64,000 nucleotides of DNA from Streptomyces hyderabadensis (GTDB taxonomy: Bacteria; Actinomycetota; Actinomycetes; Streptomycetales; Streptomycetaceae), in contig NZ_JAIOJZ010000037.1 in NCBI RefSeq assembly GCF_020404845.1, positions 1 through 64,000 on the forward strand, written 5' to 3'. Shown here piece after piece: positions 1 through 64,000 of the stretch. Position 1 is the stretch's first letter, and each line of letters begins with the position of its first letter. The position numbers were made by a program, and so were the translations under genes. Under the pieces are notes generated by a model. The model did no database searches. It saw only the letters and a program-made list of their open reading frames with translations, and was not told the DNA's origin.

Positions 1-298
1 CGGCCCCTCGCACATCCGTCGCGGCCCGCGTCCCGCCCGCCCCGCCGGCCCGGCGGCCACCGCGCCCGCGAAGACACCCGCGCTCGCAGCCCGCCCTGCG
101 CGACTCCGCCGGCCGCCGACGCCGCCCCGCCCGGTCGGCACAGCCGACACGGCCGGCCGGGGCGTCCACCGCGTCACCGCCCGTCATCGGCACGACAAGC
201 CGACCCCGTCCCGGTCCCGGCGGCCGGACGCACCGGGCTCCGCCCCTCGGCACGCCCACGGACCGGTGGTTCCCCGAGTCCCGTTCCGCCGGACAGGC
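1..298. other. Window edge, no gene recognised
   Basis: Very GC-rich sequence at the left edge. I see no open frame with convincing codon bias or homology here, and no clear hairpin. It lies downstream of the MocR-type gene, which ends at 299 on the minus strand. Confidence 0.4.
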
Positions 299-1798
299 CT
301 AGGCCACGAACGTCCGCGGTGCCTCGCCGCCGCCGACACCGCCGTTCTCCACCAGGCGGGCCGCGGCGGCCAGTCGCACCGCCGCCTCCTCGGCCACCGC
401 GCCGCCGACCGTGAACGGCAGCCGGACGTACCCCTCGAAGGCACCGTCGACCCCGAAGCGCGGCCCGGACGGGACGCGGACGCCCACCCGTTCCCCCGCC
501 TCGGCGAGCCGGGAGCCCGACAGGCCCCCGGTCCGCACCCACAGGGTGAGGCCGCCCCGGGGCACCTCGAACTCCCAGTCCGGCAGCTCCCGCCGTACCG
601 CCGCCACCAGCTCGTCCCGGTTCTGCCGGGCCTGTTCGCGGCGCACCGTCACGGCCTGCTCCCAGCCGCCGGTGCTGAACAGCCAGTTCACGGCGAGCTG
701 CTCCAGTACCGGTGTGCCGAGGTCGGCGTAGGCTCGCGCGGCGACCAGGCTGCGGATCACGTCGGGCGCGGCACGCACCCAGCCGATGCGCATCCCGGCC
801 CAGAAGGCCTTGCTCGCCGAGCCGACGGTGATCACGCTGGACCCGGCCGGGTCGAAGGCGCACACCGGGCGCGGCATCTCGACGTCGTCGTCCAGCCACA
901 GCTCGCTCATCGTCTCGTCGGCCACGAGTACGGTCCCCGCGGACCGGGCGGCGTCCACCAGCCGCCGCCGCTGGTCGTCGTCGGCGAGCGCGCCGGTGGG
1001 GTTGTGGAAGTCGGCGACGACGTAGGCGATGCGGGGTGCCGCCTCGCGCAGCACCTGGCGCCAGCGGTCCACGTCCCAGCCGGTGAGTCCCTCGGCCATC
1101 GCCACGGGGACCAGCCGGGCCCCCGCCTCGCGCATCAGCTGGAGGATGTTGGCGTAGGAGGGGGACTCCACGGCGATGCGCTCGCCGCGTCCCCCGAAGA
1201 GGTGGCAGATGGCGTCGATCGCGCCCATCGCCCCCGTGGTCACCATGATCTGCTCGGGCATGGTGGGGATGCCCCGGGTGGTGTAGCGCTCGGCGATCAT
1301 CGCGCGCAGCGCGGGCAGCCCGGCCGGGTAGTCGCCGTGGGTGTGCGCGTACGGCGGCAGTTCCTCCAGGGCGCCCTGCACCGCCCGGGTGAGCCAGGGC
1401 TCGGGCGCGGGCAGCGCGGCGCAGCCCAGGTCGATCACCGAGCCGAGGGCCTCGGGTGGCAGCGGCTCCAGTCCGCGGGCCGGCAGCGGGTTCCCGGCCG
1501 GGACCGCGGTCCAGCTGCCCGCGCCCCGCCGGGACTCCAGGAAGCCCTCGGCGCGCAGCGCCTCGTAGGCGGCGGCGACGGTGGTGCGGCTGACGGTCAG
1601 GGCGAGGGCCAGTTCCCGCTCGGCGGGCAGCCGGGCGGCGACCGGGACGCGGCCCTCCAGCACGAGCAGCCGGATGCCGTCGGCGAGCGCGCGGTACGCC
1701 GGCGGGCGGCGCGTGCCGGGCCCGGCCGGGCGGTCCTGCTGCGAGCCGAGCAGCCGCGCGAGCTGCCCGGCCCCCACGGCCGAGGTCCACTGCGCCAT
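299..1798 (-). CDS. MocR-family regulator (GntR HTH fused to aminotransferase-like domain), YczR type
   Basis: A 499-residue regulator of the MocR subgroup of GntR factors. Residues about 34-100 form the winged HTH (LPAERELALALTVSRTTV). Residues about 120-490 have the fold-type I PLP aminotransferase architecture, with the probable PLP lysine at about 330 in TVGSASKAF and the DFHNPTG and ADETMSEL motifs before it. Such proteins bind PLP or PLP-derived adducts and switch an adjacent promoter. The ATG at 1798 is chosen because the HTH region follows at the usual distance; the frame stays open 29 codons further upstream without family-like sequence. It is divergent from a YczE-type membrane protein, the arrangement known for YczR regulators. 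Confidence 0.9.
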   Translation of the reverse strand: MAQWTSAVGAGQLARLLGSQQDRPAGPGTRRPPAYRALADGIRLLVLEGRVPVAARLPAERELALALTVSRTTVAAAYEALRAEGFLESRRGAGSWTAVPAGNPLPARGLEPLPPEALGSVIDLGCAALPAPEPWLTRAVQGALEELPPYAHTHGDYPAGLPALRAMIAERYTTRGIPTMPEQIMVTTGAMGAIDAICHLFGGRGERIAVESPSYANILQLMREAGARLVPVAMAEGLTGWDVDRWRQVLREAAPRIAYVVADFHNPTGALADDDQRRRLVDAARSAGTVLVADETMSELWLDDDVEMPRPVCAFDPAGSSVITVGSASKAFWAGMRIGWVRAAPDVIRSLVAARAYADLGTPVLEQLAVNWLFSTGGWEQAVTVRREQARQNRDELVAAVRRELPDWEFEVPRGGLTLWVRTGGLSGSRLAEAGERVGVRVPSGPRFGVDGAFEGYVRLPFTVGGAVAEEAAVRLAAAARLVENGGVGGGEAPRTFVA

Positions 1799-1898
1799 GG
1801 AAATCAGTCCACCTTCCCCGAATTGGCCATGGTTCACTCTTCCTCTCAAGCCACAGGGTGTCACGTGGCAGGCCACTACCACCACCCAGGGGGACCTC
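1799..1898. promoter_or_regulatory. Divergent promoter region between the MocR-type and YczE-type genes
   Basis: This 100-bp gap must hold both promoters. It contains an inverted pair GCCAC (1850-1854) and GTGGC (1865-1869), and AGGGGGA at 1888-1894 just before the TTG start on the plus strand. MocR factors usually bind direct repeats in such gaps; I do not see an unambiguous pair. Confidence 0.4.
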
Positions 1899-2582
1899 TT
1901 GTCCAGGCAGTCCAGGCAGTCCAGGCAGCCGAGGCAGTCCAGGCGACTCGTGCGGCGGCTGACCCAGCTCTACGGCGGACTCGCGCTCTACGGCGCGAGT
2001 TCGGCGCTGCTCGTCAGGTCCGGGCTCGGGCTGGAACCGTGGAACGTGCTGCACCAGGGCCTCGCGGAGCACACCGGCCTGTCGATGGGCGTGGTGCTGA
2101 CCGTCGTGGGTGCGGTGGTCCTGCTGCTGTGGATTCCGCTGCGCCAGCGGCCGGGGCTCGGCACCGTCTCCAACGTGCTGGTGATCGGCGCCGCGATGGA
2201 CGCCACGCTGAGCGTCGTGCCGGACGCCCACGGCTGGACGCTGCGGATCGCCGCGATGGTGGCGGGCATCGTCCTGAACGGCGCCGCGACCGGGCTGTAC
2301 ATCGCCGCACGGTTCGGTCCGGGCCCGCGTGACGGCCTGATGACGGGGCTGAACCGGCGCACCGGGCTCTCGGTGCGCCTGGTGCGGACCGTCGTCGAGA
2401 TCACCGTGGTGGTGACGGGCTTCGCCCTCGGCGGCACGGTCGGCCTCGGCACCCTGCTCTACGCAGTGTCGATCGGCCCGCTCGCCCAGGTGTTCCTGCG
2501 CATTTTCGCCGTGCCGCCGACACCGCACGGCAGCACGGTGGTTGCCGCCGGTCGACCCCGGCGCGCGATACTGCGTCGGTGA
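1899..2582 (+). CDS. YczE-type integral membrane protein
   Basis: A predicted 227-residue membrane protein of the YczE/YitT-like group, with about five hydrophobic helices (for example LYGGLALYGASSALLV and MGVVLTVVGAVVLLLW) and the conserved GLEPWNVLHQGLA loop. The function of the family is not settled; pairing with a MocR regulator suggests membrane transport or export linked to vitamin B6 or amino-acid metabolism. The start is uncertain: TTG at 1899 has AGGGGGA four bases upstream, and GTG at 1950 would skip a Ser-Arg-Gln repeat tract. The stop overlaps the GTG of the next gene, so the two are translationally coupled. Confidence 0.8.
   Translation: MSRQSRQSRQPRQSRRLVRRLTQLYGGLALYGASSALLVRSGLGLEPWNVLHQGLAEHTGLSMGVVLTVVGAVVLLLWIPLRQRPGLGTVSNVLVIGAAMDATLSVVPDAHGWTLRIAAMVAGIVLNGAATGLYIAARFGPGPRDGLMTGLNRRTGLSVRLVRTVVEITVVVTGFALGGTVGLGTLLYAVSIGPLAQVFLRIFAVPPTPHGSTVVAAGRPRRAILRR
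1901..1945 (+). repeat. Five 9-bp tandem repeats coding SRQ triplets
   Basis: Five head-to-tail copies of a 9-bp unit like GTCCAGGCA, with copy 4 reading GCCGAGGCA. If translated from TTG 1899 they give SRQ-SRQ-SRQ-PRQ-SRR, a basic cytoplasmic N-terminus ahead of the first membrane helix. Confidence 0.85.
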
Positions 2583-3346
2583 CCACGCCGACACGCCACC
2601 CGTACCTCGACCATCCCGGACCGATCGCCTTCGCGCACCGGGGCGGGGCCGCGGACGGTCTGGAGAACACGCTGCGGCAGTTCCGCCGCGCGGTCGAGGC
2701 GGGCTACCGGTACATCGAGACCGACGTGCACGCCACGCGGGACGGGAAGCTCGTGGCCTTCCACGACGCGACCCTGGACCGGGTGACCGACGGCGCCGGG
2801 CGGATCGCCGACCTGCCCTGGGCCGAGGTGCGCCACGCGCGCGTGGCGGGCGCGGAACCGGTGCCGCTCTTCGAGGAACTCCTGGAGACCTTCCCCGAGG
2901 TCCGCTGGAACATCGACGTGAAGGCGGAGCCCGCGCTGCGGCCCCTCCTGGAGCTGATCGGGCGGCTGGACGCCTGGGACCGGATCTGTGTGGGCTCCTT
3001 CTCCGAGGCGCGCGTGGTCCGCGCCCAGCGGCTCGCGGGCCCGCGCCTGGCCACCTCCTACGGCACCCGGGGCGTCCTCGGTCTGCGGCTGCGCTCCTGG
3101 GGCCTGCCGGCCGCGCCACGCCGCTCGGCGGTGGCCGCGCAGGTCCCCGAGGCGCAGTCGGGCGTCCCGGTGGTGGACCACCGCTTCGTACGCGCCGCCC
3201 ACGCGCGCGGGCTGCAGGTGCACGTCTGGACGGTCAACGACGCGGACCGTATGCACCGGCTCCTGGACCTGGGAGTGGATGGCATCATGACCGATCACAT
3301 CGACACACTGCGCAAGGTCATGGAGGACCGCGGCGTCTGGGGCTGA
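2579..3346 (+). CDS. Glycerophosphodiester phosphodiesterase (GDPD family)
   Basis: A 255-residue GDPD-family hydrolase that splits glycerophosphodiesters into an alcohol and glycerol 3-phosphate. The family signature is complete: HRG at residues 20-22, IETDVH with Glu/Asp metal ligands at about 46-51, and a second active-site His in FHDATLDRVTDG. The late motif VWTVNDADRMHRLLDLGVDG is typical of the C-terminal barrel. There is no signal peptide, so it is probably cytoplasmic. The GTG start overlaps the preceding YczE-type stop (GTGA). Confidence 0.93.
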   Translation: MTTPTRHPYLDHPGPIAFAHRGGAADGLENTLRQFRRAVEAGYRYIETDVHATRDGKLVAFHDATLDRVTDGAGRIADLPWAEVRHARVAGAEPVPLFEELLETFPEVRWNIDVKAEPALRPLLELIGRLDAWDRICVGSFSEARVVRAQRLAGPRLATSYGTRGVLGLRLRSWGLPAAPRRSAVAAQVPEAQSGVPVVDHRFVRAAHARGLQVHVWTVNDADRMHRLLDLGVDGIMTDHIDTLRKVMEDRGVWG

Positions 3347-3401
3347 GCCACCCGGCCGCGCCCCGGGGACGGTGCGCGTGCACGGGGAAGGCGAGGGCAC
3401 G

Positions 3402-4760
3402 GTGGGCACCGACACCCTGCGGTCGGACGCGGCGGGCGGGGCCGACCCGGCCGCCGAACGACGGCGCGAGCAGCGCGGCTGGTACTTCTACGACTGGGCG
3501 TGTTCCGTCTACTCGACGAGCGTGCTCACCGTGTTCCTGGGTCCCTATCTGACCTCGGTCGCCGAGTCGGCGGCGGACCCGGACGGCTACGTCCACCCGC
3601 TGGGCATACCGGTGCGGGCCGGGTCGTTCTTCGCGTACTCGGTGTCGCTTTCGGTGATCGTGGCGGTGCTGGTGATGCCGCTGGTGGGTGCGGCGGCGGA
3701 CCGCTCGGGCCGCAAGAAACCGCTGCTGGCCGCCGCCGCGTACACCGGCGCCGCGGCCACGACGGCCATGTTCTTCCTCGACGGCGACCGCTATCTGCTG
3801 GGCGGCCTGCTCCTGGTGGTGGCCAACGCGGCGCAGTCGGTCGCGATGATGCTCTACAACTCGTACCTGCCGCAGATCGCCCCGCCCGAGGAGCGCGACG
3901 CGGTCTCCTCCCGGGGCTGGGCCTTCGGCTACGCGGCCGGTTCCCTGGTCCTGATCGTCAACCTGGTCCTCTACACCGGCCACGACTCCTTCGGGCTGAG
4001 CGAGAGCGCGGCGGTCCGCATCTGCCTGGCGTCGGCGGGACTGTGGTGGGGCGCCTTCGCGCTGATTCCGCTCCGGCGGCTACGCGACCGGCGCGCGGCG
4101 GCCCGGGAGGGCGCGGCGCTGCCCGGGTTCCGGCAGCTGGCGGCGACCGTCCGGGACATGCGCCGCCGCCCGCTGACGCTGGCCTTCCTGCTGGCGTACC
4201 TGGTCTACAACGACGGCATCCAGACGGTGATCTCCCAGGCGTCGGTCTACGGCTCCGAGGAGCTGGACCTCGGGCAGTCCACGCTGATCGTGGCGGTCCT
4301 GCTGGTCCAGGTGCTGGCGGTGGCGGGCGCGCTGGCGCTGGGCCGGCTGGCCGGCAGGTACGGGGCCAAGCGCACGATCCTCGGTTCGCTGGTCGCCTGG
4401 ACGGTGACCCTCGCGGCCGGGTACTTCCTGCCGGCCGGGGCGCCGGCGTGGTTCTTCGTGCTGGCCGCCGGGATCGGGCTCGTCCTGGGCGGCAGCCAGG
4501 CGCTGTCCCGCTCCCTGTTCTCCCATCTGGTCCCGCCGGGCAAGGAGGCCGAGTACTTCTCGGCGTACGAGCTGAGCGACCGCGGGATGAGCTGGCTCGG
4601 GCCGCTGCTCTTCGGGCTGACCTACCAGCTGACCGGGAGCTACCGGGACGCGATCATCTCGCTGGTGGCCTTCTTCGTGATCGGTTTCGTGCTGCTCGCG
4701 CGGGTCCCGGTGCGGCGGGCGATCGGCGACGCGGGCAATCCGGTACCCGAAAGGATTTAG
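3402..4760 (+). CDS. MFS transporter of the UMF1/Atg22-like group
   Basis: A polytopic protein of about 452 residues with roughly twelve hydrophobic segments. The motif GWYFYDWACSVYSTSVLTVFLGPYL near the N-terminus is typical of the UMF1/Atg22-like branch of the major facilitator superfamily, whose members export amino acids or other small solutes; the substrate here is unknown. GTG at 3402 is preceded by AAGGCGAGG at good spacing; GTG at 3372 is an alternative adding ten residues. It starts about 55 bp after the GDPD gene on the same strand and may be read with it. Confidence 0.85.
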   Translation: MGTDTLRSDAAGGADPAAERRREQRGWYFYDWACSVYSTSVLTVFLGPYLTSVAESAADPDGYVHPLGIPVRAGSFFAYSVSLSVIVAVLVMPLVGAAADRSGRKKPLLAAAAYTGAAATTAMFFLDGDRYLLGGLLLVVANAAQSVAMMLYNSYLPQIAPPEERDAVSSRGWAFGYAAGSLVLIVNLVLYTGHDSFGLSESAAVRICLASAGLWWGAFALIPLRRLRDRRAAAREGAALPGFRQLAATVRDMRRRPLTLAFLLAYLVYNDGIQTVISQASVYGSEELDLGQSTLIVAVLLVQVLAVAGALALGRLAGRYGAKRTILGSLVAWTVTLAAGYFLPAGAPAWFFVLAAGIGLVLGGSQALSRSLFSHLVPPGKEAEYFSAYELSDRGMSWLGPLLFGLTYQLTGSYRDAIISLVAFFVIGFVLLARVPVRRAIGDAGNPVPERI

Positions 4761-4950
4761 CACTCGGCGCGAAAGGGCTGTAGTGTACGCGTTTGGCCTG
4801 CCAGGCGTACCGTTACTGCGCGTCAAAGGTGCCGAATCGCTATGTCACATCTGCCAGCAGAGGTGACAAACCGGACGTCGGCGGGTACTGCACTGGTTGC
4901 AAGGCTGCGGCTGCGACGGCGACGCAGGGCCCGGATCGGGAGTCGGGACG

Positions 4951-4976
4951 GGAATCTTTACCGCCGCCCGGACGTT
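4951..4976 (+). promoter_or_regulatory. Sigma-R-type promoter of rbpA
   Basis: GGAAT at 4951-4955 (GGGAAT with the base before) is followed after exactly 18 bp by GTT at 4974-4976. This matches the consensus of the thiol-stress sigma factor SigR. rbpA is an established SigR target in S. coelicolor, so spacing, sequence and context agree. The predicted start point is about 55 bp before the rbpA ATG. Confidence 0.85.
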
Positions 4977-5037
4977 GACCGGATGACGACGACAGCGACA
5001 CCTGTCCTGTGGGCGACAAGCCCGGGAGGCACGATTC

Positions 5038-5412
5038 ATGAGTGAGCGAGCTCTTCGCGGCACGCGCCTCGTGGTGACCAGCTACGAGACGGACCGCGGC
5101 ATCGACCTGGCCCCGCGCCAGGCCGTGGAGTACGCATGCGAGAAGGGCCATCGGTTCGAGATGCCCTTCTCGGTCGAGGCGGAGATCCCGCCGGAGTGGG
5201 AGTGCAAGGTCTGCGGGGCCCAGGCACTCCTGGTCGACGGCGACGGCCCTGAGGAGAAGAAGGCCAAGCCCGCGCGTACGCACTGGGACATGCTGATGGA
5301 GCGACGCACCCGCGAGGAGCTCGAAGAGGTCCTCGAGGAGCGGCTGGCCGTTCTGCGCTCCGGCGCGATGAACATCGCGGTCCATCCGCGAGACAGCCGC
5401 AAGAGTGCGTAG
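5038..5412 (+). CDS. rbpA: RNA polymerase-binding protein RbpA
   Basis: A 124-residue actinobacterial transcription factor that binds RNA polymerase and principal sigma factor (HrdB type) and stabilises the open complex. The protein matches RbpA along its full length: a central zinc-binding core with Cys34, His38 and the CKVC pair (about 56-59), a basic linker (EEKKAKPARTHWD), and the C-terminal sigma-interaction helix region (MLMERRTREELEEVLEERLAVL). It is monocistronic, behind the SigR-type promoter, and closed by a strong hairpin shared with the convergent fxsA-like gene. Confidence 0.97.
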   Translation: MSERALRGTRLVVTSYETDRGIDLAPRQAVEYACEKGHRFEMPFSVEAEIPPEWECKVCGAQALLVDGDGPEEKKAKPARTHWDMLMERRTREELEEVLEERLAVLRSGAMNIAVHPRDSRKSA

Positions 5413-5440
5413 CGGGAGACCGTAGGCGACACGAGCGAAC

Positions 5441-5487
5441 AACCGCGGGTGCCGTACATGAGCGTCATGTACGGCACCCGCGGTTTT
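5441..5487. terminator. Bidirectional terminator between rbpA and the fxsA-like gene
   Basis: A perfect 21-bp inverted repeat (arms 5441-5461 and 5465-5485) with a 3-nt GCG loop, followed by a T run on the plus strand and preceded by AA on the minus side. It sits between two convergent genes and can serve both. Confidence 0.93.
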
Positions 5488-5502
5488 GTCGTGTCCCGGG
5501 GC

Positions 5503-6087
5503 TCAGCGCGTCAGCGGAGGGCGGGGGTCCTGCGGGGCGTCGTCCGGGTCGTCGCGTATGACCTCGCCCTGGACGACCTTGCCGTCGGGACGGTGCATCC
5601 GGGCCTGGCGGAAGGCGTCGCCCAGGGTGCCGGGGCCGGCGTCCCGGAGCTTGCGCTCCACCGTGCGCTGGGCGTAGCGGCTGACGGCCTTCTGCACCGG
5701 GGGCAGCAGCATGAGCAGGCCCAGCGCGTCCGAGATCAGACCGGGCAGGATCAGGAGCAGCCCGCCCAGCATCATCAGGCCGTTGCCCTCGCTGTTCGGA
5801 CGGACGGACTCGGGCGGCAGGCCCGACCGCATCGCCGACTGCTGCTGGTTGAGCGTCTCCGTGAGATTGCGGAAGGCCCGGCGGCCCGCCGCCTTGATGA
5901 CCACGGAGCCGAGGATCACGCCGGCGGCCAGGAGCAGGAAGACCACGAAGCCGCTCGACGCCCCCGCGACCACGGTCAGCAGCCAGATCTCCAGCACGAG
6001 CCAGGCGGCGACGCCCAGCGGCAGGAACGTGCGCAGCCGGGAGCGCGGAGGCCGGGCGGGGGACCTGGGGGTCTGAGCGCCTGTCAT
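5503..6087 (-). CDS. FxsA-family membrane protein
   Basis: About 194 residues of the FxsA family: two N-terminal hydrophobic helices (FLPLGVAAWLVLEIWLLTVV and FVVFLLLAAGVILGSVV) and a later hydrophobic block (GGLLLILPGLISDALGLLMLLPP), the family hallmark. In E. coli FxsA relieves phage T7 exclusion by the F plasmid; the role in Streptomyces is unknown. The ATG at 6087 is preferred over the ATG at 6090 because GGGGG lies only one base before the first but four before the second. It is convergent with rbpA and lies just downstream of ppm1 on the same strand. Confidence 0.88.
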   Translation of the reverse strand: MTGAQTPRSPARPPRSRLRTFLPLGVAAWLVLEIWLLTVVAGASSGFVVFLLLAAGVILGSVVIKAAGRRAFRNLTETLNQQQSAMRSGLPPESVRPNSEGNGLMMLGGLLLILPGLISDALGLLMLLPPVQKAVSRYAQRTVERKLRDAGPGTLGDAFRQARMHRPDGKVVQGEVIRDDPDDAPQDPRPPLTR

Positions 6088-6136
6088 CATACCCCCAGTG
6101 TGCCTGGCCCCGGCTCAGTGCGGCGTAAGAGGGCGG

Positions 6137-7168
6137 TCAGGCCTTGGCGTCGGACGCCTTCGCCGACGCGTCTCCGGACGCCGCCGAGGCGTCACCGGGC
6201 CCGGCCGACGCCTCACCGGGCTTCGCCGACTCGCCACCGGCCTTCGCCGAGGCGTCACCGGTCTCGGTCGACGCGCCGCCCGACCCGGCTGCCACGTCGC
6301 CGGACTCGGCCGACACGTCACCGGCCTTCGCCGACGCGTCGCCACCGGCAGCCGTCTGTCCCTCGGCCGCCGGGCCGGGCCGCCTGTCGCGGCCCAGGAC
6401 CTTGCCGACCCGCTCCCCGACGCCCCACGTGGTGACCCGCCACAGGGCCTCCACCAGGATGTCGCGGCTCATCTTGGAGTCGCCGAGTTCCCGCTCGACG
6501 AACGTGATCGGCACCTCCACGACGTGGTACCCGGCCTTGATCGCGCGGCGGGCGAGGTCGACCTGGAAGCAGTAGCCCTGGGAGGCCACCTCCTCGAGGC
6601 CGAGCCCCTCCAGGGTCTCGCGGCGGAAGGCCCGGTAGCCGCCGGTGATGTCGCGCAGCGGCAGGTCGAGCGCGATCCGCGAGTACATGCTGCCGCCGCG
6701 CGAGATGAACTCGCGGGACTTGGGCCAGTTCACCACCCGGCCGCCGGGCACCCACCGGGAGCCGAGCACGAGGTCGGCGCCCTTGAGGGCGGTCAGCAGC
6801 CGGGGCAGTTCCTCGGGCTGGTGGGAGCCGTCGGCGTCCATCTCGATCAGCACGCCGTAGCCGTGCTCCAGGCCCCAGCGGAAGCCCGCGAGGTAGGCGG
6901 CGCCCAGTCCTTCCTTGCCCTTGCGGTGCATGACCTGGACGTGGTCGTCACCGGCCGCCAGTTCGTCGGCGAGCTTGCCGGTGCCGTCGGGGCTGTTGTC
7001 GTCGGCCACGAGAACGTGCGCGTCGGGGACGGCCTCGCGCACGCGCGTGACGATCGCCTTGATGTTCTCCGCCTCGTTGTAGGTCGGGATGATCACCAGG
7101 GCCGTGCCCAGGGGGCCGAACCGCCTCTCCCGCGCCGCAGCCGCGGGGGTCCCGTCGCCGTCGTTCAC
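6137..7168 (-). CDS. ppm1: Polyprenol monophosphomannose synthase Ppm1 (GT2)
   Basis: A GT2-fold glycosyltransferase that transfers mannose from GDP-mannose to polyprenol phosphate. In S. coelicolor the product feeds protein O-mannosylation by Pmt. Catalytic-domain motifs are VIIPTYNEAENI, VADDNSPDGTG, the metal/nucleotide motif IEMDADGSHQPEELP and ITGGYRAFRRE. Unlike mycobacterial fusions there is no N-acyltransferase domain, as in S. coelicolor. GTG at 7168 is chosen (343 residues) because GAAGGGG stands at proper distance; GTG at 7171 and 7192 are possible. The last 68 residues are an unusual repeat tail listed separately. Confidence 0.93.
   Translation of the reverse strand: MNDGDGTPAAAARERRFGPLGTALVIIPTYNEAENIKAIVTRVREAVPDAHVLVADDNSPDGTGKLADELAAGDDHVQVMHRKGKEGLGAAYLAGFRWGLEHGYGVLIEMDADGSHQPEELPRLLTALKGADLVLGSRWVPGGRVVNWPKSREFISRGGSMYSRIALDLPLRDITGGYRAFRRETLEGLGLEEVASQGYCFQVDLARRAIKAGYHVVEVPITFVERELGDSKMSRDILVEALWRVTTWGVGERVGKVLGRDRRPGPAAEGQTAAGGDASAKAGDVSAESGDVAAGSGGASTETGDASAKAGGESAKPGEASAGPGDASAASGDASAKASDAKA
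6140..6343 (-). repeat. Heptapeptide-repeat C-terminal tail of Ppm1 (21-bp units)
   Basis: Nine successive 7-residue units of the form G-D/E-A/V-S-A-x-x (GDASAKA, GDVSAES, GDVAAGS, GGASTET and so on) followed by SDAKA. The DNA shows matching degenerate 21-bp periodicity. The tail is Ala/Gly/Ser/Asp-rich, has no hydrophobic segment, and lies after the catalytic domain, so it is probably disordered and could vary in copy number between strains. Confidence 0.9.
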
Positions 7169-7693
7169 CACTGCCCCTTCGTGTCCGTACACAGAGCACC
7201 ACCATAATCGCCGCGGCCTGCGCCGACGTGACAGGACGGTCGTCCGGTGGTGTCGTTTTCCCGGAACCGGGGTAGGGATGGCCGATTCAGGCCGTTTGTG
7301 CGACGGATGGGGGCCCGGCGCCCTTCGGGCCGGCCCGGGACCCGCCGGCTGCGGGTCGGCCCAGGCCGTTGTCTACTGAGCGCCCGGGCCCCACCCGGGT
7401 CACACCTGCCGACCGGCCGGAACGTTCCCTCGTCGCGGTGCGGGCACTGAGCCTGGCTCCCAGTGGCGGCGTCCCGGTGCGGCACACCGTCCCTGACTCA
7501 GCGGCGCCGCGACGCGTGTGCGGAAGGTTCCCCGGTCGGGCGTCCGGTGGTGGACCCGGCCGAACCTACCGGCCCCCCGCCGCCGCCTGTCAACAGTCGT
7601 TCGACCTGCGCCTTTGATGTCAATGCGCAGGTCAGCGCCGAGGAGGCGCAGGTCGTGGCCGTGCGAAGATCATCGCCCCGTCGGCCGTGGAGA
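7169..7693. other. Intergenic region between the amidohydrolase gene and ppm1
   Basis: About 525 bp with no convincing gene on either strand. It must hold the ppm1 promoter and the amidohydrolase transcript end. Visible structure is the GACCTGCGC/GCGCAGGTC repeat set at 7603-7655 and a GC-rich imperfect hairpin near 7311-7345 (GGCCCG and CGGGCC arms) that could end the amidohydrolase transcript. Confidence 0.4.
7603..7655. repeat. Inverted plus direct 9-bp repeat (GACCTGCGC / GCGCAGGTC)
   Basis: GACCTGCGC at 7603-7611 is mirrored by GCGCAGGTC at 7625-7633 after 13 bp, and GCGCAGGTC recurs at 7647-7655, 22 bp further on. The set lies about 40 bp beyond the amidohydrolase stop, upstream of ppm1. 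It may be an operator or a transcript-end hairpin. Confidence 0.6.
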
Positions 7694-9298
7694 TCACTCG
7701 CCCGGCCGTACGAAGACGGTCCGGCCGCCCACCACGGTACGCAGGCAGACGGGCAGGTCCCGGCCGGGGGTGAGGTCGGGCAGGCCGGGGGTGCCGGAGC
7801 GCGGGTCGGTCGACCAGCGCGCCACCCGGTCGTCCGGGGCCTGGACCACGAGTTCGCCGGTCCGCCACACGGCGTAGTCCGCGGGCACGCCCGGCACCAG
7901 GACACCCGCGTCGTCACGGCCGATCGCCCGCCAGCCGCCGCGCGTGTGCGCCGTGAACGCGGCCCGGACGGAGACCCGGTGCTCCGGGGTGTGGTGGAAG
8001 GCGGCGGCCCGGACGGTGCCCCACGGGTCGAGGGGCGTGACCGGGCTGTCGGAGCCGAAGGCGAGCGGCACGCCGGCGCGCAGCAGGGCCGCGAAGGGGT
8101 TGAGCGTGCGGGCCCGCTCGGCACCCAGACGCCGGGCGTACATGCCCTCCGCGCCGCCCCAGAGCGCGTCGAAGGCGGGCTGGACGGAGGCGGTGAGACC
8201 CAGTTCGGCGAAGGCCGCGACCGTCTCGGGGGTGAGCATCTCGGCGTGCTCGATCCGGTGGCGGGCGGCGCGCACCCGGGCGAGGCCGATCTTGTCGGCG
8301 GCGGCCCGCACCCCCTCCACCACGGCGGTCACGGCGGCGTCGCCGATGGCGTGGAAGCCCGCCTGGAGGCCGGCCTCGGTGCAGGCGACGACGTGTGCGG
8401 CGACGGCGGCGGCGTCCAGGTGTGCGGTGCCGGTGTGGCCGGTGTCGGCGTAGGGCTGGTGCAGGCAGGCGGTGTGCGAGCCGAGGGAGCCGTCGACGAA
8501 GAGATCTCCGGCGGCCCCGACGGCGCCCAGCTCCCGCGCCTTGTCGACGTCCTGTTCGGCCCAGTAGCCGATCACCCGCGGTCCGGGCTCCTCGGCCGAC
8601 AGGCGCAGCAGGCCGGTGAGGTCGTCCTCGGAGGAGATCTCCGGGCCTGCGCATTCGTGAACGGTTCCGATACCGAGGGAGGCGGCGTGCGCGAGGGCGG
8701 CGCGCTGGGCCCCGGCACGCTGGGCGGGGGTGACGGCCCCGAGGGCGGCGGCGCGCACGGCGTGGTGGGCGTCGCCGGTGAGCGGGCCGTCCGCGCGGTC
8801 GAGGTCACCGGGTGCCAGGTCGAGCAGGGCGGTGGTGACGACGGCCGAGTGGACGTCGATACGGCTGAGGTACAGGGGTCGGCCGCCGGTCGCTGCGTCC
8901 AGTTCGGCCCGCGTCGGAGGCTGGCCGTCCGGCCAGCGGGCGGCGTCCCAGCCGTGGCCCAGGAGCACCCGGTCGTCCGGACGGGCGGCGGCGAAGTCCC
9001 GTACGAGGGCGAGGGCCGCCTCGCGGGTCGGGGCGCCGGACAGGTCCAGCCCGGTGAGGGCGAGACCCGTGGCGGTGGTGTGCACGTGTGCGTCGGTGAA
9101 CGCCGGGGTGACGAGCGCGCCGTCCAGGTCGATCACCTCGTCGACCCCGTCCGCGAAGGCGTCCGCGGCGCCCTCCGAGCCGACCCAGGCGACCTGGCCG
9201 CGTTCGACGACCATGGCCGTCGCGAAGGGGTCGGCGGGACTGTGGACCTCGCCGCGGCGCAGCAGGACGGTCGAAGGCGGGGTGGTGGACTCACTCAT
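7694..9298 (-). CDS. Metal-dependent amidohydrolase (amidohydrolase_3, YtcJ-like)
   Basis: A 534-residue amidohydrolase-superfamily enzyme of the YtcJ/amidohydrolase_3 type. The sequence shows the first metal motif HVH (in TDAHVHTTATG), the later HAIGDAAV and HRIEHAEMLTPE segments, and the final metal Asp in FGSDSPVTPLDPWG. The substrate cannot be told from sequence; relatives hydrolyse amide, imide or N-formyl bonds. The ATG at 9298 (MSESTTP) is taken because homologous sequence starts there, while the frame remains open upstream in low-complexity Arg/Pro-rich sequence. No signal peptide is visible, so it is likely cytosolic. Confidence 0.88.
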   Translation of the reverse strand: MSESTTPPSTVLLRRGEVHSPADPFATAMVVERGQVAWVGSEGAADAFADGVDEVIDLDGALVTPAFTDAHVHTTATGLALTGLDLSGAPTREAALALVRDFAAARPDDRVLLGHGWDAARWPDGQPPTRAELDAATGGRPLYLSRIDVHSAVVTTALLDLAPGDLDRADGPLTGDAHHAVRAAALGAVTPAQRAGAQRAALAHAASLGIGTVHECAGPEISSEDDLTGLLRLSAEEPGPRVIGYWAEQDVDKARELGAVGAAGDLFVDGSLGSHTACLHQPYADTGHTGTAHLDAAAVAAHVVACTEAGLQAGFHAIGDAAVTAVVEGVRAAADKIGLARVRAARHRIEHAEMLTPETVAAFAELGLTASVQPAFDALWGGAEGMYARRLGAERARTLNPFAALLRAGVPLAFGSDSPVTPLDPWGTVRAAAFHHTPEHRVSVRAAFTAHTRGGWRAIGRDDAGVLVPGVPADYAVWRTGELVVQAPDDRVARWSTDPRSGTPGLPDLTPGRDLPVCLRTVVGGRTVFVRPGE

Positions 9299-9409
9299 GG
9301 ACACCAGTCTCGCCCCTGGCCGGGGCCGCCCGGCAGCCGGGGCGGCCGGGCGGCGGCCGCGGCCCCGCACGCCCGCGCGCCCGCACGGGGACCGTCGACG
9401 CGGGCGGCG

Positions 9410-9850
9410 TCAGATCCGCGGCGGCCTGGACTCGTAGGGCGTCGAGAGGACCACGGTGGTACGCGTCGAGACACCGGCGAGGGAGCGGACCCGCGCGAGC
9501 AGTTCCTCCAGCTCGTGCGGCGTGGCCACCCGGACCTTGAGGATGTAGTTCTCGTCACCGGCGACGCTGTGGCAGGCCTCGATCTCGGGGACCCCGGCGA
9601 GCCGGTCCGCGATGTCGTCGGGGGCGCTGGGGTCGAACGGTTTCACCGAGATGAACGCGGTCATCGGCAGCCCGACGGCCTCCGGGTCGACGACCGCGGC
9701 GTACCCGCGGATGACGCCACGCTGTTCCAGCCGCCGCACCCGCTGGTGCACGGCCGACGTGGACAGGCCCGTGGCCTTGCCCAGGTCGGTGTAGCTCATC
9801 CGCCCGTCCTTGACGAGCAGCTGCACGATCTGTCGGTCCAGCTCCTCCAT
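9410..9850 (-). CDS. Lrp/AsnC-family transcriptional regulator
   Basis: A 146-residue feast/famine regulator. The N-terminal HTH (residues 1-60, LDRQIVQLLVKDGRMSYTDLGKATGLSTSAVHQRVRRLE) is followed by the RAM/ACT-like effector domain (about 65-140) with GYAAVVDPEAVGL and GDENYILKVRV. These proteins sense amino acids and form oligomers on phased DNA sites. ATG at 9850 gives the canonical start; the open frame upstream lacks family sequence. It lies just upstream of the amidohydrolase gene on the same strand with a 111-bp gap, so it could regulate that gene. Confidence 0.93.
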   Translation of the reverse strand: MEELDRQIVQLLVKDGRMSYTDLGKATGLSTSAVHQRVRRLEQRGVIRGYAAVVDPEAVGLPMTAFISVKPFDPSAPDDIADRLAGVPEIEACHSVAGDENYILKVRVATPHELEELLARVRSLAGVSTRTTVVLSTPYESRPPRI

Positions 9851-10127
9851 GGCGCAAGAACCTACAGTGCGGTTGATCTCCTCGGATACCAGCGAAGCCC
9901 CGGTCATGCCCCGTTCGTGATGTGACGGGGTGTCACGGGGCGTCGGACGACGGCCGAGCGGGGACAAACCCTCCGCACGGGGCATCTGCGAGCGGCATGT
10001 GACGAAGACCACACTGGTTGAACGTTCTCCGTGATGTTCTCGTGATTACCCCGGAGGGGGGACGGGAAGTGCTTGCTGTGGTCGAGGCCGCAGTGCCGTC
10101 ACGGCCCAGCCCGAGGGGGAGAATCCC

Positions 10128-10565
10128 ATGCAGAGTCTTAAGCGCCCTGGTCGTACCGCGTCCAAGCGCCGGCAGCCGGTCATCGAGCCCGTATCGGAGG
10201 GCGTCGAACCCGACGCCTTCGACGACGAGGAACTCGACGCCTACGACACCTTCGAGATGTACCGGGTGCTGTGCCCGGACTGCGCACAGCCCATCGCCCT
10301 GCTGGCGGACGAGGAGACGCTTCCGGAGCACGCGCTGTGCGCCTCACCGTGGGACCCGTTCGGGCTCACGGTCTGCGCCGGCACCGGCCGCCGGGCCACC
10401 GAGGCGCGCCCCGCGGACGAGTCGTTCCAGCCCTACGAGCAGGACACCGCCCTGCTGTTGACGCTCCCGCGGGGCCTCGACTGGCGGACCCAGCCCTTCT
10501 CCCACGTCGGCGGCCCGGGCTCGCGTCCGATGCGGATGCCGACGATGCGGCGCGAAGCGGCCTGA
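10128..10565 (+). CDS. Conserved actinobacterial hypothetical protein with CxxC motif
   Basis: A 145-residue protein I cannot assign to a function. It starts with a basic stretch (LKRPGRTASKRRQP), then an acidic segment (DAFDDEELDAYDTFEMYR) and a CPDC motif (about residues 49-52) with two more cysteines downstream, suggesting a small zinc site. Codon bias is strongly Streptomyces-like. An excellent ribosome site, GAGGGGGAGA, precedes the ATG. There is no signal peptide or membrane helix. Confidence 0.8.
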   Translation: MQSLKRPGRTASKRRQPVIEPVSEGVEPDAFDDEELDAYDTFEMYRVLCPDCAQPIALLADEETLPEHALCASPWDPFGLTVCAGTGRRATEARPADESFQPYEQDTALLLTLPRGLDWRTQPFSHVGGPGSRPMRMPTMRREAA

Positions 10566-10618
10566 GCGGCCCGGGCCCCGGCTCCAGGGGCTCGCCCACT
10601 CCATCCCGTCATCCCACG

Positions 10619-10647
10619 GCGCCACGGCCCGCAGGACGCCGTGGCGC
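10619..10647 (+). terminator. Hairpin terminator after the CxxC hypothetical gene
   Basis: A 10-bp perfect inverted repeat (arms GCGCCACGGC at 10619-10628 and GCCGTGGCGC at 10638-10647) with a 9-nt loop, about 55 bp after the stop. There is no T run, which is common in Streptomyces terminators. Confidence 0.6.
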
Positions 10648-10727
10648 GGTCGGCGGCGGACGCACACGAACTCACTCTCGATTGCGTCCGCCGGTGACCT
10701 GTCCGCACTTCGCCGCGTTGCCCTGGT

Positions 10728-11045
10728 ATGACCCCCACGTACTCGTCGGCCGGGAGTCGGCGCCGCGTGTTCGTACCGGTGTCCGCGGGACCGGTCCCGC
10801 CGGCCCCGCAGATCCCCGACCCGCCGATCTACCGTGAGCTGATGCGGACCTGGGCCGACGGCGGCCGCACCCTGCCGGGGCGCCACGACCCGGAGTGGGT
10901 CAGGCTCGCGGAACCCCCGCGCGGGCTCGGCGACTTCTTCGCCACGGGTGACTTCTTCACCACCGGCGACCTCCGTGTCGGCGGCGACTTCGCGGTCGCC
11001 GCCGACCTCACCGCTCCTCGGGACCCGCGAGGTGACGGGCGATGA
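10728..11045 (+). CDS. Small hypothetical protein with GDFF/GDL repeats
   Basis: A 105-residue open frame with good codon bias. The middle segment (PPIYRELMRTWADGGRTLPGRHDPEWVRL) looks like a conserved folded motif; the C-terminus is a degenerate GDF repeat (GDFFATGDFFTTGDLRVGGDF). No strong ribosome site precedes the ATG, so the start is uncertain and it may be leaderless. Its last 38 bases overlap the end of the convergent acyl-CoA dehydrogenase gene. No function assigned. Confidence 0.5.
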   Translation: MTPTYSSAGSRRRVFVPVSAGPVPPAPQIPDPPIYRELMRTWADGGRTLPGRHDPEWVRLAEPPRGLGDFFATGDFFTTGDLRVGGDFAVAADLTAPRDPRGDGR

Positions 11046-12183
11046 CCATCCGCTGGATCTGATTGGTGCCCTCGACGATCTGCAGCACCTTGGCCTCGCG
11101 CATGTACCGCTCGGCCGGGAAGTCGGCGGTGTAGCCGTACCCGCCGAGGATCTGCACGGCGTCGGTGGTGACCCGCATCGCCGTGTCGGTGCAGTGCAGC
11201 TTGGCCATGGCCGCCTGCTTGGCGAACGGCAGTCCGGCGTCCCGCAGTCGCGCCGCCGTCAGGTAGAGGGCACGCCCGGCCTCGATCTGCGTCGCCATGT
11301 CGGCGAGCATGAAGCGCAGCCCCTGGAAGTCGGCGATCGGCTTGCCGAACTGCCGCCGCTCGGCCGCGTAGGACACCGCCGCGTCCAGCGCCGCCTGGGC
11401 CACGCCGATCGCACAGGCGGCGATGCCGAGCCGGCCCGATTCGAGTGCGGACAGGGCGATCGCGAAGCCCTGCCCCTCGTCGCCGATACGGCGGGCGTCG
11501 GGTACCCGTACGCCGTCCAGGTGAACCTGCGCGGTGGGCGAGCCCTTGAGCCCCATCTTCTTCTCCGGCACCGCGGCGCTCAGGCCCTCGGCGTCGCCGG
11601 GCACCAGGAAGGCGGTGATGCCGCGTGGTCCGTCCGCTCCGGTGCGCGCCATGACGGTGTAGAAGTCGGCGATGCCGCCGTGCGTGATCCACGCCTTGGT
11701 GCCGGTGAGCACCCAGTCTCCGCCGCTCTCGCGCACGGCCTTGGTGCGCAGTGAGGCCGCGTCGGAGCCGGAGGCGGGTTCGGAGAGGCAGTAGGCGCCG
11801 AGCAGTCCGCCGCCGAGCATCGCGGGCAGGTGCTCGGCCTGCTGCTCCTTGGTGCCGTAGGTGGCCAGTGCGTAGGAGGCGAGCGTGTGCACGCTGACGC
11901 CGAGCCCGACGGTGAGCCGGGCCGCGGCCAGCTCCTCCAGGACCTGGAGGTAGACCTCGTACGGCTGCTCGCCGCCGCCGAACTCGGCGTCGTAGGGCAG
12001 TCCGAGCAGGCCGGAGTCGGACAGGAGGGTGAAGACCTCGCGCGGGAAGCGCCCGGTGTCCTCCTCCTCGGCCGCGCTCGGGACGATCTCGCGCTGCGCG
12101 ATGTCGCGGACGAGCGAGATCAGGTCCCGGGCCTCGTCCGTGGGCAGTTGCCGGTCCACCGGCTGCGGGGCGCGGTCGGGCAT
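11008..12183 (-). CDS. Acyl-CoA dehydrogenase
   Basis: A 391-residue FAD-dependent acyl-CoA dehydrogenase of the short/medium-chain type, catalysing the first step of fatty or branched-chain acyl-CoA oxidation. Signatures are CLSEPASGSDAASL (substrate/FAD loop), WITHGGIADFYTVMART, the RRQFGKPIADFQ helix, QILGGYGYTADFPAERYMREAK, and the catalytic glutamate in IVEGTNQIQR. The ATG at 12183 follows AGGGAGGAG and is preferred over the GTG at 12210. It runs convergent to the small hypothetical gene and divergent from chiD. Confidence 0.94.
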   Translation of the reverse strand: MPDRAPQPVDRQLPTDEARDLISLVRDIAQREIVPSAAEEEDTGRFPREVFTLLSDSGLLGLPYDAEFGGGEQPYEVYLQVLEELAAARLTVGLGVSVHTLASYALATYGTKEQQAEHLPAMLGGGLLGAYCLSEPASGSDAASLRTKAVRESGGDWVLTGTKAWITHGGIADFYTVMARTGADGPRGITAFLVPGDAEGLSAAVPEKKMGLKGSPTAQVHLDGVRVPDARRIGDEGQGFAIALSALESGRLGIAACAIGVAQAALDAAVSYAAERRQFGKPIADFQGLRFMLADMATQIEAGRALYLTAARLRDAGLPFAKQAAMAKLHCTDTAMRVTTDAVQILGGYGYTADFPAERYMREAKVLQIVEGTNQIQRMVIARHLAGPEER

Positions 12184-12436
12184 GTCGACGCTCTCCTCCC
12201 TGTCGGGCACATCGGCGGCCGTGCGCCTTGGGTGGAGGCGGTTCCGCCGGGTCGTTCGGGCCTGGCCGATGCTCGCACTCCCGGGTCGCGGAAGCGGCTG
12301 ACCAGCGGCTGTGCGCTGTGAGTATGCCCGATCGGAGGCACGGAGTCACCAGTTAACGACCGCTTACTCGAACAATTCGGAGAACGGGCCCCGACCGGGC
12401 CGGCCGGGCCGAGATTCCCGCCGCGGAACCCGAGGA

Positions 12437-12478
12437 TGGTCCGAACCATTGACCACACTGGTCTAGTCCTCCTACGGT
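12437..12478 (+). promoter_or_regulatory. chiD promoter with two 12-bp chitinase operator repeats
   Basis: A sigma-HrdB-like promoter TTGACC (12449-12454), 18 bp, TACGGT (12473-12478). A 12-bp repeat TGGTCCGAACCA (12437-12448) abuts the -35 box, and TGGTCTAGTCCT (12459-12470) lies in the spacer, 22 bp further on. ACTGGTCTAGTCCT at 12457-12470 resembles the DasR operator core (ACTGGTCTAGACCA). Such paired repeats are known from Streptomyces chitinase promoters, where they mediate chitin induction and glucose repression. Confidence 0.85.
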
Positions 12479-12552
12479 GACGGATCGAACGCCTCACCGC
12501 GTTCATGCCAATCGGCGCGCGTTTCCCTCTTCCCCCCACGAGGAGACACCCG

Positions 12553-13818
<1,266 letters not shown>

Positions 13819-13840
13819 ACCACCCGGCGCACACGGGGGG

Positions 13841-13877
13841 CGAGGGGGCTCAGACCGGCTCGGTCTGAGCCCCCTCG
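13841..13877. terminator. Bidirectional terminator between chiD and the TetR gene
   Basis: A perfect 17-bp inverted repeat (arms 13841-13857 and 13861-13877) with a 3-nt GCT loop, placed between convergent genes about 25 bp after the chiD stop. Confidence 0.92.
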
Positions 13878-13926
13878 TCAGGCGTCGCCAGACGTGCCAG
13901 ACGTCGTCAGGCTTCGCCGGGTGCCG

Positions 13927-14583
13927 TCAGGCCTCGTCCCGGCGGGCCGGGGCCGGGGCCGGACAGGCGGGGTCCAGTTCCTCGATGGCGCGCAGCGTGC
14001 CGCCGAGCGACTTCACCAGCAGCTCACCCATGGTCTCGCGGGGCAGTTCCGGGCGGCCGATCCAGTCCAGGGTGGCGCCCTCGACGCCGCACACCCAGGC
14101 GAGCAGACCCATGCGGGCCAGCGGCCCGACGTCCGAGCGCCCGTACGCCCCCTCGGCGATGGTGGCGACGATCGCCTCGCGCACCCCATCCCGGACGGCG
14201 TGCACCTCGGTGTCGAAGCCGACTCCCCCGCTCACGATGGTGCGGTAGGCGGCCTGGTTGTGCTCGGCATAGCGCAGGTAGCCGTCGATGGTGCGGCTGA
14301 CCCGGTCCACCTGCGGCAGTTCGGTGCCGCCTGCCGCGGTGGTGACGAGGTCGGCGACGGAGTCCTGGATGATCGCCAGGTAGTAGCCCCGCTTGGACTG
14401 GAAGTAGTAGTAGATCAGCCCCTTGGCGACATGCGCCTGCCGGGCGATGTCGTCCATCGAGAGCGCGTCGTACGAGGTGTCGGCGAACAACCTCCGCCCG
14501 ATGGCGATGAGTTCGGCGCGGCGTGCCAGCGAGCGCTCGGTGCCGCGCGCCCGGGGACGGACGTCGGCACCTTGTTGACTCAT
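13927..14583 (-). CDS. TetR-family transcriptional regulator
   Basis: A 218-residue TetR regulator. The HTH covers about residues 22-68 (AELIAIGRRLFADTSYDALSMDDIARQAHVAKGLIYYYFQSKRGYYLAII) with the canonical KGLIYYYFxSK recognition helix. The C-terminal ligand domain has a WVCGVEGATLDWIGRP segment typical of actinobacterial fatty-acid or hydrophobic-ligand regulators, but the ligand is unknown. ATG at 14583 and TTG at 14589 are both possible; AGGG stands six bases before the TTG. Next upstream on the same strand is a tiny membrane-protein gene, a possible target. Confidence 0.92.
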   Translation of the reverse strand: MSQQGADVRPRARGTERSLARRAELIAIGRRLFADTSYDALSMDDIARQAHVAKGLIYYYFQSKRGYYLAIIQDSVADLVTTAAGGTELPQVDRVSRTIDGYLRYAEHNQAAYRTIVSGGVGFDTEVHAVRDGVREAIVATIAEGAYGRSDVGPLARMGLLAWVCGVEGATLDWIGRPELPRETMGELLVKSLGGTLRAIEELDPACPAPAPARRDEA

Positions 14584-14695
14584 ATTCAATTTCGACCCTG
14601 GTCTCCTACGGGCGGCGGGACCTCCGCAGTATGGCAGGTCGGGGCGTGGGACAGGTCACACGCCGGTCACGTCGCTGAGGCCCGGGCCGGTCAGG

Positions 14696-14836
14696 TCACA
14701 GAAGGCCCAGCTGGACCACGAGCATCGCGACCACCACGACGAGGGTCCAGCCCATGACGTGTTCGAGGATCTTGGGGCCGTCGTCCTTGGGGCCGCCGGT
14801 GCGGACACGGGTGGCGGCTGCGGTGTGTGCGGTCAT
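14696..14836 (-). CDS. 46-residue single-pass membrane protein (SCO1431-like)
   Basis: A very short gene. The 46-residue product has a polar N-half with TGGPKDDGPKILEHV and one hydrophobic helix at the end (MGWTLVVVVAMLVVQLGLL). It resembles what I remember as the SCO1431 family of small streptomycete membrane proteins. The frame opens with ATG and ends TGA; codon third positions are almost all G or C. It lies between the TetR gene (107 bp downstream) and the C39-type peptidase gene upstream. No function is known; it could act as a regulator of, or be controlled by, the neighbouring TetR factor. Confidence 0.75.
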   Translation of the reverse strand: MTAHTAAATRVRTGGPKDDGPKILEHVMGWTLVVVVAMLVVQLGLL

Positions 14837-14955
14837 GGCTGCTCGCTGCTCTCGGGTTCGGCTTCACGGAGTCCCCCCGCTCACGGTGTCCACCTTGCCA
14901 CCGTGAGCGGCTCGTGCGGCCGAGAGCTTGGTCACAGCGGTGCGGCGCGCTCCGC

Positions 14956-16323
14956 TCAGCGCACCCCCACCGCCGCGAGCGCCTTGCGCTGGTGCGGACT
15001 CGGGTGGGCCGGGAAGTACAGGTAGCAGACGCCACCGGTGCCGGAGACGACCTTGCCACTGGCGTTGTACCGCTTGGTCCGGAGCCAGATGTTCTCCCAC
15101 TCGCGCCGCTTGTAGACGCGGCGCACGGCGTCGTTGTCGTCCGAGGCCGGGTCGTTGGCGATCACGTCGCCGTCGGCGGTGAAGCCGATCACGGTCATCA
15201 GGTGCCCCGAGGTGCCGTAGCCCGCTCCGGTCAGCTCCTCCTCCAGGAACGACTGGGAGGTGATGGCCGGGATGCCGGCCGCGATCAGCGTCTCCAGGTC
15301 GGTGAGGGAGCCGAGGCGGGTCACCACACCCTGGAGGCCCTGGAACGTGGCGGCGTACGCGGCGTTGAAGGGCCAGTTGCCACAGCCCTCGTACTGGTTG
15401 TCGTAGGTGTAGCGGGCGGCGTGGCACACCTGCGGGTCGGCGTAGGAGGGGTCGACCCAGGCGAGCTGCTCCTCGGTGAGGCGGCCGCCCCAGTACTCGA
15501 TGATCATCTGCGAGGAGGTGGGGCTGCACCAGGCCTCGCCGCCGTTGTCGTACTCGGGGTACTGGCCCTTGTGGATCTCCTGCGAGTAGCGCGGGACGCG
15601 CAGTTCCCCGGCGTGTCCCGGCGTGGAGGCCGGGACGGTGAAGCGGTCGGGGACGTCGGAGCCCATCGCGCCGAGCCGCCAGACGGTGGGCGTGGTGCGC
15701 GTGCCGGGGCGGCGGTGGAGGGTGAGCCGGAGCCGGTAGGAGACCAGACGCAGACCGGTGGAGGCGTCGTCGATGGCGAAGGTGTCGGTCCAGACGCTGC
15801 TCCTGCCGTCGCTCTGGTCGTCCACCGAGGTCCGCCTGATGTCCTGCTCGCCGTCGCCGGCCGTCCAGCGGCCCAGCACGTACCAGGGGGTGTCCGTGCC
15901 GTCGGAGTAGGTGCCCTTCAGTTCGACCTGGATCCAGGTGCCGCCCGGCGTGTGCGCGTTCCAGGAGGCGATGACCTCCGTCGCGGGCACGGTGAGCCGG
16001 TGGACGGGCGAGGTCCAGGTCGCGTACTCCCAGGCGGCGGTGGTGCCGGTGTGCGGGTCGGTGTAGTCGGTGGTGTCGGCCGGGGTGCCGATCACGATGC
16101 CGGGGCGGGCGCCCGCGACGGGGCGGGCTCCTCGCGCGGTCCCCTGCCGCCAGTCGCCGTACGTGGTCCAGGCGTGGTAGTCCACCGGCCGTCGGGCGCC
16201 GCCGCCGGTGCCCGTGCCGGGCGCGGCGTGGGCTGCGGCCGGGATCGCGCCGCCCGACACGGCGGCCGCGGCGACGGCCGCGGCCAGGAGGGTCCTGCGG
16301 GACGGATGTTCGACTCTGCTCAT
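14956..16323 (-). CDS. Exported C39-like cysteine peptidase
   Basis: A 455-residue secreted protein. The N-terminus MSRVEHPSRRTLLAAAVAAAAVSGG is a twin-arginine-type signal. Residues about 45-225 form a beta-rich region with many WT/YxxWT-like strands, probably a substrate or wall-binding module. The C-terminal half is a peptidase_C39-like papain fold: catalytic Cys at about 266 (GGEAWCSPTSSQM), His at about 374 (SGHLMTVIGF) and Asp in VIANDPAS. Unlike bacteriocin transporters there is no ABC domain, so it is a free extracellular peptidase. The target is unknown. ATG at 16323 is set by the Tat signal. Confidence 0.85.
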   Translation of the reverse strand: MSRVEHPSRRTLLAAAVAAAAVSGGAIPAAAHAAPGTGTGGGARRPVDYHAWTTYGDWRQGTARGARPVAGARPGIVIGTPADTTDYTDPHTGTTAAWEYATWTSPVHRLTVPATEVIASWNAHTPGGTWIQVELKGTYSDGTDTPWYVLGRWTAGDGEQDIRRTSVDDQSDGRSSVWTDTFAIDDASTGLRLVSYRLRLTLHRRPGTRTTPTVWRLGAMGSDVPDRFTVPASTPGHAGELRVPRYSQEIHKGQYPEYDNGGEAWCSPTSSQMIIEYWGGRLTEEQLAWVDPSYADPQVCHAARYTYDNQYEGCGNWPFNAAYAATFQGLQGVVTRLGSLTDLETLIAAGIPAITSQSFLEEELTGAGYGTSGHLMTVIGFTADGDVIANDPASDDNDAVRRVYKRREWENIWLRTKRYNASGKVVSGTGGVCYLYFPAHPSPHQRKALAAVGVR

Positions 16324-16433
16324 GGGCGGGAGACCCCCAGGTGTCCGGGTCGGGCGGGTCCGTCGTTGCACGGTCGTGCGCCAACTATGGCCGCAGGCGC
16401 CCGCTCCTGCCAGCACTTCCACGCACGCCACGC

Positions 16434-16447
16434 CACCAATATTGGTG
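16434..16447. promoter_or_regulatory. 14-bp AT-centred palindrome CACCAATATTGGTG
   Basis: A perfect palindrome CACCAATATTGGTG, unusually AT-rich for this genome, in the 234-bp gap between the divergent peptidase and kinase genes. It lies about 110 bp upstream of either start and looks like a dimeric-regulator operator. Confidence 0.5.
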
Positions 16448-16557
16448 TCGACCACTGGCTAGAGTGCGGGTGAGCCCGTCCGCCCCTCGCACCCCAGGGA
16501 TCCGCCATCCTCGACCTAGCAGCCCGGCTCCGCCGGCTTCCGCCCTCCTGCGGGCCC

Positions 16558-17127
16558 GTGCGTCTGATCGGCGTCGACGGGCACGCCGGTTCCGGGAAGT
16601 CCACGTTCGCCGGGCGGCTGGCGGACGCGCTGGGCGGTGCGCCGGTGCTGCACCTCGACGACATCGCCAGTCACGACGAGCTGTTCGACTGGACCGGGCG
16701 ACTGCTCGACCAGGTGATCGCACCCCTGCGGCGGGGCGAGACCGCCCACTACGCCCCCTACGACTGGCGGGCCCGGCGCTTCGGCGCGCCGCGTCCGCTG
16801 GCGCCCGCTCCCGTGGTCCTGGTCGAGGGCGTCGGCGCGGGCCGCGAGGCGTTGCGGCCGCACCTGGCCGGACTGCTGTGGATGGACCTGCCCCCGGAGC
16901 GGGCGTGGGAGCGCGGACGGGCGCGCGACGGAGCGGAGCAGCGTGCGTTCTGGGACGGGTGGGTCCCGGCCGAGCGCCGGCATTTCGCCGCGGACCCCTC
17001 GCGCCCCTTCGCGCACCTTCTGGTGCGACAGCGCGAACAGGGGTACGAGGTGCTGCCGGGGCCCGCGGGAACCGCCTCCGGAGCCCACTTTCTCACCCAG
17101 AGTGACGGACCCTCCGCAATGTGCTGA
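16558..17127 (+). CDS. P-loop nucleoside/uridine-kinase-like protein
   Basis: A P-loop NTPase of the uridine kinase-like group. Walker A is GHAGSGKST at residues 8-16 and the aspartate-rich HLDD strand follows at about 33-36; VVLVEGVGAGRE and DLPPERAWERGRARDG fit the lid and adenine region. Its substrate is unknown. The first canonical start in frame is GTG 16558 with no ribosome site. Seventeen in-frame codons upstream (LDLAARLRRLPPSCGP) look coding and start at an ATC (16507) preceded by AGGGA, so the true N-terminus may be longer. Confidence 0.8.
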   Translation: MRLIGVDGHAGSGKSTFAGRLADALGGAPVLHLDDIASHDELFDWTGRLLDQVIAPLRRGETAHYAPYDWRARRFGAPRPLAPAPVVLVEGVGAGREALRPHLAGLLWMDLPPERAWERGRARDGAEQRAFWDGWVPAERRHFAADPSRPFAHLLVRQREQGYEVLPGPAGTASGAHFLTQSDGPSAMC

Positions 17128-17176
17128 ACTCGTGAAGATCGCATCCCGACAACCCGCCGACGTGCCCCAACTTCGC

Positions 17177-17206
17177 TTGACCCGGGGGCCGTACAGGTCT
17201 TACGTT
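17177..17206 (+). promoter_or_regulatory. Sigma-HrdB-like promoter without a following gene
   Basis: TTGACC at 17177-17182, 18 bp, then TACGTT at 17201-17206. The predicted start near 17213 is followed by a strong hairpin 30 bp later and no open frame, so it may drive a short RNA. Confidence 0.45.
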
Positions 17207-17212
17207 CTGAAT

Positions 17213-17283
17213 GTGCGGTAGTTCGAAGCCGCCGACAGACGCGAAGCCCCCGGTTGTTCCCCCGTGATCGGGGGCTTCGTTCT
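17213..17283 (+). ncRNA. Candidate small RNA (about 70 nt)
   Basis: Defined only by a promoter-like pair (17177-17206) and a following hairpin (17242-17279). No ribosome site or reading frame lies between. Such promoter-hairpin cassettes in a gap between two genes are typical of trans-encoded sRNAs, but they may also be a terminated leader of the AAA ATPase gene. No match to a known family recognised. Confidence 0.3.
17242..17279. terminator. Hairpin terminator after the P-loop kinase gene
   Basis: An 11-bp perfect inverted repeat, CGAAGCCCCCG (17242-17252) and CGGGGGCTTCG (17269-17279), with a 16-nt loop, followed by TTCTG. It lies 115 bp after the kinase stop and 275 bp before the AAA ATPase gene. 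The rest of the gap to 17554 shows no gene. Confidence 0.75.
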
Positions 17284-17554
17284 GCCCTGAGCGCGTTTTC
17301 CGGCTGCTCCGCGACGCCGTACGCTCACCCTCCGTCACCTTCCGGCGCCCCGCCCCACCCGCTCCCACCTCGCGGAACGACCCCTCCCGCACCCTTCGGG
17401 GGACGGACCGCCGCGGGTACGATGCCCTCGGTGCGACCTACGGAGATTGCCGCACGCACCTGCAACTCCGGTCGGCGGTACAGCCGTTGACCGAGGCGGC
17501 CGACGAGCGACGGCTCGGCGGCATACCGACGGGGGCACGTAGGTGGGGGACGTG

Positions 17555-19411
17555 ATGGACTTCGGCACGCAGGGCCCACAGGCCCCGGCCGAACTCGCCT
17601 GGCTGCGCGGCGTGGACGCCTACACCATGGGGGCCTACCCGCAGGCGGAGGAGGAGTTCCGGGCGGCGGTGCGGATCGACCCCACGATGGCCGACGGCTG
17701 GCTGGGACTGCACGCGCTGCGCGTCGACACCACGAACGCGCTCCTGCGAATGTTCCGCAACCGCGACCGCTTCGGCGAGCAGCGGGCCCGCCACCGCCGG
17801 ACGCTCAACTCCTGGTACTGGCTGGGCTGGTGGGTGCAGCCGGTGCTGGAGAACCCGCGTGACCTGCTCCTTGCGCACGCCTCGCACTGGCTGGACGGCC
17901 GGCACGTCCCGGAGCTGGACCGGGCCCTGGCCGGGCTGCCCCCGGTGGACTCCGACCCCCAGGTCCGCTTCCTGCACGCGTGCCGCGCCTATCTGGTCAA
18001 GGACTGGGAGCAGCTGGTCCGGCACACCGACCCGCTGCTCGGCGATCCCTTACTGGGCATCGAGGCCGGCCTGTTCAGCGGCATGGCCCGGGTCCGCCTG
18101 GAGATGTACGGGCAGGCCGAGCCGCTGCTTTCGGCGGCCCTGATGCGGTGCCGCAGCGAGCAGCCGCAGCGCAAGGAGCTGCGCTACTGGCTGGCGCGGG
18201 CCCACGAGGGCACCGGGCGCAGCGCCGCCGCGCTCCCCCTGTACCGGGCGGTGCACCGCGTCGACCCCGCGTTCATGGACACCTCGGCCCGGCTGGCCGC
18301 GATCGCCGAGGGCGACGGTTACGACGACCCGGCCGACCTCGCGGGACTCGCGCAGGCGGGCGCAGGCACCGACGGCCTGGACGGACTCGACCCCCTGTTC
18401 GGCACCGAGGAGCGCGACGTCAAGCTCTCCGCGCCCGAGCCCCCGCTGTCCGCGCCGCTGCCCCCGCTCGGCGGACCGGCGGTGCGGGAGAAGGCGGGCG
18501 GACCCGACCCGTCCCTGCCCAGCGGGCCCACCGACCCCGCGCTGTTGGAGGAGGCGCTCGCCGAGCTGGAGCGGATGGTGGGCCTCGAACCGGTGAAGCG
18601 GCAGGTCAAGGCACTGTCCGCGCAACTGAACATGGCCCGGCTGCGGGCCGGGCAGGGGCTGCCGGTGCAGCCGCCCAAACGTCACTTCGTCTTCTCCGGC
18701 CCCTCCGGCACCGGCAAGACCACCGTGGCCCGCATCCTGGGCCGGGTCTTCTACGCCCTCGGGCTGCTCGGCGGCGACCACCTGGTGGAAGCGCAGCGGG
18801 CCGATCTGGTCGGCGAGTACCTGGGCCAGACCGCCGTGAAGGCGAACGAGCTGATCGACTCCGCGCTCGGCGGTGTCCTCTTCGTCGACGAGGCGTACTC
18901 GCTGTCCAACTCCGGTTACGGCAAGGGCGACGCGTACGGCGACGAGGCGCTCCAGGTGCTGTTGAAGCGGGCCGAGGACAACCGGGACCACCTGGTGGTG
19001 ATCCTGGCCGGCTATCCGGAGGGCATGGACCGGTTGCTGGGCGCCAACCCCGGGCTGTCCTCACGCTTCACGACGCGGGTGGACTTCCCGTCGTACCGGC
19101 CGTTGGAGCTGACCTCGATCGGGGAGGTGCTCGCGGCGGAGAACGGGGACGTGTGGGACGAGGAGGCGCTGGACGAGCTGCGGTCGATCGCCGGGCACGT
19201 GGTGGACCAGGGGTGGATCGACGAGTTGGGGAACGGGCGGTTTCTGCGGACGCTGTACGAGAAGAGCTGTGCGTACCGGGATCTGCGGTTGTCCGTGTGT
19301 CCCGGGGTGCTGACCCGGGACGATCTGGCGACGTTGCGGCTGCCGGATTTGATGCAGGCGTATGGGGAGGTGCTGTCGGGGCGGGGGCCCGGTGGGCCGT
19401 CGGCTGTGTAG
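17555..19411 (+). CDS. EccA/CbxX-type AAA+ ATPase with N-terminal TPR-like domain
   Basis: A 618-residue protein of the CbxX/CfxQ branch of AAA+ ATPases, the group including EccA of type VII secretion. Residues 1-270 are helical TPR-like repeats (YPQAEEEFRAAVRIDPTMADGW, GRSAAALPLYRAVHRVDPAFM). A Pro-rich linker precedes the AAA+ core: Walker A GPSGTGKTT at about 382, Walker B GGVLFVDEAYSL near 442, sensor LVVILAGYPEGM and arginine-finger region NPGLSSRF. ATG at 17555 follows GGTGGGGGA and is preferred over GTG 17543. No ESX genes (EccB-E, WXG100) are nearby, so the job is unclear; it may remodel a client complex. Confidence 0.9.
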   Translation: MDFGTQGPQAPAELAWLRGVDAYTMGAYPQAEEEFRAAVRIDPTMADGWLGLHALRVDTTNALLRMFRNRDRFGEQRARHRRTLNSWYWLGWWVQPVLENPRDLLLAHASHWLDGRHVPELDRALAGLPPVDSDPQVRFLHACRAYLVKDWEQLVRHTDPLLGDPLLGIEAGLFSGMARVRLEMYGQAEPLLSAALMRCRSEQPQRKELRYWLARAHEGTGRSAAALPLYRAVHRVDPAFMDTSARLAAIAEGDGYDDPADLAGLAQAGAGTDGLDGLDPLFGTEERDVKLSAPEPPLSAPLPPLGGPAVREKAGGPDPSLPSGPTDPALLEEALAELERMVGLEPVKRQVKALSAQLNMARLRAGQGLPVQPPKRHFVFSGPSGTGKTTVARILGRVFYALGLLGGDHLVEAQRADLVGEYLGQTAVKANELIDSALGGVLFVDEAYSLSNSGYGKGDAYGDEALQVLLKRAEDNRDHLVVILAGYPEGMDRLLGANPGLSSRFTTRVDFPSYRPLELTSIGEVLAAENGDVWDEEALDELRSIAGHVVDQGWIDELGNGRFLRTLYEKSCAYRDLRLSVCPGVLTRDDLATLRLPDLMQAYGEVLSGRGPGGPSAV

Positions 19412-19478
19412 GGCCGAGCCTCGGTGCGCGGGGGGGGGTGGACGCAGCCCGGCGTTGCGGGGTGCCGCTGCGCCCACC

Positions 19479-19529
19479 CGTGCCGCCTGGGGGTACCTCC
19501 CAGGCCGTTCAGGCACTGGGGGAGGCACG
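19479..19529. repeat. REP-like nested hairpin element
   Basis: An outer CGTGCC/GGCACG pair (19479-19484 and 19524-19529) encloses GCCTGGG-loop-CCCAGGC (19485-19505) with GGTACC in the loop. Elements of this look recur between genes in Streptomyces genomes, to my recollection. It lies between the convergent AAA ATPase and CNNM genes and may act as a terminator. Confidence 0.55.
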
Positions 19530-19587
19530 ACTGCCCGCAGCGGCGGCGGGGGGGGCGGCACGAGTGGCCGCAGCGGGGGCGGCAGCG

Positions 19588-20631
19588 CTAGGTGGCCAGG
19601 GTTACCTCTTTGTTTCTGTGGGCCGGGTCGCGGACCTCGCCGACCAGGAGTTCCAGTACGTCCTCCAGGGCGACCAGGCCCAGCACCTTGCCCGACGCGC
19701 CCGTGACCTGGGCCAGGTGGGTGGCCGCGCGGCGCATCACCGTGAGGGCGTCGTCCAGGGGGAGTTCGGGGCGCAGCGTGGTCATCGGGCGCCACAGGTG
19801 CTGGGGGACGGCCCGGTCGGACTCCTCCACGTCGAGGACGTCCTTGACGTGCAGGTACCCCATGAAGGCGCCCTGGTCCGCGGCGATCGGGAAGCGCGAG
19901 TACCCGGTGCGGGCGGTGAGCGCCACGATCTCCCCGGGCGTGACCGAGGGGCTGACCGTCACCAGGGACTCGCGCGGGAGGAGTACGTCCGTCACCGGGC
20001 GGGAGCCCAGCTCCAGGGCGTCCTCCAGGCGTTCCTGCTCCTCCGGGTCGAGCAGGCCCGCCTGGCCGGCGTCCTCGACCAGGCGGTTGAGCTGCTCGCT
20101 GGTGAAGACGGCCTCGACCTCGTCCTTGGGCTCCACGTGGAACAGCCTGAGGATGCCCTGCGCGCAGGCGCCGAGCGCGACGGTGATCGGCCGGCACACG
20201 CGGGCGAAGGCGACCAGGCCGGGGCTGAGCCACAGCGCGGCCTTCTCGGGGGCGGCCATCGCCAGGTTCTTCGGGACCATCTCGCCGATGACGAGGTGGC
20301 AGAAGACCACGGCGGCCAGCGCGATGACGTAGCCGAGCGGGTGGATCATGCCGTGCGGCAGGTGGATCCACTCGAAGACCGGCTCCAGCAGGTGGGCGAC
20401 GGTGGGTTCGGCGACGGCGCCGAGGGTCAGCGAGCAGACGGTGATGCCGAACTGGGCGGCGGCCATCATCTGCGGCAGCCGTTCCAGGCCGTACAGCACC
20501 TGTCGGGCGCGGGCGGTGCCCAGGGGTTCGATCTGGCTGCGGCGCACGGAGACCAGGGCGAACTCGGCGCCGACGAAGAAGCCGTTGGCGAGCACGAGCA
20601 GCGCGGCGAAGACGAGTTGCAGAACGCTCAT
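19588..20631 (-). CDS. CNNM/CorC-type membrane protein with CBS pair (short form)
   Basis: A 347-residue member of the DUF21-CBS (CNNM/HlyC-CorC-like) family, probably involved in divalent cation, mainly magnesium, efflux. The DUF21 transmembrane domain covers residues 1-185, with LVLANGFFVGAEFALVSVRRS at the N-terminus and GEMVPKNLA as family marks. The CBS pair is at about 205-320 (GYSRFPIAADQ, GYLHVKDVL, LALEDVLE). It stops after the CBS region and lacks the C-terminal CorC_HlyC domain present in its upstream paralogue. ATG overlaps the stop of that paralogue (ATGA), so the two are coupled and may form a heteromer. Confidence 0.92.
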   Translation of the reverse strand: MSVLQLVFAALLVLANGFFVGAEFALVSVRRSQIEPLGTARARQVLYGLERLPQMMAAAQFGITVCSLTLGAVAEPTVAHLLEPVFEWIHLPHGMIHPLGYVIALAAVVFCHLVIGEMVPKNLAMAAPEKAALWLSPGLVAFARVCRPITVALGACAQGILRLFHVEPKDEVEAVFTSEQLNRLVEDAGQAGLLDPEEQERLEDALELGSRPVTDVLLPRESLVTVSPSVTPGEIVALTARTGYSRFPIAADQGAFMGYLHVKDVLDVEESDRAVPQHLWRPMTTLRPELPLDDALTVMRRAATHLAQVTGASGKVLGLVALEDVLELLVGEVRDPAHRNKEVTLAT

Positions 20632-21959
20632 CGGGCGGCCTCCAGCGTGGAGTCCGCGGCGGTGCGCACCAGTCGTATCCGCTCCGCGCGGTAGTGGCCG
20701 ACCTGGCGGACGGAGAGCCGCCAGCCGGGCAGTTCCGCGCGGTCGCCGACGGCCGGGATGCGGCCGAGCAGATCGGCGACGAGTCCGGCCACCGTCTCGT
20801 ACGGCCCCTCCGGCGCCTCCAGGCCCACCCGCCGCAGGGCGTCCACGCGGCAGCTGCCGTCGACGTCCCAGGCGGGGCGTCCGTCCTCGGGCGGGGCGGG
20901 GGCGAGTTCGGGCGCGTCGAGGCCGTCGTGCTCGTCACGGACCTCGCCGACGATCTCCTCGACGATGTCCTCCAGGGTGACGACGCCGGCCGTGCCGCCG
21001 TACTCGTCGACCACGACCGCGATGGGCTGCTCGCTGCGCAGCCGGGTCAGCAGCGGCCGTACCGGCAGGGTCTCCGGGACCAGCAGCGCGGGGCGGGCGA
21101 TCCGGCCCGCGGGGGTACGCAGCCGGTCGTGCACGGGGACCGCGAGGGCGTCCTTGAGGTGGACCATGCCGACGATTTCGTCGATCTTCTCCCGGTAGAC
21201 GGGGAAGCGGGACAGGCCGGTGGCCCGGGTCAGGTTCACCACGTCCTCGGCGGTGGCCGAGGAGTGCAGGGCGCTGACCTTCACGCGGGGGGTCATGACG
21301 TGCTGGGCGGTCAGTTCGCCGAGGGAGAGGGTCCGGACGAAGAGGTCGGCGGTGTCCTGCTCCAGGGCGCCGGCCCGGGCCGAGTGCCGGGCCAGGGAGA
21401 CCAGTTCGCCGGGGGTGCGGGCGGAGGCCAGCTCCTCGGTGGGTTCGATGCCCAGGGTGCGGACCAGGCGGTTGGCCACGGTGTTGAGCGCGGCGATCAC
21501 CGGGTGGAAGAGCCGGGCGAAGGCGTGCTGGGGGCCGGCGACGAAGCGCGCGACCTGGAGCGGCTTGGACACCGCCCAGTTCTTGGGCACCAGCTCGCCG
21601 ATCACCATCTGCACGGCGGAGGCCAGCAGCATGCCGACGACGACCGACACACCGGGCACGGCGCCGTCGGGGACGCCGATCGCGGTGAACGGGCCGTCGA
21701 GCAGCTGGGCGAGCGCCGGTTCGGCGAGCATGCCGACGACGAGGGAGGTGATGGTGATCCCGAGCTGGGTGCCGGAGAGCTGGAAGGACAGCTCCTTCAG
21801 GGACTCGACGACCCGGTGGGCGCGCCGGTCACCGGTCGCGGCGGCCTGCTCGGCGTCCGGGCGTTCGACGGTCACCAGGCCGAACTCGGCCGCGACGAAG
21901 AAGCCGTTGGCGAGGATCAGCAGGAACGCGGCTGCCAGGAGCAGCAGGGGGGTGGTCAT
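20628..21959 (-). CDS. CNNM/CorC-type membrane protein with CBS and CorC_HlyC domains
   Basis: A 443-residue full-length member of the DUF21-CBS-CorC_HlyC family. Order: transmembrane DUF21 (1-190, LANGFFVAAEFGLVTVERPD, GELVPKNWA), CBS pair (about 210-330, TGLSRFPVYREKIDEIVGMVHLKD and AVVVDEYGGTAGVVTLEDIVEEIVGE), and a C-terminal CorC_HlyC domain (about 355-435, WDVDGSCRVDALRRVGLE, LGRIPAVGD). Probably a magnesium/cobalt efflux or homeostasis protein in the plasma membrane. It is the first gene of the two-gene unit with the short paralogue. Confidence 0.93.
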   Translation of the reverse strand: MTTPLLLLAAAFLLILANGFFVAAEFGLVTVERPDAEQAAATGDRRAHRVVESLKELSFQLSGTQLGITITSLVVGMLAEPALAQLLDGPFTAIGVPDGAVPGVSVVVGMLLASAVQMVIGELVPKNWAVSKPLQVARFVAGPQHAFARLFHPVIAALNTVANRLVRTLGIEPTEELASARTPGELVSLARHSARAGALEQDTADLFVRTLSLGELTAQHVMTPRVKVSALHSSATAEDVVNLTRATGLSRFPVYREKIDEIVGMVHLKDALAVPVHDRLRTPAGRIARPALLVPETLPVRPLLTRLRSEQPIAVVVDEYGGTAGVVTLEDIVEEIVGEVRDEHDGLDAPELAPAPPEDGRPAWDVDGSCRVDALRRVGLEAPEGPYETVAGLVADLLGRIPAVGDRAELPGWRLSVRQVGHYRAERIRLVRTAADSTLEAAR

Positions 21960-22162
21960 GATGCCGCCGCCTGTGGGGTGTCACAGCAGGGGGCGGCGCA
22001 GGTACTGCAGGACGGTCCGTCCATCGCCGGAGGGAGTCACTCCTCGGGTAGCAGGAACCCCGCGCACCGGGCGGAGCGACGGGGCGAGGACGCGACGGGC
22101 CGCGTCCTCGTTCCCAGATTAATCACGAAAAGGGTGCCCGCGGCAGGGTCGGCGGCGCCGGG

Positions 22163-22633
22163 TCAGTCACGCGGCGCCTCGGGGAGGGCACCGGAGCGGG
22201 CCTCCACGAGGTCGCGCAGGGCGCGGGCGTCGGCGAGGGCGCGCTGCCTGGCGATGCCCGGCTGGATGCCGAGCGCGGGCAGGCTGGTGCCGTCGCTGAG
22301 GTCGAGGAAGACCCAGGGGTCGCCCTGGCGGAGGTTGACGCGGAGGATCTCCGGCCAGGCGAGGCGGCGCACGGCGGTCAGGTTGACCACGGTGACGCCC
22401 CTCTCCTCGGCGACGACCCGGGGCCTGGCCAGCAGGAGCAGCACGCCGGCCAGGACGAGGGCCGTGAACACGAAGCTCAGGCGCTCGCCGGGGCCGAGGC
22501 CGTCCAGCACCATCCCGACCGCCGTGATGGTCGCGAAGGCGAGGACCGCGAGGACGAGCAGGACGGCGCGGGTGCGGCCCGGACGGAAGGTGACGGGCAG
22601 GGCCGGCAGGTCGTCCGGCGTGGTGTCGGGCAT
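22163..22633 (-). CDS. PH-domain membrane protein
   Basis: A 156-residue protein with two adjacent hydrophobic helices at about 22-70 (AVLLVLAVLAFATITAVGMVLDG and LSFVFTALVLAGVLLLLA) and then a bacterial PH-like domain (RPRVVAEERGVTVVNLTAVRRLAWPEILRVNLRQGDPWVFLDLSDGTSLPALGIQ). Proteins of this type are widespread in Actinobacteria; the function is unknown. It ends the minus-strand run hisE-hisG-PH and sits 38 bp downstream of hisG, probably in the same transcript. Confidence 0.85.
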   Translation of the reverse strand: MPDTTPDDLPALPVTFRPGRTRAVLLVLAVLAFATITAVGMVLDGLGPGERLSFVFTALVLAGVLLLLARPRVVAEERGVTVVNLTAVRRLAWPEILRVNLRQGDPWVFLDLSDGTSLPALGIQPGIARQRALADARALRDLVEARSGALPEAPRD

Positions 22634-22671
22634 GGTGTGGCTCCGGGTCGTGCTCCGAGACGGGGAGGGGG

Positions 22672-23529
22672 TCAGAGCCGGCAGGCGTGGATGGCCGTGG
22701 TCAGGATCGCGCGGGCGCCGATCTCGTACAGGTCGTCCATGATCCGCTGGGCCTCCTTGGCGGGCACCATCGCACGGACGGCGACCCAGCCCTCGTTGTG
22801 CAGCGGGGAGACGGTCGGGGACTCCAGGCCGGGGGTGAGGGCGACGGCCTTCTCCAGCTGCTCCACCCGGCAGTCGTAGTCCATCATCACGTACGTGCGG
22901 GCCACCAGGACGCCCTGGAGGCGGCGCAGGAACTGCTGGACCTTGGGCTCGGTGGTCTCGTCGGGCTCCGCGTCCGAGCGGCGGATCACGACGGCCTCGG
23001 ACTTCATGATGGGCTCGCCGAAGACCTCGAGGCCCGCGTTGCGCAGGGAGGTGCCGGTCTCGACGACGTCCGCGATGACCTCGGCGACGCCCAGCTCGAT
23101 GGCGGTCTCGACGGCGCCGTCCAGGTGGACGACGGAGGCGTCGATGCCCCGGTCGGCCAGGTGGGCGGCGACGATGCCCTCGTAGGAGGTGGCCACGGTG
23201 CGGCCCTTGAGGTCGTCGATGCCGGTGGCGGTGCCGGGCTTGCCGGCGAAGCGGAAGGTGGAGCGGGCGAAGCCGAGCGGCAGGATCTCCTCGGCGTGGG
23301 CGCCGGAGTCGACCAGCAGGTCGCGGCCGGTGATGCCGATGTCGAGCTTGCCGGAGGAGACGTAGATCGCGATGTCACGGGGGCGGAGGTAGAAGAACTC
23401 CACCTCGTTGGCCGGGTCGACGATCCGCAGTTCCTTGGACTCGCGGCGCTGCTGGTAGCCGGCCTCATGCAGCATCTCCCCCGCGGGGCCTGACAGGGAA
23501 CCCTTGTTGGGGACGGCGATGCGCAGCAT
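22672..23529 (-). CDS. hisG: ATP phosphoribosyltransferase HisG (long form)
   Basis: First enzyme of histidine biosynthesis, joining PRPP and ATP to phosphoribosyl-ATP. At 285 residues it is the long, HisZ-independent form with the C-terminal regulatory ACT-like domain (LHNEGWVAVRAMVPAKEAQRIMDDLYEIGARAILTTAIHACRL). The N-terminal MLRIAVPNKGSLSGPAGEML, YVSSGKLDIGITGRDLL and the PRPP loop region GVAEVIADVVETGTSLRNAGLE are typical. It is 49 bp downstream of hisE, so both early histidine steps are made from one transcript, away from the main his operon, as usual for Streptomyces. Confidence 0.97.
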   Translation of the reverse strand: MLRIAVPNKGSLSGPAGEMLHEAGYQQRRESKELRIVDPANEVEFFYLRPRDIAIYVSSGKLDIGITGRDLLVDSGAHAEEILPLGFARSTFRFAGKPGTATGIDDLKGRTVATSYEGIVAAHLADRGIDASVVHLDGAVETAIELGVAEVIADVVETGTSLRNAGLEVFGEPIMKSEAVVIRRSDAEPDETTEPKVQQFLRRLQGVLVARTYVMMDYDCRVEQLEKAVALTPGLESPTVSPLHNEGWVAVRAMVPAKEAQRIMDDLYEIGARAILTTAIHACRL

Positions 23530-23578
23530 GAGGTCGGCTTCCTTTGTGTGAAGGGGTGGAGAAGAAGGGGGTCCGGCT

Positions 23579-23851
23579 TTACAGGTGGGCGTAGACGTCG
23601 TCCAGGGAGATGCCGCGGGCGACCATCATCACCTGGACGTGGTACAGCAGCTGGGAGATCTCCTCGGCCGCCGCGTCCTTGCCCTCGTACTCGGCGGCCA
23701 TCCAGACCTCGGCGGCCTCCTCGACGACCTTCTTGCCGATGGCGTGGACCCCCTTGTCCACCAGTTCGGCGGTGCGGGAGGTGGCGGGGTCGCCGTTGGC
23801 GGCCTTGTGCTGGAGCTCGGTGAAGAGCTCCTCGAAAGTCTTCTTGGACAT
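23579..23851 (-). CDS. hisE: Phosphoribosyl-ATP pyrophosphatase HisE
   Basis: A 90-residue MazG-fold enzyme hydrolysing phosphoribosyl-ATP to phosphoribosyl-AMP, second step of histidine synthesis. The metal-binding motif [32 protein letters not shown] is complete. In proteobacteria it is fused to HisI; here it stands alone, the actinobacterial pattern. ATG at 23851 (MSKKTFEEL) is the conserved start; GTG at 23863 would add four residues. It lies 35 bp downstream of ribH on the same strand. Confidence 0.97.
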
Positions 23852-23885
23852 GGTGCCGACCACTCTACGGGTTATGCCGGTCGAC

Positions 23886-24371
23886 CTAACGCCAGGGTTC
23901 AGATACTGAACGGAGCGTAGCCGCCGTGGCGACGGCCGCGGTCACCGCCTCGTGGCCCTTGTCCTCGCTGGAGCCCTCGATGCCGGCCCGGTCCAGGGCC
24001 TGCTCCTCGGTGTCGCAGGTGAGGACGCCGAAGCCGACCGGGACGCCGGTCTCGACGGAGACCTGGACCAGGCCCTGGGTCACGCCCTGGCAGACGTAGT
24101 CGAAGTGGGGGGTGCCGCCGCGGATGACGACGCCGAGGGCGACGATCGCGTCGTAGCCGCGGCCCGCGAGGACCTTGGCGACCACCGGCAGTTCGAAGCT
24201 GCCGGGGACCCTGAGCAGGGTCGGCTCGTCGATCCCCAGCTCGTGCAGGGCGCGCAGCGCGCCGTCCACCAGTCCGTTCATCACCTTGTCGTGCCACTGC
24301 GACGCGATCACGGCGACCCTGAGGTCCCCGACGTTGCGTACGGACAGTTCCGGTACACCCTTGCCGCTCAC
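23886..24371 (-). CDS. ribH: 6,7-dimethyl-8-ribityllumazine synthase RibH
   Basis: A 161-residue lumazine synthase that condenses 3,4-dihydroxybutanone 4-phosphate with the ribitylamino-pyrimidine to lumazine, the penultimate riboflavin step. Family motifs: [42 protein letters not shown] (with catalytic His), [17 protein letters not shown] and GHEAVTAA. It is the last gene of the riboflavin operon behind ribA and precedes hisE by only 35 bp, so riboflavin and histidine genes could be partly co-transcribed. Confidence 0.97.
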
Positions 24372-24392
24372 GTGTCTCCTCGTCGTGCTTGC

Positions 24393-25682
24393 TTACTGGT
24401 TGCCGCAGGTGGACACGGGGGTCGTGTCCAGCCAGGGCAGGTCGTGTCCCATCCGGTCCCGCTTGGTGCGCAGGTAGCGGAGGTTGTGCTCGCCGGCCTG
24501 GACGGGCATGGGCTCGCGGCCGGTGACCGTGACGCCGTGCCGTTCCAGGGCGTCGCTCTTGTCGGGGTTGTTGGTCATGAGGCGGACGGCGCGCACGCCG
24601 AGATCCCGCAGGATCTGGGCGCCGGCGCCGTAGTCGCGGGCGTCGGCGGGCAGGCCGAGTTCGAGGTTGGCGTCGAGGGTGTCGCGGCCGCGCTCCTGGA
24701 GTTCGTAGGCGCGCAGCTTGGACATCAGGCCGATGCCGCGTCCCTCGTGGCCGCGCAGGTAGACGACGACGCCCCGGCCCTCGGCCTGGATGCGGTCCAG
24801 GGAGGCGTCGAGCTGGGGGCCGCAGTCGCAGCGCTGGGAGCCGAAGACGTCGCCGGTGAGGCACTCGGAGTGGACGCGGACCAGGACGTCCTCGCCGTCG
24901 CCGATCTCGCCGTGCACGAGGGCGATGTGCTCGACGCCGTCGACCGTGGAGCGGTAGCCGTACGCCGTGAACGCGCCGTGCCTGGTGGGCAGGCGGACCT
25001 CGGCCTCGCGGCGGACGGTGGGTTCCTCGGAGCGCCGGTAGGCGATGAGGTCCTCGATGGAGATGATCGTCAGGCCGTGCTTGCGGGCGAACGGGATCAG
25101 CTCGGGCAGCCGCAGCATGCGCCCGTCCTCGCCGGCGATCTCCACGATGGCGCCGGCCGGGCGCAGTCCCGCGAGGCGGGCCAGGTCGACGGCGGCCTCG
25201 GTGTGGCCGTTGCGGACGAGCACCCCGCCGGGGCGGGCGCGCAGCGGGAAGACGTGCCCGGGGCGGACCAGGTCGGTGGGCTCGGCGGTGCCGCTCGCGA
25301 GGAGTTGGAGGGTGGCGGCGCGGTCGGCTGCGGAGATGCCGGTGCTGACGCCGTGCGCGGCGGTGGCGTCGACGGAGACGGTGAACGCCGTCCTCATCGA
25401 CTCGGTGTTGTCGTCGACCATCTGCGGGAGCCGGAGCCGGTCCAGTTCCTCGCCCTCCATGGGGGCGCAGATCAGGCCGCGGCACTCGCTCATCATGAAG
25501 GCGACGATCTCCTCGGTCGCCTTTTCGGCGGCGATGACGAGGTCGCCCTCGTTCTCGCGGTTCTCGTCGTCGACGACCACCACGGGGCGGCCGGCGGCGA
25601 TGTCCGCGACGGCCTGCTCGACGGGGTCGAGGACGAGGTCCTCGGGGCCGTCCGGGCTGTACAGGATGGGTGCCGTGCTCAT
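24393..25682 (-). CDS. ribA: Bifunctional DHBP synthase / GTP cyclohydrolase II
   Basis: A 429-residue fusion feeding both branches of riboflavin synthesis. The N-terminal half (about 1-220) is DHBP synthase: [25 protein letters not shown] with the acidic metal loop, and [32 protein letters not shown]. The C-terminal half is GTP cyclohydrolase II: the zinc site [15 protein letters not shown], and [12 protein letters not shown]. The ATG overlaps the ribM stop (ATGA). It releases formate and pyrophosphate from GTP and makes the four-carbon unit from ribulose 5-phosphate. Confidence 0.97.
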
Positions 25683-26323
25683 GCGGGCGCTCCTTCCGGG
25701 AGGGGGCGGGCCGCGTTGCGCGAGCGCAGCCACCAGTCGCGCAGGCCCCACAGGACGAGCGCGCCGTAGAGGACGTAGACGAAGCCGGAGAAGGCGAAGC
25801 CGTTGGCGAAGTTCAGCGGCACGCCGACGAGGTCGACCAGCAGCCAGGCGAACCAGAACTCGACCATGCCGCGGGCCTGGGCGTACATGGCGACGACGGT
25901 GCCTACGAAGATGTACGCGTCCGGCCAGGGGTCCCAGGACAGGGTGGGGTAGGCGGTGAACAGGGCGCCCACCGCGAGGGTGCCGACGGCGGCCGCGGCG
26001 AGCAGGGCGCCGCGTTCGCGCCAGGTGGCGAACCGTACGGCGACGGAGCCGTCCTGCGTCTGCTGCCGGCCGCGGTTCCACTGCCAGAAGCCCCAGGCGG
26101 CGACGACCATGACGACGATCTGCTTGCCGGCGCTGCCGGAGAGGTGGGCGGTGGCGAAGGCCGCGAAGAGGACGAGTCCGGAGACGAACTGCACGGGCCA
26201 GGTCCAGATCGAGCGCCGCCAGCCGAGGGCGAGGCCGAGCAGACCGATCACGTTGCCGATCATGTCCGACCACTTGATGTGCTGGTCGAAGAGGGTGAAC
26301 GCCTCCGAGTTGAGCCAGTTCAC
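25679..26323 (-). CDS. ribM: Riboflavin transporter RibM (PnuX type)
   Basis: A 214-residue PnuC-superfamily membrane protein with seven or so hydrophobic helices. Placement inside the riboflavin operon between ribE and ribA marks it as the PnuX/RibM riboflavin (and roseoflavin) carrier of Streptomyces rather than a nicotinamide riboside PnuC. Markers are the PnuC-like [11 protein letters not shown] and [51 protein letters not shown] 26323 overlaps the ribE stop (GTGA), and its own stop overlaps the ribA start. FMN-riboswitch control covers it. Confidence 0.92.
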
Positions 26324-26922
26324 CGGGTGCCCCCCTGGGCGGTGAGCAGCCGCTCGACGTACTTGGCGATGACGTCGACCTCGAGGTTGACCGGGTCGCC
26401 GGGCTGCTTGATGCCGAGCGTGGTCAGGGCGAGCGTGGTGGGGATGAGGCTGACGGTGAAGAAGTCGGGTCCCGCGTCGACGACGGTGAGGCTGATGCCG
26501 TCGACGGTGATGGAGCCCTTCTCCACGACGTAGCGGGCGAGGTCGGCGGGCAGCGAGATCTTGACGATCTCCCAGTGCTCGGAGGGCTTGCGCTCCAGGA
26601 CCTCGCCGGTGCCGTCGACGTGGCCCTGCACGATGTGGCCGCCGAGCCGGGCGCCGACGGCGGTGGGGCGCTCCAGGTTGACGCGGGAGCCGACGGCCAG
26701 GGCGCCGAGGCTGGAGCGGTTCAGGGTCTCGGCCATCACGTCGGCGGTGAACGCGTCGCCCTCGTGGTCGACGACCGTGAGGCAGACGCCGTTGACGGCG
26801 ATGGAGTCGCCGTGCCGGGCACCTTCGGTGACCGCGGGGCCGCGTACGCGGAAGCGACAGGCGTCGTCGAGGGTCTCGACGGCGGTGATCTCGCCCAACT
26901 CTTCGACGATTCCGGTGAACAC
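26320..26922 (-). CDS. ribE: Riboflavin synthase alpha subunit
   Basis: A 200-residue enzyme that dismutates two lumazines to riboflavin and pyrimidine. Two homologous lumazine-binding repeats are visible: [12 protein letters not shown] at the start with VNGVCLTVV, and [15 protein letters not shown] with [12 protein letters not shown] in the second half. It is the first gene after the FMN riboswitch (called ribB in Streptomyces literature). GTG 26922 has AGGAGGA about ten bases upstream. About 150 nt of leader separate the riboswitch aptamer from the start. Confidence 0.97.
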
Positions 26923-27075
26923 TTCCCGGGTCCTCCTGCCTCTTCGGGCACGGACTCCGGGGCTGTCGGAACGACAGAGACCACGGACGAGGACACCGGG
27001 AACGACGCCGGACAGGACGCACCCGGGACGGGTACGCCCAGAATTCGGCGGCGCGCACGTTTGCTCGCCCGCCGC

Positions 27076-27204
27076 GCACTGCCTCCCATCCGGACTTTAA
27101 CCGTCGGTCCAGGAGTTTCACCTGGTCAACCGGTCGCTGGAAGCGACCGGGTCGCGGACTGTAACCGCCGGTTCGGACTTTCACCGACCCCGGAGTGCGC
27201 TGCT
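27076..27204 (-). promoter_or_regulatory. FMN riboswitch (RFN element)
   Basis: Reading the minus strand, the RFN signature appears in order: GGGGTCGGTGAAAGTCCG, ACCGGCGGT, a variable GC-rich hairpin (CGGTCGCTTCCAGCGACCG), AGGTGAAACTCCTGG, CGACGGTTAAAGTCCGGATG. All conserved loops are present. FMN binding is expected to lower expression of ribE-ribM-ribA-ribH. The remaining leader (26923-27075) shows no clear T-tract terminator, so control at translation or by a GC-rich hairpin is likely. Confidence 0.96.
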
Positions 27205-27342
27205 TCTGGTACAGGGCCAGTGTGCCACGGCCGGTCCCCGTCCATGCGGACGGAGCGTGTGGAGTGGCTCACAGGATGCTCACCCTGGCCTCCGGCCCGG
27301 TCTGGCTGGCCCAACTGGTCGGCTGCCCCACCGGGTTGAGAT

Positions 27343-27385
27343 TGGTCCATACCTATTGACGCACTGGTCTAGTCCTCTCTAGGGT
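27343..27385 (+). promoter_or_regulatory. Chitinase promoter with two 12-bp operator repeats
   Basis: TTGACG (27356-27361), 18 bp, TAGGGT (27380-27385). TGGTCCATACCT (27343-27354) lies just before the -35 box and TGGTCTAGTCCT (27365-27376) in the spacer, 22 bp apart, the same geometry as at chiD. ACTGGTCTAGTCCT at 27363-27376 is identical to the chiD copy and resembles the DasR site. The gap between the riboswitch and this promoter shows no gene. Confidence 0.87.
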
Positions 27386-27415
27386 CTGCGCAACTTCCGT
27401 GGAGAGGAACCGACT

Positions 27416-29791
27416 GTGCCTTCCCCGTCACGCTCCAGATCCCGCCACAGAGCGGGGCCGGCCCTGTTCGCGGCCGTCGCCGCCGTCGCCGGCCTGCTCC
27501 TCGCCGGTCTCCCGGCGACCGCGTCGCAAGCCGCCGACCAGGAGTCCTGTCGACCCGACGGGCTCTACGAGACCCCCGGCGTCGACGTCCCCTACTGCTC
27601 GGTCTACGACGCCGACGGCAGGGAGAAGATGGGCGCCGACCACCCGCGCCGGGTGATCGGGTACTTCACGAGCTGGCGCACGGGCAAGGACGGCAAGCCG
27701 GCCTACCTCGCCTCGGACATCCCGTGGGACAAGATCACCCACATCAACTACGCCTTCGCGCACGTCGACGGCGGCAACAAGCTCTCCGTCGGCACGGACG
27801 GCGAGAAGAACCCGGCGACCGGGATGACCTGGCCCGGGGTCGAGGGCGCCGAGATGGACCCCGGCCTGCCCTACAAGGGCCACTTCAACCTGCTGAACAA
27901 GTTCAAGAAGCAGCACCCGGACGTCAAGACGATGATCTCGGTGGGCGGCTGGGCCGAGACGGGCGGCTACTTCGCGGACGACGGCTCGCGCGTGGACTCC
28001 GGCGGCTTCTACTCGATGGCCACCAACGCGGACGGCTCGGTCAACCAGGCCGGCATCGACACCTTCGCCGACTCGGCGGTCGACTTCGTCAGGAAGTACG
28101 GCTTCAACGGCGTCGACATCGACTACGAGTACCCGACGACGATGAAGGACGCGGGCAACCCGCTCGACTGGTCCTTCGCCAACGGCCGCCGGGCCGGGCT
28201 GGTCAAGGGCTACGCGGCCCTGATGAAGACGCTGCGCGAGAAGCTCGACCGCGCGGGCGCCGCGGACGGCAGGCACTACCTCCTCTCCGTCGCCGCGCCG
28301 TCCTCCGGGTACCTGCTGCGCGGCATGGAGACCTTCCAGGTCCAGAAGTACCTGGACTACGTCAACATCATGTCGTACGACCTGCACGGCGCCTGGAACG
28401 AGTACGTCGGCCCGAACGCCTCGCTCTTCGACGACGGCAAGGACGCCGAGCTGGCCGCCGCCAACGTGTACGGGAGCGCCCAGTACGGCGGCATCGGCTA
28501 CCTCAACACCGACTGGGCCTACCACTACTTCCGGGGCTCGATGCCGGCCGGCCGCATCAACATCGGCCTGCCGTACTACACCCGCGGCCACAAGAACGTC
28601 CAGGGCGGCACCGACGGCCTGTGGGGCAAGGCCTCCGCGTCCTCCTGCCCGGCGGGCTCCGGCCTGACCAAGTGCGGGGACGGCGCCGTCGGCATCGACA
28701 ACCTCTGGCACGACCTCGACACCAACGGCAAGGAGTCCCCGGCGGGCTCCAACCCGATGTGGCACGCCAAGAACCTGGAGAAGGGCATCGTCGGCGACTA
28801 CGTCACCGACTACGGCTTCCCGGCGGACACGAAGCTGACCGGCACCTACGCCCGCAAGTACGACTCGACGCTGGTCGCGCCCTGGCTGTGGAACGCCGAG
28901 AAGAAGGTCTTCCTGTCCACCGAGGACGAGCAGTCGGTCGGGGCCAAGGCCGACTACGTGGCGGACCGCGGCATCGGCGGCGCGATGATCTGGGAGCTGG
29001 CCGGCGACTACGGCTGGAACGCCGCCAAGGGCCAGTACGAGATGGGCGACACCCTCACCTCGCTGATGTACGACACGTTCAAGTCGGCCGCGCCGTACGG
29101 CGCGAAGAAGTCGAACGCGGACCTGCCGACCGAGGCCGTGAACGTGGACGTGGAGTTCACGGACTTCAAGCTGGGCGACTCCAACTACCCGATCACGCCC
29201 AAGCTGCGGATCACGAACAACACGAAGACCGCGCTGCCGGGCGGCACCGAGTTCCGGTTCGACTACGCGACCTCGGCCCCCGGGAACGCCTCCGACCAGT
29301 CCGGGTTCGGCACCAAGGTCGTCAGCAGCGACCACACGGGCGACAACGTGGGCGGCCTGAAGGGCGACTTCCACCGGGTGTCGCTGAAGCTGCCGGCGTG
29401 GCAGTCGCTGGCGCCGGGCGCGACCGTCGACCTGTCGTTCAACTACTACCTGCCCGTGTCGACCCCGTCGAACTGGACCGTGACGATCGGCGGCAAGGCG
29501 TACGCCCTGGCCGGCGACCTGGCACGGGGCACGACCGTGGTGGACCCGGGGACGCAGACGCCGACCCCCACGCCGACGCCCACGGGATCCGAGTCCCCGG
29601 GCCCGAGCCCGAGCCCGACGGGCGGCACCGGGCAGTGCGCCGCCCCGGCCTGGGACGCGGCCGCGTCGTACGGCGGTGGCACCACCGTCTCCCACCAGGG
29701 GCACACCTGGAAGTCCAAGTGGTGGACGAAGGGCGAGGAGCCCGGAACCACCGGTGAATGGGGAGTCTGGCAGGACCTCGGCGCCTGCTGA
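27416..29791 (+). CDS. Secreted modular GH18 chitinase with CBM5/12
   Basis: A 791-residue extracellular chitinase. Modules: Sec signal (about 1-40, hydrophobic core [16 protein letters not shown]); long GH18 domain (about 75-560) with [13 protein letters not shown] and [11 protein letters not shown] placing the catalytic Glu at 238; a beta-sandwich module (about 570-700); a [16 protein letters not shown] linker; and a C-terminal CBM5/12 chitin-binding domain (about 741-791, with [24 protein letters not shown], and a Cys pair at both ends). The large insert in GH18 suggests a processive type. GTG 27416 follows AGAGGA. From memory it matches S. coelicolor SCO1444. Confidence 0.95.
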
Positions 29792-29807
29792 CCCCACCCG
29801 AAACGGG

Positions 29808-29885
29808 CCCGGCGGCGGTGACGAAGGCCCTTGCCCGCCGCCGGGTCCCCCCAACGCACCCCGTCGAGCGCCGGCGGGGTGCGTT
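29808..29885 (+). terminator. Tandem hairpins after the modular chitinase gene
   Basis: Two successive hairpins: CCCGGCGGCGG/CCGCCGCCGGG (29808-29818, 29835-29845) and AACGCACCCCG/CGGGGTGCGTT (29853-29863, 29875-29885). The second has an 11-nt loop and perfect arms. Together they probably end the chitinase transcript. Confidence 0.75.
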
Positions 29886-29951
29886 CCGCGTGGAGCTGCG
29901 CGACGGTGTGATCCGCGCACCGCACGCCACTTCCGACAGGGGCTGATCAGC

Positions 29952-30716
29952 ATGACCACGATCCTGGTGACCGGCGGCACCGGCACGCTCGGCCGGCTCG
30001 TCGTCGAACGGCTGCGGGCCGGCGGGCACGAGGTGCGGGTGCTCAGCAGGCGCAGCCGGCCGTACGCCGTCGACCTGCGCGAGGGCGGCAGCGCTCTGGA
30101 CGCGGCGCTCGCCGGTGCCGACACGGTCGTGCACTGTGCGACCACGCAGCGCGGCGGGGACGAGCGGTCGGCCGCGAACCTGATCGCGGCGGCGCGGCGG
30201 GCCGGGGTGAGCCACCTGGTGTACATCTCGATCGTCGGCGTCGACCGGGTGCCGCTCGGCTACTACCGGTCCAAGCTCGCCGTCGAGCAGCTGGTGGCGG
30301 AGTCGGGCCTCGGATGGACGGTGCTGCGGGCGACCCAGTTCCACGACCTGGTGGCACAGGTGCTCCGGACGCTGGCCAGGCTGCCGGTCGTGGTGCTGCC
30401 GGCCCATGCCCGCGACCAGCCGGTGGAGGTGGCGGAGGTCGCGGACCGGCTCGCCGCACTGGCCGAGGGCGCGCCCGCCGGTCGGATGCCGGACGTGGGC
30501 GGTCCCGAGGTGCGCACCTTCGAGTCGCTGGCCCGTGCCTATCTGGACGCGACGGGACGCCGGCGGGCCGTGGTGAACGTGCCGCTCGCGGGGAAGACTT
30601 ACCGGGCGTTCCGCGCGGGCGGGCATCTCGCGCCCGGACACGCGGTCGGCAAGGGCACGTTCGAGGAGTACCTGGCGGGGCGGTTCGGCGGCGGGGAGGG
30701 CGGGCGGCGCGGATGA
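29952..30716 (+). CDS. NmrA-like NAD(P)-binding protein
   Basis: A 254-residue atypical short-chain dehydrogenase of the NmrA/SDR-a5 type. The Rossmann motif TGGTGTLG (residues 7-14) is present, followed by VRVLSRR (NADP-type basic pair), ADTVVHCATTQRGGD, SHLVYISIVGVDRVPLGYYRSKLAVEQLV with a Tyr-x-x-x-Lys-like YYRSK. Such proteins act as redox sensors or as reductases with loose substrate range. The ATG at 29952 follows AGGGG. Its stop overlaps the next gene (ATGA). Confidence 0.88.
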   Translation: MTTILVTGGTGTLGRLVVERLRAGGHEVRVLSRRSRPYAVDLREGGSALDAALAGADTVVHCATTQRGGDERSAANLIAAARRAGVSHLVYISIVGVDRVPLGYYRSKLAVEQLVAESGLGWTVLRATQFHDLVAQVLRTLARLPVVVLPAHARDQPVEVAEVADRLAALAEGAPAGRMPDVGGPEVRTFESLARAYLDATGRRRAVVNVPLAGKTYRAFRAGGHLAPGHAVGKGTFEEYLAGRFGGGEGGRRG

Positions 30717-31162
30717 GCGGACGGGCGTGGCTGCGGGCGGGACTGGGGCTGCTCGCGGGCGGCCAGGTGGTGCTGGGGCTGTGGATCGTGCTGCTGCCCG
30801 AGCTGTTCTGGAAGTGGCCGTGGGTGTCGCACCTGCCGCCCTACAACGAGCATCTGCTCCAGGACTTCGGCGGGGCGAGCCTCGCGCTCGCCGTGGTGCT
30901 GTGCGCGGCGGTGGCGACGATGGAGCGCCGCCTGGTGCTGACGGCCCTGGTCGCCTACCTGGTCTCCGCCGTCGCCCACCTGCTGTTCCACGCCCGGCAC
31001 CTGGAGCCCCTGTCGGCGGCGAGCGCCGCGGGCTTCATGGCCCTGCTGGGGGCGGCCGTGCTGCTCCCGGCGGTACTGGTGTGGCTGGCGGCGGCCGGCC
31101 CGGCGTTCCGGGAGCCGGGCTCCGAGCCGGGCTCCGCGGGCACCGGCCGGCACCCCGGGTAA
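30713..31162 (+). CDS. Four-helix integral membrane protein, unknown function
   Basis: A 149-residue membrane protein with about four hydrophobic helices (LGLLAGGQVVLGLWIVLLPELFW, ASLALAVVLCAAVATM, LVLTALVAYLVSAVAHLLFH, FMALLGAAVLLPAVLVWLAAA). The loop FWKWPWVSHLPPYNEHLLQDFGG between the first two helices looks conserved. It is coupled to the NmrA-like gene by an ATGA overlap, so the pair probably works together, perhaps in redox or lipid metabolism at the membrane; this is inference only. Confidence 0.75.
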   Translation: MSGRAWLRAGLGLLAGGQVVLGLWIVLLPELFWKWPWVSHLPPYNEHLLQDFGGASLALAVVLCAAVATMERRLVLTALVAYLVSAVAHLLFHARHLEPLSAASAAGFMALLGAAVLLPAVLVWLAAAGPAFREPGSEPGSAGTGRHPG

Positions 31163-31179
31163 GACCCTTCCGGGTGCCG
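31148..31179. terminator. Convergent-gene hairpin over the membrane-protein stop codon
   Basis: CGGCACCC (31148-31155) and GGGTGCCG (31172-31179) can pair across 16 nt. It covers the stop of the membrane-protein gene and lies only five bases from the ROK gene stop, so it may serve both. Confidence 0.5.
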
Positions 31180-31183
31180 CGGG

Positions 31184-32383
31184 CTACCGCCCCGGCGGGC
31201 CGAAGAGGTCGTCCTGGGCGCGGTCGCGTGCGGTGAGCAGGGCGCCGCGCAGTACCGCGCCGCCGCCCAGGGTGCTCGGCCGCACCTCCGTGGCCAGCGG
31301 GGACATCCGGGCGAGGCGGTGCTGGACGCGGCCGGCGAGGGCGTCGGCGCCCGCCCGGCCGATCTCCCCGGCGAGGACCAGGCAGCCGGGGTCGAGGACG
31401 GAGACCACGGCGGCGGCGCCCAGGGCGATGCGGTCCGCGAGCGCGTCGAGGAAGCGCCCGGCGGCGGGGTCGTCCGCGGACGCCGACCGGTGTACCGCCT
31501 CCCGGACCAGCGCGGCGGCGTGCGGCTCGGGCCCGGTGGGCCGGGCCGTCACGCCGTGCTCCGCCGCGAGGGCGGAGACCGCCGCCGCTCCCGCCACGGA
31601 GTGGAAGCCGCCGTCGCAGTCGGTGGCCGACGGCAGGCCCGCGGTGCCCGGCACCGGCATGAAGCCGATCTCCCCGGCGCCCCCGGAGACGCCCCGGCGC
31701 AGGGTGCCGTCGAGGACGACGGCGGCGCCGATGCCCAGGCCGAGCCAGAGGAGCACGAAGGTGTCCCGGTCGCGGGCGGCGCCGTCGCGCTGTTCGGCCA
31801 GGGCGGCGAGGTTGGTCTCGTTCTCGACGCCGACCCGCGCCTCGGGGAACTTCTCCTGCAGCGCCGCCATCAGCCGGCGGTGCCACTCGGGCAGTCCCGT
31901 GGAGTCCCGGAGTTCGCCGCCGACCGGGTCGATCAGGCCGGGGGCGCCGATCCCGACGGTGTGCAGCCGGTCGGCGCCGGCCTCCTTGACCGCGCGCTCG
32001 ACCAGGCTCACCGCCTGTTCCACCGCGGGGCCCGTGCCGGAGTCGTCGTCGATGGGCACGGAAGCCTCGGCGAGGACCCGGCCGAGCAGGTCGGAGACGA
32101 GCACGGCGACGCCCTCGGTGCGCACGTCGAGGGCGGCGAGGTGGGCGCGCCCGGCGACGATGCCGTACAGCTTGGCGTTGGGGCCGCGGCGCTGCTCGCC
32201 GGACTCCCCCGCCACCTCGATCAGTCCGGCGGCGCCCAGGCGTTCGACGAGGTCGGCGACGGTGGGCCGGGACAGGCCGGTCAGCTTCTTCAACTGTCCT
32301 GCCGTCAACGGGCCCTCCTGCTGGAGCAGATGAAGGGCGAGCCGGTCGTTGATGGCCCGGGCGGTGCTCGGGGATGCGGGCAT
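31184..32383 (-). CDS. ROK-family transcriptional regulator
   Basis: A 399-residue repressor of the NagC/XylR type. N-terminal HTH at about 8-65 (LALHLLQQEGPLTAGQLKKLTGLSRPTVADLVERL) and a C-terminal ROK sugar-kinase-like domain (about 80-395) with ENETNLAALAEQRDG, GLGIGAAVVLDGTLRRGVSGGAGEIGF. The zinc motif CxCGxxGC usual in ROK proteins is reduced to one Cys (DCDGGFHS), as in some actinobacterial members. The effector is probably a sugar or phosphosugar. It is divergent from an MFS carrier gene with a palindromic site between, the expected target. Confidence 0.93.
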   Translation of the reverse strand: MPASPSTARAINDRLALHLLQQEGPLTAGQLKKLTGLSRPTVADLVERLGAAGLIEVAGESGEQRRGPNAKLYGIVAGRAHLAALDVRTEGVAVLVSDLLGRVLAEASVPIDDDSGTGPAVEQAVSLVERAVKEAGADRLHTVGIGAPGLIDPVGGELRDSTGLPEWHRRLMAALQEKFPEARVGVENETNLAALAEQRDGAARDRDTFVLLWLGLGIGAAVVLDGTLRRGVSGGAGEIGFMPVPGTAGLPSATDCDGGFHSVAGAAAVSALAAEHGVTARPTGPEPHAAALVREAVHRSASADDPAAGRFLDALADRIALGAAAVVSVLDPGCLVLAGEIGRAGADALAGRVQHRLARMSPLATEVRPSTLGGGAVLRGALLTARDRAQDDLFGPPGR

Positions 32384-32436
32384 GCCGGGATCCTTCCAGA
32401 TCGGCGGCGCGGGGGCCCACGCCGGTAACCCACTAT

Positions 32437-32459
32437 CTATCAGGCAGGCTCCCTGATAG
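32437..32459. promoter_or_regulatory. Palindromic operator between ROK and MFS genes
   Basis: CTATCAGG (32437-32444), 7 bp, CCTGATAG (32452-32459): a perfect 8-bp inverted repeat in a locally AT-rich stretch, 38 bp before the MFS start and 54 bp before the ROK start. The right arm GATAGT could be a -10 box. It is the natural ROK repressor site. Confidence 0.7.
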
Positions 32460-32496
32460 TTTACGCCGCGGATTGACGGACACGGAGGGGTGGACC

Positions 32497-33708
32497 ATGA
32501 GCACAGGGACCTACGGGCGCCGCGAGGTGAAGCGCGCCCGGTACGCCGTGGCGGCCGTGTTCGCCGTGCACGGCTCCGTCACCGGCTCGTTCGCGACCCG
32601 CGTGCCGTGGATCCAGGACCACGCCGGTGTGAGCGCGGGCCAGCTGGGGCTGGCGCTCGCCTTCCCGGCGCTCGGCGCCTCCCTCGCCATGCCGCTGGCC
32701 GGCCGCGTCACCCACCGCTTCGGCGCCCGTGCCGCGCTGCGCGGGCTGCTGGCCCTGTGGACGCTGGCGCTGATCCTGCCTTCGCTCGCCCCGAACCTGC
32801 TCACCCTGTGCCTCGCCCTGTTCGTCTACGGCGCCACGGCGGGCATGTCGGACGTGGCGATGAACGCCCTGGGTGTCGAGATCGAGAACCGCCTCGACAA
32901 GTCGATCATGTCCGGGCTGCACGGCATGTGGAGCGCGGGCGCGCTGACCGGTTCGGCGGCCGGCACGCTCGCCGCCCACCTGGGCGCGGACGCCCGGACC
33001 CACCACCTCCTGGCCGCCGCGGTGCTGACCGTGACGGGCCTGGTCGCCTGCACCTGGGTGCTGGACCTGCAGCCCGCCGAGGACGAGGACCCGCCGCCGC
33101 GCTTCGCGCTGCCGCCCAGGTCGGCGCTGCTGATCGGCGCGGTCGGCTTCTGCGCGGTGTTCGCGGAGGGCGCGAGCCTGGACTGGTCCGCGGTCTACCT
33201 GCGGGACGAGCTGGAGACCTCGGCCGGTCTGGCGGCGGCGAGCACGACGGGTTTCACGCTGACGATGGCGCTGGCCCGGCTGGCCGGCGACAAGGTGGTG
33301 GACCGGTTCGGCGCGGTGCGCACGGTCCGGGTGAGCGGTGTGCTGGCCACCCTCGGCGGTCTGCTCGTCGTGGTCGGGGGCCATCCGGCGGTGGCGATGA
33401 GCGGCTTCGCGCTGATGGGCCTCGGCATCGCCGTGGTCGTCCCGCTGTGCTTCGCCGCGGCCGGCCGGGCCGGCTCCAATCCGAGCCTGGCCATCGCGGG
33501 CGTCGCCACCATCACGTACACCTCCGGCCTGGTCGCGCCGAGCGCCATCGGCGGTCTGGCCCAGGCGACCAGCCTGGTGGTGTCGTTCGGCCTGGTGACG
33601 CTGCTGGCCTGCTGCCTGGTGGTGTTCGCGCGGGTGCTGCGGTCCGGGGACCGGAACCGCCCGAAGATCAGTGGGCCGGTCGCAGAAGTGCCCGACCGGC
33701 AGTCCTGA
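32497..33708 (+). CDS. MFS transporter (YbjJ/FucP-like)
   Basis: A 403-residue major facilitator with twelve hydrophobic segments. The N-terminal motif FAVHGSVTGSFATRVPWIQDHAGVSAGQLGLALAFPALGASLAMPLAGRVTHRFG and YGATAGMSDVAMNALGVEIE place it in the YbjJ/FucP-like group, often sugar or sugar-derivative carriers or exporters. CGGAGGGG precedes the ATG. It is probably repressed by the divergent ROK protein. Its last 41 bases overlap the end of the convergent thioesterase gene. Confidence 0.9.
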   Translation: MSTGTYGRREVKRARYAVAAVFAVHGSVTGSFATRVPWIQDHAGVSAGQLGLALAFPALGASLAMPLAGRVTHRFGARAALRGLLALWTLALILPSLAPNLLTLCLALFVYGATAGMSDVAMNALGVEIENRLDKSIMSGLHGMWSAGALTGSAAGTLAAHLGADARTHHLLAAAVLTVTGLVACTWVLDLQPAEDEDPPPRFALPPRSALLIGAVGFCAVFAEGASLDWSAVYLRDELETSAGLAAASTTGFTLTMALARLAGDKVVDRFGAVRTVRVSGVLATLGGLLVVVGGHPAVAMSGFALMGLGIAVVVPLCFAAAGRAGSNPSLAIAGVATITYTSGLVAPSAIGGLAQATSLVVSFGLVTLLACCLVVFARVLRSGDRNRPKISGPVAEVPDRQS

Positions 33709-34135
33709 ACGCCTCGCTCCACGGCGCCGGGCGCAGCGTCCCGGAGTCCAGCCGGACCAGCACCCGGGTGCCGCGGGCATAGGTGGTGGCGCCGTCCGCC
33801 GAGCAGAACCGGAACCCGTAGGTCAGCCCGGTGGTGCCGAGCCGGTCCAGCCACAGGTGGACGGCGTAGGCGCCCGGCCGGGTGACCGGCGCCTCGTAGC
33901 CGATCGTCAGCTCCCTGACCGCGTTGCAGGCGTCGCCGGCCGCCGCCCAGTCGCCCTCGAACCGGACTCCGTGCCCGGCCCACAGCTCGGTCCAGGCCCG
34001 CTCGACCATCACGGGGTAGCGGGCGTTGTGCAGCAGCCCGAGGGCGTCCAGGTCGTCGAAGTGGACGGTGACGGGGACGAGCCGGCCGTAGGGGACGGCG
34101 GGCGGGACGGGGACGGCGGGCGCTTCGGCGGTCAC
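33668..34135 (-). CDS. Acyl-CoA thioesterase, 4HBT hotdog family
   Basis: A 155-residue hotdog-fold thioesterase. The motif VTVHFDDLDALGLLHNARYPVMVERAWTELW carries the Asp of 4-hydroxybenzoyl-CoA-type thioesterases; LTIGYEAPVTRPGAYAVHLWLDRLGTTGLTYGFRFCSADGATTYARGTRVLV completes the strand order. It hydrolyses an acyl-CoA or an aromatic-CoA thioester; the substrate is unknown. GTG 34135 is preceded by CAGGAG at five bases. It overlaps the convergent MFS gene end. Confidence 0.9.
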   Translation of the reverse strand: MTAEAPAVPVPPAVPYGRLVPVTVHFDDLDALGLLHNARYPVMVERAWTELWAGHGVRFEGDWAAAGDACNAVRELTIGYEAPVTRPGAYAVHLWLDRLGTTGLTYGFRFCSADGATTYARGTRVLVRLDSGTLRPAPWSEAFRTAGRALLRPAH

Positions 34136-34312
34136 GGTGGCTCCTGGGTGGTGCGTGGTGGTACGCGCGGCGTCGGCGTCGTACGGGGACCACAGCCATC
34201 CTAAGCGGACGCTCAGCACACCCCTCCGGGAAGGGTGCAGGTCAACCGCACGGCCGGGCACCCCTGACAATGGTCCGGACAGACCTCGGTACGAAGAAAG
34301 CGAAACCTCACC

Positions 34313-35743
34313 ATGGACCTCGGCGTGCGTTGGAGACTGCACGGGGACGGCAAGGTGCCCGCCCCCGGAGCGGTGGTCCGCCCCGACGAACGGCTCTCGT
34401 GGCCCCGCACGGCCGGGCTCGGCGCCCAGCACGTGGTGGCCATGTTCGGGGCGTCCTTCGTGGCTCCGGTCCTGATGGGCCTGGACCCCAACCTCGCGAT
34501 CATGATGTCGGGCGTGGCGACCGTCATCTTCCTGCTCGCCACCCGCGGCCGGGTGCCCAGCTACCTCGGCTGCTCGCTCTCCTTCGTCGGCGTCGCCGCG
34601 GTGATCCGGGCGCAGGGCGGTACCAGCGCCACGGTGACCGGCGCGGTCCTCGTGGTCGGCGCCGTCCTGTTCCTGGTGGGGCTCGCCGTGCAGCGGTTCG
34701 GGGCGCGGATCATCCACGCCGCGATGCCGCCGGTCGTCACCGGCGCGGTGGTGATGCTGATCGGCTTCAACCTGGCACCCGTCACGGCCTCCACCTACTG
34801 GCCGCAGGACCAGTGGACGGCCCTGTTCGTGATGCTGTTCACCGGTCTGGCCGTGGTGTGCCTGCGCGGCTTCTGGTCCCGGATCGCGATCTTCCTCGGG
34901 CTGGTCTTCGGGTACGTCCTGTCCTGGGCCCTCGACCGGATCTTCGGGAAGATCCACTCGGTGGACGGCAGCGGCAAGCTAACCGACCACTGGCGGCTGG
35001 ACTTCTCCGCCGTGGGCCAGGCCGACTGGATCGGGCTGCCGACCTTCCACGGGCCGAGCTTCGAGTGGTCGGCGATCCTGGTCGCCCTGCCGGTCGTCAT
35101 CGCCCTGATCGCGGAGAACGCCGGGCACGTCAAGGCGGTCGGCGAGATGACCGGCGACAACCTCGACGACAAGCTCGGCACGGCCATCTCGGCCGACGGC
35201 GTCGGCTCGATGCTGTCCACGGCGGTCGGCGGCCCGCCCAACACCACGTACTCCGAGAACATCGGCGTGATGGCCGCGACCCGGGTCTACTCGACGGCCG
35301 CCTACTGGGCCGCGGCGGGCTTCGCCCTGCTCTTCGGCCTCTGCCCGAAGTTCGGCGCGGTCGTCGCCGCGATCCCCGGCGGCGTGCTCGGCGGCATCAC
35401 CGTCATCCTCTACGGCATGATCGGCCTGCTCGGCGCGCAGATCTGGATCAACGCCAAGGTGGACCTGCGCAACCCGCTGAACCTGGTACCGGCCGCCGCG
35501 GGCATCATCATCGGCGTCGGCAACGTCAGCATGGAGTTCACCGACACCTTCTCCCTGAGCGGTATCGCGCTCGGCACCCTGGTCGTCATCACCGGCTACC
35601 ACGCGCTGCGCGCCTTCGCCCCGGCCCACCTCAAGACGCAGCAGCCGCTGCTCGACGAGGGCACCTCGTCGTACGACGCGAAGTCCGAGAACGGGAGCGC
35701 CGGCGGCGACGGTGACGGCGGGGCTCAGCGCGCCAGGTCGTAG
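34313..35743 (+). CDS. Uracil-xanthine permease (NCS2 family)
   Basis: A 476-residue nucleobase cation symporter-2 protein with about 14 hydrophobic segments. Conserved marks: GLGAQHVVAMFGASFVAPVLMGLDPN (TM1), the motif ALIAENAGHVKAVGEMTG with the substrate-binding Glu in TM8, and GGPPNTTYSENIGVMAATRVYST in TM10. This pattern favours uracil over xanthine specificity (UraA/RutG-like). It imports pyrimidine or purine bases for salvage, relevant to the pyrD/pyrF/carB genes further right. Its end overlaps the convergent GH6 gene by 19 bp. Confidence 0.94.
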   Translation: MDLGVRWRLHGDGKVPAPGAVVRPDERLSWPRTAGLGAQHVVAMFGASFVAPVLMGLDPNLAIMMSGVATVIFLLATRGRVPSYLGCSLSFVGVAAVIRAQGGTSATVTGAVLVVGAVLFLVGLAVQRFGARIIHAAMPPVVTGAVVMLIGFNLAPVTASTYWPQDQWTALFVMLFTGLAVVCLRGFWSRIAIFLGLVFGYVLSWALDRIFGKIHSVDGSGKLTDHWRLDFSAVGQADWIGLPTFHGPSFEWSAILVALPVVIALIAENAGHVKAVGEMTGDNLDDKLGTAISADGVGSMLSTAVGGPPNTTYSENIGVMAATRVYSTAAYWAAAGFALLFGLCPKFGAVVAAIPGGVLGGITVILYGMIGLLGAQIWINAKVDLRNPLNLVPAAAGIIIGVGNVSMEFTDTFSLSGIALGTLVVITGYHALRAFAPAHLKTQQPLLDEGTSSYDAKSENGSAGGDGDGGAQRARS

Positions 35744-36939
35744 GCGTACGACGGCGTGAACGTCCCCGGCTCGCCCCGGCAGCCGTCCGACTCGCCCGGC
35801 AGCTTGACCCACAGGTAGGCGTCGATGCGCCCCATGCCGGTGCTGAGGGTCGGCGCGCGGCCGAGCTTGCGGCCGGCCGGGTCGCACCACTGCCCGTCGG
35901 GCGGGGCGCCGTTGCCGTTGCGGCTGGTGTCGATGACGGCGCCGAGGCTCGCCGGGCCGCCGAGCGCGTCGAGGACCGCGCGATCGTAGGCGACCTCGTC
36001 GGCGGTGGTGTGGAAGTTGGAGACGTTGCTGAAGACGCCGTCGGAGGAGTCGGCCGAGGCGGCACCGGCCTGTTTCAGCCAGGCCGCCTGCTCGGCGGGC
36101 GGGTGCCAGCCGGAGTGGCCCGCGTCGTAGTACACCCGGGCGGCCGGGTTGGCGTCCTTCATGACTCGCCCGGCGCGGGCCAGGGAGGCGAAGCGGTCGG
36201 CGCGCTCACCGGCGGACAGGCACGTGGACTGGGCGACCGAGTCGGGCTCCAGCACGACGATCACCTCGCCGGAGCCCAGCCCGGCGGCGAACCGGTCGAT
36301 CCAGGCGTCGTAGGCGTCGAGGCCGGGCGCGCCGCCCTCGGAGTGGCCGCCGCAGTCGCGGTCGGGTATCGCGTACGGCACCAGGACCGGCACCCGGCCC
36401 TGCGCGGCGCCCGCCGAGGTGACGGCGCGGACCCGGGCCGTGATGGCGGCCGGCGAGTGGTCGGTGAACCAGACGGCGGCCGGGCGGCCGGCGATCCGGG
36501 ACGCGATGACGTCCTGGCGCGGGTCGTCGGGGTGGGCGCGGACCCAGTCGAGGACCTGGGACTCGGGGTGCCGGTAGAGCCGGGTGGCGGCCGTCGTGGC
36601 CCGGGGGTCCCGCTCCCCGGAGGTCCGCCGCGGCGAGGGGCTGGGCGTCCGCCTCCGGGGCATCGGGGACGGCGACGCGGAGCGTGACGGCTCCGCCGAC
36701 GGGGACGAGGGCGGGGACGGAGACGGCGAGACGGGCAGGGCGTCCAGCCGCACCGGGCGGGTCACTCGCGGCCCGGCCCGGTCGGCGCCGCCGCCGTCGT
36801 CGCCGAGCGCGGTCAGCAGGCCGGTGACGGTGCCCACCGCGACGACGACGGACGCCGCCGCGACCATCGCGCCACGGCCGGCGGCACGCCTGCGCTCCGC
36901 CCTCCGGGCCGCCCGACGCCGGGCACGAAGGCCTGCCAC
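35725..36939 (-). CDS. GH6 glycoside hydrolase (endoglucanase-like), membrane-anchored form
   Basis: A 404-residue GH6 protein. A short basic N-terminus (MAGLRARRRAARRAERRRAAG) and one hydrophobic helix (VAAASVVVAVGTVTGLLTAL) suggest a membrane anchor, followed by a Ser/Pro-rich linker (about 70-110). The GH6 domain (about 115-404) has YAIPDRDCGGHSEGG with the catalytic acid Asp, VVLEPDSVAQ, and the late segment DAYLWVKLPGESDGCRG with the second acidic site. No cellulose-binding module is present. It probably hydrolyses beta-1,4-glucan at the cell surface; S. coelicolor GH6 proteins are also tied to hyphal-tip glycan, so a developmental role is possible. Confidence 0.9.
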   Translation of the reverse strand: MAGLRARRRAARRAERRRAAGRGAMVAAASVVVAVGTVTGLLTALGDDGGGADRAGPRVTRPVRLDALPVSPSPSPPSSPSAEPSRSASPSPMPRRRTPSPSPRRTSGERDPRATTAATRLYRHPESQVLDWVRAHPDDPRQDVIASRIAGRPAAVWFTDHSPAAITARVRAVTSAGAAQGRVPVLVPYAIPDRDCGGHSEGGAPGLDAYDAWIDRFAAGLGSGEVIVVLEPDSVAQSTCLSAGERADRFASLARAGRVMKDANPAARVYYDAGHSGWHPPAEQAAWLKQAGAASADSSDGVFSNVSNFHTTADEVAYDRAVLDALGGPASLGAVIDTSRNGNGAPPDGQWCDPAGRKLGRAPTLSTGMGRIDAYLWVKLPGESDGCRGEPGTFTPSYAYDLAR

Positions 36940-37041
36940 GTACGGATCCCCCTCCCCCGCGCGGCGGGCTCGTTCCCCCGTTCTGGGGAAGCGTCGGGCC
37001 CGCCGGCCCAGCCGTCAGCCTAAAGCTGCGACGCTGCCGCC

Positions 37042-37737
37042 ATGGCGCACTGCGAGCAAGTCCCGACGGCCGCCTTGACGGTGGACAGCGTCCTGTCCCG
37101 GATGCGCGCCCTCGACGCTTCGCTGCCCGCCCGGGACGGCCTCGCGGTCTTCAACCGCGTCTACCTGGCCGTCACGGAGGCCGTCGACCGGCACATCGAC
37201 GGCGGCCGGTTCGCGGACACCGCCGCCGCTACCGCGCTGGACGTACGGTTCGCGGAGCGCTACCTGGCCGCCGTGGACGCGGCGGAGGAGGACCGCCGTC
37301 CGCCCGCGTGCTGGCGCCCCCTGTTCCAGTTCCGCCGCCATCCCGGGGTACGGCCGCTGCAGTTCGCGCTGGCGGGCATCAACGCGCACATCGGCCACGA
37401 TCTCGCGCTGGCCGTGGTGGACACCTGTCGTACGCTCGGCTGCGAACCGGTCGAGCTGGAGGACGAGTTCGACCGCGTGGGCGATCTCCTCGTCTCGCTG
37501 GAGGAGCGCATCCGCGACGAGCTGATGCCCGGCCCCGACCTCCTCCAGATCGCCGACCCGCTGACCCATTTGCTCGGCTCCTGGAGCCTGGAGCGCGCCC
37601 GCGAGGCCACCTGGGCCGCCGCCCGCGCGCTGTGGGCGCTGCGTCGGCTGCCGGACGTGGCCGGGGAGTTCACCGAACGGCTGGACGCGGCGGTGGGCTT
37701 CGCGGGCCGCATGCTGCTCACTCCGCTGCCGGACTGA
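37042..37737 (+). CDS. DUF5995-family protein
   Basis: A 231-residue soluble, mostly helical protein of the DUF5995 type, of unknown function. Recognisable segments are LAVFNRVYLAVTEAV, DVRFAERYLAAVDA, CWRPLFQFRRHPGVRPLQFALAGINAHIGHDLALAVVDTC (with HIGHDL, a possible metal site) and LGSWSLERAREATWAAA. No signal peptide or membrane helix. It starts about 100 bp from the divergent GH6 gene and precedes the LLM oxidoreductase by 137 bp. The His/Asp-rich HIGHD motif may hint at an iron or cofactor site, but I cannot show it. Confidence 0.8.
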   Translation: MAHCEQVPTAALTVDSVLSRMRALDASLPARDGLAVFNRVYLAVTEAVDRHIDGGRFADTAAATALDVRFAERYLAAVDAAEEDRRPPACWRPLFQFRRHPGVRPLQFALAGINAHIGHDLALAVVDTCRTLGCEPVELEDEFDRVGDLLVSLEERIRDELMPGPDLLQIADPLTHLLGSWSLERAREATWAAARALWALRRLPDVAGEFTERLDAAVGFAGRMLLTPLPD

Positions 37738-37755
37738 TCCGGCCGATTCCCGCCG

Positions 37756-37805
37756 TGCGCACGACCGGTGCGCATGACCGGTGTGCGCCTCCGGAACAGG
37801 CGCAC
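37756..37805. promoter_or_regulatory. 13-bp tandem and 7-bp inverted repeats upstream of LLM oxidoreductase
   Basis: Two adjacent 13-bp copies (TGCGCACGACCGG, 37756-37768; TGCGCATGACCGG, 37769-37781) are followed by GTGCGCC (37783-37789) and its inverted partner GGCGCAC (37799-37805). They lie 70-120 bp before the LLM gene, ahead of a possible -10 TACGTT near 37815, and look like a regulator array. Confidence 0.5.
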
Positions 37806-37874
37806 GTTCGTTGTACGTTGAAACCGGCTGGCCCTCGGGCAACATCGCACCCCGACTGCGAAGGAGCACCCGGC

Positions 37875-38807
37875 ATGACGACCCCACTCGGACTCGGTCT
37901 CCCCCAGATGCGGCAGTACGACATCGGCAAGGACGTCCCCGACGTGGCGCGCGCGGCGGAACGGACGGGCTACGAGAGCCTGTGGGTGTTCGAGCGCGCC
38001 CTGTTCCCCGAGCCCGCGACCCAGGGCCTGTACGGCGTCGAGGGCCTGCCCTGGCCGGACACCTACCGGAGCGTGGCGGAGCCGCTGGTCACCCTCGCCC
38101 TCGCCGCCGCGGCCACCGAGCGGGCCCGGCTGGGCACGAGCGTGCTGGTCGCCCCGCTGCACGTGCCCTTCCAGCTCGCCAAGACGCTGGCCTCGCTGGA
38201 CGCGGCGAGCGGCGGCCGGGTGGTGGCGGGCTTCGGCACCGGCTGGTCGCACGACGAGTACGCGGCGGCGTCCGTACGGCCGTTCGCCGAGCGCGGCGCC
38301 GCCCTGGACGAGCTGATCGGGGTGTGCCGGGCGGTGTGGGGTCCGGACCCGGTGGTGTACGACGGCGAGGTCACGAAGATCGCGTCCGCCGTGGTCGGCC
38401 CCAAGCCCGCCCGGCCGATCCCGATCCTGCTGGCGGCGGGCGACAGCGGCCGGGCCCGGCGCCGGCTGGTCGACCACGCCGACGGCTGGCTGCCCACCGG
38501 CATGGGCGCCGAGACCGTCGCCGAGCAGTGGCGGCAACTGCGGGAGCTGGCCGCCGAGCGGGGCCGCACGGAGCCGATCCGGACGGTGCTGCGGGTCAAC
38601 GCCCGCTACAGCGCGAAGAACTACGAGGGTCCCGGCCGCCGCCCCTTCCAGGGCGGCGTCGACCAGATCGTCGAGGACCTGGCCGCGCACGCCGAGATCG
38701 GCCTGGACGAGATCCTCATCGACGTGCAGGGCACCACGCGCGACGCCGAGGAGCTCAAGGACGTCGCCGCCCTGGTCTACGAGAAGGCGAGGGCGGCCGG
38801 GGTCTAG
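37875..38807 (+). CDS. LLM-class F420-dependent oxidoreductase
   Basis: A 310-residue TIM-barrel flavin-type oxidoreductase of the luciferase-like monooxygenase class. MTTPLGLGLPQMRQYDIGKDVPDVARAAERTGYESLWVFE, GTSVLVAPLHVPFQLAKTLASLDAASGGRVVAGFGTGWSHDEYAA and KPARPIPILLAAGDSGRARRRLVDHADGWLP are hallmark segments. In Actinobacteria most members of this group use coenzyme F420 rather than FMN; the substrate is unknown. AAGGAG eight bases before the ATG fixes the start. It stands alone, convergent with the amine oxidase gene. Confidence 0.9.
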   Translation: MTTPLGLGLPQMRQYDIGKDVPDVARAAERTGYESLWVFERALFPEPATQGLYGVEGLPWPDTYRSVAEPLVTLALAAAATERARLGTSVLVAPLHVPFQLAKTLASLDAASGGRVVAGFGTGWSHDEYAAASVRPFAERGAALDELIGVCRAVWGPDPVVYDGEVTKIASAVVGPKPARPIPILLAAGDSGRARRRLVDHADGWLPTGMGAETVAEQWRQLRELAAERGRTEPIRTVLRVNARYSAKNYEGPGRRPFQGGVDQIVEDLAAHAEIGLDEILIDVQGTTRDAEELKDVAALVYEKARAAGV

Positions 38808-38827
38808 GCCCCCGGCCGGAGGCGCCC

Positions 38828-40525
38828 CTAATCCTCGGGGAGTTCCACCGGCGCGATCTCCTCGTACAGGTCGCCCGGGCCGGGGTTGGTCGGGTCGGTT
38901 TCGCCGCCGAGGTGGTGCATGACCCCCCAGACCGCGTTCAGCGCGGTCTGGACGGCGCCCTCGGCCCAGCCCGCCGTCCAGGAGATGTCGTCGCCGGCGA
39001 GGAAGATGCCCCGCTTGTCCTCGGGCAGCTCCTCCTGCATGAAGTGGGTGAACAGGCGCCGCTGGTAGCGGTAGTGGCCGGGCAGGTTGGCCTTGAACGC
39101 GCCCATGAAGTACGGCTCGTTCTCCCAGGAGACGGTCACCGGGTTGCCGATGATGTGCTTCCTGATGTCGACCTTCGGGTAGATCTCGCCGAGTGACTTC
39201 AGCATGACCTCCATCCGCTCGTTCGCGGACAGCGGCAGCCACTTCAGGCTGTCGTCGCACCAGGTGTAGGAGAGGCAGATGACGGCGGGCTTGTCCGGGC
39301 CGTCGTCGAGCAGGTAGGTGCCGCGGGTCATGCGGTCGGTGAGCGTCATCGACATGACGTCCCGGCCGGTGTCCTCGTCCTTGTCCAGCCAGAAGGGCCG
39401 GTCGACGGGCACGAAGAGCTTGGAGCTCTCCATGTAGTGGGTCCGCTCGATCGCGGTCCAGTGGTCGATCGGGAAGAGTGAGTCGTCGCAGGCGATCTTG
39501 GAGAGCAGCATCCAGGACTGGGCGGTGAAGATCGCCGCCCGGTACGTACGGATGTCGCCGTCGGCGTCGGTCACGGTGATGCGGTTGCCCGCGGTGCGGT
39601 TGAGCCGGGTCACGGCCGGGCGGGGGTCGCCGTCCACATGGAGGGACTTCAGCGAGGTGCCGTGCGGCCAGTGGACGATCTTCTCCGGCTCGCGCTCCCA
39701 GAGCCTGAGCGGCAGTTGCTGGGAACCGCCGACGATGCCGCGGTGGTGGTCGTCGGCCTCGGTGTAGACGACGCGGAGGATCTCCAGGATGGAGTTGGGG
39801 AAGTCGGTGTCCCAGCCGCCGGTGCCGAAGCCGACCTGGCCGAAGATCTCGCGGTGCCGGAAGGACTTGAAGGCCTCGGAGTCGCACAGGAAGCCGTAGA
39901 AGGTCTGGTTGTCGAGCTTCTCGACCAGCTTCGCCCAGATCTCGCGGATGCGGGGCACGTCACGCTCGCGCAGGGCGCGGTTCATGTCTGTGAAGTCGGC
40001 GCCGTCCTCCAGGCACTTCGCCCAGGCCTCGGCCACGTCCCGGTAGACCTGCGGCAGGTCGTCGAGCGTCTCGGCGTAGTGCGACTCGCCCTTGAGGTCG
40101 ACGACGGTCGAGGGGGTCGCTTCGGCCAGCGGGTTGGGAAAGGCCCTGGTCTCCAGGCCCACCAGGTCGATGTAGTGCTGCAGGGCGGTGGAGGACGGCG
40201 GGAAGCGCATCGCGCCCATCTCGGCGGTCAGCGAGGGGTCGCAGCCGTCGAAGCCGACGGTGCGCAGGCGGCCGCCGATCCGGTCGGCCTCGTAGACGAC
40301 GGGCTTGAGACCCATCTTCATCAGCTCGTAGGCGGCCACGATGCCGGACAGGCCGCCGCCGATGACGGCGACCTCGGTGCCGTGCTCGGTGGCGGGTATC
40401 TGGCCGAGGCCGGCGGGGTGGGCGAGGAAGTCGTCGTACGCGTACGGGAAGTCCGGCCCGAACATGGTGATCGGCGGCTGCTGCTCGTCTGCGTGCTCGA
40501 TCGCGTTGGGCACGGTGGACGTCAT
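38828..40525 (-). CDS. FAD-dependent amine / L-amino-acid oxidase
   Basis: A 565-residue flavoprotein of the monoamine-oxidase fold. The FAD-binding Rossmann motif VAVIGGGLSGIVAAYELMKMGLKPVVYEADRIGGRLRTV is at about 52-90; MGAMRFPPSSTALQHYIDLVGLETRAF is the conserved second motif; the C-terminal FAD contact IFLAGDDISWTAGWAEGAVQTALNAVW is at about 515-545. The whole pattern resembles L-amino-acid oxidases and tryptophan/phenylalanine 2-monooxygenases. No signal peptide is seen. It lies 56 bp downstream of a nitrilase-family gene; a monooxygenase giving an amide plus an amidase would convert an amino acid to the shortened acid. The substrate cannot be fixed from sequence. Confidence 0.88.
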   Translation of the reverse strand: MTSTVPNAIEHADEQQPPITMFGPDFPYAYDDFLAHPAGLGQIPATEHGTEVAVIGGGLSGIVAAYELMKMGLKPVVYEADRIGGRLRTVGFDGCDPSLTAEMGAMRFPPSSTALQHYIDLVGLETRAFPNPLAEATPSTVVDLKGESHYAETLDDLPQVYRDVAEAWAKCLEDGADFTDMNRALRERDVPRIREIWAKLVEKLDNQTFYGFLCDSEAFKSFRHREIFGQVGFGTGGWDTDFPNSILEILRVVYTEADDHHRGIVGGSQQLPLRLWEREPEKIVHWPHGTSLKSLHVDGDPRPAVTRLNRTAGNRITVTDADGDIRTYRAAIFTAQSWMLLSKIACDDSLFPIDHWTAIERTHYMESSKLFVPVDRPFWLDKDEDTGRDVMSMTLTDRMTRGTYLLDDGPDKPAVICLSYTWCDDSLKWLPLSANERMEVMLKSLGEIYPKVDIRKHIIGNPVTVSWENEPYFMGAFKANLPGHYRYQRRLFTHFMQEELPEDKRGIFLAGDDISWTAGWAEGAVQTALNAVWGVMHHLGGETDPTNPGPGDLYEEIAPVELPED

Positions 40526-40581
40526 GGGGTACGGGCTCCTTGCACGGGTGGAACGGAGGTCGGGACGCGCGGTCGGGGGGC

Positions 40582-41370
40582 TCAGGCGAGGGCGCCGTAC
40601 AGCCCGGGGCGGCGGTCCCGCAGGTACGGGTTGGCCTCGCGCGAGGCGGCCAGGAAGGCCGGGTCGACGTCGGCGAGGACCAGCTCCTCGGCGTGTCCCG
40701 CCCGGGCGCGGGCGACGCCGTCGGGCCCGGCGAGGGTGGACAGGCCGACGAACTCGAACTCGCCCTCGTGGCCGACGCGGTTGACGTACGCCAGGTACAT
40801 CTGGTTCTCGAAGGCCCGCACCGGCACGACCGACTCGGCGACGAACTGGAACGGGTGCATCTGCGCGGTCGGGACGAGCAGCAGGTCGGTGCCGGCCAGG
40901 GCGTGGGCGCGGACGTTCTCCGGGAACTCCACGTCGTAGCAGATCATCAGGCCGACGGTGACGCCGTTCAGCTCGGCCTGGACGACGGGCCGCTCCCCCG
41001 GCGTGAAGTGGTCGCGTTCGAAGCAGCCGAAGAGGTGGGTCTTGCGGTAGCCGGCCAGGCGGGTGCCGTCGGCGGAGATCAGCTGCACGGAGTTGAACAC
41101 CCGCTCGCCCGCCCGCTCCGGGTAGCCGTAGGCGATGGCGAGTCCGTGGCGCCCGGTGATCTCGGCCACCGCGTCGGCCGAGTCGCCGTCGGCGGGCTCG
41201 GCGAGGACGCCGATCTCGTCGCCGACGGCGTATCCGGTCAGGAACAGCTCGGAGGTGACGAGCAGCGCGGCACCCGCGGCGGCGGCGCGGCCCGCGGCCT
41301 CGTCGAGGACCTTGAGGTTCTCGGCGGTGCAACCGGGGCGGCCGGAGCTCTGGAGCAGGGCGGTGCGCAT
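40582..41370 (-). CDS. Carbon-nitrogen hydrolase (nitrilase superfamily, amidase type)
   Basis: A 262-residue nitrilase-fold hydrolase. The catalytic triad is intact: Glu41 in LLVTSELFLTGY, Lys110 in LAGYRKTHLFG and Cys144 in LMICYDVEFPE. Length and loop pattern fit aliphatic amidase/N-carbamoyl or omega-amidase branches. It is first in the unit with the FAD oxidase, so a likely role is hydrolysing an amide made by that enzyme. Phased CGTTGCG boxes lie 82-141 bp upstream of its ATG. Confidence 0.92.
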   Translation of the reverse strand: MRTALLQSSGRPGCTAENLKVLDEAAGRAAAAGAALLVTSELFLTGYAVGDEIGVLAEPADGDSADAVAEITGRHGLAIAYGYPERAGERVFNSVQLISADGTRLAGYRKTHLFGCFERDHFTPGERPVVQAELNGVTVGLMICYDVEFPENVRAHALAGTDLLLVPTAQMHPFQFVAESVVPVRAFENQMYLAYVNRVGHEGEFEFVGLSTLAGPDGVARARAGHAEELVLADVDPAFLAASREANPYLRDRRPGLYGALA

Positions 41371-41451
41371 GCGTGTTCCTCACCGGAGGGAAGGGGGTCG
41401 GAGGGCCAGATAGACGGTACGGTCGGCGGACTCGGCCGGACAAGACGGACC

Positions 41452-41511
41452 TGTTGCGCGCCGGTGAGCGGATCGTTGCGTGCGCCCGGCACCCCACGGC
41501 GATTCGTTGCG
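41452..41511. promoter_or_regulatory. Three phased CGTTGCG boxes upstream of nitrilase-oxidase unit
   Basis: TGTTGCG (41452-41458), CGTTGCG (41474-41480) and CGTTGCG (41505-41511), all in the same orientation and 22 and 31 bp apart, close to two and three DNA turns. In the direction of transcription they read CGCAACG. The same boxes occur before the APC permease gene; an Lrp-type regulator is encoded between the two arrays. Confidence 0.6.
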
Positions 41512-41791
41512 CGCTCCCCCCGAGTCCCGGCGTGCCCTCCCCTTCTGCGCCGCCCTGCTGCTCACCGCCACCACGGGCGCGGCCGTCGTCTCCGGCCCGC
41601 GCGGCAGCCCGCACGACGGACCGCCCCGGCGGGAGGCCGCCGCGCTCACCGGCACCGCCCGGCCGTACCGGTCGGCCGGGGACGACGGCAGCTCCGCCCT
41701 CGCGGACCGGCACGACCTGCTCGGCCACCGCTGGGAGGTCAGGAGGGAGACCGGCGGCCTCGGCGGCGCGCCCTCGCGGCCGCGGCCGTAG
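41480..41791 (+). CDS. Possible small exported or membrane-anchored hypothetical protein
   Basis: A 103-residue frame beginning with GTG inside the CGTTGCG region. One hydrophobic segment (ALPFCAALLLTATTGAAVV) follows a basic start, so it could be a signal anchor; the rest is polar. It has no clear ribosome site, and its end overlaps the convergent MFS gene by 53 bp. It may be a spurious frame over the promoter of the nitrilase gene; no homologue recognised. Confidence 0.3.
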   Translation: MRPAPHGDSLRAPPESRRALPFCAALLLTATTGAAVVSGPRGSPHDGPPRREAAALTGTARPYRSAGDDGSSALADRHDLLGHRWEVRRETGGLGGAPSRPRP

Positions 41792-43004
41792 TCCGGACGG
41801 CACCGGCCAGCAGTAGCGCCGTCAGGACGTACGGCACCGCCGACAGGGCGAAGGCGGTGCCGTGGCCCCACGCCGTGGCCGCCGCCGCGTAGGCACCGTA
41901 GGTGGCGAGGTTGCCCAGCTCGGTGCCGAGGCCCGCGACCGAGGTCAGGGTGGCCCGCCCGGTGTCGTCGATGCGCTGCTGGAGACGGGCGTCGGCCAGC
42001 ACGGTCGCCAGCTGGAAGCCGCCGAAGGCGAGCGCGACCAGGAGCAGGGCGGCCGGTGTGCCGGCCAGGCCGCCCACGGCCAGGGCGAGCGCGGAGGCGG
42101 TGAGCAGGGCGGCGAACCCGTCGGTGGTCAGGCGCTCCGCCGCACCGGCCAGCAGACTGCCCGCCGTGGCCCCGGCCCAGATCACCAGCAGCAGCCAGGG
42201 CACGGTCTGGGGTGCCACGCCGGTGTCGCTCGCCAGCAGCGGGGTGTACTCGTCGAGGGCGCCCCACACCGAGGTCACGGCCGGTACGAGGAGCAGCGCG
42301 CCGCGCACGGACCGGTCGGCGCGGGCGTCGGCGAGTCCCGCGCGCAGGGTCGCCGACCAGCGCTCGCCGTCGCCGGAGGGCGTGCGGTGCTCGGGGAACC
42401 GGGTCGCGATCAGCGCCCCGGCCAGACAGGCCAGCACGCTCGCCGCGCCCACCGCGTCGTAGCCGCCCCAGGCGAAGACCGGACCGGCCAGGCCCATGGC
42501 GGACATGGTCCCGGCGATGCCGATCGCCCGGGCCCGGCCCATGACGCGGGCGTAGCGGCCGGCCGCACCGGCCCGGTCCAGTTCGTCGTAGACCAGCGCC
42601 TCCAGCGCCCCCGAGCCGAGCGCGCCGCCGGCGCCCCACAGCACGAAGCCGAGCGCGAAGGCGCCGTAGGACGGCAGGAGCACCCACAGGGCGAAGCCCG
42701 CGGCGGTCAGCAGCGGGCCGAGGATCAGCAGCAGCCGCCGGGAGACGGCGTCGGCCCAGGCACCGGAAGGCACCTCCAGCAGCACGCCGGTCAGCGACCA
42801 CAGGGCGAACAGCGAGGCCGTCTGCCAGACGGACAGACCGGTGTCGGCGAACAGCAGCGCGTACACCGGGTAGAGCAGGACGAACTCGTCGCAGAACGCG
42901 GAGGCGTACAGCGTGCGCACGAGCCGGCGGACACCGGCGGGCGCGGCGGCGGCACGCTCGCGCGCGAGCGACGGCGAGGGTGAGGGTGAGGGTGAGACGG
43001 TCAT
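41739..43004 (-). CDS. MFS transporter with N-terminal Ser-Pro repeats
   Basis: A 421-residue MFS protein. The N-terminus MTVSPSPSPSPSLARE is a repeat coded by a GGGTGA-type hexamer run (about 42975-43000). About twelve hydrophobic helices follow; LYASAFCDEFVLLYPVYALLFADTGLSVWQTASLFALWSLTGVLLEVPSGAWADAVSRR is typical of exporter-type MFS. It may export metabolites or drugs. ATG 43004 has GGAAGG close upstream. It lies between the nitrilase-oxidase unit and the lrp gene, on the same strand. Confidence 0.88.
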   Translation of the reverse strand: MTVSPSPSPSPSLARERAAAAPAGVRRLVRTLYASAFCDEFVLLYPVYALLFADTGLSVWQTASLFALWSLTGVLLEVPSGAWADAVSRRLLLILGPLLTAAGFALWVLLPSYGAFALGFVLWGAGGALGSGALEALVYDELDRAGAAGRYARVMGRARAIGIAGTMSAMGLAGPVFAWGGYDAVGAASVLACLAGALIATRFPEHRTPSGDGERWSATLRAGLADARADRSVRGALLLVPAVTSVWGALDEYTPLLASDTGVAPQTVPWLLLVIWAGATAGSLLAGAAERLTTDGFAALLTASALALAVGGLAGTPAALLLVALAFGGFQLATVLADARLQQRIDDTGRATLTSVAGLGTELGNLATYGAYAAAATAWGHGTAFALSAVPYVLTALLLAGAVRTTAAAARARRRGRRSPS

Positions 43005-43152
43005 GAGGCCTTCCCGAGGGGGCGGATCGGACACCGGAGGTACGGCGTCCGGGGCGGCCCTCGGGAGGCGGCGCCACGGGTGACGCGGGTGGATCAATGT
43101 CGTCGGCTCATGGCACCGATGCTAGACGCCGGCCGGCCTCCTGCCCACCGGG

Positions 43153-43605
43153 TTATGCGGGCGAGCCCGACGAGAAGCGCCGCAGCAGCGGCGAGAGCAC
43201 CAGCACGGACTTGGTGCGCTCCACGAACGGCTCCCCGGCGATCCGCTCCAGCACCCGCTCGAAGTGCCGCATGTCGGAGGCGAAGACCTGGGCGACCGCG
43301 TCCGCGTCCCCGGTGACGGTGGACGCGGCCACGACCTCCTGGTAGCGCTCCAGGCCGCGCTGGATGGTCTCGGGCGAGGTGTTGCGGCGGCAGAAGATCT
43401 CGACGAAGCCCTCGGTCTCCCAGCCGAGCGCGGCGGGGTCGACCCGGACCGTGAAGCCGGTGATGGCTCCGGTGGCGCGCAGCCGGTCCACGCGCCGTTT
43501 CACGGCGGGCGCGGAGAGGCCGACCGACTGCCCGATGTCCGCGTAGGAGCGGCGGGCGTCCTCGGCGAGGGCGTGCACGATGCGTTCGTCGAGATCGTTC
43601 AGCAC
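43153..43605 (-). CDS. Lrp/AsnC-family transcriptional regulator
   Basis: A 150-residue Lrp-type regulator: HTH at about 1-60 (LNDLDERIVHALAEDARRSYADIGQSVGLSAPAVKRRVDRLRATGAITGF) and RAM domain at 65-140 (VRVDPAALGWETEGFVEIFCRRNTSPETI, VTGDADAVAQVFASDMRHFERVLERI). It follows the APC permease gene by 15 bp, so both are on one transcript. It is the natural candidate to bind the CGTTGCG arrays before the permease and nitrilase genes, giving feedback by the imported amino acid. Confidence 0.93.
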   Translation of the reverse strand: MLNDLDERIVHALAEDARRSYADIGQSVGLSAPAVKRRVDRLRATGAITGFTVRVDPAALGWETEGFVEIFCRRNTSPETIQRGLERYQEVVAASTVTGDADAVAQVFASDMRHFERVLERIAGEPFVERTKSVLVLSPLLRRFSSGSPA

Positions 43606-43620
43606 TGCGGGTCGTTCACT

Positions 43621-45111
43621 TCACTTCTGGTGCGTGCGGACCTCGGAGGGGTCCGGTGCGGCGAGTCGGGAGTGGCGTTGGCCGTACACGAAGTAGAACA
43701 CGAGCCCGACGGCCATCCAGACACCGAAGACCACCCAGGTGACGGTGGACAGGCTGCCCATCATCCAGACGCAGAAGCCGAAGCCCAGGGCGGGCAGGAC
43801 CGGCGACAGCGGCACGCGGAAGGTGCGGCGCATGTCGGGACGGGTCCGGCGCAGCACCACGACGGCGACGTTGACCAGGGCGAAGGCGAAGAGGGTGCCG
43901 ATGCTGGTGGCGTCGGCGAGCTGTCCGAGCGGGATGGCGGCGGCCAGCACGCCGCAGAACAGGGAGACGATCAGCGTGTTGGCACGGGGCGCCCCGGTCT
44001 TCGGGTGGACCTTGGAGAACACCTTGGGCACCAGCCCGTCGCGGGACATGGCGAACAGGACGCGGGTCTGGCCGTACAGGACGGTCAGGACGACGCTGGC
44101 GATGGCGACGACCGCGCAGAAGGCCAGCAGGGTGCCCCAGAAGCTCTGCCCGGTGACGTCGGTCATGATCTGCGCGAGGGAGGCCTCGGAGTCGGTGAAG
44201 GTCCGCCAGGGCTTGGCTCCGACGGCGACGGCGGCGACCAGGACGTAGAGCACCGTGACGATGACGAGGGACAGCATGATCGCGCGGGGCAGGTCGCGCT
44301 GGGCGTTCTTGGCCTCCTCACCCGCGGTGGAGGCGGCGTCGAAGCCGATGTACGAGAAGAAGAGCGTCGCACCCGCCGCGCTGACCCCGGCCATGCCGAG
44401 CGGCATGAAGTGCTCGTAGTTGCCGGAGCGGAAGCCCTGCACGCCGATCGCGCAGAACAGCACCAGCGCCGCGATCTTGACGACGACCATGACCGTGTTG
44501 GCGCGGGCGGACTCGCGGGCGCCGCCGAGCAGGAAGGTCATGGCGAGGAGTACGACGATCAGTGCGGGCAGGTTGAAGACGCCGCCGTCGCCGGGCGGTG
44601 CCGACAGGGCCGCGGGGAGGGTGACGCCGATGGTGCCGTCGAGCAGCTCGTTCAGGTACTCGCCCCAGCCGACGGCGACGGCGGCCACGGACACGCCGTA
44701 CTCCAGGACCAGGCACCAGCCGCAGATCCAGGCGATCAGCTCGCCCATCGTGGCGTAGGCGTACGAGTACGAGGATCCGGCGACCGGGATGGTGCCGGCC
44801 AGTTCGGCGTAGGACAGGGCCGAGAAGAGCGCGGTGAGGCCGGCGATGACGAAGGAGAGCGTGACGGCCGGTCCGGCCTTGGGGACGGCCTCGCCGAGCA
44901 CGACGAAGATGCCGGTGCCGAGGGTGGCACCGATGCTGATCATCGTGAGCTGCCAGAGGCCGAGGGAGCGGCGGAGGCTGCCGCCCTCGCCCTGGCCGCC
45001 CTCCGCGACCAGGCGTTCCACGGGCTTGCGGCGCATGAGGCGCGCGGCCGGCCCCGGGGACGTGGGGGTGGCCGATGTGTCGTGGTGCGGGGGTGCGCCT
45101 TGGTCGAGCAC
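43621..45111 (-). CDS. APC-superfamily amino-acid permease
   Basis: A 496-residue amino acid-polyamine-organocation transporter with about 12 hydrophobic segments. The first helix signature LTMISIGATLGTGIFVVLGEAVPKAGPAVTLSFVIAGLTALFSALSYAELAGTIPVAGSSYSYAYATMGE and GFDAASTAGEEAKNAQRDLPRAIMLSL are typical of cationic amino acid transporter (CAT)-like permeases. GTG 45111 is preceded by AAAGGAG at seven bases, so it is chosen over starts further upstream. It precedes lrp in one operon and has four phased boxes 188-266 bp upstream. Confidence 0.93.
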   Translation of the reverse strand: MLDQGAPPHHDTSATPTSPGPAARLMRRKPVERLVAEGGQGEGGSLRRSLGLWQLTMISIGATLGTGIFVVLGEAVPKAGPAVTLSFVIAGLTALFSALSYAELAGTIPVAGSSYSYAYATMGELIAWICGWCLVLEYGVSVAAVAVGWGEYLNELLDGTIGVTLPAALSAPPGDGGVFNLPALIVVLLAMTFLLGGARESARANTVMVVVKIAALVLFCAIGVQGFRSGNYEHFMPLGMAGVSAAGATLFFSYIGFDAASTAGEEAKNAQRDLPRAIMLSLVIVTVLYVLVAAVAVGAKPWRTFTDSEASLAQIMTDVTGQSFWGTLLAFCAVVAIASVVLTVLYGQTRVLFAMSRDGLVPKVFSKVHPKTGAPRANTLIVSLFCGVLAAAIPLGQLADATSIGTLFAFALVNVAVVVLRRTRPDMRRTFRVPLSPVLPALGFGFCVWMMGSLSTVTWVVFGVWMAVGLVFYFVYGQRHSRLAAPDPSEVRTHQK

Positions 45112-45298
45112 GCGTTGACTCCTTTGTCGCTGCCGGTCAGGCCGCCCGGGTGGGCGGACCGGCTCCCGGCGGGCCTGGGGAGCGGCGGGGACCGGCGGGC
45201 GCGCTCGTGCAGAACGGGAACCCACCGAGCGGGGTCCCCGCCACGCCACGTACAGCGCAGAACACTACGAGCGGGGCGGTGCCCCGGTAATGCAGCAA

Positions 45299-45377
45299 CC
45301 TTGCGCGTTCGAGCACGATCGTTGCGTTCCACGGGGCAGCGCGGGTGTTCGTTGCGCGCGGGGTGCGGGGCGTTGCG
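45299..45377. promoter_or_regulatory. Four phased CGTTGCG boxes upstream of the APC permease
   Basis: CCTTGCG (45299-45305, one mismatch), CGTTGCG (45320-45326), CGTTGCG (45350-45356) and CGTTGCG (45371-45377): intervals 21, 30 and 21 bp, all in one orientation. Two are followed by CGCG. The 344-bp gap (45112-45455) holds nothing else gene-like. Lrp-type proteins bind cooperatively to sites in such phase. Confidence 0.65.
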
Positions 45378-45455
45378 CGCGGGGTCGACGGACGGCGGAT
45401 CGGGCCTGGTCAGCGACCGTGCCGGGATCTGGCCCGGCGACCCGGCGGAGACCGG

Positions 45456-45851
45456 TCAGCGATCGTCCGGTTCGCCCGCGACGGCACGTGCCTCGGCCGC
45501 CTCCGCGGTGTCGAAGCCGATCTGTCCGGGCCGGTCGCGGGCCTCTTCCTGGGCGTCGATCCAGCGCGTGTGCGCCTCCCAGGCGGCCTGCTTGCTGGTG
45601 CCGAGCGCCGCCCCGATCTGCGACCAGGAGGCACCCGCCTCGCGGGCGGCGCGGACGGTGAGCTGGCGCCCGTAGGCGGCCTTGCGGGCGACCACCTCGC
45701 TGAGCGCGAGCAGTTCCAGGAGCTGGGGGCGGTCCAGGGCCTCGGCGTCGCTGCCGAATCCGGCGAGGGACTCGCGGGCGCGCAGTTCGTCGAGACGGGC
45801 CACCGCGGTCAGCAGGGTGTGCTCCGGCTCGATGCTCTGGGGTGTCGTCAT
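45456..45851 (-). CDS. Small HTH-containing protein of unknown function
   Basis: A 131-residue helical protein. Its middle part (REAGASWSQIGAALGTSKQAAWEAHTRWID, about 70-100) is a sigma-like or XRE-like helix-turn-helix with a tryptophan-rich recognition helix; similar segments occur in another gene of this window (52883-53434). The first half (TLLTAVARLDELRARESLAGFGSDAEALDRPQLLELLALSEVV) may be a dimerisation helix pair. A 44-bp perfect palindrome begins nine bases upstream of its ATG, suggesting autoregulation. Confidence 0.8.
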   Translation of the reverse strand: MTTPQSIEPEHTLLTAVARLDELRARESLAGFGSDAEALDRPQLLELLALSEVVARKAAYGRQLTVRAAREAGASWSQIGAALGTSKQAAWEAHTRWIDAQEEARDRPGQIGFDTAEAAEARAVAGEPDDR

Positions 45852-45859
45852 ACGCCCAG

Positions 45860-45903
45860 CGTCGCGTCAGGTCTGCTTGACGTCAAGCAGACCTGACGCG
45901 ACG
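45860..45903. promoter_or_regulatory. 44-bp perfect palindrome centred on TTGACGTCAA
   Basis: Every base from 45860 to 45903 pairs with its mirror about the centre between 45881 and 45882 (CTTGACGTCAAG core; outer arms reach CGTCGCGTCAGGTCTG), with no loop. It lies between guaB1 and the small HTH gene, nine bases before the latter's start. It could be an operator for a dimeric or tetrameric protein, or a transcription end for guaB1; there is no T run. Confidence 0.85.
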
Positions 45904-45905
45904 AC

Positions 45906-45940
45906 GTCCGGATCCGGACACGCGGACGGATCCGGACACG
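45906..45940. repeat. 14-bp direct repeat with palindromic core GTCCGGATCCGGAC
   Basis: CGGATCCGGACACG occurs at 45909-45922 and again at 45927-45940, 18 bp apart; the first copy sits in the palindrome GTCCGGATCCGGAC (45906-45919). It follows immediately the 44-bp palindrome, before the end of guaB1. Confidence 0.75.
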
Positions 45941-45988
45941 GGACGGCTCCGGGCGCGGGTGCGGTTCCGGGTGCGGGTGTGGTGCGGG

Positions 45989-47473
<1,485 letters not shown>

Positions 47474-47539
47474 TCAGCCAGGGGGAAAGAGCACGTACTT
47501 CATTCTCCCATGACGGGTGGCCGATAATCCCCGGGCAGA

Positions 47540-47893
47540 TCATCCAGGCTGGTCAGCGGAGTCCTTGGAGGAACCTCCAGGGCCCAGGGTGACGAAGAGT
47601 CCCGGACCGCGGTCGGTGGCCTCGGCGAAGACCTCCTCGGCCACGGCCCACTCGTCGGGCCGCGCCTCGGCGTACGCCCGCCAGCCCTCCACCACGAGGA
47701 CCAGACCCCGGCCGGCCGCTCCCTCGGGCCACACGGAGGGGTCGGCGAGGGAGTCGGCGAGCGCGTCCCAGTTCCGGCCGAACCAGTCGGGCAGCGCCAG
47801 GTCACGGGCGCAGCGGTCCATCAGGCCCGCCTTGTCCGTGACCCCGCCGAGGTCCAGCGTGACCACGAGCCGCCCCGCGGAGTCCTCGGTCAT
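47540..47893 (-). CDS. Barstar-family protein (orphan RNase inhibitor)
   Basis: A 117-residue barstar-like protein. The fold motif GVTDKAGLMDRCARDLALPDWFGRNWDALADSL carries the acidic/aromatic helix that blocks barnase-type RNases, and the final strand region GLVLVVEGW is present. ATG 47893 is preferred over GTG 47902 because of GAAGG spacing. No barnase-like RNase is encoded in this window; the partner may be elsewhere or the protein may bind another target. Neighbours are GuaB1 and a SorC-type regulator, so no toxin operon is visible. Confidence 0.88.
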   Translation of the reverse strand: MTEDSAGRLVVTLDLGGVTDKAGLMDRCARDLALPDWFGRNWDALADSLADPSVWPEGAAGRGLVLVVEGWRAYAEARPDEWAVAEEVFAEATDRGPGLFVTLGPGGSSKDSADQPG

Positions 47894-47956
47894 CTCGCGC
47901 ACCCTTCTTCCCGCTCTTCCGGCTCTTCCGGTCCCGCCCGTGCCGCCGACGGCCCG

Positions 47957-48976
47957 TCAGATCCCGTCGGGATCGGCGCGGTTGAGTGTCGACTTCGGTG
48001 CCGACCCCGCCGTCATCAGGTAGTCCGCGGCCGACGTGTCCGTCACCAGGCTGGTGACGAGGCCGGAGCGCAGCACCGCGTCGATCGCCGCCGCCTTGCG
48101 CTGCCCGCCCGCGATCGCGACGACCTCGGGGATACGGCGGAGCTGCTCGGCCTTGACCGTGATGCACCGCTCCCCCAGGTCCCGCCCGACCCGGCGGCCC
48201 TCGGCGTCGAAGAGGTGCGCGGACATCTCGGCGGCGACGCCGAGCGAGGCGTAGTGCGCGCGCTCCTCGTCGCTGAGCATGTCGTGCACCGTCGAGATGC
48301 CGGGCTCCCAGGAGCCGATGGAGACGCAGGCGACCGTGACCTTGTCGAAGTACTCGAAGGCCCGGGCGATCCCGGTCTGGTGCCGCAGCGCCTGCGCGGT
48401 GGCCGCGTCCGGCAGCAGCATCGGCGCGTAGATGGGGTGGGCGTCGCCGCCCGACACCTGGGCGGCGCGGCGGACGGCCTCCACCGAGCCGCGCTCGGCG
48501 GTCCCGGCGTCGTACACACCCGTCAGCTGGACCACCGTGCACGGCGGCAGCCGGTCCAGCGCGGCCGCCATGTGGATGGTGGACCGGCCCCAGGCCAGCC
48601 CGAGCACATCGCCCTCGTTGACCAGCTCGCCGAGCAGGTCGGCGGCCACCTCGCCCAGGTTCTCCGGGTCGGGCGTCTCCTCGGCGTCCGCCGGGGACTC
48701 CACGACCACGGCGTGCCTGAGGCCGTAGCGGGCCCGCAGGGCGTCCGAGCGCTCGGCGTCCAGCTCGGCCGGCACCCGGATCTCGATTCGTACAAGGTCC
48801 CGCTCGAGGGCGGTCTCGAGAACCCTGGCCACCTTGAAGCGGCTGACGCCGAACTCCTCCGCGATCTGGATCTTGGACTTGCCCTCGAGGTAGAAGCGGC
48901 GGGCCATGGCCGCCGCCTGGACCAGCTCAGCGGGTCCCATCCGCATGGCTGAACGGCCCGCCGACATACCCGACAC
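47957..48976 (-). CDS. SorC/DeoR-type sugar-binding transcriptional regulator
   Basis: A 339-residue regulator of the SorC group. HTH in the first 70 residues (AMARRFYLEGKSKIQIAEEFGVSRFKVARVLETALERDLVRIEI); the rest is the sugar-phosphate-binding domain resembling sugar isomerases (GLAWGRSTIHMAAALDRLPP, VVQLTGVYDAGTAERGSVEAVRRAAQVSGGDAHPIYAPMLL, VACVSIGSWEPG). GTG 48976 is fixed by GAGGAG six bases before it. It lies 101 bp downstream of rpe on the same strand, so a pentose or phosphosugar ligand is plausible; this is inference. Confidence 0.9.
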   Translation of the reverse strand: MSGMSAGRSAMRMGPAELVQAAAMARRFYLEGKSKIQIAEEFGVSRFKVARVLETALERDLVRIEIRVPAELDAERSDALRARYGLRHAVVVESPADAEETPDPENLGEVAADLLGELVNEGDVLGLAWGRSTIHMAAALDRLPPCTVVQLTGVYDAGTAERGSVEAVRRAAQVSGGDAHPIYAPMLLPDAATAQALRHQTGIARAFEYFDKVTVACVSIGSWEPGISTVHDMLSDEERAHYASLGVAAEMSAHLFDAEGRRVGRDLGERCITVKAEQLRRIPEVVAIAGGQRKAAAIDAVLRSGLVTSLVTDTSAADYLMTAGSAPKSTLNRADPDGI

Positions 48977-49077
48977 GGCGATCTCCTCACTGCTGTTCAC
49001 ACTCTGGATACGCCGTTCATCCTTGCAGATTCGGCGCACTTGATCAGCCCTGATGGGAGCCGTTCACTTTCTGTTCC

Positions 49078-49764
49078 TCAGTGGTCGCAGGACCAGGATG
49101 CCTTGGCGGTGGCCGCGTCCGCCTGTGTGCGCAGTGCACGTACCGCTTCGGCCGGGTCGGACGCCCCGTACACGGCGGAACCCGCGACGAAGACGTCGGC
49201 GCCGGCCTCGGCGCAGCGCTCGATCGTCGACGCCGAGACCCCGCCGTCGACCTGGAGCCACAGCTCCAGACCGTGCTTCTTGATCAGCTCACGGGTGCGC
49301 CGGATCTTGGGCAGCATGATGTCGAGGAACGCCTGCCCGCCGAAGCCGGGTTCAACCGTCATGATCAGCAGCATGTCGAGTTCGGGGAGCAGGTCCTCGT
49401 AGGGCTCGATCGGCGTCGCGGGCTTCAGTGCCATGGACGCGCGGGCGCCCTTGGCCCGGATCTCCCGGGCCAGCCGCACCGGCGCGGCGGCCGCCTCGAC
49501 GTGGAAGGTGACGGATCCGGCGCCCGCCTCGACGTACTGGGGCGCCCAGCGGTCGGGGGCCTCGATCATGAGGTGGCAGTCCAGCGGGGTGTCGGTCGCG
49601 CGGGCCAGGGACTCGACCACCGGCACGCCGAGCGTGAGGTTCGGGACGAAGTGGTTGTCCATGACGTCGACGTGGAGCCAGTCGGCTCCCTGGACCGCCT
49701 GGGCCTCGTCCGCGAGGCGGGCGAAGTCGGCGGACAGGATGCTGGGGTTGATCTGCGCGGCCAT
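49078..49764 (-). CDS. rpe: Ribulose-phosphate 3-epimerase
   Basis: A 228-residue TIM-barrel enzyme interconverting ribulose 5-phosphate and xylulose 5-phosphate in the pentose phosphate pathway. Markers: [33 protein letters not shown] with metal and catalytic residues, [33 protein letters not shown] and [12 protein letters not shown]. All catalytic residues are in place. It is followed by the SorC-type regulator; the gap to rsmB upstream carries degenerate tandem repeats. Confidence 0.97.
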
Positions 49765-49822
49765 GTCCCCAAGCCTGCCATGCCCTCCGGGGGTGGGCGG
49801 CATGGGTACCCCCGGGGTCGGG

Positions 49823-49986
49823 TGTTCGCCGGCCGGGGGGCGGGGGGGTGTTTGCCGGCCGGCGGGGCGAGGGGTGTTAGCCGACCGGCGGCGGGGCGAG
49901 GGGTGATCGTCCGCCGCGGGGGCGGTAGGGGTTGTACGTCGGCCGCGGGCCGGTGGGGGCTGGTCGCGCAGTTCCCCGCGCCCCTG
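49823..49986. repeat. Degenerate 26-29 bp tandem repeats joined to a REP-like element
   Basis: Copies of a unit like TGTTxGCCGGCCGGxGGGGCGAGGGG begin near 49823, 49849, 49875, 49904 and 49933, decaying toward the right. Adjoining is a GGTCGCGCAG/TTCCCCGCGCCCC element (about 49957-49986) of a kind I remember as frequent in Streptomyces intergenic DNA. The 362-bp gap 49765-50126 between rpe and rsmB has no gene. Confidence 0.65.
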
Positions 49987-50021
49987 GGGGTGGTTGCGGA
50001 TCGTCGTCGGGTTCGGGCTGC

Positions 50022-50126
50022 GTGTGGTTGCCCGCGTCCGCGCGGCGGAACCACACCGTGTCACAGCGTCGCGCCCGGGGGGTGTGGTGGCTCGCGTCCG
50101 CGCGGCGGAACCGTACCGTGTTGCAG
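50022..50126. repeat. 45-bp direct repeat with 60-bp period, ending at the rsmB stop
   Basis: Copies at 50022-50066 and 50082-50126 share GTGTGGT, CGCGTCCGCGCGGCGGAACC, ACCGTGT and CAG with few mismatches. The second copy ends exactly beside the rsmB stop codon (50127). It looks like a duplicated terminator or recombination scar. Confidence 0.75.
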
Positions 50127-51554
50127 TTACGCGGTGCGGCGGATCAAGGCCAGGTACATCGCGTCGGTGCCGTGGAGGTGGGGCCAGAGCTGGATGTCGG
50201 GGCCCTCTCCGAGGTGGGGGACGTCGGGGAGGAGGGGGCGGGCGTCGAGCAGTTCCGCCTCCGGGTGCTGCTTGAGGACGTCGGCGACGACCGCGCGGGT
50301 CTCGGCGAGGTGGGGTGAGCAGGTCGCGTAGGCGACGACGCCTCCCACCCGTACGGCCTCCAGGGCGCTGCGCAGCAGCCCGCGCTGGAGCGGGGCGAAT
50401 CCGTCCAGGTCCTCGGGGCGGCGCCGCCAGCGCGCCTCGGGCCGGCGGCGCAGGGCGCCGAGCCCGGTGCACGGCACGTCGACCAGGACGCGGTCGAAGC
50501 TGCCGGGCCGCCACGCCGGGCGCGTGCCGTCGGCGGCGATCACCTGGTACGGGCCGGGATTGCCGTCCAGCGCCCTGGCCACGAGCCCGGCACGGTGCGG
50601 CTGCTTCTCCGAGGCCAGCAGGAACGCTCCCCGCTCGGCGGCCAGCGCACCGAGGAGCGCGGCCTTGCCGCCGGGTCCCGCGCAGCCGTCCAGCCAGCGT
50701 CGGTCCGGCCCCTCCAGCGGCGCGTTGGCGAGGGCCAGGGCGACCAGCTGGCTGCCCTCGTCCTGCACACCGGCGCGGCCCTCCCGCACGGCCTCGACGG
50801 CTCCGGGTTCACCGCCCTCGCTGAGGCGCACGGCGTACGGCGACCAGCGCCCCGGTACGGCGGCGTCCTCGCCGAGCAGCTCCTCGCGGGTGGCCCGGCC
50901 GGGCCGCGCGACCAGGGTGACCTCGGGGCGTTCGTTGTCGGCGGCCAGCAGCTCCTCGATGCCGTCCCGGCCGCCGCCCAGCGAGTCCCACAGCGCGGAG
51001 ACGACCCAGCGCGGGTGCGAGTGCACGACGGCCAGATGGTCCTCGGGGTCCTCGTCGTAGGGCGGGGCGACCCGTTCCAGCCAGCCGTCGAGGTCGTCCC
51101 GGGCCACCTTGCGCAGCACGGCGTTGACGAACTTGGCCCGCCCGTCCCCGAGCACGACCCGGGCCAGCTCCACGGAGGCGGAGACGGCGGCGTGGCTGGG
51201 GATCCGCGTCCCTAGCAGCTGGTGCACGCCCAGGCTGAGCACGTCCAGCACCGGCGGGTCGACCTCGCGCAGCGGCCGGTCCACGCAGTCCGCGATGATC
51301 GCGTCGTACGTGCCCTGCCGGCGCAGCGTCCCGTACACCAGCTCGGTCGCCAGGGCCGCGTCCCGGGCGTCGAACTTCTCGGGTCCCTCCTTCTCCCGCG
51401 CCTTGCGCAGCAGCGGCGGCAGGACCAGGTTGGCGTACGCGTCCCGCTCGTCCACGGCCCGCAGCGCCTCGAAGGCGAGGATGCGGACGGGGTCCTTCTG
51501 GGGCCTGCGGTACGGCTTGCCGGGCTTGCGGGGACGGCGGGGCTGCTCGCTCAC
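50127..51554 (-). CDS. rsmB: 16S rRNA (cytosine-967-C5) methyltransferase RsmB
   Basis: A 475-residue RNA methyltransferase: an N-terminal NusB-like RNA-binding domain (about 20-170, [32 protein letters not shown]) joined to a Rossmann RsmB/Nop catalytic domain (about 250-475). SAM motif [25 protein letters not shown]; two catalytic-cysteine loops [17 protein letters not shown] and [15 protein letters not shown] as usual for m5C enzymes. It follows fmt on the same strand (97 bp), the classic fmt-rsmB order. Confidence 0.95.
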
Positions 51555-51650
51555 GAAAAAGGTGCTCCGGGTGTGGGATGAAGTGCGTTCACCAGCGTAC
51601 GCCGGGGCGGTGAACGGTGCGGCGGAGGCGTCGGGACGCGGCGGCGCGCG

Positions 51651-52583
51651 TCAGTCGCCGAGCAGCTCGCCCTCGGTGATCCGCGCGCCGCGCGCCCAGT
51701 CCGCGGCCCGCATCGGCTTCTTGCCCTGCGCCTGTACCCACAGCAGCTCGACGGCGTGCGAGCCGGTGCCGACGTACACGTTGTTCTTCCCGGCGGCGAG
51801 CTGCCCGGGGGCGAGGTCGGTCCGGTCGGCCACGGGCAGGGCCTGCACGAGCTTGAGCCGCTCGCCGCGGAAGGTGGTCCAGGCGCCGGGGGCCGGGGTG
51901 CAGCCGCGCACCACCCGGTCCACGCGCAGCGCCGGGGCGGTCCAGTCGACCCGGGCGTCCTCGACGGTGATCTTCGGGGCGAGGGTGACGCCCTCGTCCG
52001 GCTGCGGTACGGCCTTCAGGCTGCCGTCCTCGATGCCGTCCATGGTGGCCGCGAGCAGGCCGGCGCCGGCGAAGGCCAGCCGGGTCAGCAGGTCGCCGCT
52101 GGTGTCGGTGGGGCGGACGGTCTCGGTGACGGTCCCGTACACGGGGCCGGAGTCCAGACCCTCCTCGATCAGGAAGGTGGAGGCGCCGGTGATCTCGTCG
52201 CCCGCCATCAGCGCGTGCTGCACGGGGGCGGCGCCGCGCCAGGCGGGCAGCAGCGAGAAGTGCAGGTTGACCCAGCCGCGGGCGGGCACGTCCAGGGCGA
52301 CGCGGGGCAGCAGGGCACCGTAGGCGACGACGGGGCAGCAGTCCGGGCCGATCTCGCGCAGCCGCTCCAGGAAGCCGGGGTCGCGCGGCTTCGCGGGCTT
52401 GAGCACCTCGATGCCCGCCTCCTCGGCCCGCTCGGCCACGGGGGAGGCGACCAGCCGGCGCCCGCGCCCGGCCGGAGCGTCGGGCCGGGTGACGACGGCG
52501 GCCACCTCGTGACGCCCGGAGGCGATCAGGGCGTCCAGGGCGGGGACGGCGACCTCGGGGGTACCGGCGAAGACGAGCTTCAT
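51651..52583 (-). CDS. fmt: Methionyl-tRNA formyltransferase
   Basis: A 310-residue enzyme formylating initiator Met-tRNA with 10-formyl-tetrahydrofolate. N-terminal FMT domain: [54 protein letters not shown] with the catalytic Asn-His and the SLLP motif; C-terminal OB-like domain (about 205-300) binds tRNA. The ATG at 52583 is the conserved start. Together with rsmB and priA it is part of a conserved housekeeping run. Confidence 0.97.
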
Positions 52584-52828
52584 GGGTGGGACGGGCCTCT
52601 CGGGCGGGAACGTTGGCGGGCGACGCACCAGTCTACGAGCCGCCGGACGAGGGAAACCCGCCGACGGCGCGGCACCCCCGCGCAAGACCTCAGCCCCTCG
52701 GCCGACGGCGAACGCGTGGTGCGCGGGCGGGAGACCCCGAGGCCGAGGACCGAGGGGCGCACGCATATGCCGCCGCGCCCCGACCCGTGACCCGCGGAGC
52801 ACTGACGCGTTGGTCAAGGAAGAGTTGA

Positions 52829-53434
<606 letters not shown>

Positions 53435-53550
53435 TCCGCGCACCGGCAGACCCGCGCACCGGCCGCCCGCACCGGCCGAGCCGCGACCCCGCACCGGCCC
53501 TCCGCCCTCCCCCGACCCCGGGAGACGGAGGGCCGCGGCGTGTCCGACGC

Positions 53551-55701
53551 TCAGCCGATGTCGGGCGGATCGATCCGCACCCACACCGCCGGGTCGCTCC
53601 CGCGTGCCGTCCGCGCCGCCTGGGCGGCCTTCAGCGCACCGGCCAGCGCCGCCCCGCGTCCCGGCGGCACCCGGACCAGCGCACGCTCCCAGTGCTCGCC
53701 GGGCGGCGGCGCCCCCACCCGCCGCGGCCGCCCCGGTGGCGTGACCGGCAGGGGCACCGGGCCGAGCACCTCCGCCTCCCGCGGCAGCTCGACCGCGCCG
53801 AGGAAGCCGGCCACCGCCTCAGCTGGCCCCACCACCGCCGCCATCCGCGACACCGGCGGAAAGCCCAGCTCGGCCCGCTCCGCCAGCTCCCGCAGCGCGT
53901 GCCCGGCCGGGTCCCAGCGCACCAGCGCCTGCACCGGCCGCAGGGTCGGCTCGGCGACCGCGACGACGGTGCCCCCGGCGCTCTGCGGGCGCACCAGCGC
54001 AGCGGCGGCCAGCCAGCGCCGCAGCGCGTCCTCACCGGCACGGAGATCGGGCCGCCCGAGCATCGCCCAGCCGTCGAGCAGCAGCGCCGCCGCGTAGCCG
54101 CCCTCGGCCACGGGTTCCGCCCCCGGGGTGCTCACGACCAGGGCCGGGGCCTCGGACACCGTGTCCAGCACGTGCTCGCGCCCGGAGGTGCGCACGGGGA
54201 CGGCGGGGAAGGCCCGCCCCAGCTCCTCCGCGGTGCGGCGGGCACCCACGATCTGCGCGCGCAGCCGGACGGCCCCGCACTCCGGGCAGGACCAGGCGCC
54301 CTCCTCGCGCCCGCACCAGCCGCACCGCAGCGCGGACCCGGACTCCTGGCCCTCCAGCGGCCCCGAGCAGTGCCGGCACCGCGCGGGCGTCCGGCACGCC
54401 GCGCAGGCCATCCGCGGTACGTAACCGCGCCGGGGTACCTGCACGAGCACCGGTCCGTGCCGCAGTCCGTCCCTGACGGTCTGCCAGGCGAGGCTCGGCA
54501 GCCGGGCGGCGCGGGCGGCCTCGTCCCGGGCCAGGTCCTGGTCCCCCACGGTCCGCACCAGCGGCGCGGCGGCCCGCACCTGCTCCCGGGCGGCGACCAG
54601 CGGCCGGGCCCAGCCGGTCTCCACCAGCTGGGCCGCCTCCACGGTGCAGCTCCAGCCGCCCAGCAGGAAGGCGCACCGGTCCTGGGCGGCGCGCAGCAGC
54701 AGCACCTCGCGGGCGTGCGGCTGCGGGGCGTGCGGTTCGCCGTGGCTGTCGTCACCGTCGTCCCACAGGGCGACCAGGCCGAGGTCCCGCACCGGCGCGA
54801 ACATGGCGGCCCGGGTCCCGATCACGGCCCGTACGGCGCCCCGGCGCACCGCGAGCCACTCGGCGTACCGCTTCTCGGGACCGGCGTCGGCGGTGAGCAC
54901 CGCGTGCCGGCCCTCGCCCAGGAGCGCGGTGAGCGCGGCGTCGGCGCGGGCGACCGCCCGGCCGTCCGGCAGGACCACGAGGGCGCCCCGGCCGGAGGCC
55001 AGCGTCGCCGCCACGGCCCGCGCCAGCTCGTCCGTCCACCGCGGACCGGGCAGCGCGTTCCACACGGCGCGCGGGGTGCCGCCGGACGCGAGGGCCGCGA
55101 TGAACGCCGCCCCCTGCTCGTAGCGCGTCCACGGTCCCGGTTCGGGGACCGGCGGTGCCGGCAGCGGCGGCGGCGAGGCCCGCTTCTCGGCGCGCGCGTT
55201 GCGCGGGGGCACGGCGAGCTGGAGGACGTCGGCGACGCTGCCCGCGTACCGGTCGGCGACCGCGCGGACGAGGCCGAGCAGCTCCTCGTCGAGGATCCGC
55301 TCGGGCGAGACGACCTGGGCCAGCGCGGCCAGCGGCCCCGCGTAGTCGGACTCGGCGAGGCGCTCGACGAGGAAGCCGTCGATGAGCCCGCCGCCCTCGC
55401 GCCGCCCGTCGCGCACCCGGTGCCGTCCGGCGCCGAAGCGCACCCGCACCCGCACCCCGGGCTGGGCGTCGGCGTCCAGCTCCTCGGGCACGGCGTAGTC
55501 GAAGTACCGGTCGAGATGGAGCACGCCCTTGTCGACCAGGACCCTGGCGACCGGCAGCTCCTTGGCGAGCGCGGCACCGCGCCAGGTGCGCGGCTTGGCC
55601 CGCGGGGTCTTCGCCTTGCGCACGGTCTCCCGGATGAGCGCGAGCTGCTCGGGCGGCGCGTCCTGCGCGCCGCCCTGCTCCGGTCCGTTCTCGCTGCTCA
55701 C
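53551..55701 (-). CDS. priA: Primosomal protein N' PriA (helicase-inactive actinobacterial form)
   Basis: A 716-residue PriA homologue for replication restart at collapsed forks. The N-terminal 3'-DNA-binding domain (about 45-150, LPVARVLVDKGVLHLDRYFDYAVPEELDADAQPGVRVRVRFG) is normal. The zinc region is complete with eight cysteines (CAACRTPARCRHC ... CGWCGREEGAWSCPECG). Walker A is missing: at its place stands GALVVLPDGRAVARADAALTAL, and no DExH box is seen, the accepted state in Actinobacteria. So it probably acts as a loader without helicase action. GTG 55701 is chosen; sequence upstream is not PriA-like. Confidence 0.93.
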   Translation of the reverse strand: MSSENGPEQGGAQDAPPEQLALIRETVRKAKTPRAKPRTWRGAALAKELPVARVLVDKGVLHLDRYFDYAVPEELDADAQPGVRVRVRFGAGRHRVRDGRREGGGLIDGFLVERLAESDYAGPLAALAQVVSPERILDEELLGLVRAVADRYAGSVADVLQLAVPPRNARAEKRASPPPLPAPPVPEPGPWTRYEQGAAFIAALASGGTPRAVWNALPGPRWTDELARAVAATLASGRGALVVLPDGRAVARADAALTALLGEGRHAVLTADAGPEKRYAEWLAVRRGAVRAVIGTRAAMFAPVRDLGLVALWDDGDDSHGEPHAPQPHAREVLLLRAAQDRCAFLLGGWSCTVEAAQLVETGWARPLVAAREQVRAAAPLVRTVGDQDLARDEAARAARLPSLAWQTVRDGLRHGPVLVQVPRRGYVPRMACAACRTPARCRHCSGPLEGQESGSALRCGWCGREEGAWSCPECGAVRLRAQIVGARRTAEELGRAFPAVPVRTSGREHVLDTVSEAPALVVSTPGAEPVAEGGYAAALLLDGWAMLGRPDLRAGEDALRRWLAAAALVRPQSAGGTVVAVAEPTLRPVQALVRWDPAGHALRELAERAELGFPPVSRMAAVVGPAEAVAGFLGAVELPREAEVLGPVPLPVTPPGRPRRVGAPPPGEHWERALVRVPPGRGAALAGALKAAQAARTARGSDPAVWVRIDPPDIG

Positions 55702-55829
55702 GCCTGCATTCTCGCAAAGACCACTGACAGCACTGCCGGGACGGGAGCATGCGGCGAGGCCCGGCGCCCCCGTCGGGGACACCGGGCCTCGTCACGCCCG
55801 TCGGGCGCGGTGGCGCCCAGGAGTCCTGT

Positions 55830-57038
55830 CTACAGGCCGGCGGCCTCGCGCAGCGCGTCCACGCGGTCGGTGCGCTCCCACGTGAAGTCGGGCAGCTCAC
55901 GGCCGAAGTGGCCGTACGCCGCGGTCTGGGCGTAGATCGGGCGCAGCAGGTCGAGGTCGCGGATGATGGCGGCCGGACGCAGGTCGAAGACCTCGTCGAT
56001 CGCCTTCTCGATCTTCTCGGGCTCGACCTTGGCCGTGCCGAAGGTCTCCACGAACAGGCCCACCGGCTCCGCCTTGCCGATCGCGTAGGCCACCTGGACC
56101 TCGCAGCGGGCGGCGAGACCCGCCGCCACCACGTTCTTGGCGACCCAGCGCATCGCGTACGCCGCGGAACGGTCGACCTTGGACGGGTCCTTGCCGGAGA
56201 AGGCCCCGCCGCCGTGCCGGGCCATGCCGCCGTAGGTGTCGATGATGATCTTCCGGCCGGTCAGGCCCGCGTCGCCCATCGGGCCGCCGATCTCGAAGCG
56301 GCCGGTCGGGTTGACCAGGAGGCGGTAGTTCTCCGTGTCGATCTTGATGCCGTCCTCCAGGAGCGCCTTCAGCTCCGGCTCGACGACGAATTCCTTGATG
56401 TCGGGGGCCAGCAGCGATTCCAGATCGATGTCGCTGGCGTGCTGGGAGGAGACGACGACCGTGTCGAGGCGGACGGCCTTGTCGCCGTCGTACTCGATGG
56501 TGACCTGGGTCTTGCCGTCCGGACGCAGGTAGGGGATGGTGCCGTTCTTGCGGACCTCGGACAGGCGCTTGGACAGGCGGTGCGCCAGGAAGACCGGCAG
56601 CGGCATCAGCGTCGGCGTCTCGTCGGAGGCGTACCCGAACATCAGGCCCTGGTCACCGGCGCCCTGCCGGTCCAGCTCGTCCTCGTCGCCCTCGACGCGG
56701 TTCTCGTAGGCCGTGTCGACGCCCTGCGCGATGTCCGGGGACTGCGCGCCGATGGAGACCGAGACGCCGCAGGAGGCGCCGTCGAAGCCCTTCTTGGAGG
56801 AGTCGTAGCCGATCTCCAGGATCTTGCCGCGGACCAGGTTGGCGATGTCCGCGTAGGCCTTGGTGGTGACCTCGCCGGCCACGTGCACCAGGCCGGTGGT
56901 GATCAGGGTTTCGACGGCGACCCGGGAGGTCGGGTCCGCGCTCAGTAGCGCGTCGAGAATCGTGTCGCTGATCTGGTCAGCGATCTTGTCGGGGTGACCT
57001 TCGGTCACGGACTCCGAGGTGAAAAGGCGACGGGACAC
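55830..57038 (-). CDS. metK: S-adenosylmethionine synthase
   Basis: A 402-residue enzyme forming SAM from methionine and ATP. The three MAT motifs are complete: [25 protein letters not shown] (ATP/His), [23 protein letters not shown], and [26 protein letters not shown] 57038 gives the conserved [10 protein letters not shown] start; the frame is open further upstream. It lies downstream of coaBC with a 239-bp gap. In Streptomyces extra SAM is known to switch on antibiotic formation, so this gene has metabolic reach. The upstream gap has small hairpins but no SAM riboswitch I can recognise. Confidence 0.97.
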
Positions 57039-57277
57039 AACGCTCCCTGGGGTTGCAGCGGCTGCTGGCTGATCATTTGTGGACGGCACGGGGAGCTGCA
57101 CCCGGCGACGTCCGAGAACAGTTTATCGGTCGCACTCTGCCGCGGGCCCACCTGTCTCAGCTCTCGGGAGGGCTGTGACCTGCGGCACGGGCATTCTGCC
57201 CAGAAGGACGCGTCCTTGGCCAGGGGCGCCACGCTCGAATGCGCCGTCTTCGAGGCTCCTTGGAGCAAATGGGTCAG

Positions 57278-58480
57278 TCACTCCAGCCGGGCGGCGACCA
57301 GGTCCCAGACCGTGTCGGCCAGGGCTTCCTTCGGCCCGTGGGCGACCGGTGTCTCGCTCCCGTCGGCGCCCAGGACCACCGCCTCGTTCTCCTCCGAGCC
57401 GAAGGTCTTGCGCTCCCCCACCTCGTTCACCACGAGCAGGTCGCAGCCCTTGCGTTTCAGCTTGGCCCGGCCGTTGGCCAGCACGTCGTCGGTCTCGGCG
57501 GCGAAGCCGACGACCACCTGCCCGGAGCGGGCCCGGGCCGTGGAGATCTCCGCGAGGATGTCCGGATTGCGCACCAGGGCGATCGGTGCGGGGTCCTGGT
57601 CGTCCTTCTTCTTGATCTTCCCGGTGGCGTACGTCGCCGGCCGGAAGTCCGCGACCGCCGCGGCCATGACGACCGCGTCCGCGTCCGCCGCGGCGCGCAG
57701 CATCGCCTCGCGCAGCTCCACCGCCGTGCCGACCCGCACCACGTCGACCCCGGCCGGGTCGGGCATCGACGCGTTCGCCGCTACCAGCGTGACGCGGGCG
57801 CCGCGGGCGGCGGCGGTGCGGGCGAGGGCGTAGCCCTGCTTGCCGGAGGAGCGGTTGCCGAGGAAGCGGACGGGGTCGAGGGGCTCCCGGGTGCCGCCGG
57901 CGCTGACCACCACGTGCCGTCCGGCGAGGTCGGGCTCGCGCACCCCGCGGGCGAGCACCCGGCGGCAGACCTCGAAGATCTCGCCCGGGTCGGGCAGCCG
58001 GCCCTTGCCGGTGTCGACGCCGGTGAGGCGGCCGACGGCGGGCTCGATCACCACGGCGCCGCGGCGGCGCAGCGTCGCCACGTTCTCCCGGGTGGCCGGG
58101 TGCTCCCACATCTCGGTGTGCATGGCGGGCGCGAAGACGACCGGGCAGCGGGCCGTGAGCAGGGTGTTGGTGAGCAGGTCGTCGGCGATGCCGTGGGCCG
58201 CCTTGGCGAGCATGTCGGCCGTGGCCGGGGCGACGACGACCAGGTCGGCGTGCTGGCCGATGCGCACGTGCGGGACCTCGTGGACGTCGTCCCAGACCTC
58301 GGTCGACACGGGGTTGCCGGACAGGGCGGACCAGGTGGCGGCGCCCACGAAGTGCAGCGCGGAGGCGGTGGGGACGACCCGGACGTCGTGTCCCGACTCG
58401 GTGAGTCTGCGCAGCAGCTCACAGGCCTTGTACGCGGCGATGCCGCCGCTGACCCCCAGAACGACCTTGGGCTTGTCCAC
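57278..58480 (-). CDS. coaBC: Bifunctional phosphopantothenoylcysteine decarboxylase/synthase CoaBC
   Basis: A 400-residue bifunctional enzyme of coenzyme A biosynthesis. N-terminal flavin decarboxylase (about 1-185): VVLGVSGGIAAYKACELLRRL, PVVFAPAMHTEMWEHPATRENV. C-terminal CTP-dependent synthase (about 190-400): VVVSAGGTREPLDPVRFLGNRSSGKQGYALARTAAARG, FRPATYATGKIKKKDDQDP and VGFAAETDDV. It makes 4'-phosphopantetheine from phosphopantothenate, Cys and CTP. An 11-bp inverted repeat lies 28 bp upstream of its ATG. Confidence 0.97.
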   Translation of the reverse strand: MDKPKVVLGVSGGIAAYKACELLRRLTESGHDVRVVPTASALHFVGAATWSALSGNPVSTEVWDDVHEVPHVRIGQHADLVVVAPATADMLAKAAHGIADDLLTNTLLTARCPVVFAPAMHTEMWEHPATRENVATLRRRGAVVIEPAVGRLTGVDTGKGRLPDPGEIFEVCRRVLARGVREPDLAGRHVVVSAGGTREPLDPVRFLGNRSSGKQGYALARTAAARGARVTLVAANASMPDPAGVDVVRVGTAVELREAMLRAAADADAVVMAAAVADFRPATYATGKIKKKDDQDPAPIALVRNPDILAEISTARARSGQVVVGFAAETDDVLANGRAKLKRKGCDLLVVNEVGERKTFGSEENEAVVLGADGSETPVAHGPKEALADTVWDLVAARLE

Positions 58481-58507
58481 CGTCTCTCCCCGGTTCGGAT
58501 ACCGCGC

Positions 58508-58536
58508 TCGTACACGCGCTCGGACCGCGTGTACGA
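58508..58536. promoter_or_regulatory. 11-bp inverted repeat upstream of coaBC
   Basis: TCGTACACGCG (58508-58518), 7 bp, CGCGTGTACGA (58526-58536), perfect arms, 28 bp before the coaBC start and after the rpoZ terminator. It could be an operator or a leader hairpin near the ribosome site. Confidence 0.6.
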
Positions 58537-58547
58537 CCCATCACACA

Positions 58548-58582
58548 CCACAGGCCCGACAGTCGGACTGCCGGGCCTGTGG
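58548..58582 (-). terminator. rpoZ terminator
   Basis: CCACAGGCCCG (58548-58558) pairs with CGGGCCTGTGG (58572-58582); inside, CAGTC and GACTG extend the stem. It lies 47 bp after the rpoZ stop, so it probably ends the gmk-rpoZ transcript before coaBC. Confidence 0.8.
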
Positions 58583-58628
58583 ATAAGTCAGCGCAAGGCT
58601 GAAGATATTACTGCCGATGCCGCTGGTA

Positions 58629-58901
58629 CTACTGCGCCGGGCCTTCGATGGCCTCGGAGGTCAGCAGACCGGCGTTGATCTCGCGCAGGGCGATCGAGAG
58701 CGGCTTCTCGTGGACGTGGGTGTCGACGAGCGGACCGACGTACTCCAGCAGGCCCTCGCCGAGCTGCGAGTAGTACGCGTTGATCTGGCGGGCCCGCTTG
58801 GCCGCGTAGATCACGAGGCTGTACTTCGAGTCCGTGGCCTCGAGGAGCTCGTCGATCGGCGGGTTGATGATGCCCTCGGGCGCGGAGATGGAAGAGGACA
58901 C
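58629..58901 (-). CDS. rpoZ: RNA polymerase omega subunit
   Basis: The 90-residue omega subunit that helps fold and assemble the beta' subunit. Sequence [68 protein letters not shown] is the actinobacterial form, with the conserved [16 protein letters not shown] helix. It follows gmk by 62 bp on the same strand. In S. coelicolor loss of rpoZ is known to affect morphology and antibiotic production. Confidence 0.97.
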
Positions 58902-58963
58902 GCTCTACCTTCCGATGGATGGGAAAGATTCAGTCGGGACGACCGCAGGATGACCAGTGGCGA

Positions 58964-59557
58964 TCACACGACGTTCGTCAAGGCTAGCAGCTCGCGCGCC
59001 ACGTCCTCGACGGAGGTGTTCACCAGTGTCTGGTCGAACTCCGGCTCGGCCGCCAGCTCGACCCTGGCCGCGGTGAGGCGGCGCTCGATCACCTCCGGCG
59101 GCTCGGTGCCGCGGCCGGTGAGCCTGCGCACCAGCTCGTCCCAGGAGGGCGGGGCCAGGAACACCAGCCGGGCCTCGGGCATGGACTCGCGGACCTGCCG
59201 CGCCCCCTGGAGGTCGATCTCCAGCAGGACCGGCTCACCGGCCTCCAGGCGCTCCAGCACGGCCGTGCGCGGCGTGCCGTAGCGGTTGCCGGCGAACTCG
59301 GCCCACTCCAGCAGCTCGCCGTTGGCGATCAGCTTGTCCATCTCCTCGTCGCTGACGAAGAAGTAGTGGACGCCGTGCTGCTCCCCGGGGCGGGGCTTGC
59401 GGGTCGTCGCCGAGACCGACAGCCATACCTCGGGGTGTTCCTTGCGCATATGGGCGACGACCGTGCTCTTGCCGACCCCCGAGGGGCCGGAGAGCACGGT
59501 CAGCCGCGGACGTGCGTCCGGGGGTACGGGGGACGTCCCCCGGGGTGTTGCAGCCAT
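58964..59557 (-). CDS. gmk: Guanylate kinase
   Basis: A 197-residue kinase phosphorylating GMP to GDP. P-loop [19 protein letters not shown] at about 17-35, GMP-binding segment [49 protein letters not shown], and [32 protein letters not shown]. An extra N-terminal tail [15 protein letters not shown] precedes the core. It lies 37 bp downstream of the sIHF gene; co-transcription is likely. Confidence 0.97.
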
Positions 59558-59594
59558 GCAGCGATTATTCCAGCAATCGCGGAGTGGTCGGGAC

Positions 59595-59918
59595 TCAGCT
59601 GCCGGTGCTGCCGAACTCGCGCTCCAGGGAAGCGATCTGGTTGGAACCGAGACCGCGCACCCGGCGGCTCTCGGAGATGCCCAGGCGCTCCATGATCTGC
59701 TTGGCGCGGACTTTGCCCACGCCCGGCAGGGACTCGAGGAGGGCGGAGACCTTCATCTTGCCGATGACGTCGTTCTTCTGTCCCTGCTGGATGACCTCGT
59801 GGAGGGAGGCACCGGAGTGCTTGAGTCGATTCTTGACCTCGGCCCGCTCCCGGCGAGCCGCGGCGGCCTTTTCGAGCGCGGCTGCGCGCTGTTCAGGGGT
59901 AAGGGGCGGAAGAGCCAC
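59595..59918 (-). CDS. sihF: Streptomyces integration host factor sIHF
   Basis: A 107-residue nucleoid protein of the actinobacterial IHF (mIHF/sIHF) group, unrelated in fold to E. coli IHF. It binds duplex DNA without strict sequence and affects topology, sporulation and antibiotic production. The N-terminal helix [32 protein letters not shown] and the helix-two-turns-helix [32 protein letters not shown] are complete. GTG 59918 is the conserved start, with GAGGTGA upstream. It follows pyrF (gap 223 bp, probably with its own promoter). Confidence 0.96.
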
Positions 59919-60141
59919 GCCTACGTCACCTCGGATGTCGAACTGTCGGATACGGACCGGTGAGGAACCTAGTCGCCCCTCACCTGGTGAGCCACGAGCA
60001 ACACGCTCGCCCGTTGACTCTCGACGGAGACTAGCGGTCAAGTCCGCCAGAGTCAGCGAGAACAGCGGAAAAGTCCTGGTCAGCCTCCGTCAGGACGGAC
60101 ATTTAGGACATACTCCCTCTGATTTGAGGATGTATCCAGAG

Positions 60142-60983
60142 TCAGGGGGCCGAGAGCGCGGTCCGGATCTCCGCCGCGAAACGGTCCGTGGCACTCCGCA
60201 ACGCTGCGGTTTCGGGCCCGTGACGAAGAACACCCCGGCTGACGTTCGGCACCACGTTGCGCACCGCCGCGCCGAACACCCGCGGCAGGTCCGCGGGCGT
60301 GGCCCCCTGGGCACCGATGCCCGGCGCCAGCAGCGGCCCGTTGATGCCCAGGTCGTACGAGGCCAGGTCGCCGAGGGTGGCACCGACCACCGCGCCGAAG
60401 GACCCCAGCGGCTCCTCCCCCGCGTTCTCCGCGGCCAGGTGCGCCAGCATCGTCGCCCCGACGTTCCGTCCGTCGTGCCGCACGGCGTGCTGGACCTCGC
60501 CGCCCTCCGGGTTGGAGGTCAGCGCCAGCACGAACAGGCCCGCGCCGCTCTCGCGCGCCAGGTCGACGGCCGGCTTCAGGGAGCCGTAGCCGAGGTACGG
60601 GGAGACGGTCAGCGCGTCCGAGAACAGCGGCGCGTCCTTGTGCAGGAACGACTCGGCGTACGCGGCCATGGTCGAGCCGATGTCGCCGCGCTTGGCGTCC
60701 ATGACGACCAGCGCACCGGCCGCCCGCGCCTCCTCGACCGCCTTCTCCAGGACCGCGACGCCGCGGGAGCCGAAGCGCTCGAAGAAAGCGCTCTGCGGCT
60801 TGAGCACGGCGACCCGGTCGGCCACCGCCTCGACGACGGTGCGGCTGAAGCGCTCCAGACCGGCCACGTCGTCGTTCAGGCCCCACTCGGCGAGCAGGGA
60901 GGCGTGCGGGTCGATGCCGACGCACAGCGGCCCGCGCTCGTCCATCGCGCGGCGCAGCCGGGCACCGAAGGGTTCCGTCACCG

Positions 60984-60987
<4 letters not shown>
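60142..60987 (-). CDS. pyrF: Orotidine 5'-phosphate decarboxylase (type 2)
   Basis: A 281-residue OMP decarboxylase, last step of UMP synthesis. It is the longer type 2 form of Actinobacteria: FGARLRRAMDERGPLCVGIDPHASLLAEWGL at the start, catalytic Lys-Asp motif VVMDAKRGDIGSTMAAYAESFL, and GVLRHGPETAALR near the end. ATG 60987 overlaps the pyrD stop (ATGA), so the two are translationally coupled. Confidence 0.97.
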
Positions 60988-62090
<1,103 letters not shown>

Positions 62091-62131
62091 GTGTCCTCGT
62101 GAAGCCTCTGCGGTGCTCTGGGGCTCATGAA

Positions 62132-62161
62132 GAGGGGGACACCGTTTCCGGTGTCCCCCTC
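62132..62161. terminator. Terminator between carB and pyrD
   Basis: A perfect 13-bp stem, GAGGGGGACACCG (62132-62144) and CGGTGTCCCCCTC (62149-62161), 4-nt loop, eight bases after the carB stop. It can limit readthrough from carB into pyrD-pyrF. Confidence 0.87.
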
Positions 62162-62168
62162 GGGGCTG

Positions 62169-64000
<1,832 letters not shown>

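Follow-up and report, generated by a model that had tools for sequence, protein, structure and literature searches.

A 44-bp perfect palindrome in Streptomyces as the proposed tandem operator of a stand-alone HTH protein that probably represses its own gene

A short stretch of Streptomyces hyderabadensis DNA between guaB1 and a small helix-turn-helix (HTH) gene reads the same on both strands over 44 bp, which raises the questions of what it does and why its symmetry is complete. The window, as we call the whole stretch of 64,000 nucleotides that was analyzed, contains this palindrome at 45860-45903, with two arms of 22 bases meeting at the center TTGAC|GTCAA with no loop and no mismatch, as an earlier note on this DNA had described it. 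Among the other perfect loopless palindromes of the window, no arm is longer than 9, and the longest such arm in 60 windows simulated with the same dinucleotide frequencies was 11, so that the palindrome is far beyond chance. The calls of an HTH gene and of guaB1 on its two sides also hold. The HTH gene begins 8 bases, rather than nine, from the palindrome. Two perfect inverted repeats with 3-nt loops occur elsewhere in the window, at 5441-5485 (21 bp) and 13841-13877 (17 bp).

Read on the strand of the HTH gene, the palindrome consists of two abutting 16-bp dyads, GTCAGGTCTGCTTGAC and GTCAAGCAGACCTGAC, with six mirrored bases on each flank. Both dyads are instances of GTCARGNNNNCYTGAC, and the array ends 14 nt upstream of the ATG. 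The half-sites of each dyad, GTCARG and CYTGAC, have their centers 10 bp apart, which is one helical turn, and the centers of the two dyads are 16 bp, or about 1.5 turns, apart. The sequence CTTGACGTCAAG occurs one further time in the 8.18-Mb genome. The elements discussed here are the following:

45860..45903, no strand: 44-bp perfect loopless palindrome seen in the sequence, in which 6 bp flank the two putative operator dyads at either end
45882..45897, minus strand: upstream putative operator dyad (GTCARGNNNNCYTGAC) at -46 to -31 relative to the ATG, overlapping the -35 box at its end
45866..45881, minus strand: downstream putative operator dyad, -30 to -15, within the spacer between the -35 and -10 boxes
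45881..45886, minus strand: predicted -35 box TTGACG, from sequence, conserved in relatives
45858..45863, minus strand: predicted -10 box GACGCT, which reads nAnnCT in relatives, separated by 17 bp from the -35 box and weak compared with TANNNT
45851..45851, minus strand: predicted start of a leaderless mRNA, put at the A of the ATG from the position of the -10 box
45456..45851, minus strand: gene for the 131-aa HTH protein, the proposed autorepressor
45555..45659, minus strand: HTH segment, residues 65-99, homologous to the HTH of ClpC2 and overlapping the stretch that matches RelI
45989..47440, minus strand: guaB1 (GMP reductase), upstream neighbor outside the element; other genes precede the array in many relatives

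The array is closely tied to the HTH gene. Among 392 genomes of the genus, 30 encode a relative of the HTH protein with an E-value below 1e-19 (own genome and fragments counted). The tandem GTCARGNNNNCYTGACGTCARGNNNNCYTGAC was found with at most one mismatch in 27 of the 392, all of them among these 30. One genome has three units, giving 28 sites, every one of which lies at the HTH gene; in G201, where this gene is truncated, the tandem sits at the truncation. A reversed-pattern control gave 0 matches in the same 392 genomes. The three protein-bearing genomes without a tandem at this threshold have a degenerate array (G169), an array with two mismatches (G355), or a fragment of the gene (G193). 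At the class level, the tandem was present in 4 of 296 genomes, again always at the HTH gene, and the protein in 7 (E <= 1e-10). Two of the class-level protein bearers without the tandem carry an array with two mismatches (G606) or one unit plus a half-site (G400); in a third, G523, the protein match is weak and no array was found.

Across loci, conservation was scored over 24 informative positions, after merging 109 loci into 99 distinct ones, of which 97 were scored (two with short upstream DNA were left out, and L030 was excluded from motif work as a fragment). All 24 positions matched in 78 loci and 23 in another 10, so that 88 of 97 scored 23-24, with the best match starting at -46 in 67; the best of 388 control stretches taken further upstream reached 16. 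At the lower end, L023 (whose array is identical to that of L135), L028 and L141 scored only 16-17. The consensus was drawn from Streptomyces, and its independent part consists of the 37 scored loci with other titles, out of 78 scored among the best 80 of 135 loci retained from the named-genome scan (two more again had short upstream DNA). Of these 37, 27 matched all 24 positions and 6 matched 23 (33/37 together), including loci of Actinoplanes, Actinomadura, Streptosporangium, Sphaerisporangium, Microbispora and a Blastococcus MAG (L111), among others. Poor matches in this group were Quadrisphaera L141 (17/24), L122 and L142 (20 each), and L102 (21). Homologs in other genera are about 60% identical and still preceded by the tandem. 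By sequence, then, the motif and the protein form a pair that is conserved over several actinobacterial genera, and the lack of conservation around orthologs of the HTH gene, which the earlier note gave as grounds for refutation, was not observed. Some arrays are longer: L022 and L093 have three units in the same 16-bp register, and others, such as L110 and L128, about two and a half, which identifies the 16-bp dyad as the repeating unit.

Several copies of the HTH gene appear to be decaying, with an altered HTH, a lost N-terminus, an internal deletion, or only a fragment left (L013, L028, L029 and L030, respectively). The array is still present at the first three, and in L028, a truncated copy, it sits intact at the truncation. 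A mobile origin was considered and rejected. No phage record and no viral contig with an exact tandem was found; a relative is present in three plasmid records, at nearly full length in two. On a Streptomyces plasmid (L187, NZ_CP108614.1, 2455-4098), the operator is fully mirrored and the HTH gene shares 4 bp with an epoxide hydrolase gene. A protein cluster whose member in L105 is assigned to the epoxide hydrolases by Pfam is represented within 3 kb in 9 of the 80 retained loci.

The position of the array suggests how it could act. Counted from the ATG, the inner TTGACG occupies -35 to -30, and the hexamer 17 bp past it has A at its second position in 79 of 86 distinct arrays and T at its sixth position, likewise in 79 of 86; T at the first position occurs in just 2 of 86. 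In the window, this hexamer ends six bases upstream of the ATG. A scan for E. coli-type consensus promoters found none at 9 of 12 or better. In Streptomyces coelicolor, 21% of the primary start sites give rise to leaderless mRNAs, with TANNNT as the -10 motif (PMC4895711). We infer that the spacing TTGACG-17 bp-nAnnCT-6 bp-ATG fits a leaderless promoter, whose -35 box and spacer are covered by the array.

Taken together, we consider it likely (probability about 0.87) that the palindrome is a two-dimer operator through which the 131-aa HTH protein represses its own gene. Each 16-bp dyad would take one dimer of the protein, as the half-site centers are one helical turn apart, and the two dimers would sit on roughly opposite faces of the DNA, as the dyad centers are about 1.5 turns apart. 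Because the dyads cover -46 to -15 of the predicted promoter, the bound dimers would exclude RNA polymerase, so that the HTH gene would repress itself until some signal releases it. Binding by this protein, the number of dimers, repression rather than activation, the start site and the inducer are all parts of the proposal that we infer. Of the two functions that had been suggested for the palindrome, the two-dimer operator is strongly supported by the comparison, and the site for cruciform or resolvase-like action is not.

The closest precedent for this system is ClpC2 of mycobacteria. Taylor et al. (2023) present ClpC2 as a self-repressor on the basis of gel shifts and reporter assays; its operator, CGTCAAC-n5-GTTGACG, often occurs twice, lies over the -35 and -10 boxes, and precedes a transcript predicted to be leaderless (PMC10030653). 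The self-repression of ClpC2 governs tolerance to cyclomarin A. Both proteins have an HTH segment of the type GASWxxIGxxxGxSKQAA, and both systems share the half-site core CGTCAA and paired dyads at their own promoter. The leaderless transcript predicted for ClpC2 may have a counterpart here, where spacing and conservation of the promoter elements fit and the consensus scan was negative. Action on the own promoter was shown for ClpC2 and would apply by analogy to the window protein. The two differ in other respects. No Clp_N or ClpC-like domain, which in ClpC2 is C-terminal and senses ligand, was detected in the 131-aa protein, its operator has the form CGTCARG-n4-CYTGACG rather than exactly CGTCAAC-n5-GTTGACG, with half-sites ending in G (GTCAAG or GTCAGG) where those of ClpC2 end in C or T, and its dyads abut with a 16-bp period, whereas those of ClpC2 are 28-29 bp apart. 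No n5 form of the operator was found in the own genome. Since the Clp domain is missing and the spacer is 4 bp rather than 5 bp, the sequence comparison makes the window protein a variant related to ClpC2, not ClpC2 itself.

The relation is confined to the HTH. When the window family was aligned by hhalign with a profile of 18 ClpC2-like N-termini, a probability of 98 and an E-value of 2.6e-13 (for a single comparison) were obtained over 32 columns covering the HTH alone. The ClpC2 operator pattern was present in 27 of 118 class genomes; at 18 of these 27 loci an ORF with the HTH motif starts within 120 bp downstream, mostly 1-2 nt past the nearer dyad, and at 9 there is none. Within Streptomyces, all 10 homologs of 234-235 aa that were taken from 11 weak protein-search matches with such frames (L189-L198) have two CGTCAA-N7-TTGACG dyads directly before the ATG, and the only one scanned by Pfam, L189, has a Clp_N domain (E 4.1e-26). 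One genome, G068, contains both kinds of gene (L009 and L197), each with its distinct operator. Judged by sequence, homologous HTHs are thus paired with a nearly equal half-site in two subfamilies, of which the window family has no Clp domain.

This pairing bears on how ClpC2 reads its operator. The study of ClpC2 ascribes DNA contact to the C-terminal domain, with an R185A/R189A variant binding more weakly, and describes crystallized fragments spanning residues 4-72 and 94-252 (PMC10030653). The part of the shared HTH that holds the recognition helix (SKQAA...) corresponds to ClpC2 residues 73-93, between the two fragments. The comparison suggests that site-specific contact in ClpC2 is made by the shared HTH as the reading head, and not by the C-terminal domain. 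At three loci (L118, L128 and L134), a ClpC-like gene lies downstream of the HTH gene (with Clp_N and AAA domains by Pfam in L134, and of the same cluster in the others), and the genome of L128 appears to hold two near-identical ClpC-like copies. Such a gene is possibly the split counterpart of ClpC2.

The AlphaFold2 model of the 131-aa protein is confident (mean pLDDT 91.8) and helical, with an HTH near residues 76-104, and Pfam gave only a weak match to HTH_23. Sequence profiles tie only the HTH region to solved proteins, namely RelI (E 6.8e-7) and, weakly, Rv2667/ClpC2 (E 0.017). Foldseek against the PDB gave no significant match, with none below an E-value of 3. The top rows of VIA-align were ribosomal protein chains (Z 5.7-6.2), and LuxR/NarL-type HTH domains aligned with residues 58-126 at Z 5.0-5.5; all of these are within the range of common arrangements and were rejected as relatives. 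RelI and ClpC2 were absent from both the Foldseek and VIA-align lists and were found through the sequence profiles.

RelI is likewise a small actinobacterial protein with a related HTH. It is an antitoxin paired with a toxin (RelS-RelI), and according to its authors there is neither evidence that it binds DNA nor a likely inverted repeat upstream (PMC13284704, PDB 9sdc). In contrast, the window gene has a strong candidate operator and no toxin gene beside it, its neighbors being guaB1 and genes for a permease, an AsnC regulator and a barstar-like protein, and no constant partner gene was found in the best 80 of 135 relatives' loci. The barstar-like gene (47540-47902, Pfam PF01337) lies upstream of guaB1. 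The AsnC/Lrp regulator gene (43153-43605) is beside the amino-acid permease gene (43621-45249), upstream of which a cluster of GTTGCG/CGCAAC repeats is found at 45285-45390, with similar sequence near the same place in L007, L015, L016, L021, L022 and L030. This cluster may be an Lrp-type operator.

The strongest competitor of self-repression, which we nevertheless consider improbable, is that a regulator whose gene lies elsewhere binds the array and that the HTH gene is only its target. Co-occurrence with a gene does not name the binder, and another regulator could bind a promoter that travels with the gene. No other tandem was found in the own genome at up to three mismatches, where the full tandem occurs only at 45860-45903, nor in the 27 genus genomes at up to one, which speaks against a regulon. 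Single dyads do occur at three more places in the own genome, one of them within a gene, one at the 3' end of another and one close to a TetR gene; they were considered as a regulon and rejected, since their placement looks like chance. Nor is any neighbor besides the HTH gene common to the loci: of the best 80 of 135, 36 have guaB1 less than 3 kb upstream, and no neighbor family is commoner; the epoxide hydrolase-like family is found in 9, and GGDEF/EAL or P450 genes occur elsewhere. In addition, ClpC2 has a homologous HTH and shares the core of the half-site, and it is the operator of its own gene that it binds (PMC10030653).

Self-repression through two dyads does not by itself require a perfect mirror. 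As the half-sites are symmetric, any tandem of dyads is partly symmetric, while the N4 cores need not mirror each other. Core and array statistics were based on the 94 of 109 loci with a recognizable tandem. Of 71 distinct core pairs, 9 were mirrored where 0.84 would be expected, and 0 of 20000 shuffles reached 9. Symmetry within the units is below expectation (21/142 against 38.5, and 34/142 against 46.3, for the same 71 pairs); the cores are thus less symmetric within a dyad than shuffles predict, and more symmetric between the two dyads. Counted by array, 14 of 86 distinct arrays have mirrored cores and 72 do not. The former come from relatives of the window, L024, and loci of Actinomadura, Sphaerisporangium, Streptosporangium and Microtetraspora; the plasmid locus L187 has mirrored cores as well. 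The longest arms are those of S. coelicoflavus L077 (24), the window (22) and Sphaerisporangium L120 (20). Since most relatives lack mirrored cores, symmetry beyond the half-sites appears not to be needed for function.

In a guaB1 tree of 37 rows, the window falls in a clade of 11 rows (SH-aLRT 99). A first, wider clade set of 15 loci gave an arm covariation of 0.175 against 0.094 +/- 0.012 (0/500 shuffles). Because five of these loci were not in the tree, two of them (L013 and L029) with mirrored cores, the analysis was repeated on 10 of the 11 clade rows (L063, with a 1-bp deletion, was left out), giving 0.162 against 0.094 +/- 0.013 (0/500). In 23 of the 26 other tree rows, which have the same array (shifted L083, triple L093 and degenerate L135 were left out), there was no covariation (0.061 against 0.060, 228/500). 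The covariation and core shuffles ignore relatedness, and the sister set controls for it better. Measures that are least sensitive to relatedness were unexceptional: the number of pairs changed on both sides was reached in 237/500 shuffles for 15 loci and 58/500 for 10, and the pair-type measure in 41/500 and 129/500.

These data also bear on the reading that the palindrome was selected as a hairpin or cruciform, either as a structure-dependent switch or as an RNA hairpin in guaB1 read-through, which we rate as somewhat less probable still than a regulator encoded elsewhere. The covariation of the arms in the window clade, in both locus sets, would agree with it, as would the window DNA hairpin of -27.6 kcal/mol (z -8.5). 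However, the sister loci lack the covariation with the same array, folding of two sister loci gave hardly any structure (z -1.2 and -1.4), and if the start is leaderless, the palindrome is outside its own mRNA. With 72 of 86 distinct arrays having no mirrored cores, the symmetry that a hairpin would require is not conserved, and cruciform action is not supported.

Rather, the perfection of the mirror looks lineage-specific, as the cores covary in the window clade and not in its sister species. Most likely it arose incidentally, when the two arms served as templates for each other through template switching in the lineage of the window. Correction of quasipalindromes by template switching has been described in E. 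coli (PMC7202029) and proposed for RNA hairpins (PMC8794818). As in that process, the arms of an imperfect palindrome would have become more similar through changes on both sides; here, unlike there, this is seen solely by comparing species, not as an observed mutation. Flank symmetry beyond the operator was considered as proof of template switching and rejected, as there was no general excess (p 0.19 and 0.34). Lineage-specific selection is a possible alternative for the mirror.

It is very unlikely that the palindrome serves as the transcription terminator of guaB1. It does lie 85 bp past the guaB1 stop on the same strand; however, there is no T-run after the stem, and the terminator scan was negative. 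In some relatives (e.g., L008), guaB1 is followed by a hairpin of its own ahead of the array, and the array persists where the preceding gene is not guaB1. The sequence evidence therefore does not reduce the palindrome to a guaB1 transcript end. An Rfam search returned nothing. Least credible of all is a recombination, resolvase or chromosome-organization site, for which symmetry alone speaks, while genomes with the array have one, always at the HTH gene and with no second site at the mismatch limits given above, no recombinase is among the six neighboring proteins scanned, and viral contigs lack the exact tandem.

A literature search under SCO1460, which we take to be the locus name, found no paper; a search for TTGACGTCAAG gave nothing relevant, its sole match being unrelated work on human cells. 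None was found for guaB1, GMP reductase and Streptomyces together, and novelty of the operator is therefore not claimed.

An odd palindrome thus becomes a defined operator with a named candidate binder, namely the conserved tandem operator of a stand-alone HTH protein that, judging from the comparison, probably regulates itself. We lean, by a small margin over even odds, toward a broader view in which a single HTH module, which stands by itself here and is joined to a Clp domain in ClpC2, would serve as reading head for self-repressors of a wide actinobacterial family acting on a CGTCA half-site. The last base of the half-site and the n4 or n5 spacer would set specificity, ClpC2 would contact DNA through the HTH, and paired operators would be hot spots of template switching that drift toward perfect palindromes. 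The link to ClpC2 makes the idea of the HTH as reading head testable. The locus also offers a natural case of operator arms that were apparently homogenized by a known mutational process, and it calls for caution, in that a perfect palindrome need not mean a functional structure.
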